Positions 1 to 64,000 of a stretch of 64,000 nt of DNA are shown here, piece after piece. Under the pieces are notes generated by a model. It was not told where the DNA came from, searched no databases, and saw nothing but the letters and a program-made list of their open reading frames with translations. The translations under genes and the position numbers were made by a program. Source of the stretch: Polytrichum commune (lineage: Eukaryota > Streptophyta > Polytrichopsida > Polytrichales > Polytrichaceae); contig OX485806.1 of assembly GCA_950295325.1 (NCBI GenBank), forward strand, positions 27,034,001 to 27,098,000, in the 5' to 3' direction. The stretch's first letter is position 1; each line of letters begins with the position of its first letter.

Positions 1-296
1 TGCGAACAACCACTATTTTATAGGGGGGTATTACTTTCAATTCTCTTCTTTTTTTCACATGCTATCATTATGTAAATTTCTACTTTGGGTTAATAGAAAA
101 ATGGCTTGCATTACTTATAATTCCAAATTACCTATTATTCCATACCCTATAGTACTTTAAAGATGTCCAGTGCCATTTTTGATACCCTGTATTACTCTTA
201 AGTCCATTTATAATTTTTAGCCCCCATGTTTTTAAAATACCCTATCATTTGTTCGCACGTATATTGCTACTCCAACCAATGACTACCCCCCCAAGC
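1..296 (+). repeat. Dispersed repeat copy A with short terminal inverted repeats
   Basis: Nearly identical to 54558-54850, estimated at about 95% by eye. Within it, 1-257 is bounded by TGCGAACAA and TTGTTCGCA, so it resembles a small TIR element. Similarity continues about 38 bp beyond the right TIR (ttgctactccaaccaatgac), so the duplicated unit is larger than the TIR element. This copy may run past the window edge. Confidence 0.7.
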
Positions 297-1038
297 ATTT
301 ATGTTCTTTGAAGATTTGTTGCTAAACCTCTTGGAAGTGGGTAACCAAAGTAGACTCATCTATCTTAATGGTAATCCTAGTCAAATATCAAAACTAAAAC
401 AATTATTCTTATAAATACCTAGCAAAAATGTCAAACCCTAAAATAATAAAATCGATTAAAAAACAAGCTTGTTGAAACAAACAACATATCTTATAAATAG
501 TGACTCAATCTTTTCTTAAATCTTCAATGAAGTTCTCTTCTCCAATTTTCTACTTCAACTACACAATTTGTGAAATGAGTTACCCCCCTCCCCCTCTCAA
601 CACATATGGGGTCCTCATAACACTAGTAGGAAAAGAGGGTAATTTAAGCATAGCCCATTTGACACATTATCGTCTAGGTTTTTTCAAATAACTACATTTA
701 TGTGTCAAAATGAACAAATTGACACACATGTATGATTTGATACAAAAATGTGATCTTCCGGATGGGTCATAGATGTCATATGTCAATAGATCATGTCAAA
801 AAGACCTCAATTTCCTACCTAATATGTTCTTTTTCAATTATGGACTCTTCTCTAAAGCAAGTCAACAACTAATTAAAGTCCGTTGATCCTAATCCAAATA
901 TCCAAAGCCACCCTATCAAACACAAGAATGACTAACCTAAGCATGCGAACGGCTCTCTTTTGTAGAGTAGTCTAGGATGCATCATTTTTACATATAAAAA
1001 TTACCTTCAACATCCGGAGAGGTTTTTGGGCATAATTA
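297..1038. other. AT-rich intergenic DNA
   Basis: No coding frame of convincing length or composition, and no clear repeat boundary. The 63-codon frame at 500-691 has no recognisable features. Confidence 0.4.
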
Positions 1039-1075
1039 GGGCCACTTCACACGCGAGCCAAGGGCCGTGACCATG
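1039..1075 (+). mobile_element. Orphan terminus of the Harbinger-like MITE family
   Basis: GGGCCACTTCACACGCGAGC follows TTA at 1036-1038 and continues with caagggccgtgaccatga. This matches the end of the 502-bp elements at 34068 and 51294, but the rest of the element is missing. Confidence 0.65.
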
Positions 1076-1594
1076 AATATGCTAAATATAGAACGAAACA
1101 CAACCATGCAACTGAATAATATCATGATGTGAGAGAAATCTATAGACATGTTAGGATGCAAAGTACATCAAACTGTAAGTGGATGAACTAAAAGTAAATT
1201 GGAATGACAATAAATTTGTACACTTGTTCATAACAAGTGTCACTAATAAAGTTACCATGGTAACATAGAATACCGTATGACACTAAATACAATAGTCAAC
1301 TTGTAGTACAAGAAAGAAAACATGTGTATATTATGCTTCTTTGAAATGCTTTCAAGGTGAATGTCATGAAGTCGTGGCCCAATGTATTGTAGTCACGTAG
1401 CTCCCGCAAATTTCGAAAAGAGATGTTTTTTTTTAAAAGGGAACATCTAGGTGTATGATAATAAGAGAAAGTGAGCCCTTTTAAGGAAAAGGTGCAAAAC
1501 TACCACCGCAATTCTAGTTATGGATGTAGAACGTGCTCTCTACTTTTAAATTGTTTATTTACTAAGGGGGCCGGGGCAGGATGGAAAAATGGTG

Positions 1595-1765
1595 TGTCGT
1601 ATTCCTTATACGGTCTAATAACCTCATGAATACGACATTCATTTGTACGACACCCTCGATATTACGACACATTTTTGCAAGACCCAACTTTGTAGCCCAA
1701 AACTCCCTCTTTTATACGACAACGGCACTCGATAATGCGACATTTTGAATCTCCGTTTTGTCATA
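1595..1765. mobile_element. Relic with pogo-type subterminal motifs
   Basis: Repeated motifs tgtcgtatt, tacgacac and ctcgataatgcgacatt resemble the ends of the element at 39082-40074. No intact TIR pair or target duplication is visible. Confidence 0.4.
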
Positions 1766-3640
1766 TGAAAGAGGTAGTTACTGCTAAAGTTCCTCTCGTC
1801 TATGTTATGTACATTTAAAATACATCCATTCTCACTTGGGAACTACTTGGGAACTTCACTTACCATTGGGAACTTAATGAGAATTAGGGTTACTAGTACA
1901 GAATGGACATGATGGTTAGGGTTAGAGCGGCCTCCTATCTAGTATGTTGCTAAATGTCATGCATCATTATTGTCTAGTTTCTTATTAGAGAACTCTTTAT
2001 ACATTGGTGTTAATGAAATTATTAGTTTTCAAAAGTCAGTAAGGAATTTAGATTAGATGACAGTTGCTAACTTGTGTAGGCAACACCAGAGATCTTTGGA
2101 CTCTTATTTCAAGAGTTCTTGAGAATATTTGTGTTTGTTTGGAGTTATAGGTTATTATTTCATGTCATCTATATTGCTTAAACTCGTTGTGTGTATATAA
2201 ATATATAAATATTTTAATGTTTATATAAATATTTTAAAGCTCATATTACTTATGTTTACTTATTTTCTCGATAATATTACAACTTTACAACATTTGTCAT
2301 ATTAATGAGAAGATGGCACCTTGATAATACAAACTTTTTGTGTTTCCCAAACATGTCAAACTAAAGAGAAATAACAGTAGTAGCCTCTATGATTTTCCTT
2401 GTAGAACCATGAATACCATTCCAAGCTATGTGCTTACCATCTAATGCATTCACAATTAACATGGGTCGATGGTTTTTTTTTTTAAAAAGCAGTGAATTGT
2501 AATTACGAAATCGAAATGTGACAGTGAATTGATGATTATGCTACCTATTGAAACGAATGTAGATTATACGAGAACATTGGTTTGGACCATTGATAGATCT
2601 ATAGATAGATAGATTAGATGATTAGGTACAAGTGACGCTAGCATTAATGAAGAGTTTCTTTGCCCATGGGTTATTGCCCCCTTTTGGAGGTGTTGGCCAT
2701 AGAAATATAATAGACCTAATTCTCTCATTCTTATGATTTACGACATGGATGCATATTGTTAGAATATTGATATCCTTGTGCTATATGAAAGTTGGTTTTA
2801 TACATAGAGTTTTTTAGCACATTGTTCAAACACCCGCACTGTACGATTTGATATTTGGAGGGTGAGTTCACGACCATGTGTGAGTATTCATTGAGTTTTA
2901 TGAAGACTTTTTTGCATGGAAGGCAGCTTGGACCATTCTTGTATGAAGAGGACTGTCAACTCTAGCAATTGGTTACAAGGCCAATTCATCCAAATGGACA
3001 AATTAACCAACCCAATTTTCAAATCTTGGGAGTAAAACACACGAGCCTTTTTAGAGAAACAACATATAATTTACATAGACCTTCTTAATGCCTATAATGC
3101 GTTTCAAGACACTAGCCAACTTTGAAAATTTTCAAAATCTCGATCGATTGTTTCCTAGTTCTTCGCATTTTTTGGCGCTATTAGGGAAAATGGCTACGAA
3201 TTTTATTTTGATATCGATCTATTACACATGTATCTCTTAAAATCACTAACAAAAAATACAATCCCAACCAGCATGATTCCAAACAATTGTTTTGTTAGAT
3301 TGAAACGCCTAATCTAGACCCCTCATACAATTGTTGTGCCAATCCTAAAAGCATGGTGTGCTTGGGACCATGTGTTCTACTAGTGAGCATGTTTGTTGGA
3401 GCTTGGTTTTTTTTTTTAAGGTGAACCCCATGAGAGGTACTCAAAAAGTAGTATGAGCGGACTTTATACTTTATGTGTATTCTAGGCCGGGATCTTTTGA
3501 AGCTCTTCCGGCTTTGAAGAAAAAGCAAGTCAACAAATGATGTCCATTTTCTTTTCTACAAGTACTTACTCCTTATTGGTTTTATGGCTTCGATGTGTTC
3601 CAACGGGATCACACTCAACGTAAGCAGGTCTCGTTTGGTC
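1766..3640. other. Intergenic DNA without supported genes
   Basis: AT-rich sequence with short homopolymer runs and a GATA-type microsatellite near 2598. The 77-codon minus frame at 3295-3528 crosses a T-run and has no family features. Confidence 0.4.
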
Positions 3641-3664
3641 ATTTGTCTTAAGCCGACACCTACT

Positions 3665-3880
3665 TACATTTGAGTGGTGGGTGGGCTAGTGTGGATTCAA
3701 GAACAGGCACCAAAAAGGCATCCTGTGTTTCAAAGAGATTGGACAACATGTTCAAAACTTGTTAACTATTCTAGGTTCAACAGTCAACATAATCTGGAAG
3801 GGGGAGCATATAATCATTTGAGAAGAAAGAGAATCTTCACTTTAGCTTTGAATCATTGTTCATATAAGCTCCAAAAGTGA
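3665..3880 (+). repeat. Dispersed repeat family R, one copy
   Basis: Shares tttgagtggtg, accaaaaaggca, gagattggac, ctaggttcaacagtcaacat and gagaatcttcactttg with copies at about 58235-58425 and 58570-58770. Decayed copies lie near 30835, 37885 (reversed) and 55985. No TIR or LTR ends are visible. Confidence 0.55.
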
Positions 3881-3959
3881 TGGGGGAAAGAGGATTTGAC
3901 CTCAATTTGGAAGTTTTTTTTTAAGGATCGCATGCTAATGACATTTTTCCATAGACCCA

Positions 3960-4270
3960 CTAACCTTAATCGCTCGAAAGCCCCGTTTTTTGGCAACCCG
4001 CAAAAGCTCTTCCTTCCAAGCGACTCGCCCGGTGCTTTTTGCAGGCTTTTTGAACGACTGTTTGATGGTTGCTGGAGACTCGGATTTGACTCGGTCGTGG
4101 TCTAAACAAACTACGGTTATGGAGGCGAGATCGTGTGTTGGAAGTCATCAAAGCAGTTTTGGAGAAAGTGTTGGGAAGAACTTCAAGTTCGCTGAGCCTT
4201 CTTGACCGTAGGACTCGAGATTTGTCGCACACATACGCCATACGGGTGAGGTTAGAACCACTTTCCAAGC
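3960..4270. other. Unassigned patch with higher G+C and overlapping ORFs
   Basis: Frames are open on both strands (3990-4205 plus, 3966-4268 minus). The patch differs in base composition from its surroundings, which may mean a captured gene fragment. I recognise no domain in any frame. Confidence 0.25.
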
Positions 4271-4795
4271 GTCCAAGAAATCGTACAAAGCGGGATCACT
4301 GACAGGGGAAAAAATAAGAAGAAGGAGGAGAATAAAAATTATAGCAACAAAAACACAAAGCACGTGTTAAGAATTTTAACGTTCGTTTCGAGTCCAACAT
4401 GCACAAAATCTCATAAAAAGCATCATCGGAATCGTCACCTTATCCAGGCACCCACAACGGATTGGCGCGCATTGTGGAGGAGATGTCCTCATTTTTCAAC
4501 CATCGCTTCACAAGGTCCATTCTAGGTTTAGATTGCCAAATGTGAATGCTGCTATTTGGGTGCAAGTAAATAAATGATGATGAAGTTGGCATGACTTGGA
4601 GGTGGAACTGCTTCAAACATAGACCTTATGTATAAAGCACAGATATTTTAGGCCCATGTATAGATGTGTGCAACTAGATGAAGCATACCTTGTGTTTTTA
4701 GTGACCCCCTTACAACTCTGTTAGAGATAGGTGTCTTTGCCTATTTTGAATTGTAGTCATAGCTAGTTTCAAGAAAAAAATTTCAATTGAACTAT

Positions 4796-5608
4796 AAGGC
4801 TGATGTTAGCCTCTATCTTACCGAGGCCATTGCACTCTCTCACTCTGCAAAATTAAACTTTTTGACACCATTTTAATGTACTTCTAGTTCCATGAAGTAT
4901 TTTTTGCTTCTTGGATTTTGAAATCAATTTCATTTCATGGACGAGGAAGAGACCAATGTGGATCCTTTCGCTCTGTTAAGGGGGAAAAGAAACTCATTGT
5001 GAATGGTAGCAATGGAACTGTACTAGCCAAGATAAAACTAGACAATGACTAAATTTGGAAGTCACAAAGAGGAACTAGAGGACACGGGGACTAAGGTGAA
5101 GACACCACAAATTAAAATGTCATATGGATCCTACACTAAAGATTCCCTCCACTACATATCTAAACACCATTGTGTAGTTGAGCTTCACCCCATGATCCCA
5201 ACACCTAAAATCAAACTACCGGTCTTTGTACAAAGGTTTTGGTGACCTACTTTTCAATAACATTCAAGAAATAATAAACAAAAAGTCAATTCATGTCTCT
5301 AGAGATAATAGACTATTTCATTTGTACTCTTATAATGCAATTAAAAACGAGGTAGACTTTGTGTTGGAGCGTCCCCTATATAACCCCATTAAAGATAAGT
5401 TTTCATCAATATTTGAGAATGTAAATTTAGGAAGCCTCAAGTCTTTTTTTCAATCGAATCATTAAGTTGACATTAGTCTCTCTCTCACGGAGGCTATTGC
5501 ACTCCGCCACTCTAGGGAATTAGCCAGTTTGAAATCATCCTAATGTATTTTTGATCCCACTAGCCTTTTGGCTTCCCAGACTCAAATCAACTTCATTTCA
5601 TAGGTTGA
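4796..5608 (+). repeat. Direct repeat pair about 145 bp long enclosing 520 bp
   Basis: The segment at 4796-4945 (ttagcctctatcttaccgag, then gccattgcactctc, ttcatttcatgg) returns in diverged form at 5466-5608 (ttagtctctctctcacggag, gctattgcactccgcc, ttcatttcatagg). It could be LTRs of a small, old element, but no primer-binding site or coding domain is evident. The internal frames 5045-5245 and 5226-5465 are unrecognised. Confidence 0.45.
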
Positions 5609-6367
5609 GACTTGAGTATCAAATACTAGATAGGCCAATTTCAAGCTAACCAAGAATTATAGCATTACAACACAGACTCCCAGCAACTACAGTTTCAGAC
5701 TCCCTAAAAATCACACTTGCATTAGTGAACAAGGTTTGAGATTCATAAACATGACCCAAAGATCAAGAAATGATTTCCATTTTAAAATGGACAAACATGA
5801 CATGTCACACGCCTATAGGCAATTGACCACTTCGAAAATGACAAAGATGCAGTCATGTCTACAACAAGTGGGTTCAAAGCATTCTTAAGCATGTGCAAGG
5901 ACGTTCCCTTTCTATTCTAGCTTCAAAAATAAATCCAAGAGTCAAGGTATTTGATTACATGCATGAATGCCAAGCATTGTCAAGTAACAAAACTCTCATT
6001 AGTCGAGACCCCCAATGTTACCTTTCTTTGGACAAAGCCTTCAAGTTCTCCCAACTATCAATATTCAACTCAATTAAATTGACAAAAAGAATCTCACCAA
6101 GTGTAAACTTTGCAAGATGCTTATCTAGGGTCAACACCCACTACACCACTTGAGAATGCTATGTTATTGGAGATGACTGGTGTATTTTAATCAGGGAGAC
6201 ATATCAGTCCACAGCTGACCAAGAATATAGTTTTTATCTCCATCCAATCTCTTCACTTTGAACGACCTTGACAGTGTTACTAAAGGCCAGTAAACTTTTC
6301 CTTCAAACATGTTGAATAACTACAAATGACACTCAAAAAACCACCACACCATTCCCCAAAATTCAAA
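5609..6367. other. Intergenic DNA downstream of the kinesin gene
   Basis: No gene is supported. The 86-codon plus frame at 5893-6153 has no recognisable features. Part of this stretch may be kinesin 3' UTR if the transcript is long. Confidence 0.35.
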
Positions 6368-6700
6368 ACACAATAGCACATTCAAAGTGTCGTTGCAAAC
6401 AAAATCATATGAAATGCAATGGTTAATAAATAAAGTACTCTTCACAAATCTGTAAACCAAGTCATGCCTTCTCTAACTGATTCTAAACCAAATGATTGTG
6501 AAGGTAAAGACATTGTAGACCCTTCTCCAAAATGAAAAACACAATAGTTATCTCTGCAAACAAATATGATGTGCAATGCTTATTAAAGAAAATACTCTTC
6601 ACAAATCTGTAAAGTAAGCCATGCCTTTATCTAACTGATTCTGAACCAAGTAGATCATGAAGCTGAAGGCTTTAGGAACCCTTTAAGACAGGTGACAAAG
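6368..6700. repeat. Two-copy tandem duplication (about 170 bp) in the kinesin 3' flank
   Basis: The series acacaatag, ctgcaaacaaa, actcttcacaaatctgtaaa, gccatgcctt, ctaactgattct occurs from 6368 and again from 6539 with moderate divergence. It begins about 460 bp past the stop, so it may lie in the 3' UTR. Confidence 0.6.
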
Positions 6701-7163
6701 GAATGCATACAATAAACCCCTGAAGGTTTACCTAACTCACCAATACCGAATTCCAAACTGAACAACAACAAAGTTGCTAATAGGATGCAGAAGGGGTTAT
6801 TATGGATAACATGCTAAATTTTAGATCATACACCAATGGTCGTAGCTTTTAGTCAAGATTGTACAACATTTGCACAAGGAACCTGTGATTGACCCAAATT
6901 AGGTGGTATGATCAGGTGGAATCCATCCGTTGTCTGCAACACATGAAATACAGTCCTAATATCTCAAGTGAGTGACCATCCACACTGAAATCCTCATGAT
7001 CGACACTATGTGGACAACTCACAATCAACTCCACCTAAATATGTCACGAAAATAATTACCGTGTGATACTCTGAGCAGAAGCAATTGCCAACACTATTCA
7101 TGTCAACATTCTTTTCTTGTGGGCTTTTTCCAGGAGATGATTTTGAGGATCTTATTAATCAAA

Positions 7164-8889
7164 TTAATGGGTTCCAGTATCCCCACGAGACATTGGTAGA
7201 GACTGTGAGGACCGCTGATCAACATCACCTTCAGTCAATTCCCTGACATTGCGTACTGGTAAGCGGATGCCCAACCCCGCCTTGTGCATCAAGGACTTTG
7301 TGTTCTCTAGCTCCTCCTTTAGCGCCTGCCAACACAATCACTACACCACGTCAGAACAAACTCCTGAAATTCAAATCTGTTGAATTGAGCCAGGATCCGC
7401 CAACTGAAATGGGACTGACTACTGAGTAGACCATCAGCATTTACTCCTAGAATATCATGGTATAAATCACATTACTTTCTTAATATGATGAGACCTAGAG
7501 ACATTTGGGCATCTTAGGACATAAATAAGATTAGTCTACAGATTTCAATCTACAACCCCCAATAGGTGGTATTGTTTCATAAGCGCTGCAGCAGAGTATC
7601 CTCATAGAGTATCCTGACATCTACAAACAACTTTTGCAATCAAGCATGCTTAACAAACATGCTGGAATTTCCAAGGACAACCTTACGACAAAAGCATTCT
7701 AAGATACAAAAAAATATGACCTCATTAGTTCTAGGTGTTTTGTTGATTGGGAAACACTAAATCTATCAACAGGAAGGGACAGGATATACACCTGATGGTC
7801 CTTCTCAAGCTGCTCGTGCTTTGTTAAGAATGAGTTTGCACGACTCTCCCATGCAACACGTTCTGATTCCCACATTTGACGCTCTGCTTGCACCTTTTGA
7901 TCCATTGCCTGTAAAAAACAACACATTCTTCAATTTCCATCATCACAAATACATGCCACTTAATAAAGATAATACCACTGCTTAGGTTCAGTTAATAGCT
8001 GCATAATATAGTCCTATTAGTGTGGGTGGAAAATTGGCGTCAAGATAATTTAGACTACACTAATTTTCTAGTCAAGGTGGAATTACCATGGGTCAAGACC
8101 CCAGGTCTTTCTCTAAGTCTTCATGAAGACTTCCGACCCATACCTTACATAAAATAAAATAGTCACCTTACATCAAAAGTAGCACAAAAACAAATAATCA
8201 CCCACATTGATTTTCTAGAAAAATAATTACTGTGGCCCAAGCTAATTTTCTACTAGAAATTTAACACGGGTTGAAAATTAATGTGGGCTCTAGAAAATTA
8301 CTTTGGCCCAGAGTAATAGGACTATGTAGTGTAGGTAGTGGGCTCAGTGAAGACCTGCAAAAAGTTAACCTGGACAAAGTACATAATATAACACAATTTG
8401 GATAAACCCAGCAGAGCAACACCTCCACTTCTTAAACAATCTTGTGCAGGTAACACATCTATACACAACAATCATGCCGAACCTTTGAAAAACACAAAAG
8501 CTCACAATGTCCTTACATATGTCCTAAAACATCAAGTCCTCTAACAGACTTGTAAAACAACATCTTTCATTCTTCAAAGGTTGATCTACATGTTTAGCCT
8601 CAGCACTTTGTTTGCATTGTGGATACTGTAAGTACAAGGATTTTAACATGTCCTGACCAGCTCGCAATGCTATACCTGCTTTTCAGAGTCCCAGGTACTG
8701 ATCATTTCTCGGAGCTTACGCTTGAGATTTCGATTTGTTTGCTTGTAATAGACGTTGTCTTTATCCAAAGCAACAATTTTCTGTGTAACGTCAGGGGCTG
8801 TCTTCTCATCAGAGTCTTCTTTGATTGCTACTGCTTCAGTCTCTTGCAGTTGAAAGTCCGCAAGTGTTTTTGATATCATGTTTTCCGTC
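7164..8889 (-). other. Kinesin tail exons 24-26 and stop codon (residues 1344-1507)
   Basis: Exons: 8889-8676, 7908-7792, 7325-7164; TAA stop at 7166-7164. Exon 24 joins exon 23 as [18 protein letters not shown] and carries [18 protein letters not shown], a conserved tail block. The last exon ends with a basic [12 protein letters not shown] block and a polar end, MSRGDTGTH. The C-terminal Cys-rich cluster known from KIF4 and some plant kinesin-4 proteins is absent. The intron 7909-8675 contains a MITE. Confidence 0.87.
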
Positions 8890-11800
8890 CTGTATGAATA
8901 TGAAGTCTCTGGATTTCGGATACAATTTTCGATTTCTTATATCTGTATTGTTATTATTCTTAAGAAAAGCCAGCGCTTTCACATTCTATAATTTCATTTA
9001 TGATGTATTGAAATGTCTATACAATCTTTTTTGCACATGACTTTCGTCAAAATAACATCTACAAGTACATGTTCAGTCTACCTTCTGTAAATTAGATTGT
9101 TGTGTACAACTGTTATTAAATTTTTACACCTGGCCTTCTAAATGATCGCAGCACTTGCTGTAACCAGTAAATGATGTCAAAGAATAGTCTACAAGATAGA
9201 TAAATTATCCCCATATAAGAGGAAAAGAGGCCCAAAAGGCTGGAATCCCTGCACCCACAATGTGACAGATCTATTAGCTCTCATGTCTCATATGCTCGTG
9301 AGAAACTTGGCATCATTTCCTGAGTACAGCAGTCTTCCCAAGGATTTTCCGATAACTGAATGCAATGCATTTCACATCTTAAAGACCTTTGGACTCCTTA
9401 CCCATTAATAAAAACAGGAAGTCTCCAAGAATCTGAAAAATCCTGCTTTCCCAATACTGGTGTTGGGAGTGTATGGGGTCTACTAAACAACATAAAATCT
9501 TGTGAGAAGTCAAATAAGGCACTCACCTTTCCAGTGTTGGGGAAGTAGACACGGTCTCGACCTGTTTCAACAAGTACTGCACATTCTTTGCATGCTGCGT
9601 TTGCAACTCTGTTAATCTGCCCAAAAGGATCCCCCATCATCAAAGAACTCCATAACTGCAAATATCATGTAAAGTATGTGTAGTCTAACCTATGTTGTTA
9701 GAGACACCTGTTTTGAATCAAACGACTTGAGAACACAACCCCCTCTAAAGGTCCCTGAAATCATCTGACCAATTTTATGGCGGTACAACCTGGGGTGCAA
9801 ATAGTGGCACTACTTAAACACCAAGGCAACCATTTCTGAACTATTAGACACTAATAAACTGCAACTGTAACCTGCCAACTACACAGGACAAGAGTTTACA
9901 GGTTCAAGACACTATGGTTGATAAAGTACCTGCGGTCAAATTCAAGCTCCTTCAAGCGTGAGTTTCGTTCAACTTCATCCAGTGCTAGCTTCTTCTCCTT
10001 CAGTTGCACTTCAAGATTCGCAACTTTCTTGGCGTCCTGCCTTTGCTTCTCCATTACTTCTACAAATTTGTCCAAGTACTTGCGCAGAATCACTTTCGCT
10101 TCATGAGGGGCAACCACCTCCAGCTGAGCCGATATTGCAGCCCTGTACCATAAGCCAAATGCCATGTATGAGGTATGATGAAAATATTTTGGCTACATAA
10201 GGACACAAATTCATCCAAATCACCATCTCTGCCAAAAACTGAAATGATGGTTTGGATCAAGGCACATTTCGCAATAGACGCATCAACAGAAGGGGCTGAA
10301 GGGTAAGAAACTGAACTTGGTATTCAGTCCTTCCTGTATTTTGCGCTCTTGTTCAGCAATAGACAAGGCTACATACTCTGCCTGTGCATCCAGACCCTCA
10401 ATACGTTCATCTAGGTCACTAAGCTCCTCTGCTTGCACAAGAAATTTGTGTGATTTTTGGCAGCCCTCAAGGGTTGTGCATGTTTCCTTCTCATGTTCAC
10501 ACTGCTCTTCTAATGCTGCAGCCTGTTCCATAAATTGAATGTGTAAGAAATGAGAAAAAGGAAATGAAAATTGCAGAGGTACACAACACACTTATGATCA
10601 CATAACAAAGGTACCATTAAACAAAAAATCCATTGCCCTCTTTGCACAATCTGGAGAGTTATGCAAGGCTACGATAGGTTCATTGTGGAAGCATAAACCT
10701 TGGCAAGAAGTTCACTTGCAAGCTCATGTTTTCCCAAGGACCTCGCTTCCTCTGCTTTGGTGACCATTGAGCAGTGTTCTGTTTCTAACTTTTGTATCCA
10801 GGTTTTCTTGTTCTCCAATTCTTGGGCTATGTCATGCACAGCACGTGCATGCTTCAACTCCAGCTTTGACCTCTCATTTAAGCAACCATCCTTTTCAGAC
10901 AATAACTCTTCCTTCTTTGCTTCCTGTTTCACATTTACACATCAGAGAAATTGAGAACATCAAAATCAAAAATTCAAAAAAACAACGAATCTACTGGGTT
11001 TTTCCTAGAATCAACCAAAATAAAAAGTAACTGTGGTCAGTGCAATTCATGATTATACTAGTGTACTGTTGTACATCTAAATATAGCACAAACAGAGAAA
11101 GAACTTGAAAAAGATATCAATTGTGCACAGGGCTGCAAATGATGTACATCAGTCTAAGACTTTAAAGAAACAACCACAGATCCATAAGGAACCTTCCACA
11201 TTACAAATCAAAGTTGTTGGTTGTGCAGTTTGACATTGGCTCTCGACACAGTTTGAGACTTGGTACTGAAATTGGGTTGAAATGGAGAAATCTTCAAAGT
11301 TTAGAAGGACAAGAATACATAGGACATCAAAATCTGTCTGAAAGGTTACAGGGCTAATCAGATCCATCCTCCTTAATCTATTTAATTTTCTCTTCAGCCT
11401 GGTTCAATTTCTTAGTCACACAAACCTAGTTTACACTGCTCCATACAGCAGAGTACTGCAAGCACATTATTGTCTCTGCATCGCCCTTGATATCCCATCA
11501 TCTACATACATCAGATTTACTGTACTTTTCAACACAACAGAAAAATACCCTCCTACTTCATGAATCTATGTCCCTTTCTGTCTGAACTAGACATTAGTGG
11601 CTTCTGACAAGCCCCAAAAATCTACTAGTTTCAGATTGTGTCTGCTGAATTTTGTTATTCATATGCTCTTTCAGTTATTCTTTGAGAAGATGGGGCAGTT
11701 TGCCTATGAGCTTACCACAAATGTGATGGTGTAACAAGGCTATCCTATCTCACATGCCGTATTTAACTTGGTTAATTAAGTGAGAATTATTGAGTTGATA

Positions 11801-14800
11801 AATGTCAATAACACACAAGACAATGTATTGACTCGCCAGATGGGCCACTTTCAGACTTTTTAGCTTCTTTAGACAATTTACATTTCAAGTACAATTTTTC
11901 AAAGATGTAATGCAAGAATGGGAAACTTTGGGAAAATCTTACCTGTTTGTCTTTCAAGGTTTTGGCCTCCTCCATCTTTAAAACCTTGTCTATCTCTTGG
12001 TCTAGAAGGGCCTCCATGCACTCCACATTCGCCGCAGCAGATGAATCAGCAAGTATAGGTAGAGCAAAACTTCCTCTTCGAGAAGTGCCCTTCAGGGACT
12101 GATCATATGCTATACTCCTTTCTCGGTTGCTAATTTTTGGCACATCCATGTCCACCAGGATTCCTAGCTCCTTCAGCTTTTTGTTAGCCACAGCCCTCTC
12201 TTCATTTTTCCTTCTTACAACTTGGCGTTGTCGCTGATTCTCAAGCTGCAACCCTCAACCAATCTTAAGGGTCAGCAAGCACCTAGAATTATTACCTTAC
12301 CCAAAACTTGCACTGCCACAACACCTAATATAAGAGCTATGACCATGAGACTCCACTTCCAATAGCATGACTGATGTACCCAGAACTGCAAGGACTGAAA
12401 CAAACACACATCAAGCTGGAGTCAGTGACTTAAAAATGAATGCATGACAACAAAGTGGAACTACAAGGTATGGGACCTCACTTCCACCTAATCAGTTAGT
12501 GACTACTTGGGAGGACACCAATGATAAGTTCTGATGGTTGGCAAACCTCCAGTTCACGAACTCGTTTGAGCTGATTTTCAGATTCTCGTTTAAGTATAGC
12601 CATGTTCTTCTGATGAATATCATGCTCATCTTCATACTTCTCAGTAGTCTCCTTGATCTTCATTTTCAAGGAATCCTGCTGTGCTCGCATACGGGTAATC
12701 TCATGCTGCAATTGCTGCACCTGCTGTGGCACTCAAAATTTAGCCAAACATACATGTTCTTACATCTGCTGTGAGAGAACCTATGCAAAACCATAATTAT
12801 GAACCTGAGCACTGTTGCAGGACTTCGTGTTATATATGACCCAGAAATCTGCAGATTCAATAACATGTTTCAAATTGGCTGCTATGGCTGATGTAAAGTC
12901 CTACTGCCACTGGAATTCAATCGAAATCAATAAAATACAGCACTTTGCCATGAACAAAACTGTAACTCAACATAGCTCATTCATTGTTGGGTACCTTGAC
13001 ATCCGACTTTGCCTTCTGGCGCTCAAGGCGCTGAGATTCTTGTTCCCATCGCTGTTTCTTCAGAGCAATCAGTTGACCTGTAATCTTCTTTACTTTCTCC
13101 TCATACTGTTCTCGCAATCGCTTCTTCTCCTCTGCCCCACGCACAGCATTTTTATCTATGGCCTCCAACTCCTTTTTCAACGATTCTACCTCCTCCTCCT
13201 TTCTTCTCATCTGCAACAATTTGAAAGAAAATTTAGTCATTGAGGAAAACTCGAAAAGGCATGAAGAAAACTTCACCTGTCTGAAAGAGATTTGGTGATT
13301 GAAAAATAAAGTGCAGCAGAATAGGTCCCTTGATGACATTGAAAGACGTTGTCATAAATTTAATTTGAAACTCAGCACCTCCAAATGGCATTCAGGTGCA
13401 TTTAGTCCATTGCACATGGTGGTTATGCTACATTCAGGTGTTTCCATATCAAGATCAAACATACAATAGGCTCTACAGAATCAACAGTTACCCCAACACA
13501 TTAAAGTCAGCTCCAATATGATTTTGTTCAATTCTATATTTTAGAGGGCAACCTGACAGATACAGACCCTCAACTTCATTCTTGACAGAAGGACTCACCA
13601 AATACAATCACTCAAACTATGAGGGAATCGAATGAATCATATTTTAATATTCAAGAATTGCAAACACACCAGGAGAAGGTGATGGCGGTGAACCTCAGCT
13701 TCAAGCTCAAGCATTCGAGCCTCATATTGTGCTGTCAAATGCTTTGCTTCGGACTCATTTCTGGCCAGTTCTTGAATAAGCTCCTCTTTCTGTTGGATGC
13801 TAAAGGCTAACTCATGCAATTGTTTGTCCATCACCTACAACAAAAGTCCACTTTGTGATCAAAAGGAAAGTCCTTATTGTATTCAACTGGGAATCTTAGA
13901 ACACCACCTGTAGGAATGCAGACATGAACAAAACTCACTCTGCACTGCAACTCGAAGTCGAATTAATTGCTATCTATTTTCTGGATCATCCCAGGCCCCA
14001 GTAGCTTGAGACTTTTTACGTCCATTCACAGGTCCGTGGACTCAACAAGAGCCTTGCTTAATCTAATGGACCTTAGTATAACGCAGTAGGATGAACTTGG
14101 TGGTGCTACAAATCCTCGAAACCCCAGGACATTTCTGAATAAATTGACATCATTAGAAGCCTAATGCCCCCACAACACAATTGGCCACAGTAGAATCTGC
14201 AGTCTGCCAGATTTTCTAATATTCATTCAAAATACCCTGTATTGTTATAATCAGATAGGGACTAATCACAGTATTTGGGAACAAGTATGACTAAATCTAA
14301 AAGTCCCAACTGCCAAAGCGTAGCAGAAGGGAAACAATAAAATTGCCATAAGGTGCACACAAAACACTACAGTACTCACAGGCCAAGCCCAGGATACCCA
14401 ACAATGGCAAAAAAATAGAATGAGGAATTTTATACATCAATGGAATGCCTGAAGGGCCTACTTGACAGATGGAGATGGTGGACTTGTCCATCCCATAATG
14501 TGAATAGGGGCAATGCTTCAGTGAGGGTGTTTGCCAATTATTGATTCTCTATTGACTCTAGTGTACAAATTCTACACTTGCTGCAGATTATCCTAGGTTG
14601 TTTTCCTATCTGCACTCAATTTTATGTTACAATAGTTGCCTTCTAAAAGAGATCAGGGTAGTAGTGGTTAGGCAGTCTGGCAGTCTGGCAGTCTGGCAAG
14701 TCGATGCAATCCACATCACGCGAGGAGGTCTGTGTAGCACTGCCAAATCGATGTGCAGTCATGCCGGCCCAACCATGTCATATGCCCGTATGTGGTTGAC

Positions 14801-17800
14801 AGGCATATTAGCCTGTGAGGCACTTCGTAAGGAAGTTGCCCTTCTGTCAAGAGACGATGCTGTAAGATGGATGGGAAAGCGAAAAAACAAAAATTTATAT
14901 CAATATCAACACACCACTCGCATCACCAAAATAGCAAAACTGCAATATGGGCACTGTCCAAGCTCTTCCTATTGAAGAATCCCACCTGTTTGCTGCGCTT
15001 AAACTCTCGTGTTTGGACCTGCACATCCTCTTCCAGACGAGCTTTCTGCTCCTCAATGACTTTCTTTTCAGAAAGTAATCTCTCTTTCTCTTCTTCTTCC
15101 GCCTATACACAAGCATGAGATCTCTCAGAAACAAGCAAATGCTTCTAAACTTCCAAAACCCTACCACTAAGTGTGAATAACCAATACCCATGCACCAGAT
15201 GTCTCCAGGATTGTCCAGAACAATGTGGAAAAAGAAACAAAGGGAGGGACCTTCATCTTCTCAGTAAGCTCATCCATGCGGGTGTGGCTATCAGTGTCAG
15301 TTGAATCGCCGGCACATTCCATGGTGTCGCACTTTGTCTGTATCACCAAATGCAACTTTCTATAACACATGGATAATTCATACATCATATATACATATAT
15401 CCCAAATTTTCTGACCTAGATCAAGGGTAGAGAATAATATATAAACTTGCAAAATCACAGTAAAATATCATGAAGTCATGCACATGACAGTTCAGAATAA
15501 AACCTCGTCATGGGCATCCCCATTTTCAGTATACACGTCGCCATTCTCTCCTTTCAACATCGACTTCATTCCAAGCACAGCTGGTAGTCCAGGTACACAA
15601 GCCCCATTCATCACAAAAGCATCTGGTCGGCCAGACTGCAGATTTTCAAGAGATAGTCGAAGCTGGCTCAACTCATCCTCTTTGGCAAAGGCCTCCTGTG
15701 ACATTCGCGAGATGATTGCAGCATCTTCCTCGGTTTTTTGAAGAAGGGTCTCCTTCTCATTGTTCAGATCTCGAGCCAGCTTCTTCAAGGCCTTGATCTC
15801 CTTCATCTGTTTGAGTACATAAAAGCCATTTAGAAGATACAACCACTAGTTTGGTACCTCCAATGTATCAAAGCACACCTTGCGACTCAATGAGATAATA
15901 GCATCTGCAACATGGCTCAAGCGTAATAAAAGGACCATATTGGTTGCAAGAACAGTATTGAAAGATGTGCTTCCACCTTCTCAGCAAAAATGCGTTCATC
16001 TCTGACGAGATCTTCTGTGGCTTCTTTCAGTGCCTCGTCTTTGGCTTTTACACTACTTTCCTTGGCTGCCAGTCGCTCTTCCAACACACGAATTGTGCGC
16101 AAATGTTGGTTAATTATGTTCCGTGTACCTCTACTAGTTCGCCCAGGCGATACACAATTTCCACCCTGCACAATACACAAATACCAAAACATCAGCATCA
16201 TATAATCTTGTACGCATGTGTAAGCTGAACCATTAGTATCTGGCACAACCCAAACAACCAAAGGATTTGGAAAGTGCTGAGTGAAGTTTAATGGGGAAAA
16301 GCAGCATGTAGACAATGAATCCAAATTAAACGGGAAACCAAATATTGAGGCACTTACCCTTGAATCTGCTTTGGAGGGAGAAGATAAGAAGTCCCGTATG
16401 GATGCAACACCTTGACTATCTTCAGGTTGGGACCTTGGCCGCCAACTTGACCCACGATCCTTAGTGGGCCCTCGATCTCCCGAAAGACTGAGGTCCTTCT
16501 CTGAAATGACTCTTCTAGAAGCAGCATCTGCACTAGCTGGCCTATCTAGGCCAGATGGTGAAGTTGCATATGACCCATAAGAAACAAATTCACTATCAAT
16601 GTCACCCATGACCTTTTTTGTCATATCTAGAATGTAGCTCTTCACTGTGGAGCTGATGTCTTTGTTGCCTTCCCACTGGGGCACTGCTTGCAATAATGCT
16701 GTCATCTCTGAGTTCACCTCATCCAACTTCAACTGTAATAAAATAAAATCTGGTTAGGACACACACTTCAGGGCTTCTGTGACACTCCTGTAAGATCACA
16801 CTTGCTAGGACGAAAGCAGCCTAATCGACCCTTCCCAGGCTCACCAGGTCACACAGAACGCACAGAACGCACAGAACACTTGAATTCAAGGTCAACCAAC
16901 ATCAAAATACGCAATGTTCCTGTGCACAAGGAAATTGCATGGACTGGATTCGGAAAACCACTGATGTCCTTGAACAGCCTACACAGCCAAAGAGTAATGA
17001 AAAGTACAGCCCAAATTAAGCACCCAGGGAAAGTTTCCAAAGTTTCATGGATTACTAGGTCGACTGCTAAGATGGAAACCAAGAACGCAAAAACGAGATA
17101 ACAGCTCTCATTGAACACTAAATGGGATATTCCAAAACATGAAAGCAAAGAATCAATTATTCACATAGCCCAAATTGACATCAAGAAATCTCACACCCAA
17201 TTCTCAGAGCCACACAAAGATTCTTTGATGTGAAATTCCAAATGGTAAGGCTAAGACACACTCATGCAAAAAAGGATTAAGGTAGACATAAAGATCCTGT
17301 TGATTCTAAGATTTAAATATCCACTATCACATAGCCAGAGATGCTTCATAAACCACCTGCCAAGTAATATTAGGTTAAACAACCCATGAATTCTATAGCA
17401 CAATGCAAAGCCAATTTGAACTGTTCAGGAGCTGAGGTGGACAAGACTTGGAACAGCTTTTCTATCATAGTACACCTGAGCCAGCCAGTGAAAGAGGGAA
17501 TAATATAAGAACCTGATAATGGTCACGTTCAGTACGCAATTCCAACATTTCCTCCTGAAGCTGGTTCACCAGCGATTGTGACGCCTGCAGATTTTAGGCC
17601 CTCATACATTAGTCTCATGTTAACACTTGATACCTTTGATGAACACTTATAACTTTCCATGAGGATGAACGCCTTGCCCACAGTTCCTCACAGATTTCAA
17701 AGCCCTCATGCTTAGACAATATACAAAGACAGATGAATAGCTGAATTCTATGAGGTTCAAACAGGAAGCTAAAGAAGGTTTCAAAAGGCTCCTAACAGTG

Positions 17801-20800
17801 GTCATAAGTTCATACCTGTATCTCTTCTTTTAATTTGATGCACTCTTGCTCCCTTTCTCTACTTTTACGTCGCACAGTTTGAAGTTCTGCAGTGACATCC
17901 ACTGATATATCCGCCCTTGCCCTTCACAAACACAAAGACATTGAAATATGTCAGATTTTACTTTTGGGGATGCCTACAATAACATACTTGCCCAAATACA
18001 AAAAGGTCGAAACTATCCCTCTACATTTGGCAGTAACATTTGGATTTTGAGAACATGATTGCTCATATCTATAAGTTGAAAGTGAGGATGTCAAAACAAG
18101 ACCATCCTCTAACAGCCTAGACTGCCCAATAATGATCATTCCATACAACAAGCTTAAAGCCAACTGTACAGAGTTTTGATTAAACCCTTAAAAAGATAAC
18201 ACCGCTCTGACAAGGCATTGCTTCTTGACTCAAAGGTGATAGATCATTTTCTTTATCAATCAAATATAACAACAATACACACTCACAGCAGTTCAAGAAG
18301 ACAAAGAGTGGTAGAAGGTACCGAATGTCAGCCAGAAACTGTCGATGTGATTCATCTTGAAGAAGCACCTCCAGGCTTTGTGGCCCACTCACAGGCTCAA
18401 GGCCCATACTCCTCATTCGAATGTTCAGCAACTCTACTTGCAGAGCCTGTATGTAGGAGCCAACCTTGTTATGGAAAGAGGAACAATTTATGCATTCAGA
18501 GGGACATTTATAAAAAGTGAGGGCAAAACACATCAGTCGAAGTGAACATAAACCACCATATTTCTTTCCAGACTAAGACATCTTCGAGTACAATAATAAT
18601 CAGTACTTTTAAGCCACAATATCCTTGTAATTTGATTAGGTGTGCTTACTCGAACTTCTTGCCGGAGCTGATTGAGCATGACTGCCTGTGGATCGCGGTT
18701 GATGACAGGCTTGTTGCGGATATTGCGGGCCCGATTGGCATACTTTAAGGTGTTCAGCGTCTCCTCAAAATTGGTATCTGCTGTGCTGTTGAACAATTGT
18801 GACAGTGAACAAACAAAACCCACAATGAGATTCTGTGTGCTTCGTTGATGACCTTCCAATCATGACAATAGAGAATGCAATATATCCTTTTCTTCATCTT
18901 TCCACACACCCAGCATGACTGTAAGTACCTGATACATGCAATCATGCATGTACGGCTGTTCCCACCCAGAGAGTCCTGTAACATTCCAAAAACAATTTGT
19001 AATCAGTTGGAAAGTTTCATCTTAATGAGCATTTATAGGTGGAATATAGTATGATCAACTACCACACATGACGTGGTCTAAAGCAAGAAGGCATGAAGAA
19101 AAATAAACCTTGCTTTTGAATCCATTGCATAACCAATCAATGCAGTTATAAATTCTCAAAAGAAGAGAAGTAAGCAATAACCAAACAGGTACAACATCAT
19201 TCAAATTGAGTGAATGAGTAATTACAAGCATAAGATTGATTTCAAAATCCCTCAACATGTAGGATGACTGGTATTTAAAGCATCAACACAAAACTATCAT
19301 GAATTGCCAACAACACCAATATAAGTGGAGTCGAGAAGACCTGTAGCATACGTGTGAGCTTTGACTCTCGATATGGCACATGCTGGCCCCTTTTCCGCTC
19401 ATCGCCCAGTGCACTTTACAAACAGAAAAGAAGCCCACCTCATGTATAAGTGCACTGACACTAAAATCCAATGATTAAACAAATTAGCTATTCCCTATTA
19501 CTTAAGAATTAATAAAACTCAAACCAGCAAGGCCTTTAAACTGCACATCACAATAGGGAGCTTTTAGCAAATCGAATTTGAAATATCATCAGTTTTTTTT
19601 AAAGCAAAACCTGATGACATTGCCCAGGGCAAGGAGACCACAGTTAATTGTGACGGACTCTTTAAATCGCATGCCCACAGCACCTGTACGCTTAGCCCTT
19701 TCTGAGCCCGCTAAGTCAACCTGCAACCAGCTCATTACAAGACAGCTCAGGGTTGCTTTCATTATAAAAGCACCAGTAAACAACTGGCATTTTTGCAGTT
19801 CCAAGTTAGGGAGCACTGTGTCCAATTTCAGGGCCTTTGTTATCTATTGATATTTTCTTACAAAAACATTCAACAATTATGTTCAAATAACATTATCAGG
19901 AGATCAAGCATAACATGCATCAAATCATTCATTGATATAAATCTCTCAAGAGCCCATTCCATGTCCCCAAGGTCTGCATTTCAGATACTTGTACAAATCC
20001 TTGACCATATTACACTTTAGGCTATAAGGACAACACTAGCAAATTGCAATATACTTGAACCCAACACGTTGGCAAAGAAGTTGACCAACATATTACATGA
20101 ATCTTTACTTCAGCATCTTTGAGCAGATTGTAATGTAGGTTTTCAAGTATCTTTTAATCCTAACAAGTACACAACAGTGCTCAAGCAAGCTTCTGAGTGT
20201 ACTGCAATGAAGAACCTCCACAGTAGGATTTTTTGTACGTTGGATGAGGCAGGTCGATAGGATTACCAAGTGAAATTTAGCTGTGATGACATCATTGCTA
20301 CTGGCACCTTCTTGGAGAGTTCGCTGCTCCACAATGATGGTGAAGATAGCATGTGAGCGGCTTGAGTGCTGATTCATCAAGGTACTGCCAGTTGTGCGGA
20401 AGACTGACCCATGCTCCAAATACCTGCAACATTGAAGAGGAAACCCATATACCAAAACAATAAGGCCAAAAGATGTTGAAATGCCACTCAATCTGAGGTA
20501 CATTTTCACTGGCACTCACAAGGCATGTATAGCATTTATCTCTTCAGGTATGCAGGAAGGACCAGCCACAGTTGCAAAATACAGGAGGACGTGAAAACCT
20601 GATCATGTTTTCAAAGCTGGTGACAACTTCTTCTTTTACACCTGCTAGAATTATGTCACCATTTGCATCTTCCCGAATAGAGATGGACTTTGATGGTGTG
20701 TCTGGGTGAAGCAAGTCCTTGATCTCCTCATTATAAATCTCAACAAATGCACATTTGACCTAAGAACATAAAATGAAAATTCTTTATCAGTGCCCAATTT

Positions 20801-23800
20801 TCATCACCTTAAATGCTTATGGTGTTGATAATCCTACAATCTCAATGGTAAAAATCCTGGAAAAGAAAAAAGAACTGTCCCACCAAGGCTGGCAGATAAT
20901 ATACACAAAAGCAAGAGATCTATATGAAGGTTCAAAGAGAGTACAAGAAACTCCGCCTGACTGCTGCGTTCCTCAATGCTTTCATACAGCTGTCGAATTG
21001 CACGGGGTAAAATTCCAAGCTCCTCTTCCAATAACGACACATTGTTTCCACAACCCATCGTAAAAGTCTTTCCTGATCCAGTCTGACCATAAGCCAGCAC
21101 TGTTGCATTGTACCTGCTCCCATCCAGGCCTCTCAGATTTTTAGGGACACTTGGATCTGGGTACACACAGCTATCTCAGCTAAGTATTGACAAAGACAAT
21201 AAGTAGAATGGGTGACAGCAAGACAACATTGCAAAAAGTCTTGCAAAAACTTCATCTTGAACAAAACCAACAACGTAAGATGCAAATGGCTCTCTACTTC
21301 AACTTGAACAAAACCAACAATGTAAGAAGCACAGGTTGTCTACACGATCTATGGAGAAAAATAATCCCTCTATCAGCAGCTGTGGACTTATTTGATTAGG
21401 ATGTGCAGCTCTGGGTTAATAACCAAGCCAATTGCATGCACTTAAATGGAGAGCACATATATGAAATTTTACATAAATAAAAATTTCTCTCCACAGACAA
21501 CTGTAAAATGATAGTGGACTCTTTGAAGTGTAAAGGTTAAAGGGTTTTAAGATTCATCCCACACAGCCAGAGACCAGAAGCCCAAAGCAAGATATCAGAA
21601 ACTAGCCATATGGTTCCACCAAGACATGAGTGATAGATGGAGAGCAAAATATGTGGCAACTGAAATGAGGTCCGAAATTACAAGAGAAGTGTGCGGTGCT
21701 CTATAGTGTAGTGTGGAAGCATCAAGGGCACCCTCATGTCTCCCATTCAACAAAAGTTGAGTTCTCAGTAGTTTAATGGCCGTGGGCAGGGAATAATAGG
21801 CACTTTGATGCAAACATCACCAAAAGCCATGTACGAGAATATTGTGCAATTGTTAGCCTTAATCTGAGAATGTGTGAATGACTTTACGACTTAGTTAAGG
21901 CTCATACATAATAGAGTGAAAATTCATCGGAGCTTGCCACTTGATTATGCTCGGCATTCATTCCTAGGGATGAGGATTCTGATTCTTATAGATCTACTCC
22001 TTGAGTATACTTAGAAAGTGAACGAGCTCACAAAGCTTAACCTCTACCATATCACTTGCTTCCAAATGAGTGCGTCCTACTTTTCCACCTGAAGCTCAAA
22101 GAACCAAGATTCTTTAAAAATGGCCTCCACAATTGCTCCAATAACGAGTACCATCCTCTCTCACACTCAACGGGGTCACTGTGGAAGTGTGGGTGTCAAG
22201 TTCACGAAAAGGTAAGTTCTCATTACGTTTTTGCAACAGAATTCCAAAGTTGGGCATAACATTACTAAGCTTCATAAGAGGGTTTCATGGGGCTGGGAGT
22301 CATAGGCACTTTGGTGCTTGAATATTGTACAATTAATTATGCAATATTGTGCAATTTAAGGCATGATCTGATTATATGTGAAGGCTTTCCGTCTTCTGAT
22401 AGGCTCACACATGATGATGTGAGGACTAATCTGGGAGCTTGCCACTTGAGTATGCTGGGCATCCATTCCTAGAAATGAGAACACTAATTATTTCTTGAAC
22501 ATTCAGTTCCTCAAGTACCAAAAGAAGCAAAAAAAGAACAAGTTCACAAGGCTTAAGGCTTCAGAAGAATGTAATATGGAGAGGCTTACCCAGCACAAAA
22601 GAGGGTTCCATGGGGCTGGGAATCCAAGGCCCTTCGATGCTTAAAAATTTGCAATTTTAAGAATGTTCATCTTTTCATAGGCTCGCTCATAGTGGAGTGA
22701 GGACTAATTGGAGTATGCTGGGCATTCATTCCTAGAAATGAGGACACTAACTCTTGAACATTCAGTTTCTCGAATCCAAATAGAAACAGAAAGAGAACGA
22801 GCTTAAAAGGCTTAAGGCTTAAGAATTCAGAATGTAAGGTAATGGAGAGGGGAGAGGCATACCCAGCACATAAGAGGGTTATGTGGGGCCGGAAATACAA
22901 GGAACTTCGGTACTTGAATATTGTGCAAATTTTACAATGTCCATCTTTTGATAGGCTCACTCATGGTGGAATGAGGATTAATCAGAGTATGCTGGCCATT
23001 CATTCCCAGAAATGAGGAAACTAATTCTTGGAAATCCGTTTCCTCAAGTCCACATAGAAACAGAAAGAGAACGAGCTCACAATGCTTCAGACTTAGGGCT
23101 TAAGACGAATACAAGGTATTGGGGAGGGAAGAGGCACACCCAGCACAAAAGAGGGTTATGTGAGGGCAGGGAATCATAGGCCATTAGATGCTTAACTATC
23201 GTGCAATTTTAAGCCTTACTCCAATTAATTGGAGTACGCTCAAATTTCTTCCTACAAATGAGGACACTACTTCTTGGAAATTCGTTCCCTTGAGTCCATG
23301 TAGAAACAGCAAGAGAAATGAGCTCACAAGGCATAAGGCTTAAGGCTTAAGGCTCAAGAATTTATGAATGTAATGAGGAGAGGCATAGCCAGGACATGTG
23401 AGGGTTAATGGGGCCAGACATCAAAGGCCTTTGATGCTTGAATATTGTGCAATTTTCAGCCTTCATCTGAGTGTGCTCGGCTTTCATTCCTGGAAACGAG
23501 GCTACTAATTCTTGGAGATTTGTTTCCTCAAGTCCCAATAGAAACAAAAACCAAACGAGCTCACAATGTCTTGAGGCTTAAGGCTTGAAAATTAACAAGA
23601 ATGTAAGGTAATGGGGAGGGAGAGGCATACCCAGCGCATAGGAAGCACACAAGAGCGTTATGTGGAGCCTGGAATTGAGGCCCTTTGATGCTTGACTATT
23701 GTCCAACTTTAAGCCTTAGTCCGATTAATCGGAGTTTGATCCGCATTCTCTCCTAGGAATGAGGACACTTTTTCTCGAAAATTTGGTTCCTCGAGTCCAA

Positions 23801-24941
23801 ATAGAAGCAGAAAGAGACCGAGCTCACAATGATTTAGACTTAGGCTTAAGAATTAAAATGTAGGTTAATGGAGGGGGGAGATGAGCACCCAGCACCTAAG
23901 AGGGTTACCTTTTGATGGTTGACAGTTGTTCAATTTTGAGCCTTAATCCGATAAAATTGGAGTATCCTGGTCATTCATTCCTAGGAATGAAGTCACTAAT
24001 TATTTCTTAAACATTCAGTACCTCGAGTCCAAATAGAAACAGAAAAGAGAACAAGCTCACAATGCTTAAGGCTTAAGGATTAAGACTTAAGAAGAATGTG
24101 AGATAATGAGGGAGAAGCATACCCACCACATAAGAGGGCAATGAGGGGCCAAGAATAGAAGGCCCTTTCATGCTTGAATGTTGTGCAATTGTAAGTATGT
24201 CCATCTTCCGATTGGCTCGCTTATAGTGGAGTGAGGACTAATCGGAGTATGCTTTCATAGCAATGAGGAAACCAATTCTCGGAAATTCGGTTCCTCGAGT
24301 CCAGTTAGAAACAGAAGAGAACGAGCTCACAATGCTTAAGGCTTAAGAACAAAGAATGTGAGGTGCTGGGGAGGGGAGGGGAGATGCATACCCAACACAT
24401 AAGAAGATTATCTTTGATGCTTGACTATTGAGAAATTTTGAGCCTTAATCCGATAAATCGAAGTATGCTGGGCATTCGTTCCTAGAAATGAGGACACAAA
24501 TCCTCGGAAATTCGGTTCCCGAGTCCAAATAGAAACAGAAAGAGGAACGAGCTCACAGTGCTTAAAGGCTTAAGGCTTAAGGCTTAAGAATTGAGAATGT
24601 AAGGGTAATGGGGCGTACCCAGCACAGCAGCTGTCAACGAGGGGCTTGACGCAGTCGAGGTACACATCCTCCTGCCCGATGGCAGGCCCAAACACATGGT
24701 CGAACGTGAACCTCCGGTCCTTACCCAACACCACTTGCCGTCCGTCCTGCGAATACGACACGCACTCGTTGCACTTCTCCACGATTTCCTTCTCAATCAG
24801 CGGCCTCGCGCGCACCGCCACGCGCACCGATGACGATCCATCGTCCGATGGCAGCAAGCATGAAGGGGGTGGTGGCAATGGTGCGGCCAATGCTGTTGCG
24901 CCTGCTGGAAATTCGTGGGTTGGGGAGAGAGGTACCGTCAT
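7164..24941 (-). CDS. Kinesin-4 family motor protein, 26 coding exons (KIF27/KIF7- or FRA1-like)
   Basis: ATP-driven, microtubule plus-end-directed motor of the kinesin-4 family. Joining 26 exons on GT-AG sites gives one open frame of 1,507 residues, with phases agreeing at every junction. Order: short Pro/Ala-rich N-terminus (1-38), motor (about 39-380), neck, Ser-rich linker (about 530-618), long coiled-coil stalk and a short basic tail. Motor landmarks: P-loop GQTGSGKT (117-124), switch I NQHSSRSH (235-242), switch II DLAGSE (272-277). The start at 24941 opens the frame just before the conserved VRVAVRARP strand; a GC-rich leader lies upstream. Plant kinesin-4 proteins act in wall deposition and the phragmoplast. 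KIF27/KIF7 proteins act in cilia, and several motor motifs here look closer to them. The family call is firm, the subtype open. Exon coordinates are in the segment entries below. Confidence 0.93.
8009..8324. mobile_element. Foldback MITE (family TAGTCCTATTA), copy in kinesin intron
   Basis: Begins TAGTCCTATTAGTGTGGGTG and ends with the inverse ccagagtaataggacta. Internal palindromic blocks are rich in ttttctag and gtggccc. A second copy is at 28980-29273. No convincing target duplication. It sits between kinesin exons 24 and 25. Confidence 0.7.
9527..9655 (-). other. Cryptic exon-like segment in kinesin intron 23
   Basis: On the minus strand it is bounded by an acceptor TTTGCAG and a strong donor AAG/GTGAGT and is 129 bp long. 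One frame is open throughout, but it does not fit the phase left by exon 23. In the phase that does fit there is an early TGA. Exon 23 joins exon 24 in frame without it, so I left it out of the CDS. Confidence 0.4.
9930..13834 (-). other. Kinesin coiled-coil stalk, exons 17-23 (residues 851-1344)
   Basis: Exons: 13834-13694, 13210-12995, 12723-12547, 12245-11943, 10923-10699, 10522-10317, 10142-9930. Exons 17-19 are nearly continuous charged coiled coil ([43 protein letters not shown]). Exon 20 opens with [16 protein letters not shown] and ANKKLKELG, a segment typical of kinesin-4 stalks. Exon 23 has [25 protein letters not shown], the helical segment that precedes the tail in this family. 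All junctions keep frame. Exon 19 has a tandem acceptor (12723 or 12720) that would keep or drop one Gln. Confidence 0.87.
14668..14699. repeat. Short tandem repeat GGCAGTCT (three units)
   Basis: Consecutive ggcagtct units lie in the kinesin intron between exons 16 and 17. A similar minisatellite, acagaacgc, occurs near 16854-16880. Confidence 0.7.
14986..18446 (-). other. Kinesin neck, Ser-rich linker and proximal stalk, exons 9-16 (residues 393-850)
   Basis: Exons: 18446-18322, 17921-17816, 17584-17513, 16732-16358, 16165-15977, 15806-15504, 15337-15251, 15102-14986. Exon 9 starts the neck (ALQVELL after RQEVR). An alternative in-frame acceptor 18 nt upstream at 18464 would add VGSYIQ. 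Exon 10 could instead start 6 nt later, at 17915. Exon 12 carries a Ser/Arg/Pro-rich, probably disordered stretch with several SP sites that could be phosphorylated; this is inference from composition. Exons 13-16 are Glu/Lys/Arg-rich heptad sequence. Exon 13 joins exon 14 directly to give [18 protein letters not shown], typical coiled coil. Confidence 0.85.
21253..21322. repeat. Two-copy short tandem repeat in kinesin intron 1
   Basis: The stretch cttgaacaaaaccaacaa followed by cgtaagatg (first copy, about 21255) returns about 50 bp later as cttgaacaaaaccaacaa followed by tgtaagaag. It lies close to the exon 2 acceptor, outside the main array. Confidence 0.6.
21590..24617. repeat. Tandem repeat array filling kinesin intron 1 (unit about 230-280 bp)
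   Basis: On the plus strand each unit reads roughly: aggcttaagg, a purine-rich patch, gcatacccagcac, gagggttatgtgg, tgcttgaatattgtgcaatt, ggagtatgctgggcattc, aatgaggacacta, aacagaaagagaacgagctc. The cagcac marks fall near 22591, 22864, 23141, 23391 (changed), 23632, 23889, 24125 (changed), 24394 (changed) and 24621. The last coincides with the true exon 1 donor. Units before 22.5 kb are more decayed. In transcript sense most units carry GTGCTGG followed by GT, copied from the exon 1 end. Short sub-repeats of TTAAGCC occur at unit joints. Confidence 0.85.
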
Positions 24942-26200
24942 CTTTGAAGGATAATGCCTCCTCCTCCTCCTCCTCCTCCTACTACTACTACTACTACTCC
25001 TAACTTCTGCTTACCAGCAACTGTCATGCCAACAACAACGACAACAACTACTCCTCGCTCTCGTCCATCACAAAAAAGCAAACAAGCACACAAAGGACAC
25101 GGGAATCCAAACCGGTAGCCACTACCTAGGAATCCTACGAACTGGAGAATTCTTTACGCTCAAGCATTGGTGATGGTGCTGCTTCGTAATGGCGGGCCCG
25201 AATGACAACTCGACAAACTACTTACTAACGGGGAGAAAATTACATCAGTCCTCTGCGGAGAATAATGACAAAATGGGAGTTCAAAATTCTGTGGGACGGA
25301 ATTCAACGAGGGAAAAGACCAAAAAACAAAAACAAAAGAAAAAAATGGAACAGCCCAACTCCCTCTGCTGGTCGACAACTACTCTCAGAACGCTCGATCG
25401 CTCCAGACGAGAAAGAAACAAAACGAATGCGAAGCACACGGCCAAAGAAGCATACACAAACACTGCAAACAAACCCAAAAAACAAAACAAAAGAAGGTCG
25501 AATCACCCCCCACCCAAAAAAAAAAAAAAAAAAAAAAAAAAAAGACCAAACCAGCACCAAAAATCTAAGGTGAGAGAACAAAAACCCTAAAATAAACTCT
25601 ACGAAAACCTCTCCACAGCACCGCTACGAACCCACTGCACCATCATATCACTCCCACAAACCAACCGTAACCTCCTCTTGTTCTCCAGGAGCTTCCGATG
25701 CATCATCATCAACACTCTATAACTCTCTATACTCTCCATATACTTATTCCCACATCCCAAACAACAACACTCGAAACGAAACGCAACGCAGCGACCCGAT
25801 GATCAATCACCTCGACACCAACTTATCTACTTACTTACTCCCCTTCCCTTCCCTTCCCTTCCCCCCCGGGGAGCTTCCAAGTTCCTCAAAGAAGGGCCAA
25901 CCCCGTCAAAATTGGCAGAGGAAGCGCTGGAAAATGTGAAACAAAAATTCGGAACAGACGTCGGGACGCATGCAGGGAGTTCGGAGAGTGTGTGAGGAGA
26001 TCGAGTGGGATTGCATTCGTGGCGCGGGAGATAGCGGCGATGTCGGGGGCGTCTGTTGAGGAAAGACAGCACTCTAAGCGGGCGAGAAGAGAGAGGAAGG
26101 AAAGGGGAGGAAGGGGCATGCTGACGGGCGATGACGGGCGTTTTGCCACGTCATGCTTACTATTCCTCAATTATTCATTAGCAGTCAGTGTGTAGTGAGT
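24942..26200 (-). promoter_or_regulatory. Kinesin 5' leader and putative promoter region
   Basis: The 1.2 kb upstream of the kinesin start is richer in G+C than the surrounding intergenic DNA. It holds trinucleotide repeats just before the start codon (24958-24999; GGA and GTA triplets in the mRNA sense), a long A/T homopolymer (25517-25543), a CCCTT microsatellite (about 25838-25862) and a telo-box, AAACCCTAA (25582-25590). Several open frames here (for example 25303-25581) are low-complexity and unlikely to be translated. The transcription start cannot be placed from sequence alone, and I see no clear TATA box at a defined distance. Confidence 0.5.
24958..24999. repeat. Trinucleotide repeats in the kinesin leader
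   Basis: About eight ctc-type triplets are followed by about six cta triplets on the plus strand, giving a GTA/GGA-repeat leader in the transcript. They end about 15 nt before the start codon. Confidence 0.8.
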
Positions 26201-26299
26201 GGGGGGCCAGTTGGCCTCCCTCTTACTTATGTTTTTTTTACCTAACTCTGAGCTGCTCTCCTTTTTTACTTTAAGCTAGTTAGTTATTCACCGGCCCTT

Positions 26300-26490
26300 C
26301 TTTAATGGTGGTTTCAGTCTTTATTGCCACGCTCCTTTATTACATACACACCATAGCCTTCCTACCTTGCTTCATAGCTTTATTAGCTTTGGACCCTACA
26401 AGTCAACCCCTTCTATCTACGCTAGTAGCTAGCTACCTAGGCGCCCCCTTTGTTTTATGTGCTTGGCCGGTGCTTCATTTTGATTGAGGA
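26300..26490 (+). repeat. Dispersed repeat, partner of 27690-27830
   Basis: Shares ctttggaccctacaagtca and a later ttgttttatgtgcttgg, gtgcttcattttgattga with 27733-27825. Boundaries are unclear and no coding function is evident. Confidence 0.5.
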
Positions 26491-26514
26491 GAACCAATGT
26501 CCGGGAACATGTTT

Positions 26515-26750
26515 GGCCACAATTGGTCTACATCCTACTACGGTAGTCTCTCCAACGACCAACCGCGCACAAGTTGACATCTTTCGGGTTTCCTTTGATA
26601 AATTGGGGAATATTCTTGTAGATTCCTTGAAACGCACCGGTGATGTTCCTAGAGTCTTGAATTTGAACCGGTAATTCTCAAAACTCGACCAGTTCATCTG
26701 TGACTATCATCTGGTTCTCCCTGTTCATTGTTGAGGGCTTTGGTGACTAC
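26515..26750 (-). repeat. Dispersed repeat family U, reversed copy
   Basis: Contains gggtttcctttgataaattg, gaaccggtaattctcaaaac and tcgaccagttcatctgtgac. These are the reverse of motifs in copies at 32385 and 34810, and similar to 51805-52060. Family U looks like an old transposon without recognisable protein. Confidence 0.45.
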
Positions 26751-26756
26751 TTATCA

Positions 26757-27143
26757 GGGTCGGTTTAGACTACGGTGAAGAAGTGCACAGGCCCCAAGAC
26801 ATGGACATATAAGACAACAATCAGTAAGTCGGACAAGATGGGAACACGATTATGTATATATATATATATATATATATATAATAAACCCTTAAGTTGGAGT
26901 TCTATGGTGGCCAAGTTTTTTTGTCTGAGGGTTTGAGGTTGCCCAAAATCATGACTTCTGGAAAACTCTCCTAGCAAGAGGTGTTGGTGCATGTTTTCAT
27001 TCATTCTTGAAGTTTATCCACTAGAGAAGACTTGACCATAGCGTAAAGCCCGACTGGTGAAGAACTCATGTTGTAGCCACTCATATTGCTCCATCCTAAA
27101 TTTCTTGACTAGTGCATTTCTTCACCATAGTCTAAACCGGCCC
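26757..27143. mobile_element. Harbinger-like MITE with 31-bp TIRs
   Basis: TIRs GGGTCGGTTTAGACTACGGT (left) and GGGCCGGTTTAGACTATGGT (right, reversed) continue to about 31 bp with few mismatches. A 3-bp duplication TCA flanks the element (26754-26756 and 27144-27146). It is 387 bp long and contains an (AT)n run at 26855-26882. TSD size and the GGG terminus fit PIF/Harbinger MITEs; TCA instead of TTA is unusual. Confidence 0.75.
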
Positions 27144-27420
27144 TCAGTAGACTACATACCCGTAGAGATTTGTAGGCTAGTTCATGAAACATGACTAGTG
27201 TCACAAGTGACAAAGTATTTATTTACTTGAATGAAATCATTTCGTAAGGAGGAGGAAAGAGGAAGATCTTAAATACAACCTTGTGTCTCATTCATCCAAC
27301 ATGAAAGCCCCGAAATACTATGCAAACCGGAGGTATTTCTAAAAGTTGCCTTGACACCAAAATTAGCTTTAAACAACCTGAATAGTGTGCTCGAGGTCAT
27401 TTGAGATGAATCAACAACAA

Positions 27421-27446
27421 CTCTCTCTCTCTCTCTCTCTCTCTCT
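27421..27446. repeat. (CT)n microsatellite
   Basis: Thirteen uninterrupted CT units. Confidence 0.95.
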
Positions 27447-27689
27447 GATGTTCTGTTTTTTTAATCATAATTGAGTTATGCCCTGCCCACATTGACCGGT
27501 GGGGCATAGCCTATGGACGACTCCCACTAGTAGGGCTTATGATTTAGTTTGCATTTACCTGGCAAACACTCAAATTTTGAATGTTGTCCCATCTGCCTTG
27601 GATGGGTGGCCCTAGTTGCGGGGGGACCCGCACCATCAGGGCAAGTTGGACACCGGTGTGGTTGGGGTATCACCCGCCTTCTCTATGGT

Positions 27690-27830
27690 GATTTTTGTCT
27701 TTAATACACGCTCGTATGTTGGCTTTGGACCCTACAAGTCACCTTTTTCCACCCTTTCCATAGGCTAGGAGGCATTTTTTTTTTGTTTTTATGTGGTTGG
27801 TCTTTCATTCTAATTGATGTATCAAGCAAC
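27690..27830 (+). repeat. Dispersed repeat, partner of 26300-26490
   Basis: Carries ctttggaccctacaagtcac, ttttatgtggttgg and ctttcattctaattgatg, matching the copy 1.3 kb upstream. Confidence 0.5.
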
Positions 27831-28979
27831 TAAAGTTACCCAACATAGTTTTATGGCTAGTTCATGAATCATTGGGGGAGTGACGAAATGTTATTTATTT
27901 AGATGAGAAATCATATCATAAGGCTCAATGAAAATCATATACAAATTTCATCACATGCTTAAAAAGTGAATTGAAAAAATGGTTTGGAGTTCCTATTAAA
28001 ATAGACAAAGACAACACAAGCTTGCATTTAGTTTGTTGCTCTTGCATCGAATGTTTGATCATTCAAGATTTTATCCTCATGGATCGAAAAGTCCGTCAAG
28101 GGTCACTGCTATGGTAATAAGTTTGAGGGATCTTAAGGATGGGTTTACAATACAATCCAAGACCAATGAAACTCCAAAATTGAGTAATCCAATTGACTGG
28201 GAGTAACAATTCAAGCACTTCAAAGTTCATCACGAAGTGTATGAGCCATCTCCAACTTTAGGTCGTCTATGGAATCAAGTCATCAAAATTGGTGATGCAT
28301 GTCCCATTTTGAAAGGAATGCCTTGTAGTTGTCGTTTTCCACATCCTTGTCATCACCTTAAAAAAATGATGTATATATAAACATCCACATATGCTTCTAT
28401 TTGGAAAACAATGCCAACAGTGTTGAGAAGAGCAAAGAGTGTCCTCGGGGGGTTCACTGGCGAAAAATTGTTGAGCAACGTGCGATAAAAAATAGGGTCT
28501 AATATATTCATTGTAGATGATTTTTGTAAAAAACTTACATATAATATAGGAGGTTTTAAAATAGTGAAAAAAGATTACACGTAAATACCATCACACCTTT
28601 ATTTTGAAAAATGCCATACCTTATAATCTTTTCTGCAAGGTAAATAGCCCCCCCAATAAATAGGTCCCGAACGCACGTGTATGCAAAATATAAGAGGGAG
28701 TGAACCCCCCGAGAGAGTGTCTGGATTTGGCATGTGCATATGGGTGGCAATTTGTTTTGAGAAGCCCCTTAGTTACGTAAAGATGAAACACATCAATGCC
28801 TACAACTCAAAGAAACCCTCAAAGACATTCAACTCACACGCATAATAAGGAATCCACTTCAACTTCCTTCAATTCTCCAATTTACTTAATGTTTATTTAC
28901 AATTGTTTTATTTACTCTCAAAATGTTCAACTTTGGTGGAAGTACATACATTTTGGGGTTTGTATTGGACCACGCTAAA
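27831..28979. other. Intergenic DNA without supported genes
   Basis: AT-rich, with no recognisable protein frame. The short frames 28556-28750 and 28796-28978 show no family features. Confidence 0.35.
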
Positions 28980-29273
28980 TAGTCCTATTAGTGTGGGTGG
29001 AAATTAGCGTGGAGACAATCAACATGAACCACACTAATTGTCCAATCGAGGTGGAACTAACGTGGATCTAACCCTAAGTTTTCATGAAGATTTTTACCAA
29101 GACATTAAATATTAGTTATAAGAGAAAAATAGCACAAAATAAAAGATCACTCACATTAATTTTCTAGAAAAATAATTGATGTGGCCCACACTAATTTTTT
29201 ACAAGAAATTTAACATGGCCTGAAAATCAATGTGGGCTATAGAAAAATATTGTGGCCCAGAATATTAGGACTA
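28980..29273. mobile_element. Foldback MITE (family TAGTCCTATTA), second copy
   Basis: Starts TAGTCCTATTAGTGTGGGTG and ends cccagaatattaggacta. The interior aligns with 8009-8324 over most of its length, including ttttctagaaaaataattg and gaaatttaacatgg. Confidence 0.7.
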
Positions 29274-29851
29274 TCTATTAGAGTTTGGGGAGCTTAGGAT
29301 TCATGGCAGCCATGTTAGGGGGTCTAGAATAAAGGTGCCCCTAAAGGTTTACAATTCCTCAAATCTTACGATAACCACACTATAGTAACTTCAAGGACTT
29401 TGATGTTATTGCTTAGATCAACATTGTTGAACAAACCAAATTTTGAGCTACAAGTGGTTTGCACCTTCAACTTACACGAGCATCACGAATCCTTAGTCAA
29501 TCAACGCGTGTTCAACAACACCGGAGGCTTGGCAACCAAATTGCAATTGAGGAAACGTTGGAAATCCCATTCTAGCTCATGAAACAAAAATCTCGTATTG
29601 GGATTAACATCAAAATAATGCAGCTCACTCTAGTGAGAATAAGTTGGGATGAATCAGCCACAACTCTATAGGGGGGCATGATTTTTACATCCAATCTATT
29701 TATTGGGTAACTTAGCATTATCGTGGGTGATAAGCAAGTTCGACACAATTTAACTCCAAGTTTGAGTAAAGTGTCATGTGTCACTTTATTTACCAATCTA
29801 GAACTTGTACAAAATCCCATGTGGCACCTCAAAAAACTACAGTAAGTTGGA

Positions 29852-30041
29852 TGTTTAGTGTCACATACTATTTGGAGTTACACATTGCTAATGTTACACT
29901 ATTGATGTAATTTTTTACCAAGTAAAGTTGTTAATTTTATATGATGTCCAAACAACAATTTAACATTTGTTGGTAAAAATGAGATATACAGTCAATAGAT
30001 TTAGCATTGTGTGATTTCCAAATAGTAAGTGACACTAAATA
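29852..30041. mobile_element. Foldback MITE (family TACTATTTGGAG), copy 1
   Basis: Left arm tttagtgtcacatactattt ggag; the right arm read in reverse gives tttagtgtcacttactattt ggaa. The centre has ttaccaagtaaa. Related copies are at 32773-32972 and 55621-55835. Confidence 0.6.
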
Positions 30042-30446
30042 GTTTTAGTGTGGCATTTCGACACCAAAGTGTCCAACGTGATTACTACCTAGATAGTAAT
30101 ATGGAAGCCTCACTTATGTTTGTGCCCATAGACCCAAGAGTCAAGACCAACCATGCATTAAGCTTATTCCTCACCAACTAAGGTACTATCAAGGAGCACG
30201 GGCTTTGTGACATCTATGTAAACTCATCCATCATGGATGAAGGGACTGAGCCCTCTATAAATTGGCGATTGTTTCATTCCAATTAAACTGCGCTAGACAA
30301 ATTTCAAGTGTCCAATTACGATTCTTTAAGTAAAGGCTAATTAAAACCATTGACATCTTGAATAGAATTACCATTGTGTTTTGACATCTGCAATTGATGG
30401 CTTTACCTCGATACCAAGAAGGTCTACTAGATGATGCTTTAGGTTA

Positions 30447-30823
30447 GGCACCACGGGCCTTGGCTTGGTGGTTAGGGCTCATGGCCCCCAATGAGGAGGT
30501 TGTGGGTTCTATTCCCCATGCCGGCGTGGTGCTCACCACCTTAGTCCACCCAACTATGATGGGGGGTCCTTTGGACCTTGTTGTATGGGTACCTCAAAGC
30601 CCTTTGGGGGGATACCATGTCTGGTATCTTCAAGGCACTAGTGGCTAGCTAGGAACTAGTGTGGTGTGTCACTATAGTGTCCATCCTTGAAAGGGGAGAG
30701 TAGTATTTGTCCCAATGTCCCCTTGTCCGGTGGGCATCGGGTCATTGGCAATACGAACGGACACTTTATTCACGCCGGTCCCTTGCAAAAAAGGGACCGG
30801 AGTTTCTATCTATCTATCTATCT
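30447..30823 (+). mobile_element. tRNA-derived SINE, full length, with 11-bp target duplication
   Basis: The 5' part has an A-box-like TTGGCTTGGTGG (about 30460) and a B-box-like GTGGGTTCTATTCC (about 30502-30515), the internal RNA polymerase III promoter of tRNA-derived SINEs. The 3' end is a TATC repeat. A perfect duplication GCTTTAGGTTA flanks it (30436-30446 and 30824-30834), the mark of target-primed insertion. It is 377 bp long; the frame 30460-30648 is not a gene. Confidence 0.88.
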
Positions 30824-31469
30824 GCTTTAGGTTACAAAGGTGTGCATGTCTTATTCAATTGTTTGTCTTATCTTAATCGAACACATGTATTTGAGAAGTG
30901 CACGGTCATGTTAGATTTTGTGTCTTAAAAAATCGGATTGCGTGCTTAGTGTTCATCAATCATTCTAGACTCAAAAGTCAACACAATTGGAGAGACTTAT
31001 GTATTTATATCATAAATCAACACACATTCACTTTTGTTGAATCATAACTAAATCAAGCAAATCCGGTTTTTACGGATGCTTCATCGTCAATTTTGCTAAT
31101 GCAAACCAAGTTTTATTGTGTAAGAACATGAGAAATGAGCCCACTTATGTTAGGTAGCTTCTATAAAACCTCCCATGAAAGAGAAGGATGAAGGATGAAT
31201 ATTGGTGGATGAGAAATGTAATGCAATGACACATGACATATGTGATTATTTCATGCACAATAATACTTAAGCAAAACACCTTACCTGCCACACCGCATGT
31301 GCAGGAGGAATCATCTCATGATGAGAGACATTTCAAATGAGAATAAATGGCAAAGTGGATGGAAATGTGGTATGTGTTTGGATGAAGATTCTTACGTTTT
31401 GGTTCCTAAGGTGTGTAGGTGTTATTCAGTTCATGTTGTATGTTCTCTAATTTCTATTGTTTAGATTTA

Positions 31470-31790
31470 AGACAACTTAAGGTGTGATGCATTAGCAAAT
31501 CTATGGTGACGCATCATCGAAAATTGGGATGAAAATCATATCTTCCCCTTGATTTAGTTAGGGTTAGCAGAAGTGCATGTTTGTTGATTCTTTAACTGAG
31601 AATACATAGGTCCTCTCAATTGTGTTCACTTGTTGAGTGTGGATCAGTAAATGAAAATTGAGGATATAATCCAAATTTTGTGTAAGCATGTGTCTTTGTG
31701 AATGGTGTTTGTTCTTTGATCATCACCTTACCACACACCAATCAACACATGAGGGGCCTGATTGACAAAAGTAACTAAATTTAACACCTG
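31470..31790 (+). repeat. Dispersed repeat family V, one copy
   Basis: Shares tagcaaatctatggtg, gtgcatgtttgttgattc, ataggtcctctcaattgt and cacacaccaatcaaca with copies at about 48840-49115 and 52265-52445, and a partial copy near 53300-53400. No termini can be defined. Confidence 0.5.
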
Positions 31791-31810
31791 CATACCAAAT
31801 ACTTTTGTTC

Positions 31811-32181
31811 TCCCTCTTTATTAAGACACGTTTGGTCACGCAAAAAAGAAATCATGTTCTCAAAAACACGACATTATGGCCTCAAATTTAGTATTATCGA
31901 AGTTTTCCAAGAAAATGGCCTATTTCAATGGAAAATGTCATCTTGTATACATAATAAAGACATATAAGCATGAAAGGATATTTGGAATGAACAAACATGT
32001 TCACAATAGTCTCCATAATTCCTTCTTAAGATTCCCCTGTATCTTTGAAAAATGAAGGTCACATATGAACCTTAAGATCCCACCACTTATGCACATTAAT
32101 CACCTCTATTATATGACAAATTGGGCCTTAAAACATGTTGGACTAAAAGCGACGTAGTTGTAGTATGGGGGTAAATAAACA
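31811..32181. mobile_element. Relic of the pogo-type element family
   Basis: The left end tccctctttattaagacacg and the internal cacctctattatatgaca and gtcgtagtatagaggta-like motif (here gtagttgtagtatgggggta) match the intact element at 39082-40074. TIRs are decayed. Confidence 0.5.
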
Positions 32182-32384
32182 TAAGAAAGTTCGGTCAATA
32201 AAAAATGCGTCCTCTAGTTGGGTTGTGGTATGATTTCGTGTCCTAGTATGGAGGGTTGACTCTACTTAGGTGTTTCCCTTTTCAACTAAATAGAGCTCAA
32301 TTTTGGTAGTTGTAGGGAACGTAAGCCTACTTGTGCAATAAATAAAAGTATGCTTCAAGGCAATGAAAAAGGAGAATTGGCTGT

Positions 32385-32760
32385 TAGTTAAAGATGAATC
32401 GGTTGAGTTTGAGAAATTACCAGTTGAAGTTCAATGATTTATGAAAATTACCGATTGTTTTACACGAGTTTTTAGAATATATTCCAATTTCATAAAGAAT
32501 AACCGAAAGATGTCAACATGTGTTTCTTTTTGTTGGGAACATAGGAGATTCGTGGCCACCTAGTTAGTTTTTCCATCAAGTAGAGAGAAGATTTCACAGC
32601 TGAGAATTGAACCACCAACCATTCCATTTGAAATTGGGTACCTCTCCACTATCATCTGGTAGTTTAGGGTTTTCTTGAACCAATAAATGTCAACAGGCGA
32701 CCGACTGGACTTGGAATCACTAGGATATCAACCGATCATGTCCAAAAATCTCCTCGTACA
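32385..32760 (+). repeat. Dispersed repeat family U, copy interrupted by a SINE
   Basis: Left part: gatgaatcggttgagtttga and ataaccgaaagatgtcaaca. Right part: cgaccgactggacttggaat and aaccgatcatgtcc. A SINE relic (32535-32686) separates the two, with atgtcaaca on both sides. Confidence 0.5.
32535..32686 (-). mobile_element. Degraded SINE, same family as 47562-47757
   Basis: Reverse-oriented. Shares tcaagtagagagaagatttc, acagc, attgaaccaccaacc (decayed B box) and ctctccactatcatctggta with the better copy. Flanked by atgtcaaca (about 32512-32520 and 32687-32695), suggesting a target duplication. Confidence 0.6.
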
Positions 32761-32772
32761 CTGCACCAAATT

Positions 32773-32972
32773 GCCCTATTAGTGTGGTTATTGTTTGGAG
32801 TTATGTGTTGCTATACTTTTTGCCGACATTGACATTTTTTACCAAGTAAATTATATCATGTCCTTTGATATGCATACTAACTATTTTTGTTACTTGGATT
32901 TTTTTAAATGACACGCAGTAAATGTTATAGCAATGCATGACTTCAAATGGTAACCCACCCCACACTAATTAG
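32773..32972. mobile_element. Foldback MITE (family TACTATTTGGAG), copy 2
   Basis: Left arm cctattagtgtggttattgt ttggagttatg; the right arm in reverse gives cctaattagtgtggggtggg ttaccatttgaag. The centre again has ttaccaagtaaa. Confidence 0.55.
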
Positions 32973-34064
32973 GACCCACAACCCCCCCCCCCCGGCCCAA
33001 AAAAAATGTATTCTTCATGAGTCACAACTTAGATTTGAGTCATTTAATTTATTTCATTATTATGAAAAAATTGGTCTTTTGGATCAAACGACATTTTATG
33101 TATACAACATTGAACTCCTCGATGAAGGTGAGTGGGTTTTTAACATATATGTTTTCTTTGCACTTAGTGTAGGATACGAAACATGCACTTAATGCAAGAT
33201 GATTAGTAGATTGTCTTTGTAGCCACTTTCCTCAAATAAATTGGAGTTTATAAGAGTATCTTAATCATACTTAAAGTGAGATTTTTTGAGTCATTAAATG
33301 ATCATATAGTGCCTCCCCCCCCCCCCCCAATTATGTTATCTATTACATCTAGAATGGTTGATAAATTTTGAGCACATCATCCAGTTTTTTTTCAACTTAT
33401 ATCTATGTGGTGTTCGTTTTTAGATCCACATTCAATCATACACCACTTAAATATAGGTGTATGTTTAAATCAAGGAATCAAATTAGGCACATCTATCTTA
33501 CCCAAAATTTGGACTAGGAGAAAACTTGTAAAGAGAAAGTCCTTCATGATGACCGACCCATAAGCTAAGGTATGCGGGCCTATAATGGACACTTTCAACC
33601 CCATATACAACCCTTCTTTTGTTGTATTCCTCATTCATAACATTATTCAACACTTGTAGGTGGTTACATGGGCCCATCTCATCTCAATGTTTGATTATAG
33701 TTTTAAGATTTGGGGTTTTCAAATGATGCTACACCGCTTATGGTATTTAGTGTCACATACACTATTTGTGAAGGGCATAAATTAGATGCATAGAGGTTTC
33801 CAAGTGTCATGTCTGTGGACTGTCAACATCATACTATTCATCAACATACGTAATTATTTAAAGTGATAAATTATTTACATTGTGGCATTTAGGATAGCAC
33901 GTTGGGATACTTGAAATGATAATTCCGTTTTGGTATGCAAGGGGAAGATATTATTGAGCATACTAATGTTAGGTGTTAACTTATACACTTTAGCCACCTT
34001 GTAGACCATTGTGTAACATAGGCATACACCTCATAACATTGTTGAACATACTCATGCCAAGATA
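32973..34064. other. Intergenic DNA with C-runs and old repeat scraps
   Basis: Poly-C runs at about 32982 and 33307. The frame 32947-33192 spans a C-run and is not supported as a gene. Short scraps of the tgtcacatac-type MITE sequence appear near 33750. Confidence 0.35.
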
Positions 34065-34067
34065 TTA

Positions 34068-34569
34068 GAGCCACTTCACACACGAGCCAAGGGCCGTGAC
34101 CATGAAATTGTGAAATCCCAAAAGAAAATGTCCAAAGGTCGTCCTGGCACGCCTCCAAAATCATGTAGTGTGGTCGCGGACCCTCGAGTGTAGTGTGAAG
34201 TCGTATGTGATCGGGCCCTCAACCAAATGCTATTTCAATGAATTTCTATTCATGCAGATCCTCACACACGATAAAAATAAGAATAAATCAACGGTTGTGA
34301 GCGTTCGGAGTGCCATGGTCTCCAGGTTTTGTGTTAGGCCTACCTCCAAGAAGTGGTTTTTGAAAACAGTCCAAGTGACCATGAAACATGATCCATTCGC
34401 ATGCCATGTAGGAATCCATGTAGACTTTACATCCATCTTGCATTCACATACTCCGTTGGTCCCTCAAGCATAGTATGAAGCGAACTTGGACCAACTATGC
34501 CTTTTCCACCAATGAGAGTGCTTGAAGTGTATTGGTCACGGGCTCTCAATCTCGTATGCGAAGTGGCCC
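34068..34569. mobile_element. Harbinger/PIF-type MITE, 502 bp, TTA target duplication
   Basis: Left end GAGCCACTTCACACACGAGC; right end in reverse GGGCCACTTCGCATACGAGA. TTA lies on both sides (34065-34067 and 34570-34572). The interior matches the reverse of 46678-47177 and 51294-51795, including gtgaccatgaaacatgatcc and ggtttttgaaaacagtccaa. No transposase is encoded; it would depend on an autonomous partner elsewhere. Confidence 0.85.
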
Positions 34570-34809
34570 TTAGTAGGCACTCTTGAACGTTGAGTGGTGA
34601 CACTAATGTTGACGTTATTGATCAATATTGTAACCTAACATACACCTCAAAATAGGATAAGTGACACTTAATACCATAAACGGGTGTAGTTCATTATTTG
34701 AATATGAAGTCAACATGCATGAAGTCGATACAATATTTACATTGCTTCATCGGCTAGGGCAATGAAAGTTGGCTAACTGCCAATGACTTGGATCTTCGGC
34801 ACTATGTTG

Positions 34810-35640
34810 GGCACAATGAACGGGGAGAATCGACCACTAGTTACAAATGAATCAGTTGAGTTTGAGAAATAAGCAGTTGGAAGTTCAAGACTTCAGGAAA
34901 ACTACCTGTCATTTGAGAGGAATCGATTGTGGAATATACTTCACATCAATAAAGAAAAACCAAAAGATTGTAACATGTAACTGGTTGAATTGCCCCCAGT
35001 GTGGCCCTATGTCGGTGGAATCGGTGGAACATAGGTTCTACAGCTGCCCGCTGGCCCAACAAGGGTGGCGATACGCACCCAACATCATTTGGCAACTCTT
35101 TGCAAAGAAGAGGAATCTCGGCTTGCGGAAGTCATTTTCTATGATGCAATGTATTTTTTTTTTCAACCTTTGTGCAAAACATTTAGGCGGTTCATCTGCA
35201 TTTGGTTCTTTTTGAGGAGCGGTCTCCCGTGGATTATAATGAAATGATATGGTCTTTAACAATTTGCAATGGCCCATTGAGAAAACATATAAAGTCATTT
35301 GGGACGCCATGCATGATTATGGCATAATTGCGTGGAAACAAACTCTCAAGGATCTTGAAAAGGCCCCAGATGTGGCCTACCAGTACGTCTTGAATGAATT
35401 TGATTCGACTGTGGGTGTCAAGAACCTTGTTGTGACCTGGAATAACTTAGTCGTCATTTGGATGGATAGGCTGCACATGAGCATTATTTCCTTATTTCTA
35501 CTCAGGTCTCGTTGGCTAGGCCGGGTTGGTTGTATTTTGGGTTCCTTCTTGCAATTGAATTCTCAATTTGTGCCCCAAAAAATGAGTAACTAGTTGAACT
35601 TGAAAACACTAGGATTCTGACCGATTATGCCCAAAATTCT
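34810..35640 (+). repeat. Dispersed repeat family U, copy split by a LINE insertion
   Basis: Left part: gaccactagttacaaatgaa and caataaagaaaaaccaaaag. Right part: ttgaacttgaaaacactagg and gaccgattatgcccaaaatt. Removing the LINE at 34990-35585 restores the continuity seen in the copy near 43250-43400. Confidence 0.6.
34990..35585 (+). pseudogene. 5'-truncated LINE with zf-RVT-type remnant
   Basis: The first frame gives CPQCGPMSVESVEHRFYSCP followed by LAQQGWRYAP, a zinc-binding zf-RVT-like motif (C-x2-C, H-x4-C) found after plant non-LTR reverse transcriptases. It continues, after a frame change in a T-run near 35152, as FRRFICIWFFLRSGLPWI. After a stop and second frame change it runs VFNNLQWPIEKTYKVIWDAM to about 35582. 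The end is A-rich. GTAACTGGTTGAA / GTAACTAGTTGAA flank it (34977-34989, 35586-35598). Only the 3' end of a LINE was inserted and it is now broken; no enzyme is encoded. Confidence 0.75.
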
Positions 35641-35707
35641 TCCCCAACACTACATGGGGCAAAATCGAACAACCTTTAATTAATTCCAAGATTTGTAAAT
35701 GGGTCTC

Positions 35708-35886
35708 CATAACATTATTGAGTAGTGTGCATTCGTTCATGTGGCCCATGAGAATATAACCACATGATGCCCCAATCTAGTGTTAATTCATATTTAATCT
35801 AAGTCTCCTTGCACTAGGTTGAGGCATCCAATGGTTATATTCTCAAGGCCCACACAAATGAATGCACACTGCTTAATAATGTTATG
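35708..35886. mobile_element. Foldback MITE (family AACATTATT), copy 1
   Basis: Arms of about 75 bp: left cataacattattgagtagtg, tgcattcgttcatgtggccc; right in reverse cataacattattaagcagtg, tgcattcatttgtgtgggcc. Partner copy at 55176-55348. The arms nearly meet, so the transcript would form a hairpin. Confidence 0.7.
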
Positions 35887-36664
35887 TCTTTGACGAACTG
35901 AGGGTGGGTGGATGTATGGGGAGATAGGTTGGGTCACATGGATGAGGGACGGGTGATGTCTACTTGTTTTTAGTTAACTAGAACAATTGTGGCTTTTGAA
36001 AATGTTATGTTGGCATAGTACATTGGTTATCCCAACTAGTAGTGAGGGAAGGCTAACAATGCATGTGGGAAATTAGTGAAGATGATACTATATTTCTTTA
36101 TGCTATGAAATTAATACCACCAAAGGGTCTAGGAAGCATTGTTCATCCCGACAATAATTCATTGGCAAGCATGTGTTTGCATATAATTTTTTTGTTAGCA
36201 CTCTACAAGCATCTTGGAGCACGCATTCATTTTGAGACTTGGTGAAATAATGCATGTTTTGGAAATTAGTACCACACACATTAATTGGGATAATCTATGC
36301 AGTGATTTTGAGGAGATCACCCAAATTTTAATTGCCAACTATGTTGTGTAACCAACCAAGCGTTCACAACGTGTTTCATTGAGAAGCAAAAACAAATTGT
36401 TAATGACGTCTACAATGTGAGAGCACAACTTGTAAATCCATATAGGTGTATTCATAGATAACAATTGTGGATATAGTTTTCACCCCCTCCCATCTTGTAA
36501 CACATATGTATACATTGGAGGAAAGTGGTTAGAACCTCACCATGCGGTTCCCCACTACTCCTTGTGGTTCACTCGGTTCAAGTGAAACATTCTAAAAGAA
36601 AATCAAATAAAAGGAGGGGGGGGGAGGCATGCAACCAAAAGATGAAAAAACATTATAACTACAA

Positions 36665-36704
<40 letters not shown>

Positions 36705-38075
36705 ATCTATATGTATTTATACAACAAGATCAACATGTGACCTTAAAAAAGGAAACAAAGATGGGAAAAACCCAAGGGAGGTGGCATACATGGTTTGGAG
36801 GGGGAGATATATATGGACATGGATGTAGGCATACTTTTGTATGGTGGGTAGTTCATATATGCAAGTGCAACATGCCAAGAGAGCATGGATTCAAGCTACA
36901 CTAAAAAGGATATTTAATGTTTGATAAACTAAATACGAACGCATACACTAAATGTCAAAAACCCTATGAAAGTAAGTACCATTAAATGTAAACTTGAACA
37001 CTAAATATCAACTATGGTAATATATGGAAGTTACATGTATGAATTTAGTGTTAATAAGGATATAAAGAAGAAGAAAAAAACAATGATGAAAGGAGAATTC
37101 TAGCATATCTAACATTTCTTCTCTAGAGCATTAATTGTCAAAGAATTGAGAATTAGTGTTGAGTAGGGTAGGGTGGTAATGACATCAAATATGATCAAAC
37201 ACTAAATATCATATTTAGTGTAATGTTATACGTAGTGAGAATACGAAAGCCTAGGTTCATTAAATGCAATGTTTACACAAAACGATGATAACAAAGTGAT
37301 ATAAGCATTGTGTTTCCACTTTTCAACCCAAAAAACACACCTCAATACATCATAACATCACGTTATCATGGACACTCACACTAGACAACAAAAGAATAGT
37401 GGTAGTTAACACAATAACTCCTAATTAACTTGTTTAAGTGAGTTGCACCCAATAACTTAGCACATGTGTGTCTTTTGTGGAGTTTTGGATCGAATAACAT
37501 TTTGCATGATGGACTTGTGTCTCAACCACTCCACCGACGGGGGTTTCATGAGTCTCCAATACTACGTCAAGTACATCACTCCACGAGGAGTTATCAAGTT
37601 AAAGAAGGACTTTGAAGCGGTACAAAACTAAAGAGCATGTTTTGCACCGAGACATATGGCAATGATACCATAGAGACACTAAGAGTACAAGTGCCCATTG
37701 CAATAAGGTAGACGGGTGTGTGTGTTGGTTACTCTTGGTTGTTTGCTACCATGTACTATATATTCCGATTTGTGAGGTTGAAGTTTCAAGTTTAGATGAA
37801 GAAGCCATGATAAATCTCGTGGAGTTCTAGAACTAGACTTGAATTGTTATGAATTATCAAAATCTATTGGTATCGAGTCATGAGAAGGTCATGCAGGTCT
37901 CCTCAAATATGCTGACTATTGAGTCTAAAAATGTTGATAAAATTTGAACCCGTCGTCCAATGTTATTTTGACATATGTCTTTTTGGTGTCCATTCTTAGA
38001 TATGCACATACCCGTTGACCACTCAAATATAGGTGTATACTTAAAATAAGCCCACTCATGAGGCTGACACTCAGT
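35887..38075. other. Intergenic DNA with a (TATC)n microsatellite
   Basis: The (TATC)n run is at about 36665-36702, followed by tatatctatatg. The tail may mark an old SINE, but no box A/B is seen before it. No coding frame is convincing. Confidence 0.4.
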
Positions 38076-38080
38076 GTGAC

Positions 38081-38575
38081 TTACGGGAACCACGTGTGGC
38101 AAGGGTTTTCTTGTTTGGGGGGTGTGTTTATTGATGGCGAGTAATTAGATGACCCGTTCAATTGGGTAATTTTTTTACATGTGGACATTTTGTAGTACCT
38201 TTCAAATACTTTAGAAGGTTGGGGTTCGTCATTTTCATGTACCATATGTAGATTAGAAATCAACAAGGGGTTTGTTTCAAGAGTGTTATGCCCTCTGGTT
38301 ATCCTCCACATGTGGGCAATTGTGGTTGGTTGTTTGACGGAAGCCAAACTTTGACTCATTTTAAAAGCCGTCTCAAAAGGTAGAGCCAACAATTCATTGC
38401 AATGTAGTTTAGCCTCAAGGCAATCTCGTGATTCCACAAACATACACAACGTACATATGCACTCCAGGACCACAAGAATTGCCCTGATTGTGGAATCATC
38501 AACCACGGATATCTTCAAGCAAAATGATGGAAATCCTAGGGGAGTATATACACTAAAACCCTCTTGCGATTTCAT
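38081..38575 (-). other. Unassigned 164-codon open frame
   Basis: The longest open frame in the gene-poor region. Its composition is mixed rather than low-complexity (for example LLALPFETAFKMSQSLASVK). I recognise no domain. It could be a captured exon, a decayed transposon ORF or chance. No start context or splice partners stand out. Confidence 0.25.
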
Positions 38576-38661
38576 ATACCATGATATCTTAGAGATAATA
38601 TGAACTTAATTTCATGGAATTACAACAACCTACATTGTCCTAACCCATGGAGTTTTTTTTA

Positions 38662-38808
38662 TCCTGAAATTATTATCCGAGATCAAAAGTTTATTGATTT
38701 TTTTGATATAGAAATTGTTTGGCACACCAAATTATCTCGCAAAATTTTCTACATCAAAAAAATCAATAGGCTTTTGATCTCGAATAATAATTTTGGGACC
38801 AAAAACTC
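38662..38808. mobile_element. Foldback repeat with about 50-bp arms
   Basis: Left arm attattatccgagatcaaaa gtttattgatttttttgata; right arm in reverse attattattcgagatcaaaa gcctattgatttttttgatg. Further right, ggaggggagggagta resembles a Stowaway-type (Tc1/mariner) terminus next to TA, but the matching left end is not visible. Confidence 0.55.
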
Positions 38809-39081
38809 TTGGGGTGGAACAATCATTTTGGAGGGGAGGGAGTACAAGTTTTGAATTGTAGAAACACACGACTTATGTAACAACATGCTTCTATACTTGG
38901 GGACTAGAACGGTGCAATTCCATTGAGAATAAAAATCATAAGGGGTTGTATTTCACCTCGGGTTTAAGGGGGTGAATGACACCTTTGGTTTTATGTTTTG
39001 TAAAATCATGTGAAGGAAATGTGCCCATAGATTCTTGATGACATTAGAGTTCATTCCGCTCATCAATAACAATGCACTCTA

Positions 39082-40074
39082 CAGTCCTACCTCTTTAATA
39101 TGACACGTTTGGGACACGAGAAAAAGGTCGTATTATCGAGGTGTCACATATTCGATAATATGACAAATTGGACCTGGTTGTCACAATAACGAGGTACTTC
39201 ATAAAAACACACTTGAGATATTTTTCCATATGTAAAAATGAGTATTCTTTCAAATGTATTATAAATATGCAAATTCTCCTCACTAAACCTATGTGGACTT
39301 GAAGAAGGAATCAATAGTCCGTTGATGTTGCCACTTCAAGTTAGCAACATATATCTTATTGAACTTCTCTATTATGCCCTGCAATTTCATCAGATTTGTG
39401 GGAGTGAAGTCTAATGAATTGTCCATAAAAAAATGTAGCTAATAGCTGAGCATGTTGTTGAGCATCCGTCGGTTTCACAATAGGTGGAGGTCTCTCATCA
39501 ACATCTAAAGGGTTTACGGTCTCAGCAGTAAGGTCCAAACTAACTGGCTCTATTCTCTGTCCTAAGGCCATATCAACCAGCTCCGACATGCAATATTCAG
39601 CCTCAATTATGTCTTCACCTTCCATTACCACATACTCTTCAAATGGCATCTCATCTGATCCAAGCTGCAGTTTTGATATAAGAAGGGCCAGGTCTTCGGA
39701 CTCCTTGATCAATCTCGATTTTTCTCTTTGGTCCTCATGAGTAGGGTTTTAGAAAGAGAACCTAGTTCCCATGGTTCTCATGTTTATTTCATCATTTTAC
39801 ATTTAAACTTCCTTAATCCAAACTTCATATGTATGAGATTTATGAATTAAAAATAAATTATGTATTTATGTATATATAAGTGTATGGGACCCACCATATA
39901 AATGCATTTATTACCTCTATAATATGACATTTGGGGGGTCTAGGAGTGTCGTATTAACATTGTCATAGTCGTAGTATAGAGGTAGATTTGAACTAGGAAG
40001 TTTGGTTTATGAAATTTGTGTCATAATATCGAGGTTGTCGTATTATCGAGTGTCGTATTAAAGAGGTAGGACTG
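39082..40074 (-). mobile_element. Pogo-type (Tc1/mariner) element with internal deletion
   Basis: TIRs CAGTCCTACCTCTTTAATA continue as TGACAC on the left and as CGACAC (reversed) on the right. TA target duplications flank it (39080-39081, 40075-40076). The CAGT...ACCTCT...AATA terminus matches the style of plant pogo/Emigrant elements. Subterminal motifs gtcgtatta and tcgataatatgac repeat at both ends. The only coding remnant is the minus frame at 39356-39712. At 993 bp it is too short for a complete transposase. Confidence 0.82.
39356..39712 (-). pseudogene. C-terminal remnant of a pogo/Tigger-like transposase
   Basis: 118-codon frame inside the pogo-type element. The acidic stretch SDEMPFEEYVVMEGEDIIEA, followed by AEYCMSELVDMA, resembles the acidic tail after the DDE domain in CENP-B/pogo-like transposases. 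The helix-turn-helix and DDE catalytic parts are absent. The call rests on the element context and this tail pattern. Confidence 0.55.
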
Positions 40075-41445
40075 TATCTCCATTTTTTATTTTTCGTCAC
40101 ATACATGAAAAGAGTAAGTTATCAACTACGTGTTATAATTAAACAACATGACCAATGCTTTTGTATGCATTTGTGTGGTCATTTTAACTAGTGTGTGGTC
40201 GATTCAACAATCTCTTATATTTTAGTGAACATAAAGAAAAAATACACGCACAAATGTTTGACTAAGAAATAATAAATCATATGTACAACACGACAAACAA
40301 ATAAAAATGTAACAGCATGACACATGCGTACAACCAAGTATATTGTAAAGAACAAACCTTTGATATTCATAGGCAAAACCATTGTGTTATTGGTCACTGA
40401 AGCATTTGATCATTTTTTCATTTGTTGAATGTTTATATATATATATAGTCTCCTGACAAAATTGCTATTGTAACCAATGGAATTATTGTCTTCAAGTCTA
40501 TCATGATTTAGTTGGTCAAATTTAGGTCTACATTGAAGGGCAACCACACGTAGCCTTGGCTTGCAAGTTTGGTAGACCAACATTTAAATGAAGTTGAACC
40601 CTTGAATGTGCTTGAAATGATGGAGGTTTGGTTCCTCCTCATTTTCAATCGATCTTCAAGTACAAGCCCACTCTCTTATTTTGGCATGATTTCCAAGTTC
40701 AATTCCGAATTTTTGACTTGTAGTCATCAACAAGAAGCATACGACTTCACATTGGTAACAAGTGTGATATTGATATAACGTTCAAGAATGACCTTGGCTT
40801 TTTTCATCATCCATAACATCACTCAACACCTTTCGTTGTGTTCCATGGGACCAGGTGTCAAGCAAGCCTAATTCTCTTTTCATTCCAAAACACACGTTAT
40901 GGGGATCACTCAGGTTGTGTATTATAAATTTTCTAACAAACAACTATAGTTAAATCTTTTAATCGCAACCTCTTTCTTTAAAAAGAAATCATTATTTAGT
41001 TGCTAAACAATATTATGTGTGTACCAATCATGTGTTTAGTATCCTAAGGAAAAGTAGGCTAATCGGGAAAAATAACCATTGAGTACTAAGACCATTGTAC
41101 CTCACATGCAATATGATATACAATAACTTACCATCCTCATATAAGTGACAAATAAGTTGCATGGGAATCCCGGGTTTTCATCATCCTATTCATCGGTGGG
41201 GGGTTTTGTTTTTTCCCTTAAAATTTCAAGAGAACCGGAACGGCAACAATCTCCGTAGTGACGGAGCTGCATGTGGATGATCGTATAATTTTCATCCAAT
41301 GTTGTACACATCAATCCTAAATTGGATGATTTCATTCAATAGATGAAATGGAGGGATTAAAAAAAAAAATTCATCCAACATGGGAAATCACGGAAAGTTT
41401 GCAAAATATTCTGTTTAGTATCTTAGAACTACAAATTACATAGTG
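40075..41445. other. Intergenic DNA without supported genes
   Basis: AT-rich; short frames such as 40569-40778 show no family features. A (TA)n patch lies near 40434. Confidence 0.35.
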
Positions 41446-41448
41446 TTA

Positions 41449-42034
41449 GGGGTTGTGTACACCATGGACCACGAAGTCGTCCCAAGGCCCTATAAAACAT
41501 GTGATTGGTTGTTCGACTCGTCCCAAGACCACTTCGGTTTACACAAAGAAATTTTTTTTTTTGTCAGAGTGAATGTGAAGTTCGAGGTCTCCAAAAGACA
41601 TGTTTCAAGGCCCACATTATCCACTGACATGGTCCAACGGGTTTCGCGGTGGGAGAGGCTAAAAAGGTGCTCTAATAGAAAGAGGCAGGGGCCCATAGGT
41701 TCAGAAATGATATAATAGTTCTTTAATGAAATTTGTTTGGGGGGGGGGGAAGAAGATAAAGACAAGAGAAGACAAGAGAATGGTCAAACTTGATTTTTTT
41801 TTCTTCTTCTTCTTTTCAAAACTATCCTTTCTGGACATATATTAAAAAAAAACATCAGATTGACTTTTGGGTGCATGGTTACCCCTCTTGGTCCACATTC
41901 GGTTTACACCTAGTGAAGGGACCCAAAGGCTTTGTAAATCGACCTTTTGTAAGAAATCAGACCACGGAAGTTGGACCATGGAAAAAGGCCATTGTCCATG
42001 GTCCGACTTCATGGTCCATGTTGGAAAGCGGCCC
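41449..42034. mobile_element. Harbinger/PIF-type MITE, 586 bp, TTA target duplication
   Basis: Left end GGGGTTGTGTACACCATGGA then CCACGAAGTCG; right end reversed GGGCCGCTTTCCAACATGGA then CCATGAAGTCGG. TTA on both sides (41446-41448, 42035-42037). The TIRs are about 35 bp and imperfect. Not clearly the same family as the 502-bp MITEs. The overlapping frames at 41443-41765 are not considered genes. Confidence 0.75.
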
Positions 42035-42259
42035 TTAGATATCCATCCCGGGTTTTAAGCGTTCTCTTATGAAAATCATGTGATGAGAATCTTGGTGTCC
42101 TTATGGGTCCACCGTCCAAAAGACATTCATAACATCCAAGTGGTGGGTCATTATATTGGATCTCCCTTTACATTTGGCAACTCAAAAAAACCGAAGCAGC
42201 TAACTTAAATTCCGCCCTGGCCCACTTTATCTATTGCCTGAGGAAGATCCTCGCCTCAT

Positions 42260-43065
42260 TCATTTAAAGCTACAAGATTTTGCGTCACATTTGGAGAAGT
42301 ATAAGTAAAGTAAAGTAGGTGCAAATTTTCCCGTGTAGGAAGCTAGAAATCACGAGGACTGCAAGTTTTTCGGTACTTTTGTTCCTTAGATTGAAATGAA
42401 CTATGAATTTTTGAAGCCAAAAGTTGGCCTGAACACATTATTAATGGCTAGAGTTTGCCATAACTGCTCGTTCCTCCTCACTCTAGCACTTAACACTAGG
42501 ACATGTGTCATAGCACTATTGGCTCCGGCCTGATCGAAATTCAGTCCCAACCTGATCAAAAGTCCGATACCTTATAGATTGGCGACGGTGTCTTGATCAA
42601 GAATAGGTGCCTCTACGATAATAAGGAGTTCAAGATAGAGTATCGGTACCTTCTAAAGTAGAGGCATCCATAACCGATCCATAACTTAAAGAGATTTTGC
42701 ACTAGGTTTGGAGAAGTATAAGGAGGTACAAAAGAAAAAACTTCAATGCAGGAAGGTAGAAATCATGATGAGTGCAAATTTTTTTGGTGATTTTATTCTT
42801 GATGTTGAAATTATCGTGGATTTTTGAAGCCAAAAGTTGGCCTGAACATATTACCAATGTCTAGACTCTACCATAATTGCTCATTTGAACCGCGCATTCC
42901 TCTTCACTTTGGCACTCGAACCAAGATATGTGTCATGCCATTATTGGTTCCGGCTTGATCAAAATTGAGTCCTAGTCTGATTTAAATTGCGTCTTAGCCT
43001 GACTGAAAATACGGTACCCTATAGATTGTCGATGAGGTCCTCGTTGGGAATAGGTGCCTCTATTA
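42260..43065 (+). repeat. Two direct copies of dispersed repeat family W
   Basis: Copy 1 at about 42260-42665 and copy 2 at about 42690-43065 share tttggagaagtataag, gaagccaaaagttggcctga, ccataa.tgctc, attggttccggc.tgatc and ggaataggtgcctct. Further copies are at 57243-57605 and, split by a MITE, 56070-56900. The identity of the element is unknown. Confidence 0.65.
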
Positions 43066-43249
43066 CAAATATTTCTCTTCTTATAGTAACGTCTTCAAGA
43101 AGGCCAAGGATATAGATAGATAGATAAATAGATAGAGAGATTTTTTTGAGAGAAACGAAGCACTTTGCTTCATACTCAAAATCCATACAAGGTCACATAA
43201 CATTACAAAAGTTCCTTGGTTGTGTTCCGTGCATTGAAAGGGGAGAACC

Positions 43250-43400
43250 GATGCTAGCTACAAATGAACTGGTCGAAGTTCAAGAAGTCACGGAAATTAC
43301 CGATCATTCTAGAGGATTCTATGAAATATAACTCAAAACAATAAAGGAAAATCAAATGATCGCAGTATGTAACCAATTTGACTTAGAAATACTATGATTT
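43250..43400 (+). repeat. Dispersed repeat family U, uninterrupted copy
   Basis: Contains gctagctacaaatgaactgg, gaaattaccgatcattctag, aacaataaaggaaaatcaaa and taaccaatttgacttagaaa, the same order as the copies at 32385 and 34810 but without SINE or LINE insertion. Confidence 0.5.
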
Positions 43401-44257
43401 TGACTGGACATTGGTTCCGTGGGACCATGTATCACATGAGCATAGTTCTATTTGAATTTCGGGATCGCCTGTTTATGGGGAGCACTCGTGATGTGTAATG
43501 TGAACTTTCTAACAAATGGTTTTTTTTTTTAAATAAAAAATTATCGTAGCCTCTTTATTTTGGAAAGAAACCTTTGTGTAGTGGCTTAGTAATGTTATGC
43601 ACTAGGAGTCTAAGTTCCAAGTGGATAAAACATGGCAACTTTTGAGGTGCACACAGTGCAACTGACAATTTGAAGCAGGTTCCACCAATGTTGGACCGGT
43701 ATAAGGCAGACGCGTATTCAATGGTTAGTTTTTTGTCTAGCTAGTCCACTCGTCCTAAGACATGAAACACATGATTAGCACGAGATGGTTAGCAAATCCA
43801 ACTTGAGGCCTTAGCCACTACGTCCTCGTGATTTTTGGAGCTCATATAAATATCTCATTTTCTATCAAAGTGAATGTTTTTCATGCTCATTAAATGATCA
43901 TACACATTCCCTAGAATTTGTTGACTATAAAAACCCAAAATGGTTATAATGTTTTGAACATGTACTCTAATTTCTTTAAAACACATATCTACATGGTATT
44001 TGTTCTTGGAGCTGCAGGAAGTTGTGTGAGGTGACTTCACAAATCTAAATGAGGAACATAAGAGTTGAGTTTCCTAATTTTGGATTCCATGTGAATATTG
44101 TAGAAGTTGATTGATTAATTTCTTTGAAATGTGTACATTTCAAGCTTAGATATGCACATATATGAAAGAAAAAGAAAAATTATAGATCAATGTGCCATAG
44201 TATATCCAAGACCACATGCCACATCCACCTTAATTGTTACATGATTTACTTTATTGA

Positions 44258-44290
<33 letters not shown>

Positions 44291-46199
44291 AGACCAATAG
44301 GTTATAAGTATTCGACGATTATTTTGGTTGGAAAACCATGTAATCATGGTTGGTTAGAATCTTCGTATCTAGACAAAACTTGCTCTAATATCAGTATGAT
44401 TTAGAATGGTATTGGCCCAAATAAAAACTCCAATATGCAAAGATTCTCTCACCTTGACATACTCACCAAATATCAATATCTGACTAGTATTACAATTCTG
44501 ATACCCATGGTAGATTCCTTAAATCCACTATTGATGTTGATTATAGAAACACCATGCATAGGGGCTAATATCTAGGCACTTGAAACTCAAAATGGGCGTC
44601 CAAGATCTTCCTAACATATTTCTAGTTGAGGGTTAGAGGATAAAGTTTTGACCGGGATTCCCACTATTCAACGGAACTCTAAATTCATGTGGTAAATATC
44701 ATTCAACTGTCATGAACATAATTGATAAGCATTGGAGGAACATTGTGTTTGCCAAATAATGTTACTTCACGTGGTTTCCCGTACAATAATTGTACCTTAA
44801 TTTAACTCTATTTAACACTATGTTCACACACATAGGATATGATGTATTTATGGTTGATGCTACAAGAGCTTAATCTACAAGCTAAGAATGTTGCAAGAGA
44901 CAAGTTTGTAATAGGTAACACATGAGGGGGGAAGTGCATTATGGGAAACAAGGACAACATGTGAGGCGGTAGCTAAGTATAGGTGTCCATATTACCCATA
45001 ATACACTCCCCCGTATGCATTATCAGATGTAAAAGCCCAAGGATGGATTTCGGCAGCTCTAATTGGTTGGAGAAATTTAATGCCTGTTGGAATCAACAGG
45101 AGATAAGATTGCACAAGCATAAACACCTGTACAAAGGCATGTGAACAATGCTTGGAGTGAGATGGTCTCATGCTCTCTTTGCTTTGCCTTTTGTTGTTTT
45201 TCTTCTCTTCATTGGTTCACACAAACAATATGGGATAATTTTATACCTCTTTGGACTAGCATGATAGCCCTTTTATAACCTTATTCTTTCTCATGCCTCT
45301 TCCTTTGTATTTCTATTGACTAGGAACAATCTAATGCTCTACCCTCTAAATGCTCTGCCCACAAATGTAATGCACTTCAAAATATGTGGGGTGCATTATG
45401 CCAAAGTAAGGGAACCTTCTATTATAAGGGACAATCGGCATGTGTTTTTATGAGAAACAAAATTGTGATTGACAACTAAGGATGCATGTATAAATCATGG
45501 GTGAGATTCCACATCAAATTAGAGTCTTGCATTGGCTCCTTCTCTGCAAAATGCATATCATGACAAGGACCATGTACATCCTAGTTTATGTTTTCGGCCT
45601 TCTCCTAATTCCATAAGACCTCCGCACCCTTTATAACCTTCAAACCAAATTCTTTATGTAGCTCATTGAGTTCACATATTAGAGTTATTCCCGAACTCTC
45701 TAAAAAACTCATGTTTTGGTAGGAAGTTTCGCCTCACTTTTGATATTTTATAATGTTTAAGAAATGTTTAAGTGGTGTGAAAACCTCTAGTCTTGGCAAA
45801 TTGGTGTTGGAACCCTTGTTTTAACGAAGCTTAATGGATAACTTCATTGTCGTGAAATGCAATCCCTTACCACTAGTTCTCTTCCACTAGATGGAATTCG
45901 AATCTATGAATATGGGTAGGAAATCTTCTATAATAATAGATCATCAAACCCTTCAATACAAGAGAACCAATGACAAAGAATTACGGTTCCCATAGTGAGA
46001 GGAGCTTGCATAACCTCGTCATGGGATGGAAAATCTTTACTTCCAAGATTCATATGTGAATCATATGATATCCAAACTACAGGATTTTGATTGCATAGAC
46101 TTCCTAATCAATAAGCTTTCTTTTTCTTTTTTTCTTTTTTTAATGTTTTCTTATCTTGAACAAGCATGTGGATTCTTTTAGGTACCACAATAACACTAA
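43401..46199. other. Intergenic DNA with a (GA)n microsatellite
   Basis: (GA)n at about 44258-44285. No supported coding frame in nearly 2.8 kb. A T/TTTC-rich tract lies at about 46120-46141. Confidence 0.4.
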
Positions 46200-47177
46200 G
46201 GGCTGCTTCACACACAAACTAAGAGATGTGACCATGAAAATCTAAGGGCTTTTGATAATCATCCAAAGACAATATTGTGAGAGGAAGAAGTCCAATTCTA
46301 TAATTGATGGGCCGTCAAGCAAGTTATTGTAAACTGAAAGTGGACCATGCTGAAGGACCACGACACATGCTTGGGTTTGGGTCTCCACCATGACGATATT
46401 ACATTCCTAGAAGTTATGACAATACAATTAAATGGCCATGGCCCCTTGCTTTGCATTAGACACACCATCTTTTGATGGGCCCTATGCAATATCCAAAAGG
46501 CTCTGAAACACCATTCACTTGATGCCATGTAGGACATCATGTAGGTGTTTTGTCCATTCAAATTTCTTTGGTCCCTCAAGCTCTCATGATCTAGTGTAAA
46601 AGTGAACTTGGACCATTTCTAACTCCCCAACCAATCACATGATTTGCATATCATGGGTCAAGGGGCCTCAAGCTCTAGTGTCACTTCACACACAAGACTG
46701 AGAGCTCGTGTCCATTACACTTCAAGCACTCTCATTGGTGAAAGAAGGCAGAGCCATTCCAAGTTCACTTCACACTACGCTTGAGGGACCAACGGAGAAA
46801 GTGGATGCAAAATGAATATAAAGTCTACATGGTTTCCTACCTGGCATCAAATGGATCATGTTCTATGGTCACTTGGATTATTTTCAAAAACCACCTCTTG
46901 GAGATAAGCCTAACACAAAACCAGAAGACCTCGGCACTCCGAACGCTCACAACCATTGCTTTATTCTATTTTATCATGTGTGAGGACCCGCATGAACAAA
47001 AATTCATTGGGAAAACATTTGGTTAAGAGCCCGGTCACATATGACTTCACACTACACTTGAGGGTCCATGACCACACTACGTGATTTTGAAAGTGTGTTG
47101 GGACGGCCTTAGGACACTTTCTTTTGGGCTCTCACAATCTCATGGTCACGGCTCTTGGCTCGTGTGTGAAGTGGCCC
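46200..47177. mobile_element. Composite of two Harbinger-like MITEs sharing one TAA target duplication
   Basis: Left outer end GGGCTGCTTCACACACAAAC at 46200; right outer end reversed GGGCCACTTCACACACGAGC at 47177. TAA is on both sides (46197-46199, 47178-47180). The right half (46678-47177, 500 bp) aligns along its length with the elements at 51294 and, reversed, 34068. The left half (46200-46677) is a much more diverged relative. The junction at 46678 keeps a degenerate cacttcacacac end. Confidence 0.72.
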
Positions 47178-47561
47178 TAAGTTAACACGCAGGCCCTTAA
47201 ATTTATAAAGTGGCCCCAATAGCTAGGTAGCAGTTCCAGGACTGACTAAATTAACCTCAAAAATCATTCAACTCCTCGGTTTTGTCGAAATTTATTAAGG
47301 TCCTAAAGGGCCTTCAGCCCTGACACTGTTTTCTCTCACATGCCAGTAGATCATGGAGCTGGATCAGTGGTTTTTTTATGTTCAATTTCCGGAGTGATTT
47401 TTTAACCCTTAACAGACCATGTGTGTGTTTACTGTGTGGGATATATATGGAACGATTTGTAGGACCAACAAGTATTGAAATGATATTTAAGTTAGTCACT
47501 GGGGTGAATCATGGCTTCACTTTTGTGTTGGTCTAATAATACCCCCTTCCCACTGACTTTA

Positions 47562-47757
47562 TTATTTTTATTATTTTTATTTTTGAGACAGAAGGCCGAC
47601 AGGCCAACGCCAAAGCACAGGAGGCGGTTGACCACCTGGCAAGTTTTCCGTCAAGTAGAGAGGAGATTTCACAGCCGGGATTCGAACCGCCAACCTCTTC
47701 CTTGAGATTTGAGTATCTCTCCACCATCATCTGGTAGTTTAAGGTCATCTCAGACCA
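47562..47757 (-). mobile_element. tRNA-derived SINE with 15-16 bp target duplication
   Basis: Reverse-oriented. The B box GGTTCGAATCC is perfect (complement at 47678-47688), and the head begins with the complement of ctggtagtttaaggtcatct. The 3' tail is an AATAAAA-type repeat (47562-47586 on the plus strand). TTCCCACTGACTTTA (47547-47561) and TTCCCACTTGACTTTA (47758-47773) flank it. It is 196 bp long. A decayed copy is at 32535-32686. It is unrelated in sequence to the SINE at 30447. Confidence 0.85.
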
Positions 47758-48294
47758 TTCCCACTTGACTTTAGGTAAGACGAAAAGTTGGTTTTCACAA
47801 CCCGGTCTTCACACCATCGGCATTATCTAGTGCCGAGCCTAGTTGGCAAATGATGTGGCATGGCTTAAGAGTGGAGGTTTTAAGCCTCCAGCACCGACTC
47901 TCCCACCAATACCTAGACACGAGGCAAGAATGTAGGACCTTTAAAAGCGTTGCCTCCTGCCCTTGTGATTGGTTGCTTTCTAGTCTTAGCTATGAGGGCA
48001 CGAGGAGCTTCATTAACAAAAGCCGATGGTAAGATAGGTGAGTAGAAAGGCATTTGGGGATGGGACAAAAACTACCCAACGCTCATTGCTTGGTAGATAA
48101 AACAATGAACATGTGTGAAAGCTACTTAACCTACTTGAAAATCTCCGGAGCAAGTTCTTGTAGGTGCATTGGGATATCCGGATGCCTCCTCAATAACCGA
48201 GGGAGCTTTACCCGGTGTTTAGGAAATACTTTGCTTATTTGGTAAAGTCAAGTAAGAAGGGGCGCATAAGTGTCTATGTAATACCGGAACATGA

Positions 48295-48440
48295 TATTAT
48301 GAGATTAAAGAGCCCCCGAAGATCACTACAGTAATGCCTTTTGAAGGTGAACACCTTGAACAACGCAAACAAGCTTCTAGGTTCCCACATTGTTGGCTGA
48401 GAATTGTCCAATTCACCCGGATGCACCCACACTTTTGGTG
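48295..48440 (+). repeat. Dispersed repeat, partner of a segment in RPB9 intron 2
   Basis: Shares ttgaaggtgaacacc, taggttcccac, gttggctgag and cacccggatgcacccac with 59920-60080. No termini are visible. Confidence 0.55.
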
Positions 48441-48839
48441 TTTCAATGGATGGGGCTTTGAAGTTAAGTCCAAGTCATTTCATGAAAATTGACGCATAGG
48501 AGGTGGTTCCAAAATGTTGAAACACAAGACATGGTTTTGTTTAGTCTTTCAAGGGTTACTCCCCTTGGACAAGTAAGGTTATAGGTATACATGCCTTATG
48601 TGGCCACTTTTTGTAATTGAACACTTGCATGTGATTGGTATATGGGAAAGTTTGTTGTTAAGAATGAACACCAAAAAGACATGTGTTACAATGTGATTGG
48701 ACTAAGTGATGGTTTGATCCAAGGCCTTAAAGCGGATCCCACATGAATTCCAAAGTCAAGCTGCCTATGGCCATAATGTATGTGGTATGTATTCAATCTT
48801 TTTTAATATTCTCCAACTTCACCGATTAGATTTATACTA

Positions 48840-49115
48840 CATAACTTGTGTTGCATCAACGAATCTATGATGAAATATCAACAAAAGTCAAACCTCCCAT
48901 GATTTAGTTATAGTTATCGAAAATGCATGCTTGTGGATTTCTTCACTAAATACATAGGTCCTCCCAATTGTACTCACTATTGAGTAAGGAGGAGTTTATA
49001 AAACTTGAAGATGTAGTGCAATCTCTTTTATACATGTGTTTTTTTGGTATTATGTTGAATGATCCTCACCCAAACACACACCAATCAAACATAGGGCTCT
49101 GATTAAGAAAATACA
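48840..49115 (+). repeat. Dispersed repeat family V, second copy
   Basis: Contains tgcatcaacgaatctatg, atgcatgcttgtggattt, ataggtcctcccaattgtac and aacacacaccaatcaaac, in the same order as 31470-31790. Confidence 0.5.
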
Positions 49116-49559
49116 TGCATAGCAAAATAATGCTTTGGATGAGTGATCATCATAGCACTTGAAATATGGTGCATCCTACCACCTACAACCAACCCAATCA
49201 TAGTGGGGGAAACTAGTTGAACCGAATACTTTCAACCAACCATGATAAATCCAAGGGCTTGCCCTTTGAAAAGATAGGTGCATGCAGACTTGTCCACACT
49301 CATTTAAGGTGTTCACTTTTAAAAGGAGGTGGTAGTTGTCATATGCCATCTAATGCTCTCCCAAATTTCTCGATGCATGTTTTTATTATTATGTTTAGAC
49401 CTTGATAAACTAAAAGATGACACAACACTAAAATTCACGTAAGTGGCAAGGCCGGAAATTGTCTTTCTTTTCTTTCTTGATTGGACTATGAGCTCAAAAT
49501 AAAGACGCCATTCCATGCTCATCTCTCAACACGGTTGGGAGGACTTGTGTGATCAATCA

Positions 49560-50200
49560 ATAGAAAGGAAAAAAGAAAATATTTATTTTGACCTCCTATA
49601 ACTTTCACATGTCAACTTTAAATTCAAATATGAAATGATGATATGTGGGATTTGTATTTAATAATCAAACCGGACAATCTCTCATATGACCAAATGGTCA
49701 AAATTGTATGTGGAGTTGGAAGTGCCCACAATAGTAGGGCAAAAACCTTAATGTACATTACTCTTAACTACAATTTTGCCATAAACCATTCAAATGTAGG
49801 TGTTCAACTAAGAAGAGTGACCACATAAGACATGTATAGGCCTTAGAGGTAAAGGTAGACATGACTAACCCCTAAATCATGCACCTATATTTGAGTGGTA
49901 TATGGCTTGCTTGTAGTTATGAACATGTACCCAAATGACACGTGTTCCGATAGGATTCAACAAAGTGCTCAAAATATAGACACTATATCAAGTGGGGGGG
50001 AGACCTATATTGTGAGAGATTAAGGAAATAGAACCTTCACTTTGACCTCTTATAACTTTTGCATCTCAACACCAATTATGAGACCTAGAATGACAAACTT
50101 TGCGATTCACAATTGCTACCTAGTTGAGACAATTTCCGATCAAGTCAAATGGCCATAAATACTTGAGGAGTTGGCCATGTCTACCTTGGAGCTAATAACC
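49560..50200 (+). repeat. Decayed relatives of the 50.35-51.17 kb inverted repeat
   Basis: Two segments (about 49590-49760 and 49990-50190) share gacctcttataactttt, catctcaac, ggagttggaagtgcccaca and ggccatgtctaccttgga with the arms of the inverted repeat, at lower identity. Confidence 0.5.
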
Positions 50201-50350
50201 AAGAACCAAGAACCAAGATGTCAACTGAAGTGCAGTGTAGTGTGCACAATCTTCCTCTTGCAAAATTTCAATGAATCTTAATCAATGAGCGGATTCCCCA
50301 AACAAAGTGTTGCTCAATAGTGAACATATGTGGGATGATTTGGAGTACCA

Positions 50351-51168
50351 CATGTGTTGGGACTCCGTGCATTCATTGAAATTCATTGTTACTTTCGATC
50401 ACTTCAAAGTAATTAGAGGAAGAATGTGTACATTGTAACAACTGCACTCCTCTTGACATGATCTCATTTCATAAATACCGTCTCTAAGGTAGACATGGCT
50501 AATGTGGGCACTTCCAACTCCACAAGCATTTATGGCCATCGGGTGTGACTAGGAATGGTCTCAATGCAACCTCGTAGCAATTGAGAACCACAACGACTCT
50601 CATTGCAGGTTTTAGAATCAAAGTTGAGATGTAAAAGCTATAAGAGATCAAACCGAAGATTCTCTTTCCTTTCGATCTCTCACAATATAAGGTAGGTATA
50701 CTCAAAACCATCGCCGAACCTAAACCCACCACTATGTACCACATGCATACATTTGTTGCTTTCCACATTTACACATGGGGTACATAGTGGTGGGTTTAGG
50801 TTCGGTGATGGTTTTGAGTACACCTACTTTATATTGTGAGAGATTAAAACGAAAGAGAATCTTCAGTTGGCCTCTTACAACTTTTACATCTCAACTTTGA
50901 TTCTAAAACTTGGAATGACAGTCGTTGTGGTTCTCAATTGCTATGAGGTTGCATTAATTGAGACCATTCCTAGTCACACCCGATGGCCATAAATGCTCAT
51001 GGAGTTGGAAGTGCCCACATTAGCCATGTCTACCTTAGAGACGGTATTTATGAAATGAGATCATGTCAAGAGGAGTGCAGTTGTTACAATGTACACATTC
51101 TTCCTCTAATTACTTTGAAGTGATCGAAAGTAACAATGAATTTCAATGAATGCACGGAGTCCCACATG
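50351..51168. repeat. Long inverted repeat, two arms of about 395 bp with a 28-bp spacer
   Basis: Left arm 50351-50745, right arm 50774-51168. Outer ends: gggactccgtgcattcattg versus its complement at 51142-51163. Inner ends: ccactatgtacc versus ggtacatagtgg. By eye the arms are about 90% or more identical, with short indels. Outer ends show no standard TIR motif or target duplication. The ORF at 50499-50768 is part of the left arm and not considered a gene. Confidence 0.85.
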
Positions 51169-51293
51169 AAATGCCGTTTTGCGTCATTCATGTGTATCAT
51201 CAACCCCATAATTGTGGTGGAGATGATTATAAGATGCATCAATAAATCGTGATATTAAGTTGATGCAGAGTGGGTTATATTACCGGACCTTCA

Positions 51294-51795
51294 GGGCCAC
51301 TTCACACACGAGACTGAGAGCCCGTGACCATTACACGTCAAGCACTCTCATTGGTGGAAAAGGCGGGGCCGGTCCAAGTTCGCTTCACACCACTCTTGAG
51401 GGACCAATGGAGTATGTGAATACAAGATGGATGTAAAGTCTGCGTGGATTCGTACATGGCATCGAATGGATCATGTTTCATGGTCACTTGGATTATTTTC
51501 AAAAACCACCTATTGGAGGTAGGCCAAACACAAAACCGTTGGGAGACCGTGACACTCACAACGCTCACAACCGTGGGTTTATTTTATTTTATTATGTGTG
51601 AGGACCCGCATGAATAGAAACTCATTGAAATAGCATTTGGTTGAGGGCCCGGTCACATATGACTTCACACTACACTTGAGGGCCCGTGACCACACTAAAT
51701 GATTTTGGAGGTGCCTTGGGACAACCTTTGGACACTTTCTTTTGGGATCTCACAATCTCATGGTCACGGCCCTTGGCTCGTGTGTGAAGTGACCC
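51294..51795. mobile_element. Harbinger/PIF-type MITE, 502 bp
   Basis: Left end GGGCCACTTCACACACGAGA, right end reversed GGGTCACTTCACACACGAGC. Flanks TCA (51291-51293) and TCG (51796-51798) could be a mutated duplication. The interior matches 46678-47177 throughout, and 34068-34569 in reverse. The same length as the 34-kb copy supports one young family. Confidence 0.8.
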
Positions 51796-51804
51796 TCGGT
51801 CCGT

Positions 51805-52060
51805 GCCCGGGTAGTTTTTGGGGCATAATCGGTCAAGATCTTAGTGTTCCCAAGTCCAACCGGTTACGTGTTTTCATCTTTAGAGTTTCCTTTATTAATT
51901 CGAGGTATAGCGTCTCTAGAATCCTCTCGAATGATGGGCTAATTTTCCACCACTAGTCTTCAACTTCAACTTCAACCTCAACCGGTTATTTTTCCAAACT
52001 CGAACTAGTTCATCCATAACTTAGTGGTCGGTTCTTCTCCATTCAATGCCGAGCTTCTGA
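51805..52060 (-). repeat. Dispersed repeat family U, reversed copy
   Basis: Contains ggcataatcggtcaagatct, tcccaagtccaaccggttac, tttcctttattaattcgagg and ccaaactcgaactagttcat, the reverse complement order of the plus-strand copies. Confidence 0.5.
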
Positions 52061-53655
52061 TTTGTAATTAAGGACAACAAATTTATTTCATTGCCAACAG
52101 AGTGGACTCTCAAAGCCACTGCCAAGGACAGTCTAATGTTGGTCATATATATATATATAGGTGAATTGCATGGTATCAATAATCAACATCAATAATGGTG
52201 TAAGACATGTGGCTGGTTTTGATGGTTTCATTGTTCAAGTTTTTCAACTTCTAGCAATGCGACTAACAACACAGTGTTTGTGTTTGCATTAATTAGCAAG
52301 TCTACGTTGGTGCATCAACAAAAACCAGATTGGAAATAGGATTTCTCGTGGTGTAGTTATGGTTATATGAAGTGCATGTTTGTTGATTCCTTAGCTGAAG
52401 ACGTTAAGTCCTCCCGATTGTGTTTAATGTTGAGTGTGGAGTAGTTAACCCCTAACTCTCCAAGCAACCCAGTTTTGGTCGATGGATGCTTTCTTCCCAC
52501 CACACTCATTCATTCACAATCAAAGTAACTCTAAACATGAAGCCAACATGGATATATATATGCATAGACACACGAGCCATGAAATTTGTAGATGATTAGA
52601 AACGGGTACAAATATGTTAAAGTGGGAAGTGGCCATGTTTTTGTTGTGTTAGGAGCTCATGTGAGGGTGTTGACTCCAATCAATAGTTGTCACTTTAATG
52701 CAAAAAATGTTTTTGTGCATGAACATCAAAGACGTTTTTTTTTTGGGTAAAAGTGAAATGTTTTTTTGATGTTCGTGTAAGAAAGTACTTTGTGCTCACA
52801 TCAACCATTCAATTTAACATTTAGACACTTTGAAAATTTAAGGAAATTCTTGACATATGTGTGGTTAGAGATCTTGGACAATTTACAAGCTCCAAATGCA
52901 AGGTGGCTAGACTATTGTGGTCTGCACATCTTTGCATGAGACTTTGTGGACATGCTCAAAATTTGAGTTGTTCCCCTCCAGTGGATCACACAAGTATTCC
53001 TCTCATTCTCCAAATGAATTTGATTGGTCAAAGGTTTTTCTTCAGGAATAAAATACATGAGTTTCTTGTGCATCACTTCCTTCAATTGTTATAGTCTAAA
53101 ATCCAAACGGTTATTCGTGCCCATTTTTTCCCTCGTTATAGTCCATCTCCCATGTTTCAAGGTAGCATATGAAAATCCCGTTTTAACCTCAAAACTTGTT
53201 CTTGAAAATTCCATAATCAACATTGAGTGAAAGGCACTCACAAAAAATCCTATCATAAGCTTGGGAGGTTAAGGGTTTATAGAATCTAGAAGACATAGTC
53301 CAATCGCTCTCAAAAAATGTGTCATTGTGTCGTGTGTTCTTTGATGGCTTTAATCCTCACCTAACCACATACCAATCAAATATACATATTCATTTAAGAA
53401 AGCTAACCAAATAACAACCACATACCTTAAATAACCTACATGTGGGTATCAAAATCGCCATACTAGTCAACTCTTGATAGATGCAGAGTGTTGTGTGGTC
53501 CAACACTTTATGTGCCAAAAAGCTGATTTTTGCACTAGATTGAACATGGTCTTGGCCAATGTGCATACAACGCATGGTTTTTATTGTTTTTGATTGTTTT
53601 GTTGGTTTTGGTGTGTGTTGAATCAAACAACACCCTACGGAATTTTGTGGGTGTC

Positions 53656-54488
53656 TTAACCCCTAAGTGCCCAAGCCTTTCGGAATGCACTTTTCCTAAG
53701 AAATATGTGCATGACTTTAATACAATCCCCAATGGAGGAATTTGTCTTTTATCCAAAATCTAACCGTATAGATGTTTAAAGAACTTGTTTATTAGTATGC
53801 ATACCAATTTTGAGACCGAGATTGCATAAGAGTTGTGAGATTCAAACAAGAGAAGTGTATATATTCTTTTTTTTGTATGCCGCCCCTCCCCACAATGTTG
53901 GTATGATTTGCTCATAAGTGTTTTTAGGAATTTGAGGTGACACGAACAACTCCAACATGTGAAAGAATACGAAAATGTGATTCCAAAGACCCTATGTATG
54001 CATATAGAGCTATCCCAATCATTTCGCAATCCTCCTTGCAATTCTTGAAATGCATTTTCTTTATTTTAACACTTGACGATTTGATATTGCAAATTACTTC
54101 ACATTAGTAATTGTGAATACTAATATTCGACGGTCAAAAACACGGAATTTTTTGACTCTTTCCACTACGACACTTTTCTCTTGAAATGAATAATGAGAAC
54201 TCTTTGGATGTCAGAAACAAGTACAATAGTCCAATTAGCTGAAACATTGAGGAAATAGTAAAGCACTTTCTCCACCCATTCCCTACATCACGGACATATA
54301 TGCCTTTGCGACCCTCTCTAAAACCGAATATTTACTCTTTTTGGTAAAAAATGCCTCAATCCAAAAGTTGCCCTTCCATACTGCCCGCCAAAAAAATTTA
54401 CGCGGTCAAAGGAATTTACATGCCCACACACAAACGAGCCGAAATTTTTGGTCAACCATATATGGTTGCTCGGGCACTTAGGGGTTAA
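53656..54488. mobile_element. Candidate TIR element with TTAACCCCTAAGTGCCC ends
   Basis: Left TTAACCCCTAAGTGCCCAAG and right (reversed) TTAACCCCTAAGTGCCCGAG bound 833 bp. Similar single termini are seen at 52445 (TTAACCCCTAACTCTCCAAG) and at 63940 near the window end (TTAACCCCTTAATGCCCGAG). No target duplication or transposase is clear. A larger element starting at 52445 is an alternative. Confidence 0.45.
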
Positions 54489-54557
54489 AGTGACCACTAA
54501 ACGAGTGTGAGAACTCGGGGGGGGGGGGGCAGTGTGTTAAAAAGTTAAGGATATAAG

Positions 54558-54850
54558 TGCGAACAACCACTATTTTATAGGGGGGTATTACTTTCAATTC
54601 TCTTCTTTTTTCACATGCTATCATTATAAAATTTTCTACTTTGGGTTAATAGAAAAATGGCTTGCATTACTTATAATTCCAAATTACTTATTATTCCATA
54701 CCCTATAGTACTTTTAAGATGTCCAATGCCATTTTTGATACCCTATATTACTCTTAAGTCCATTTATAATTTTTTTGTCCCCATGTTTTAAAAATACCCT
54801 ATCATTTGTTCGCACATATATTGCTACTCCAACCAATGACTACCCCCCCC
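54558..54850 (+). repeat. Dispersed repeat copy B (partner of 1-296)
   Basis: Starts TGCGAACAACCACTATTTTA and has the inverted end TTGTTCGCA at 54806-54814. Small indels in A and T runs separate it from copy A. It sits about 70 bp after the end of a separate TIR-bounded candidate. Confidence 0.7.
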
Positions 54851-55175
54851 CTGAGTGTGAGAATCTTCATTTCAATAATGGATAGGACATTAACACGAGC
54901 TCTAAAACCTTATGAGGTAAATAGCTAGGGCCTTGAATTGGATTTGCTAAGCATCTTGTACTAATCGCATGTTTCATATACTAGAAGAAAGTGGGTTGGT
55001 TGGAAAAAGTAACCATTTAAGACCCATCTACCTGATAGCTAGGTTATGTAATCATGCACCATGGTCGAGCCACTCAATGCAGCCTCAAAACTACATGCAC
55101 CAAGAGTGTACAAGCCACAAGGTAGAGAAGATCAGGCCAAGTTTATGGAGTGGTGGAACATTGTAGACCAATCTT

Positions 55176-55348
55176 AACATTATTAAGCAATGTGCGTTTG
55201 TTCATGTGGGCCCTAAGACTATAACCATGGGATGCCCTGACCTAGTGCAAGGAGACTCAAATAAGGTCTAAATTTGTACTAGGTTGGGGCATCCCATGTT
55301 TATATTCTCAGGGCCCACATGAGCAAACGCACACTACTTAATAATGTT
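55176..55348. mobile_element. Foldback MITE (family AACATTATT), copy 2
   Basis: Arms: aacattattaagcaatgtgc gtttgttcatgtgggccc and the reversed right arm aacattattaagtagtgtgc gtttgctcatgtgggccc. CTT lies on both sides and may be a 3-bp target duplication. Matches 35708-35886. Confidence 0.72.
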
Positions 55349-55620
55349 CTTGAGAAGCCACCACCACCCCAATATGATAAAATAATTGATGTCAATCATG
55401 TGAATGTTCTTCCATGCATTGGTTGGTAGGTTAAGTAGCGGTTATGTTGGAGGATTTGAAACGCTTTAGCAAGAATATTCTATTGTGAGGCTACGTATGC
55501 TTTGATTCACAGTCTCAATTATTATACTTGCCACTATTTAGAAGAATCTGAATTCATTCCTCAAATTTTGCCACATGTCACTCCTACATTGATTGAGACC
55601 CCAATATGTGGAAACTACAC

Positions 55621-55835
55621 TGATTATTCCAATTAGTGCGTGTTACTATTTGGAGTTACCCGATGCTATAATTGTTTAATGAGAATGTAACATCTTGCCA
55701 CCAAATTCACTTATGTTCTATAATGTTCGAACAACCTATTCATCTTCTTTTTTAAAAGTAATAATTGAACTCATGAGTAAGATGGTATTGCATTCCGTAA
55801 CTTTGAATAGTAACACACACTGATTGGGATAATCA
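55621..55835. mobile_element. Foldback MITE (family TACTATTTGGAG), copy 3
   Basis: Left arm attccaattagtgcgtgtta ctatttggagttac; reversed right arm atcccaatcagtgtgtgtta ctattcaaagttac. Related to the copies at 29852 and 32773. Confidence 0.6.
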
Positions 55836-56069
55836 ATGTACATTCCAGCTCAAGTAAGAGGAAGTAGAGTAGAATGAGGTGGTGTCGTCATTGCACTTCA
55901 CCTTGAATTCAAAGTGCATGAAAGAACGGCAGTAAGGTAGATGTGCCAAATTCCAACACAATAATAAAAATAATATAGATACCTATGTTTGAGTGGTAAT
56001 GTGGTTGGGTGTGGATCCAAAAATTAGTACCAAAAAGACACGTGCTCAATAGAGTAAAGGTGTCCATAA

Positions 56070-56900
56070 CCAATCACTTGAAAGTTTTTGTGCCAAATCT
56101 GGAGAGGCATAAGGTGTTGCAAATTTTGATGTGTATGAAGATAGAAAATAAGGCGGACTGCACAATTTTGAGCAATTTTATTCCTTAAATTTTAATTATT
56201 GTGGAGTTCTGAAGCCATAAGTTGGCCTAAAGACATTACTAATGTCTAGAGTATCCCAAAACTGCTTATGTAGGGACAAATTTCTCCTCACTTTCAGTAG
56301 TCAAAATTGGGGACATGTGTCATGGCACTATCAATTCCCTTGCGATATCATAACCAAAGTTGGAGACTTAGGGTTAGTTTCCATGTAGGTTGCTCGTCCA
56401 CTAGGTTTTAGTGTGAATAAGGACGAACCTGCCCAAATGCAGAGGGAATCTAGTGGTGTAGGGTTCATATGTGCCAACTAGCTACTCTCATCTTCTCAAT
56501 TTTGGGCCCACCTATGCATCTCCTTATCCCGGTTACCAAGGATGGAGTTCTAGATCATCATTGGTTCTCTTGAGTCTTCAACCAATCTGAATCCATCGGT
56601 CCAAAACACTTGTAGGTTAAAGATTCTTTACTGGACACATGGGAAATCTAATGGCTCATGTCCATGGCCCTCCACATTCTAGCAGACCATCATAATGTGG
56701 ACACATTTGACCCATTATTATTTAGAATATAGTGGGCAAGCAACCTACATGGAAACTAACCCTTAGAGACCGTGAAATGTGGAACCTTGTATTAACCACT
56801 CGTGAAAGGAAATGACCAAAATTAGTTCCAACCATGTCAAAATTATGGCACCCTGTAGATTTCCAATGGGGTCTTGATTGAGAAGAGGTGGTTCGACTTT
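56070..56900 (+). repeat. Dispersed repeat family W copy split by a MITE
   Basis: The left part (to 56370) has tctggagaggcataagg, gaagccataagttggcctaa and ggacatgtgtcatggcacta. The right part (from 56766) has ggcaccctgtagatt and gatggggtcttgattgag-like sequence. The element at 56371-56762 interrupts it. Confidence 0.6.
56371..56762. mobile_element. Harbinger/PIF-type MITE, 392 bp, TTA target duplication, nested in family W
   Basis: Perfect 24-bp TIRs beginning GGGTTAGTTTCCATGTAGGT on both ends, then about 10 bp of imperfect extension. TTA at 56368-56370 and 56763-56765. No coding capacity. The perfect TIRs suggest recent insertion. Confidence 0.87.
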
Positions 56901-57242
56901 ATATGCTAACCATTCTAGGCTTAATAGTCAAAATGATTGGGGGAACATATATGACCCATTCAATGAGCACATTACTCTTCATTTTGATAATAAATAAGAT
57001 ATGAGGCAAAAGGCTATGGGCGTGATATGGATGAATTGATCATCTCTCACTAAGGGTGAAGTTCCATGGGAGTGAGTGGCAAACATTCTTGTATGCATAC
57101 ATATGCTCTTATACATCGTGGACAACCCCCCCCCCCACCACCACCACCAACACACACACACACAATCCATGCACTCAAAGGCTCTTGGGTGTTCCATGAG
57201 AGGGGGTGAGATAGTAGAGTTGAGGTGCCCATGACCTACCAC

Positions 57243-57605
57243 TTAAGAGATGTTGCACCAAATCTAGAGATGTATAAGGTGGTGCAAAAAAGTTATGTAT
57301 AGGAAGATAGAAATTAGGAGGATTGCAAAATTTCGATTATTTTACTATTTAAATTTAAATTTTTGAATTTTTGAAGCTAAATGTTGACCCGAACATATTA
57401 CCAATATGTAGAGTCTACCATAACCACTCTTTTCTCCTCACTTTAGGACTCAAAACCAAGACATGTGTCATGGGATTATTGGTTCCTAGTCCGACCTAAT
57501 CGAAACTCAATCCTAGTCTGATCGAAATTCAGTCCCAACCTTATCGAAATTCTTGTACCCTAAAGATTGCCGATGGGGCCCTGATCAGGAATAGGCACCT
57601 CTACA
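57243..57605 (+). repeat. Dispersed repeat family W, uninterrupted copy
   Basis: Contains caccaaatctagagatgtat, gaagctaaatgttgacccga, agacatgtgtcatgggatta and gatcaggaataggcacctct, in the order of the 42-43 kb copies. Confidence 0.6.
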
Positions 57606-58234
57606 ATAGAACGTGTGCAATGTACAATTTCTCATCATTTCTCGCATTCACATGTTAGGATCATCACATTGTAAGCCTTCAAGTTATCCTCCAATCAAAG
57701 CTCTCCATTCATTCATTACTTTGGCCATGCCAATGGTGTTGTCAACGGACCTTATGATTTGAGACCTTTGTATCCGTTTTTTTTTTGGGGGGGGGGGGAG
57801 GTATTAAGACTTCAAGCCTTCAATGAACCTTAATGATCACCTCCTCACCATGAAGTCAAAGGAGTATTTTGGGCTATGGTAATCGGTTTGCTTCATGGAA
57901 CTTGACCCTAATAAGTGGGTGCATAGAAAGTATGTATCCCTCTAAAGCCCCTCCTCCACTCAACCCTAGCTAAAACTTGTTATATTTGCTAAAAAGTTTG
58001 AACCACTTTTCCAAGTGCAAGTTCACATTGCTAGTGTGATGAACCGATATCCAAGCCTTAAAGATTTTAGAATTTTAATGGCTTTTCCCACATGACGAGG
58101 GTTTTATACCAAGAACCCGCCATATCATAAAAATGTTTTTGCAAAGTTGCACACATTCTCACATGTTCGTGTCTAAAACTTCATCCCCTTGTGTAGACGA
58201 GCCTAGTACGGTCACTTATCTCAACTAAACACAT

Positions 58235-58770
58235 ATATTTGAGTGGGATGTGGTTAGATGAGGCTCTTAGAACGGATACCAAAAAGACGTGTGTTTGAAA
58301 GAGATTGGACTACATGCTCAAAATTTGATAACCCTTTTAGGTTCCATAGGCAACATAATCTAGGCGACCTTTATGACCACTTAACGAGCACGAGAATCCT
58401 CACTTTGATAATAAATAAGATATTTATATGAGACCCAAACATAATGAGGAAACCGTCTATGGTCTCAATCATGATTCGCTAACCATCTCATACAATTCAT
58501 GTGCTTCATATCCCAGGAGAAATTGGCTAAGGTAGATGTGCCTAATTTGGTTACTCATCTTTATCAAACACCTATATTTGAGTGGCACATGATTGGCTTT
58601 GGCTTCGAGAATGAATACCAAAAGGAGTAATTGTTTATGATAGATCGGACTACGTGCTCTAAATATGATACCCATTCTAGACTCAACAGTGAGCATCATT
58701 AGGGGTCCATCTATATGGCCATTTGAAAATTGATATTTTATGGGTATGTCAAAGTGAGAGAATCTTTGTA
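58235..58770 (+). repeat. Two direct copies of dispersed repeat family R
   Basis: Copy 1 at about 58235-58425 (atatttgagtgggatgtgg, accaaaaagacgtgtg, gagattggactacatgctca). Copy 2 at about 58570-58770 (atatttgagtggcacatgat, accaaaaggagta, gatcggactacgtgctct). The frame 58469-58810 overlaps copy 2 and is not considered a gene. Confidence 0.6.
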
Positions 58771-59224
58771 TACATGAGTTATTGTTTGGGTCAATACTGT
58801 TCCAAACCATATAGATACTAGGGTGATTTTACTTAGGTACGATAGTTCTTGCATGATATGTAGACCTAACTGATATCGAAAACGAAAATATCGTCAAGTA
58901 CCCATACTCATACCCGTCAAAAGCCATGAAATCCTTGTTACAAATAGCCAGATGGCATTAATAAACGAAAAAAAAAAAAAAAAAAACGATACCGGTCCAA
59001 CATTGGTTTTGACACCACTTGATCACTTCTTGAAAATTATAACATGTTGGAAGCGGGATTAAACTCCCTCCTAGAACATGAGTTTTTGGGAAACCTTAAG
59101 GACACCCAACGAAACTATGTAACAGGGAGAATATTCCTGTGAATAAATTAATACCAAAGTTTCATAAAATGGCGAAGTTCTTTTAACATGAGGAATTTAT
59201 TCTCAAAGTCTTGAATGCGCGGCA

Positions 59225-59432
59225 ATAGGGCCCACAGGATTGCGACCTTATTATTACATTCGAGAACCCCCCTCTCAGATCTATGGACTCTCCTTTCGGC
59301 TGTCTCTCCGCGCCGCTTCGCTTCGCGTTGTCGCTGAATTGCGTAAATTACATTCGTCCGCTAGCAAATCGCTTTGGTGCGTAATTGGAGTAGGCGAGAA
59401 GAGTCCCTGTCTTCCATCGCCAATCCGTCACA
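59225..59432 (+). promoter_or_regulatory. RPB9 5' leader / core promoter region
   Basis: The DNA before the RPB9 start becomes distinctly CpG-rich and pyrimidine-rich (tctccgcgccgcttcgcttc), unlike the AT-rich DNA upstream. This fits a leader and promoter of a housekeeping gene. The open frame 59240-59491 overlaps the true start in another frame and is not considered coding. Confidence 0.45.
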
Positions 59433-60896
59433 ATGAGTACCATGAAGTTTTGCCGAGAGTGGTGAGATACAATTCTACCGATTCCTCTTAATCTAGCAGC
59501 TGCCTCATGTGACTTACATGCGAATTATTCTTATCTTATCTTCTCTTACGTTTTGCACGTGTGTGTGTGTGTGTTTGTGTGTGTGTTTTGGTGGCAGTAA
59601 CAATATTTTGTATCCGAAAGAAGATCGGGAGAGGAAGGTTCTGCTGTACGCCTGCCGGAATTGCGACCACCAGGTTTGTTAAGGGTTAGGGTTTAGGGTT
59701 TCTGAGGGTTTCACACGTTTGGGCATGTTGCAAGAAGCACAATCATGTGCGTAAGTTGCGGGGGTGATTGATGTGAATTGAACTTGAGATTTCATGGTAA
59801 GATGCTTTTTCTTTGGAGAAAAGAAAGAAAGACGACTCCGTTGTTGCCACCGCTGTGCATTATGGTGATGATGCTTCATCTTCGAGTTGGTGTAAGTCTA
59901 TGTGGAATCCCGAAATGGGCATCATGAGAATTAGAGGGCCCGTGAAGACTACTGCCTCCTTTCAAAGGTGAACACCGACAAGCCAGCATGCACCTAACTC
60001 CAATCGCCCCCAAGGGCAAGCCCTTAGGTTCCCACGCGGTTGGTTAAAAAAATCCAGCTCACCTGGATACCCACCCCACTATGATTGATTGGGTGGTAGG
60101 GTACAATGGAAATCAAGTCCTAGGAAGGTCACCCATCCATTGGACAAAAGTTGATTATTCAGTAGTTGATTGTGTTGGATACCAAGAAACGGGTGTGGTT
60201 TGTTGGTGCAGGAAGTTGCGGACAACAATTGTGTGTACAGGAATGAGGTCCTTCACAGCGCAGACGAGCGGACGCAGGTGTTGCAGGACATTGCATCCGA
60301 TCCTACATTGCCGCGTACCAAGACTGTGCGATGTGCAAATTGTCAACATGGAGAAGCCGTCTTTTTCCAGGTTACACTCTTTTTGTCTTGGTTCTAGCAA
60401 CTCCTCCACGAGGAGATATGACCCCTTCTATTTCCGGATTCACACATGTGGAGGAGTGCAATAGACTTGTATGTAAAATTCAAGGTTAGGGTTTAAGAGG
60501 TTTAGGCTTTGTTGAACATTTGGTTCAGCTTCTCTCCTTCATTTCTTCTGGACCTTCAATCTTATGGTTCTTACAAACACAAAGCTCACTAACTTGGCCT
60601 CATACCATGCTGATGCCCTCCTCAAAATTAGTACTTTATTAATGTGCAAATGTTTAGTCGCACTGAAATCCAATTTTGCACATGTCACCTGTCATAAGTT
60701 AACAAGTAGACTGTTTAGTGGCATCTACATTGTAATTTGGAAGGCTGTTATACTCAATGTCATGCAACTTACTTTTGGTGGACTGAAGGATGAGCCTTGT
60801 GTGTGGGGATTGCAGGCAACTGCGCGTGGAGAGGAAGGGATGACACTGTTTTTCGTGTGTTGCAATCCAAATTGTGGCCATCGGTGGCGTGATTGA
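59433..60896 (+). CDS. NRPB9: RNA polymerase II subunit RPB9 (NRPB9), 4 exons
   Basis: Small zinc-binding subunit of nuclear RNA polymerase II, at the jaw/lobe of the enzyme; it supports fidelity, elongation and TFIIS-stimulated transcript cleavage. Exons 59433-59461, 59598-59673, 60212-60370, 60816-60896 join to 114 residues, the usual plant length. The N-terminal zinc ribbon uses C7, C10, C29, C32; the C-terminal ribbon uses C76, C79, C103, C108. Hallmark segments are [33 protein letters not shown] and [19 protein letters not shown]. All introns are GT-AG. The frame is intact and all zinc ligands are present, so it should be functional. The start is the first ATG of the conserved MSTMKF; an in-frame Met at residue 4 could also serve. 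Confidence 0.97.
59679..59710 (+). promoter_or_regulatory. Telo-box cluster at the start of RPB9 intron 2
   Basis: Just after the exon 2 donor there are consecutive TTAGGG/TTTAGGG units (aagggttagggtttagggtt) and a further gagggtttc. A second gttagggttt occurs in intron 3 near 60485. Telo-boxes are known near the 5' ends of plant ribosomal-protein, cell-cycle and nucleic-acid genes. A role here is inference. Confidence 0.4.
59920..60080 (+). repeat. Dispersed repeat inside RPB9 intron 2
   Basis: Matches 48295-48440 through ttcaaaggtgaacacc, taggttcccacgcggttgg and cacctggatacccaccc. It lies between exons 2 and 3, within the intron, and does not disturb the splice sites. Confidence 0.55.
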
Positions 60897-61740
60897 CGTG
60901 GAAAACAGGGCCCTGGTTTCTGTAGGCTCACTGTTGACAATGGTCTGTTTTTTAAGCTCCCTATGTCAGTATAAAAACCCATGCTGCATCAGGATGTGCT
61001 TATACCCCTCTCAGAGCCGAAACTGTTTAACCTCAATATTACCTATTTGCACCAAGACAAAGTAGCTCACTATAACATTTGTAGTAATCTACTGGCGTAA
61101 GACATGGTAGGTGTTGCAAGTTGTATCAAACCACTGCAGGGTGAGGCTAGACTACAAAACATTGCCTTGCGATGAAGAAAAATGACCATCCTTGTCTGGA
61201 AGGTTGATTTTTGTGGCTGCAGTCTGCAGACACACGAACTCTTTCCCCATTGTGATCTTTGTGTTATGCAACAGAAAGGAACACAATGTTGAGCTAATTT
61301 GTGTTAGGATGAAATTTGTAAAACCCCTGCATTCAAAAGTGTCAGGTTGTTGTGGAATCCACTATGATCAGAGGGTATGAACTCTATCCAAACATGACTT
61401 GTTGGATACCATTTTGTTCAAATATAACCCACTTTCGGTACATTTTTATGAGCACCGAAAGGATGAGATTTATCCTCAGAAAGGATGAGGATTATAGTTC
61501 ACAGAAAAGATGAGAATTATTCTCAAAGAACTTCAAGAACTATATTATTGTAAGCCCCCTGGGTTCTGTAAGATGTTCGAAGTAGACTTGACACTTTGAA
61601 TTTTGGCTCCTGTGATACAATAAATTAAAATTCAAGTGTCTTACACTTGTAAGCTGCACATATCTAGGAATTTCCCTTGAACCTTTGTATGACAAGTTTT
61701 TGAAAGAGAACTTTCCTTGTAGTGAAAATTTCACTGCAAT
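60897..61740 (+). other. RPB9 3' untranslated and downstream region
   Basis: No coding frame is supported. A canonical AATAAA lies at 61619-61624, about 720 bp after the stop. It could be the polyadenylation signal or chance; plant signals are loose, so an earlier end is possible. Confidence 0.3.
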
Positions 61741-62730
61741 ACATTAAGGTCTATTCTACCCCAAGGGCAGTGGCAACGAGAGTTTTACTGGGTGGGAATT
61801 ATACCTGTAAAGAAGGGGAAACAGCCAGCTAGCTAGCCCTGAAACCCAGTAAGCTTCACAAGCACTCTTCCCATCTAGTAGGATGTGGGTAGATTTTTAT
61901 GAAGAAGAGGAACAATTGTCATAGTATGAGGGCTGAAGTGGCAAAATTTTGTTATTACTTAGGCCCCAAGTGTCCGAGATGGCCATCCTGGTGCTCACCA
62001 TGCACAACAATGTGCATTTGAGACACGTGCTTTCATCTTTAGCTCGTTTTTAGTATCATTGGATTTTGATCCTCCACATCGCAAATGAGCATATTTTTTT
62101 CTTTTCTCTTTTACATAAGATAATGTAGTGAATGAAGTTAAACCTACAAATATACAAACATGATATTAAGACCTGGTGAAGTTGGGGTATGTAGGCCGTA
62201 CATTGAGCTCCTTTGGTCCTTTAAGTTCAAGGGTTAATAGACTCTGAGGACAAACTACTTACCTTTGATTGTAGGATTACCAAGGGGTAGAGCCTTGAAA
62301 TTCTACAACAAGGATAGGTGCCATGTAACAACAGGGCTCTACCCCTTGTTTACCTCTTGGGTTTGCAACTAGGTAACTTGGGGTTGTACTAAGTGACTTC
62401 TTTATGTGTTCGTCATGGATCTCAAAGCTATATCTTAGATTCTCTGCAAACTAAGCCTAGATAATTGCTCTTTATGTGCAACACCTTGAAATCAGTGCTA
62501 GAAATTGTTTAGCATTGCCTTTCATAATTTGGATTTTGTATTGGGCTCTACTGTATACTTGCCTTTTTTTTTCAAAATTTCCAGATGCAAGTGCATGGTG
62601 ACTTCATAACATTACCCAAGAACATCAACTTGCTCTCTTTTCATATACAGTTTCCGACTTTAATGAACACAACACTATCTTTGACTAAGAATAGATGGCA
62701 CCATCTGATCATAAAAGAAGGGAGAACCTA
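61741..62730. other. Intergenic DNA downstream of RPB9
   Basis: No coding frame or clear repeat structure seen. The frame 62695-62949 overlaps the hairpin at 62735 and is not supported. Confidence 0.35.
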
Positions 62731-62734
62731 GCGC

Positions 62735-63096
62735 AACTGTCTTGGGCTAAAATCACATCTTCATTCGGTTGGGTCCTGCCCCTCCCACACTTCCTTCACC
62801 ACCTGGTCTTCTTGCCTGCACCTGCGTGGGGACTCTTCTCCGTTGGGAACCAATATGACATTGCACATCATACAAATATTCAAGTTCACATCATTTTCAT
62901 TATTCTCAAGTTAATTGATGGAGTTCCTTCACATGTCAAAGGAGATTAATGACTTAAGTGACCGGGTATTGTCACATTGGTTCCCAACATGGAAGAATTC
63001 CCATGCAGGTGTGGGCAGGAAGACCGGACAGTGAAGGAGGCGTGATAGGGGTGGGGCCCAGCCAAAATGAAGATTTGATCTAGCCAGGGGCAACAC
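62735..63096. repeat. Imperfect long hairpin, arms about 130 bp, loop about 95 bp
   Basis: Left arm 62735-62871 and right arm 62968-63096 pair imperfectly. Shared blocks on the left include atcttcattcggttggg, ccttcacc, ggtcttcttgcc, cacctgc and gttgggaaccaatatgaca. The right arm reversed has atcttcattttggctggg, ccttcact, ggtcttcctgcc, cacctgc and gttgggaaccaatgtgaca. It could be an old foldback element or a hairpin-RNA locus. Confidence 0.7.
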
Positions 63097-63372
63097 ATCC
63101 AGCTAGAGTTGGAGTTGTAGATATAATGGGCCCTACAAGCCAACTTCCTCTTTTTCAAGAAATCATTGCCAGTGCAAAAACTAAAAGCATGTTCATGTTC
63201 ATTATATACTTTGGAGTTAGTAATTCACTAATCCCTAACCCCATATTGGCGGGAAGCTACGTCTCCATTCAGGTGTGACATCAATTCACACCAAGAGCCC
63301 AAACAACACTACCCATAGGCTTGGCAGATCTTGCAACTAGCACAACCCATAGTGCCGCACACATGAGCAACA

Positions 63373-63609
63373 TCAGTTGTTCTGCCTGGCGGAGGTGATG
63401 AATCTCATCCAAGCTTCACCGGCGAGGGTGGCAAAGCAAACCGTCCGCCCCAGCCCGGAAGTCATGGAGTCGATGTCCTCTGCCAAGTAATTCTTTGCAA
63501 GTTTCTTACTACGGAACTCAAATTTCCTCTTTCTCCTTTCTCTCTCACACTCACATACACTGGAATAGGGTGAGTGAAAGGCGGGGGGAGGCGGAGGTGG
63601 GCGCAGCAA
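63373..63609 (-). other. Unassigned GC-rich open frame
   Basis: 78-codon frame, Pro-rich start (MLRPPPPPPAF), a basic ERERRKRKFEF patch, then a more protein-like end, GLGRTVCFATLAGEAWMRFI. A second frame (63462-63779) is open over the same DNA. Composition differs from the flanks. I recognise no family; it may be an exon of a gene mostly outside the window, or chance. Confidence 0.25.
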
Positions 63610-64000
63610 GGCGCTTTGTGCCAGCTTGACGTATCAACCTCGAGTAGAGGTTTGAACGCAACCCCCGCCGACCAACCGTGGGATGCCGCTAGGTGAAGGC
63701 TGGGGCTGACCATGCCCATGTGTGCTAGACCCATAACTCCACCTTGGGAAGCCGGTCGGCACTGCCTATAATAATGCAACTACTAGTAATTTTAGTCTCT
63801 CTTTCTCTCTCTCTACAATGCTCGCCTTGGGTGTGCAAGAAACGGGAACCAACATGAATAGGTGGGGACATAAAGCCCAACACATTTCCCAACCCACACA
63901 ACATTGCAAAAGAGCTGAATCATATCATGTAGCCTTGATTTAACCCCTTAATGCCCGAGGTTTATATTTTATGCAGGGATTATAATATGCAGTTGTGAAT

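Follow-up and report, generated by a model that had tools for sequence, protein, structure and literature searches.

The first coding intron of a predicted kinesin gene of Polytrichum commune contains a tandem array whose units each begin with a copy of the end of exon 1 and of the 5' splice site that follows it. The history that best fits these observations, to which we assign a probability of about three in four, is an old tandem duplication spanning the exon 1/intron 1 junction that is now decaying as neutral intron DNA, with the first donor most likely still the one in use. The look-alike donors further along the intron are most likely neutral relics.

The kinesin gene and the array in its first coding intron

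The coding part of exon 1 (24619-24941, minus strand) starts with an ATG at 24941, ends in GCTGG at its 3' end and was placed by homology to the kinesin-4/KIF7-like motor. Exon 2 (20945-21113, minus strand), which holds the P-loop, was placed by the same homology, with its 3' end set by eye. The joined peptide of the two exons matches solved structures of KIF4 (4e-32) and KIF7 (1.2e-30) and the Pfam Kinesin model (2.5e-29), in each case across the junction. The best matches are kinesin-4 members and the gene is a predicted kinesin-4-like (KIF4/KIF7-like) motor, an assignment drawn from solved structures rather than a family tree. More of the motor lies downstream, at 20105-20515 (Pfam Kinesin model, 1.9e-11), and 18533-18859 has a weak match to the end of the same model (0.005, below the cutoff); the borders of the downstream kinesin exons were set by eye. 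Motor homology puts the joint of exons 1 and 2 inside the conserved run that precedes the P-loop, and this fixes the donor at 24618 and the first base of exon 2 at 21113. The predicted true donor GT (24617-24618, minus strand) opens the hexamer GTACGC. The gene's 11 other donors (20944-11942, minus strand; placed by eye) include many that are weak past position +3, such as GTTTTC, GTACTC, GTCTTC and GTTCTT, and weak donors seem to be usual in this predicted gene. Within coding exon 1, at 24724 on the minus strand, the donor-like sequence TGGGTAAG outdoes the true donor in U1 pairing (dG -9.7 kcal/mol).

Elsewhere in the window, that is, the whole 64-kb stretch of DNA that was analysed, an ORF at 60516-60896 (plus strand) ends in a TFIIS-type zinc ribbon (E 1.8e-6) and is perhaps the last exon of a gene for a small RNA polymerase subunit. 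The region 34841-35215 (plus strand) resembles the zinc-binding part of reverse transcriptases only weakly, below the cutoff (E 0.0067), and is perhaps a retroelement remnant. Rfam gave no match in the window at gathering scores.

From 24626 to 22283 on the minus strand lie nine head-to-tail units of 227-315 nt with a mean pairwise identity of 0.73. Written from start to end on that strand, unit 1 (24626-24400, 227 nt) opens with the last 8 exon bases and is followed by unit 2 (24399-24131, 269 nt; decoy donor 24391 GTATGC), unit 3 (24130-23897, 234 nt; 24122 GTATGC), unit 4 (23896-23639, 258 nt; 23888 GTGCTC), unit 5 (23638-23397, 242 nt; 23630 GTATGC), unit 6 (23396-23148, 249 nt; GT lost, 23388 CTATGC), unit 7 (23147-22871, 277 nt; 23139 GTGTGC), unit 8 (22870-22598, 273 nt; 22862 GTATGC) and unit 9 (22597-22283, 315 nt; 22589 GTAAGC), the longest of the nine. 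A degenerate unit 10 (22282-21760, minus strand, 523 nt) holds sequence absent from the other units and scores E 4e-41 against a profile in which it is itself included; this ten-unit profile recovers all ten at E <= 4e-41 and on the minus strand only, as expected by construction. No copy of the array was found elsewhere in the 64-kb window, the best outside matches of two profiles having E values of 1.3 and 2.8. BLASTN of the intron outside the array gave a best E of 0.015 over 31 nt, and all 8 matches to a 15-base array-derived pattern, with up to three mismatches allowed, lie inside the array (shuffles expect 1.19).

The copies have diverged, which is why Tandem Repeats Finder reports only two rows on the scale of the array, 22578-23174 and 23003-23463. 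Pairwise identity among the nine units averages 0.728 (range 0.672-0.810 over 36 pairs; 0.69-0.84 in a second alignment). Adjacent units are barely closer than other pairs (0.733 versus 0.727) and none of the six inner branches of a tree of the nine units is well supported. Both results fit an old array whose units have exchanged sequence, and we infer no duplication order from the tree. Inner segments present in unit 9 are missing, one or another, from several units, and of all the units it may be the closest to the original form.

Part of the intron lies outside the array. The 3' part (21114-21759, minus strand) is without detectable repeat, shows no significant similarity to the array when compared from 21760 (P 0.66) and ends in the pyrimidine-poor acceptor GGGAGCAG. 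Six other acceptors of the gene have a pyrimidine content of 0.52-0.65, and this one (21114-21185, minus strand) is an outlier at 0.35. About 67 nt upstream of it is a U-rich tract with TTAG at its end, and the exon 2 frame stays open from 21175. Exon 2 itself has no significant similarity to the array (P 0.53), which speaks against a tandem duplication of the exon-intron-exon kind, in which the unit would contain the start of exon 2. In the 24 nt past the acceptor-like position of each unit, 5-9 of 24 positions match exon 2, and two of ten alignment scores lie above the 95% point of the null.

The proposal, made in a sequence-only reading of this DNA, that the array was seeded at the exon 1/intron 1 boundary and took in the last exon bases is borne out, as the units align there and start at least 8 nt inside exon 1. 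The 8-mer at the exon end, TGTGCTGG, is the consensus of the eight downstream copies. A count over both strands of the window gives four occurrences, one at the exon end and the others in three of those copies; none of the 308 other 8-mers of coding exon 1 is identical to it. Further upstream the likeness fades. Before these 8 nt, the exon agrees with the tail of unit 2 at 13 of 24 positions, a score equalled at 2 of 297 other exon positions. Six tests of this score against shuffles or other sequence of the window gave P values of 0.011, 0.072, 0.018, 0.033, 0.076 and 0.021. The profile score of the same comparison is about zero (-0.08 bits). Local alignment matches 27 nt of the exon end to the unit 2 tail in the same register (P 0.067), and without the 8-nt anchor the best local match falls elsewhere (P 0.22). 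These comparisons show at least 8 exon bases in the unit, and about 27 would be a lead.

Strength and retention of the donor copies

About eight look-alike donors had been proposed, and eight downstream copies do exist, the positions listed for them earlier lying within 3 nt of ours and the loss of GT near 23389 being real; however, GTGCTC at 23888 had been missed, and the GT is present in only seven of the eight. Donor strength was judged by U1 pairing and by a small own-gene matrix, in place of a plant splice-site model. By U1 pairing (dG in kcal/mol) the true donor scores -5.3 and the copies -5.4 (four of them), -5.0, -4.9, -9.2 (22589, the top of the eight) and -1.5 (the copy without GT). 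Five of the eight thus match or exceed the true donor, and 22589 is ahead by about 4 kcal/mol. The intron has 169 GTs. Fifteen of these, including five donor copies, pair with U1 at least as well as the true donor, and 29 have at least its 5/9 consensus matches. A value of -10.3 for 24126 is probably the duplex sliding onto the neighbouring donor copy.

The matrix gives another order. It was built from the 11 other donors of the kinesin gene, all placed by eye; four (I9-I12) lie outside the motor and have no backing from homology. The true donor scores 7.24, four copies 6.72 and 22589 6.37, and none of the 169 intron GTs is at or above the true donor. The matrix is coarse, its 11 donors ranging between 0.05 and 9.94 when each is left out in turn. 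As the two measures disagree on 22589, the earlier claim that several decoys are as good as the true donor or better holds for U1 pairing only. The exon-to-intron step in composition is 0.32 at the true donor, -0.18 to 0.27 at the eight copies and -0.02 to 0.45 at the gene's other donors.

Retention of GT in the copies is not above the unit average: the 165 dinucleotides of the unit are kept in 5.82 copies on average (sd 1.59), and 38% of them do as well as GT with its seven of eight. Decay is visible in the copy that has lost its GT and in the one that reads GTGCTC. The donor falls within the first 11 columns of the unit, and these are among the better kept, with a score reached by 11 of 167 windows (itself included); this is a mild hint against mere decay of the decoys.

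If exon 1 is read through into the intron, a stop is met at 24572, ahead of the first decoy at 24391 and of all the others, and therefore every longer first-exon end carries a stop. Recursive splicing with zero-length exons needs an AG directly before the GT. The array is like such introns in having several donors inside a long intron and unlike them in that AG precedes none of the eight copies, the five AGGT of the intron lying elsewhere; zero-length recursive splicing at the copies is therefore not expected, which argues against a ratchet-type form there of the recursive splicing that had been suggested.

Comparable arrays

The closest parallel is the VNTR of intron 18 of human ABCA7, which likewise starts at the donor of exon 18. 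According to the published study (PMC5954066), its 25 bp unit is present in about 12 to 427 slightly varying copies and is polymorphic. The donor one unit downstream is used in about 2% of transcripts, retaining 25 bases and introducing a premature stop; this retention is unaffected by the length of the array, whereas skipping of exon 19 rises with it. The kinesin array resembles the ABCA7 VNTR in abutting the exon, in having the true donor in its first copy and in carrying donor look-alikes in further copies, seven of eight with GT. It differs in its unit of 227-315 nt, in its nine or ten copies about 73% alike and in the inclusion of at least 8 exon bases. Among the matches listed, judged by titles and the beginnings of abstracts, the ABCA7 array was the only close one, and a closer case may be in print. 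The view that a splice-junction-seeded expansion is unusual is weakened by this parallel; with the ABCA7 array as an earlier example of the kind, the genomic oddity is modest.

Intron gain by tandem genomic duplication, reported for example for potato RdRp (PMC4974935), also involves duplication of coding sequence together with splice signals. There a new intron was made, whereas the kinesin intron has apparently been enlarged, exon 2 being without significant similarity to the array.

Origin of the array and choice of donor

On the favoured account, DNA spanning the junction, from the end of exon 1 to a point inside intron 1, would have been tandemly duplicated long ago. Ordinary unequal crossing-over or conversion would then have raised the number of units to nine or ten and mixed their sequences, with a donor copy carried along in each; the extra donors would since have decayed roughly as fast as the remainder of each unit. 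The first donor is most likely still chosen by the cell because it is the nearest across exon 1 and the decoys lie in non-exon sequence, and transcripts spliced now and then from a decoy would include the stop at 24572 and probably be degraded or useless. The start of the unit inside exon 1, the average retention of GT, the top rank of the true donor in the own-gene matrix, its larger composition step and the stop all argue for this account. The U1 pairing of five of the eight copies, the coarseness of the matrix and the better-kept first 11 columns argue against it, and an upstream untranslated exon is possible. Human data (PMC9225289) indicate that the upstream of two near-equal donors is favoured at internal exons under exon definition, which may not hold for the first coding exon here or in this organism; the stronger donor was dominant in 86% of events, and before filtering for strength the downstream donor was preferred in about 60%.

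The direction of copying could be the reverse, with the array already in the intron and conversion replacing the last bases of exon 1 by those of the repeat. Certain identity does stop 8 nt into the exon, and its last residues are SCCAG, against GVFKG in KIF4 and AFFEG in KIF7. The faint match between the tail of unit 2 and the exon further upstream (the 13 of 24 positions with P 0.018, at a profile score near zero) would fit copying from exon to array better, and we consider the reverse improbable. It is harder still to credit a dispersed satellite or mobile-element family that landed at the junction and matched the exon incidentally: nothing speaks positively for it, further copies were not detected in the window, and an exact match extending over 8 nt of the exon would hardly arise by chance.

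The remaining alternative gives the decoys a function, in that, alone or with an acceptor-like site in each unit, they would make stop-bearing transcripts that tune kinesin dosage by copy number. Each unit does hold a TTTCTAG-like site, 121-142 nt past the donor position in the nine units measured. The AG is kept at eight of ten such positions, and the pyrimidine content is 0.52-0.65 in all ten, like six of the seven gene acceptors scored. Together with the next donor these sites outline eight pseudoexons of 90-143 nt, five with both AG and GT and all eight with an in-frame stop when joined to exon 1; the rise in skipping of the next exon with array length in ABCA7 (PMC5954066) points the same way. 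On the other side, GT is kept no better than the unit average, the AGs are explicable by shared ancestry alone, inspection by eye found no obvious branch point near them, and in the same study use of the downstream-unit donor in ABCA7 is independent of array length. A regulatory array is accordingly unlikely, and its fullest form, in which each unit would be a complete pseudoexon outline (acceptor-like TTTCTAG, 90-143 nt, stop, donor) and the intron a row of poison exons whose number sets the amount of motor protein, is very unlikely; were it true, a change in copy number would be a heritable dosage dial. Average GT retention, the first place of the true donor in the matrix, the lack of an AG just before any donor copy, the stop at 24572 and the stops in all eight pseudoexons give no sign that the decoys matter in the way that had been suggested.

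The locus offers a natural competition series, in which one true donor and eight homologous copies of graded quality share a single intron of a gene with several other weak donors. It bears on the relative parts of position and donor sequence in the choice of a splice site.
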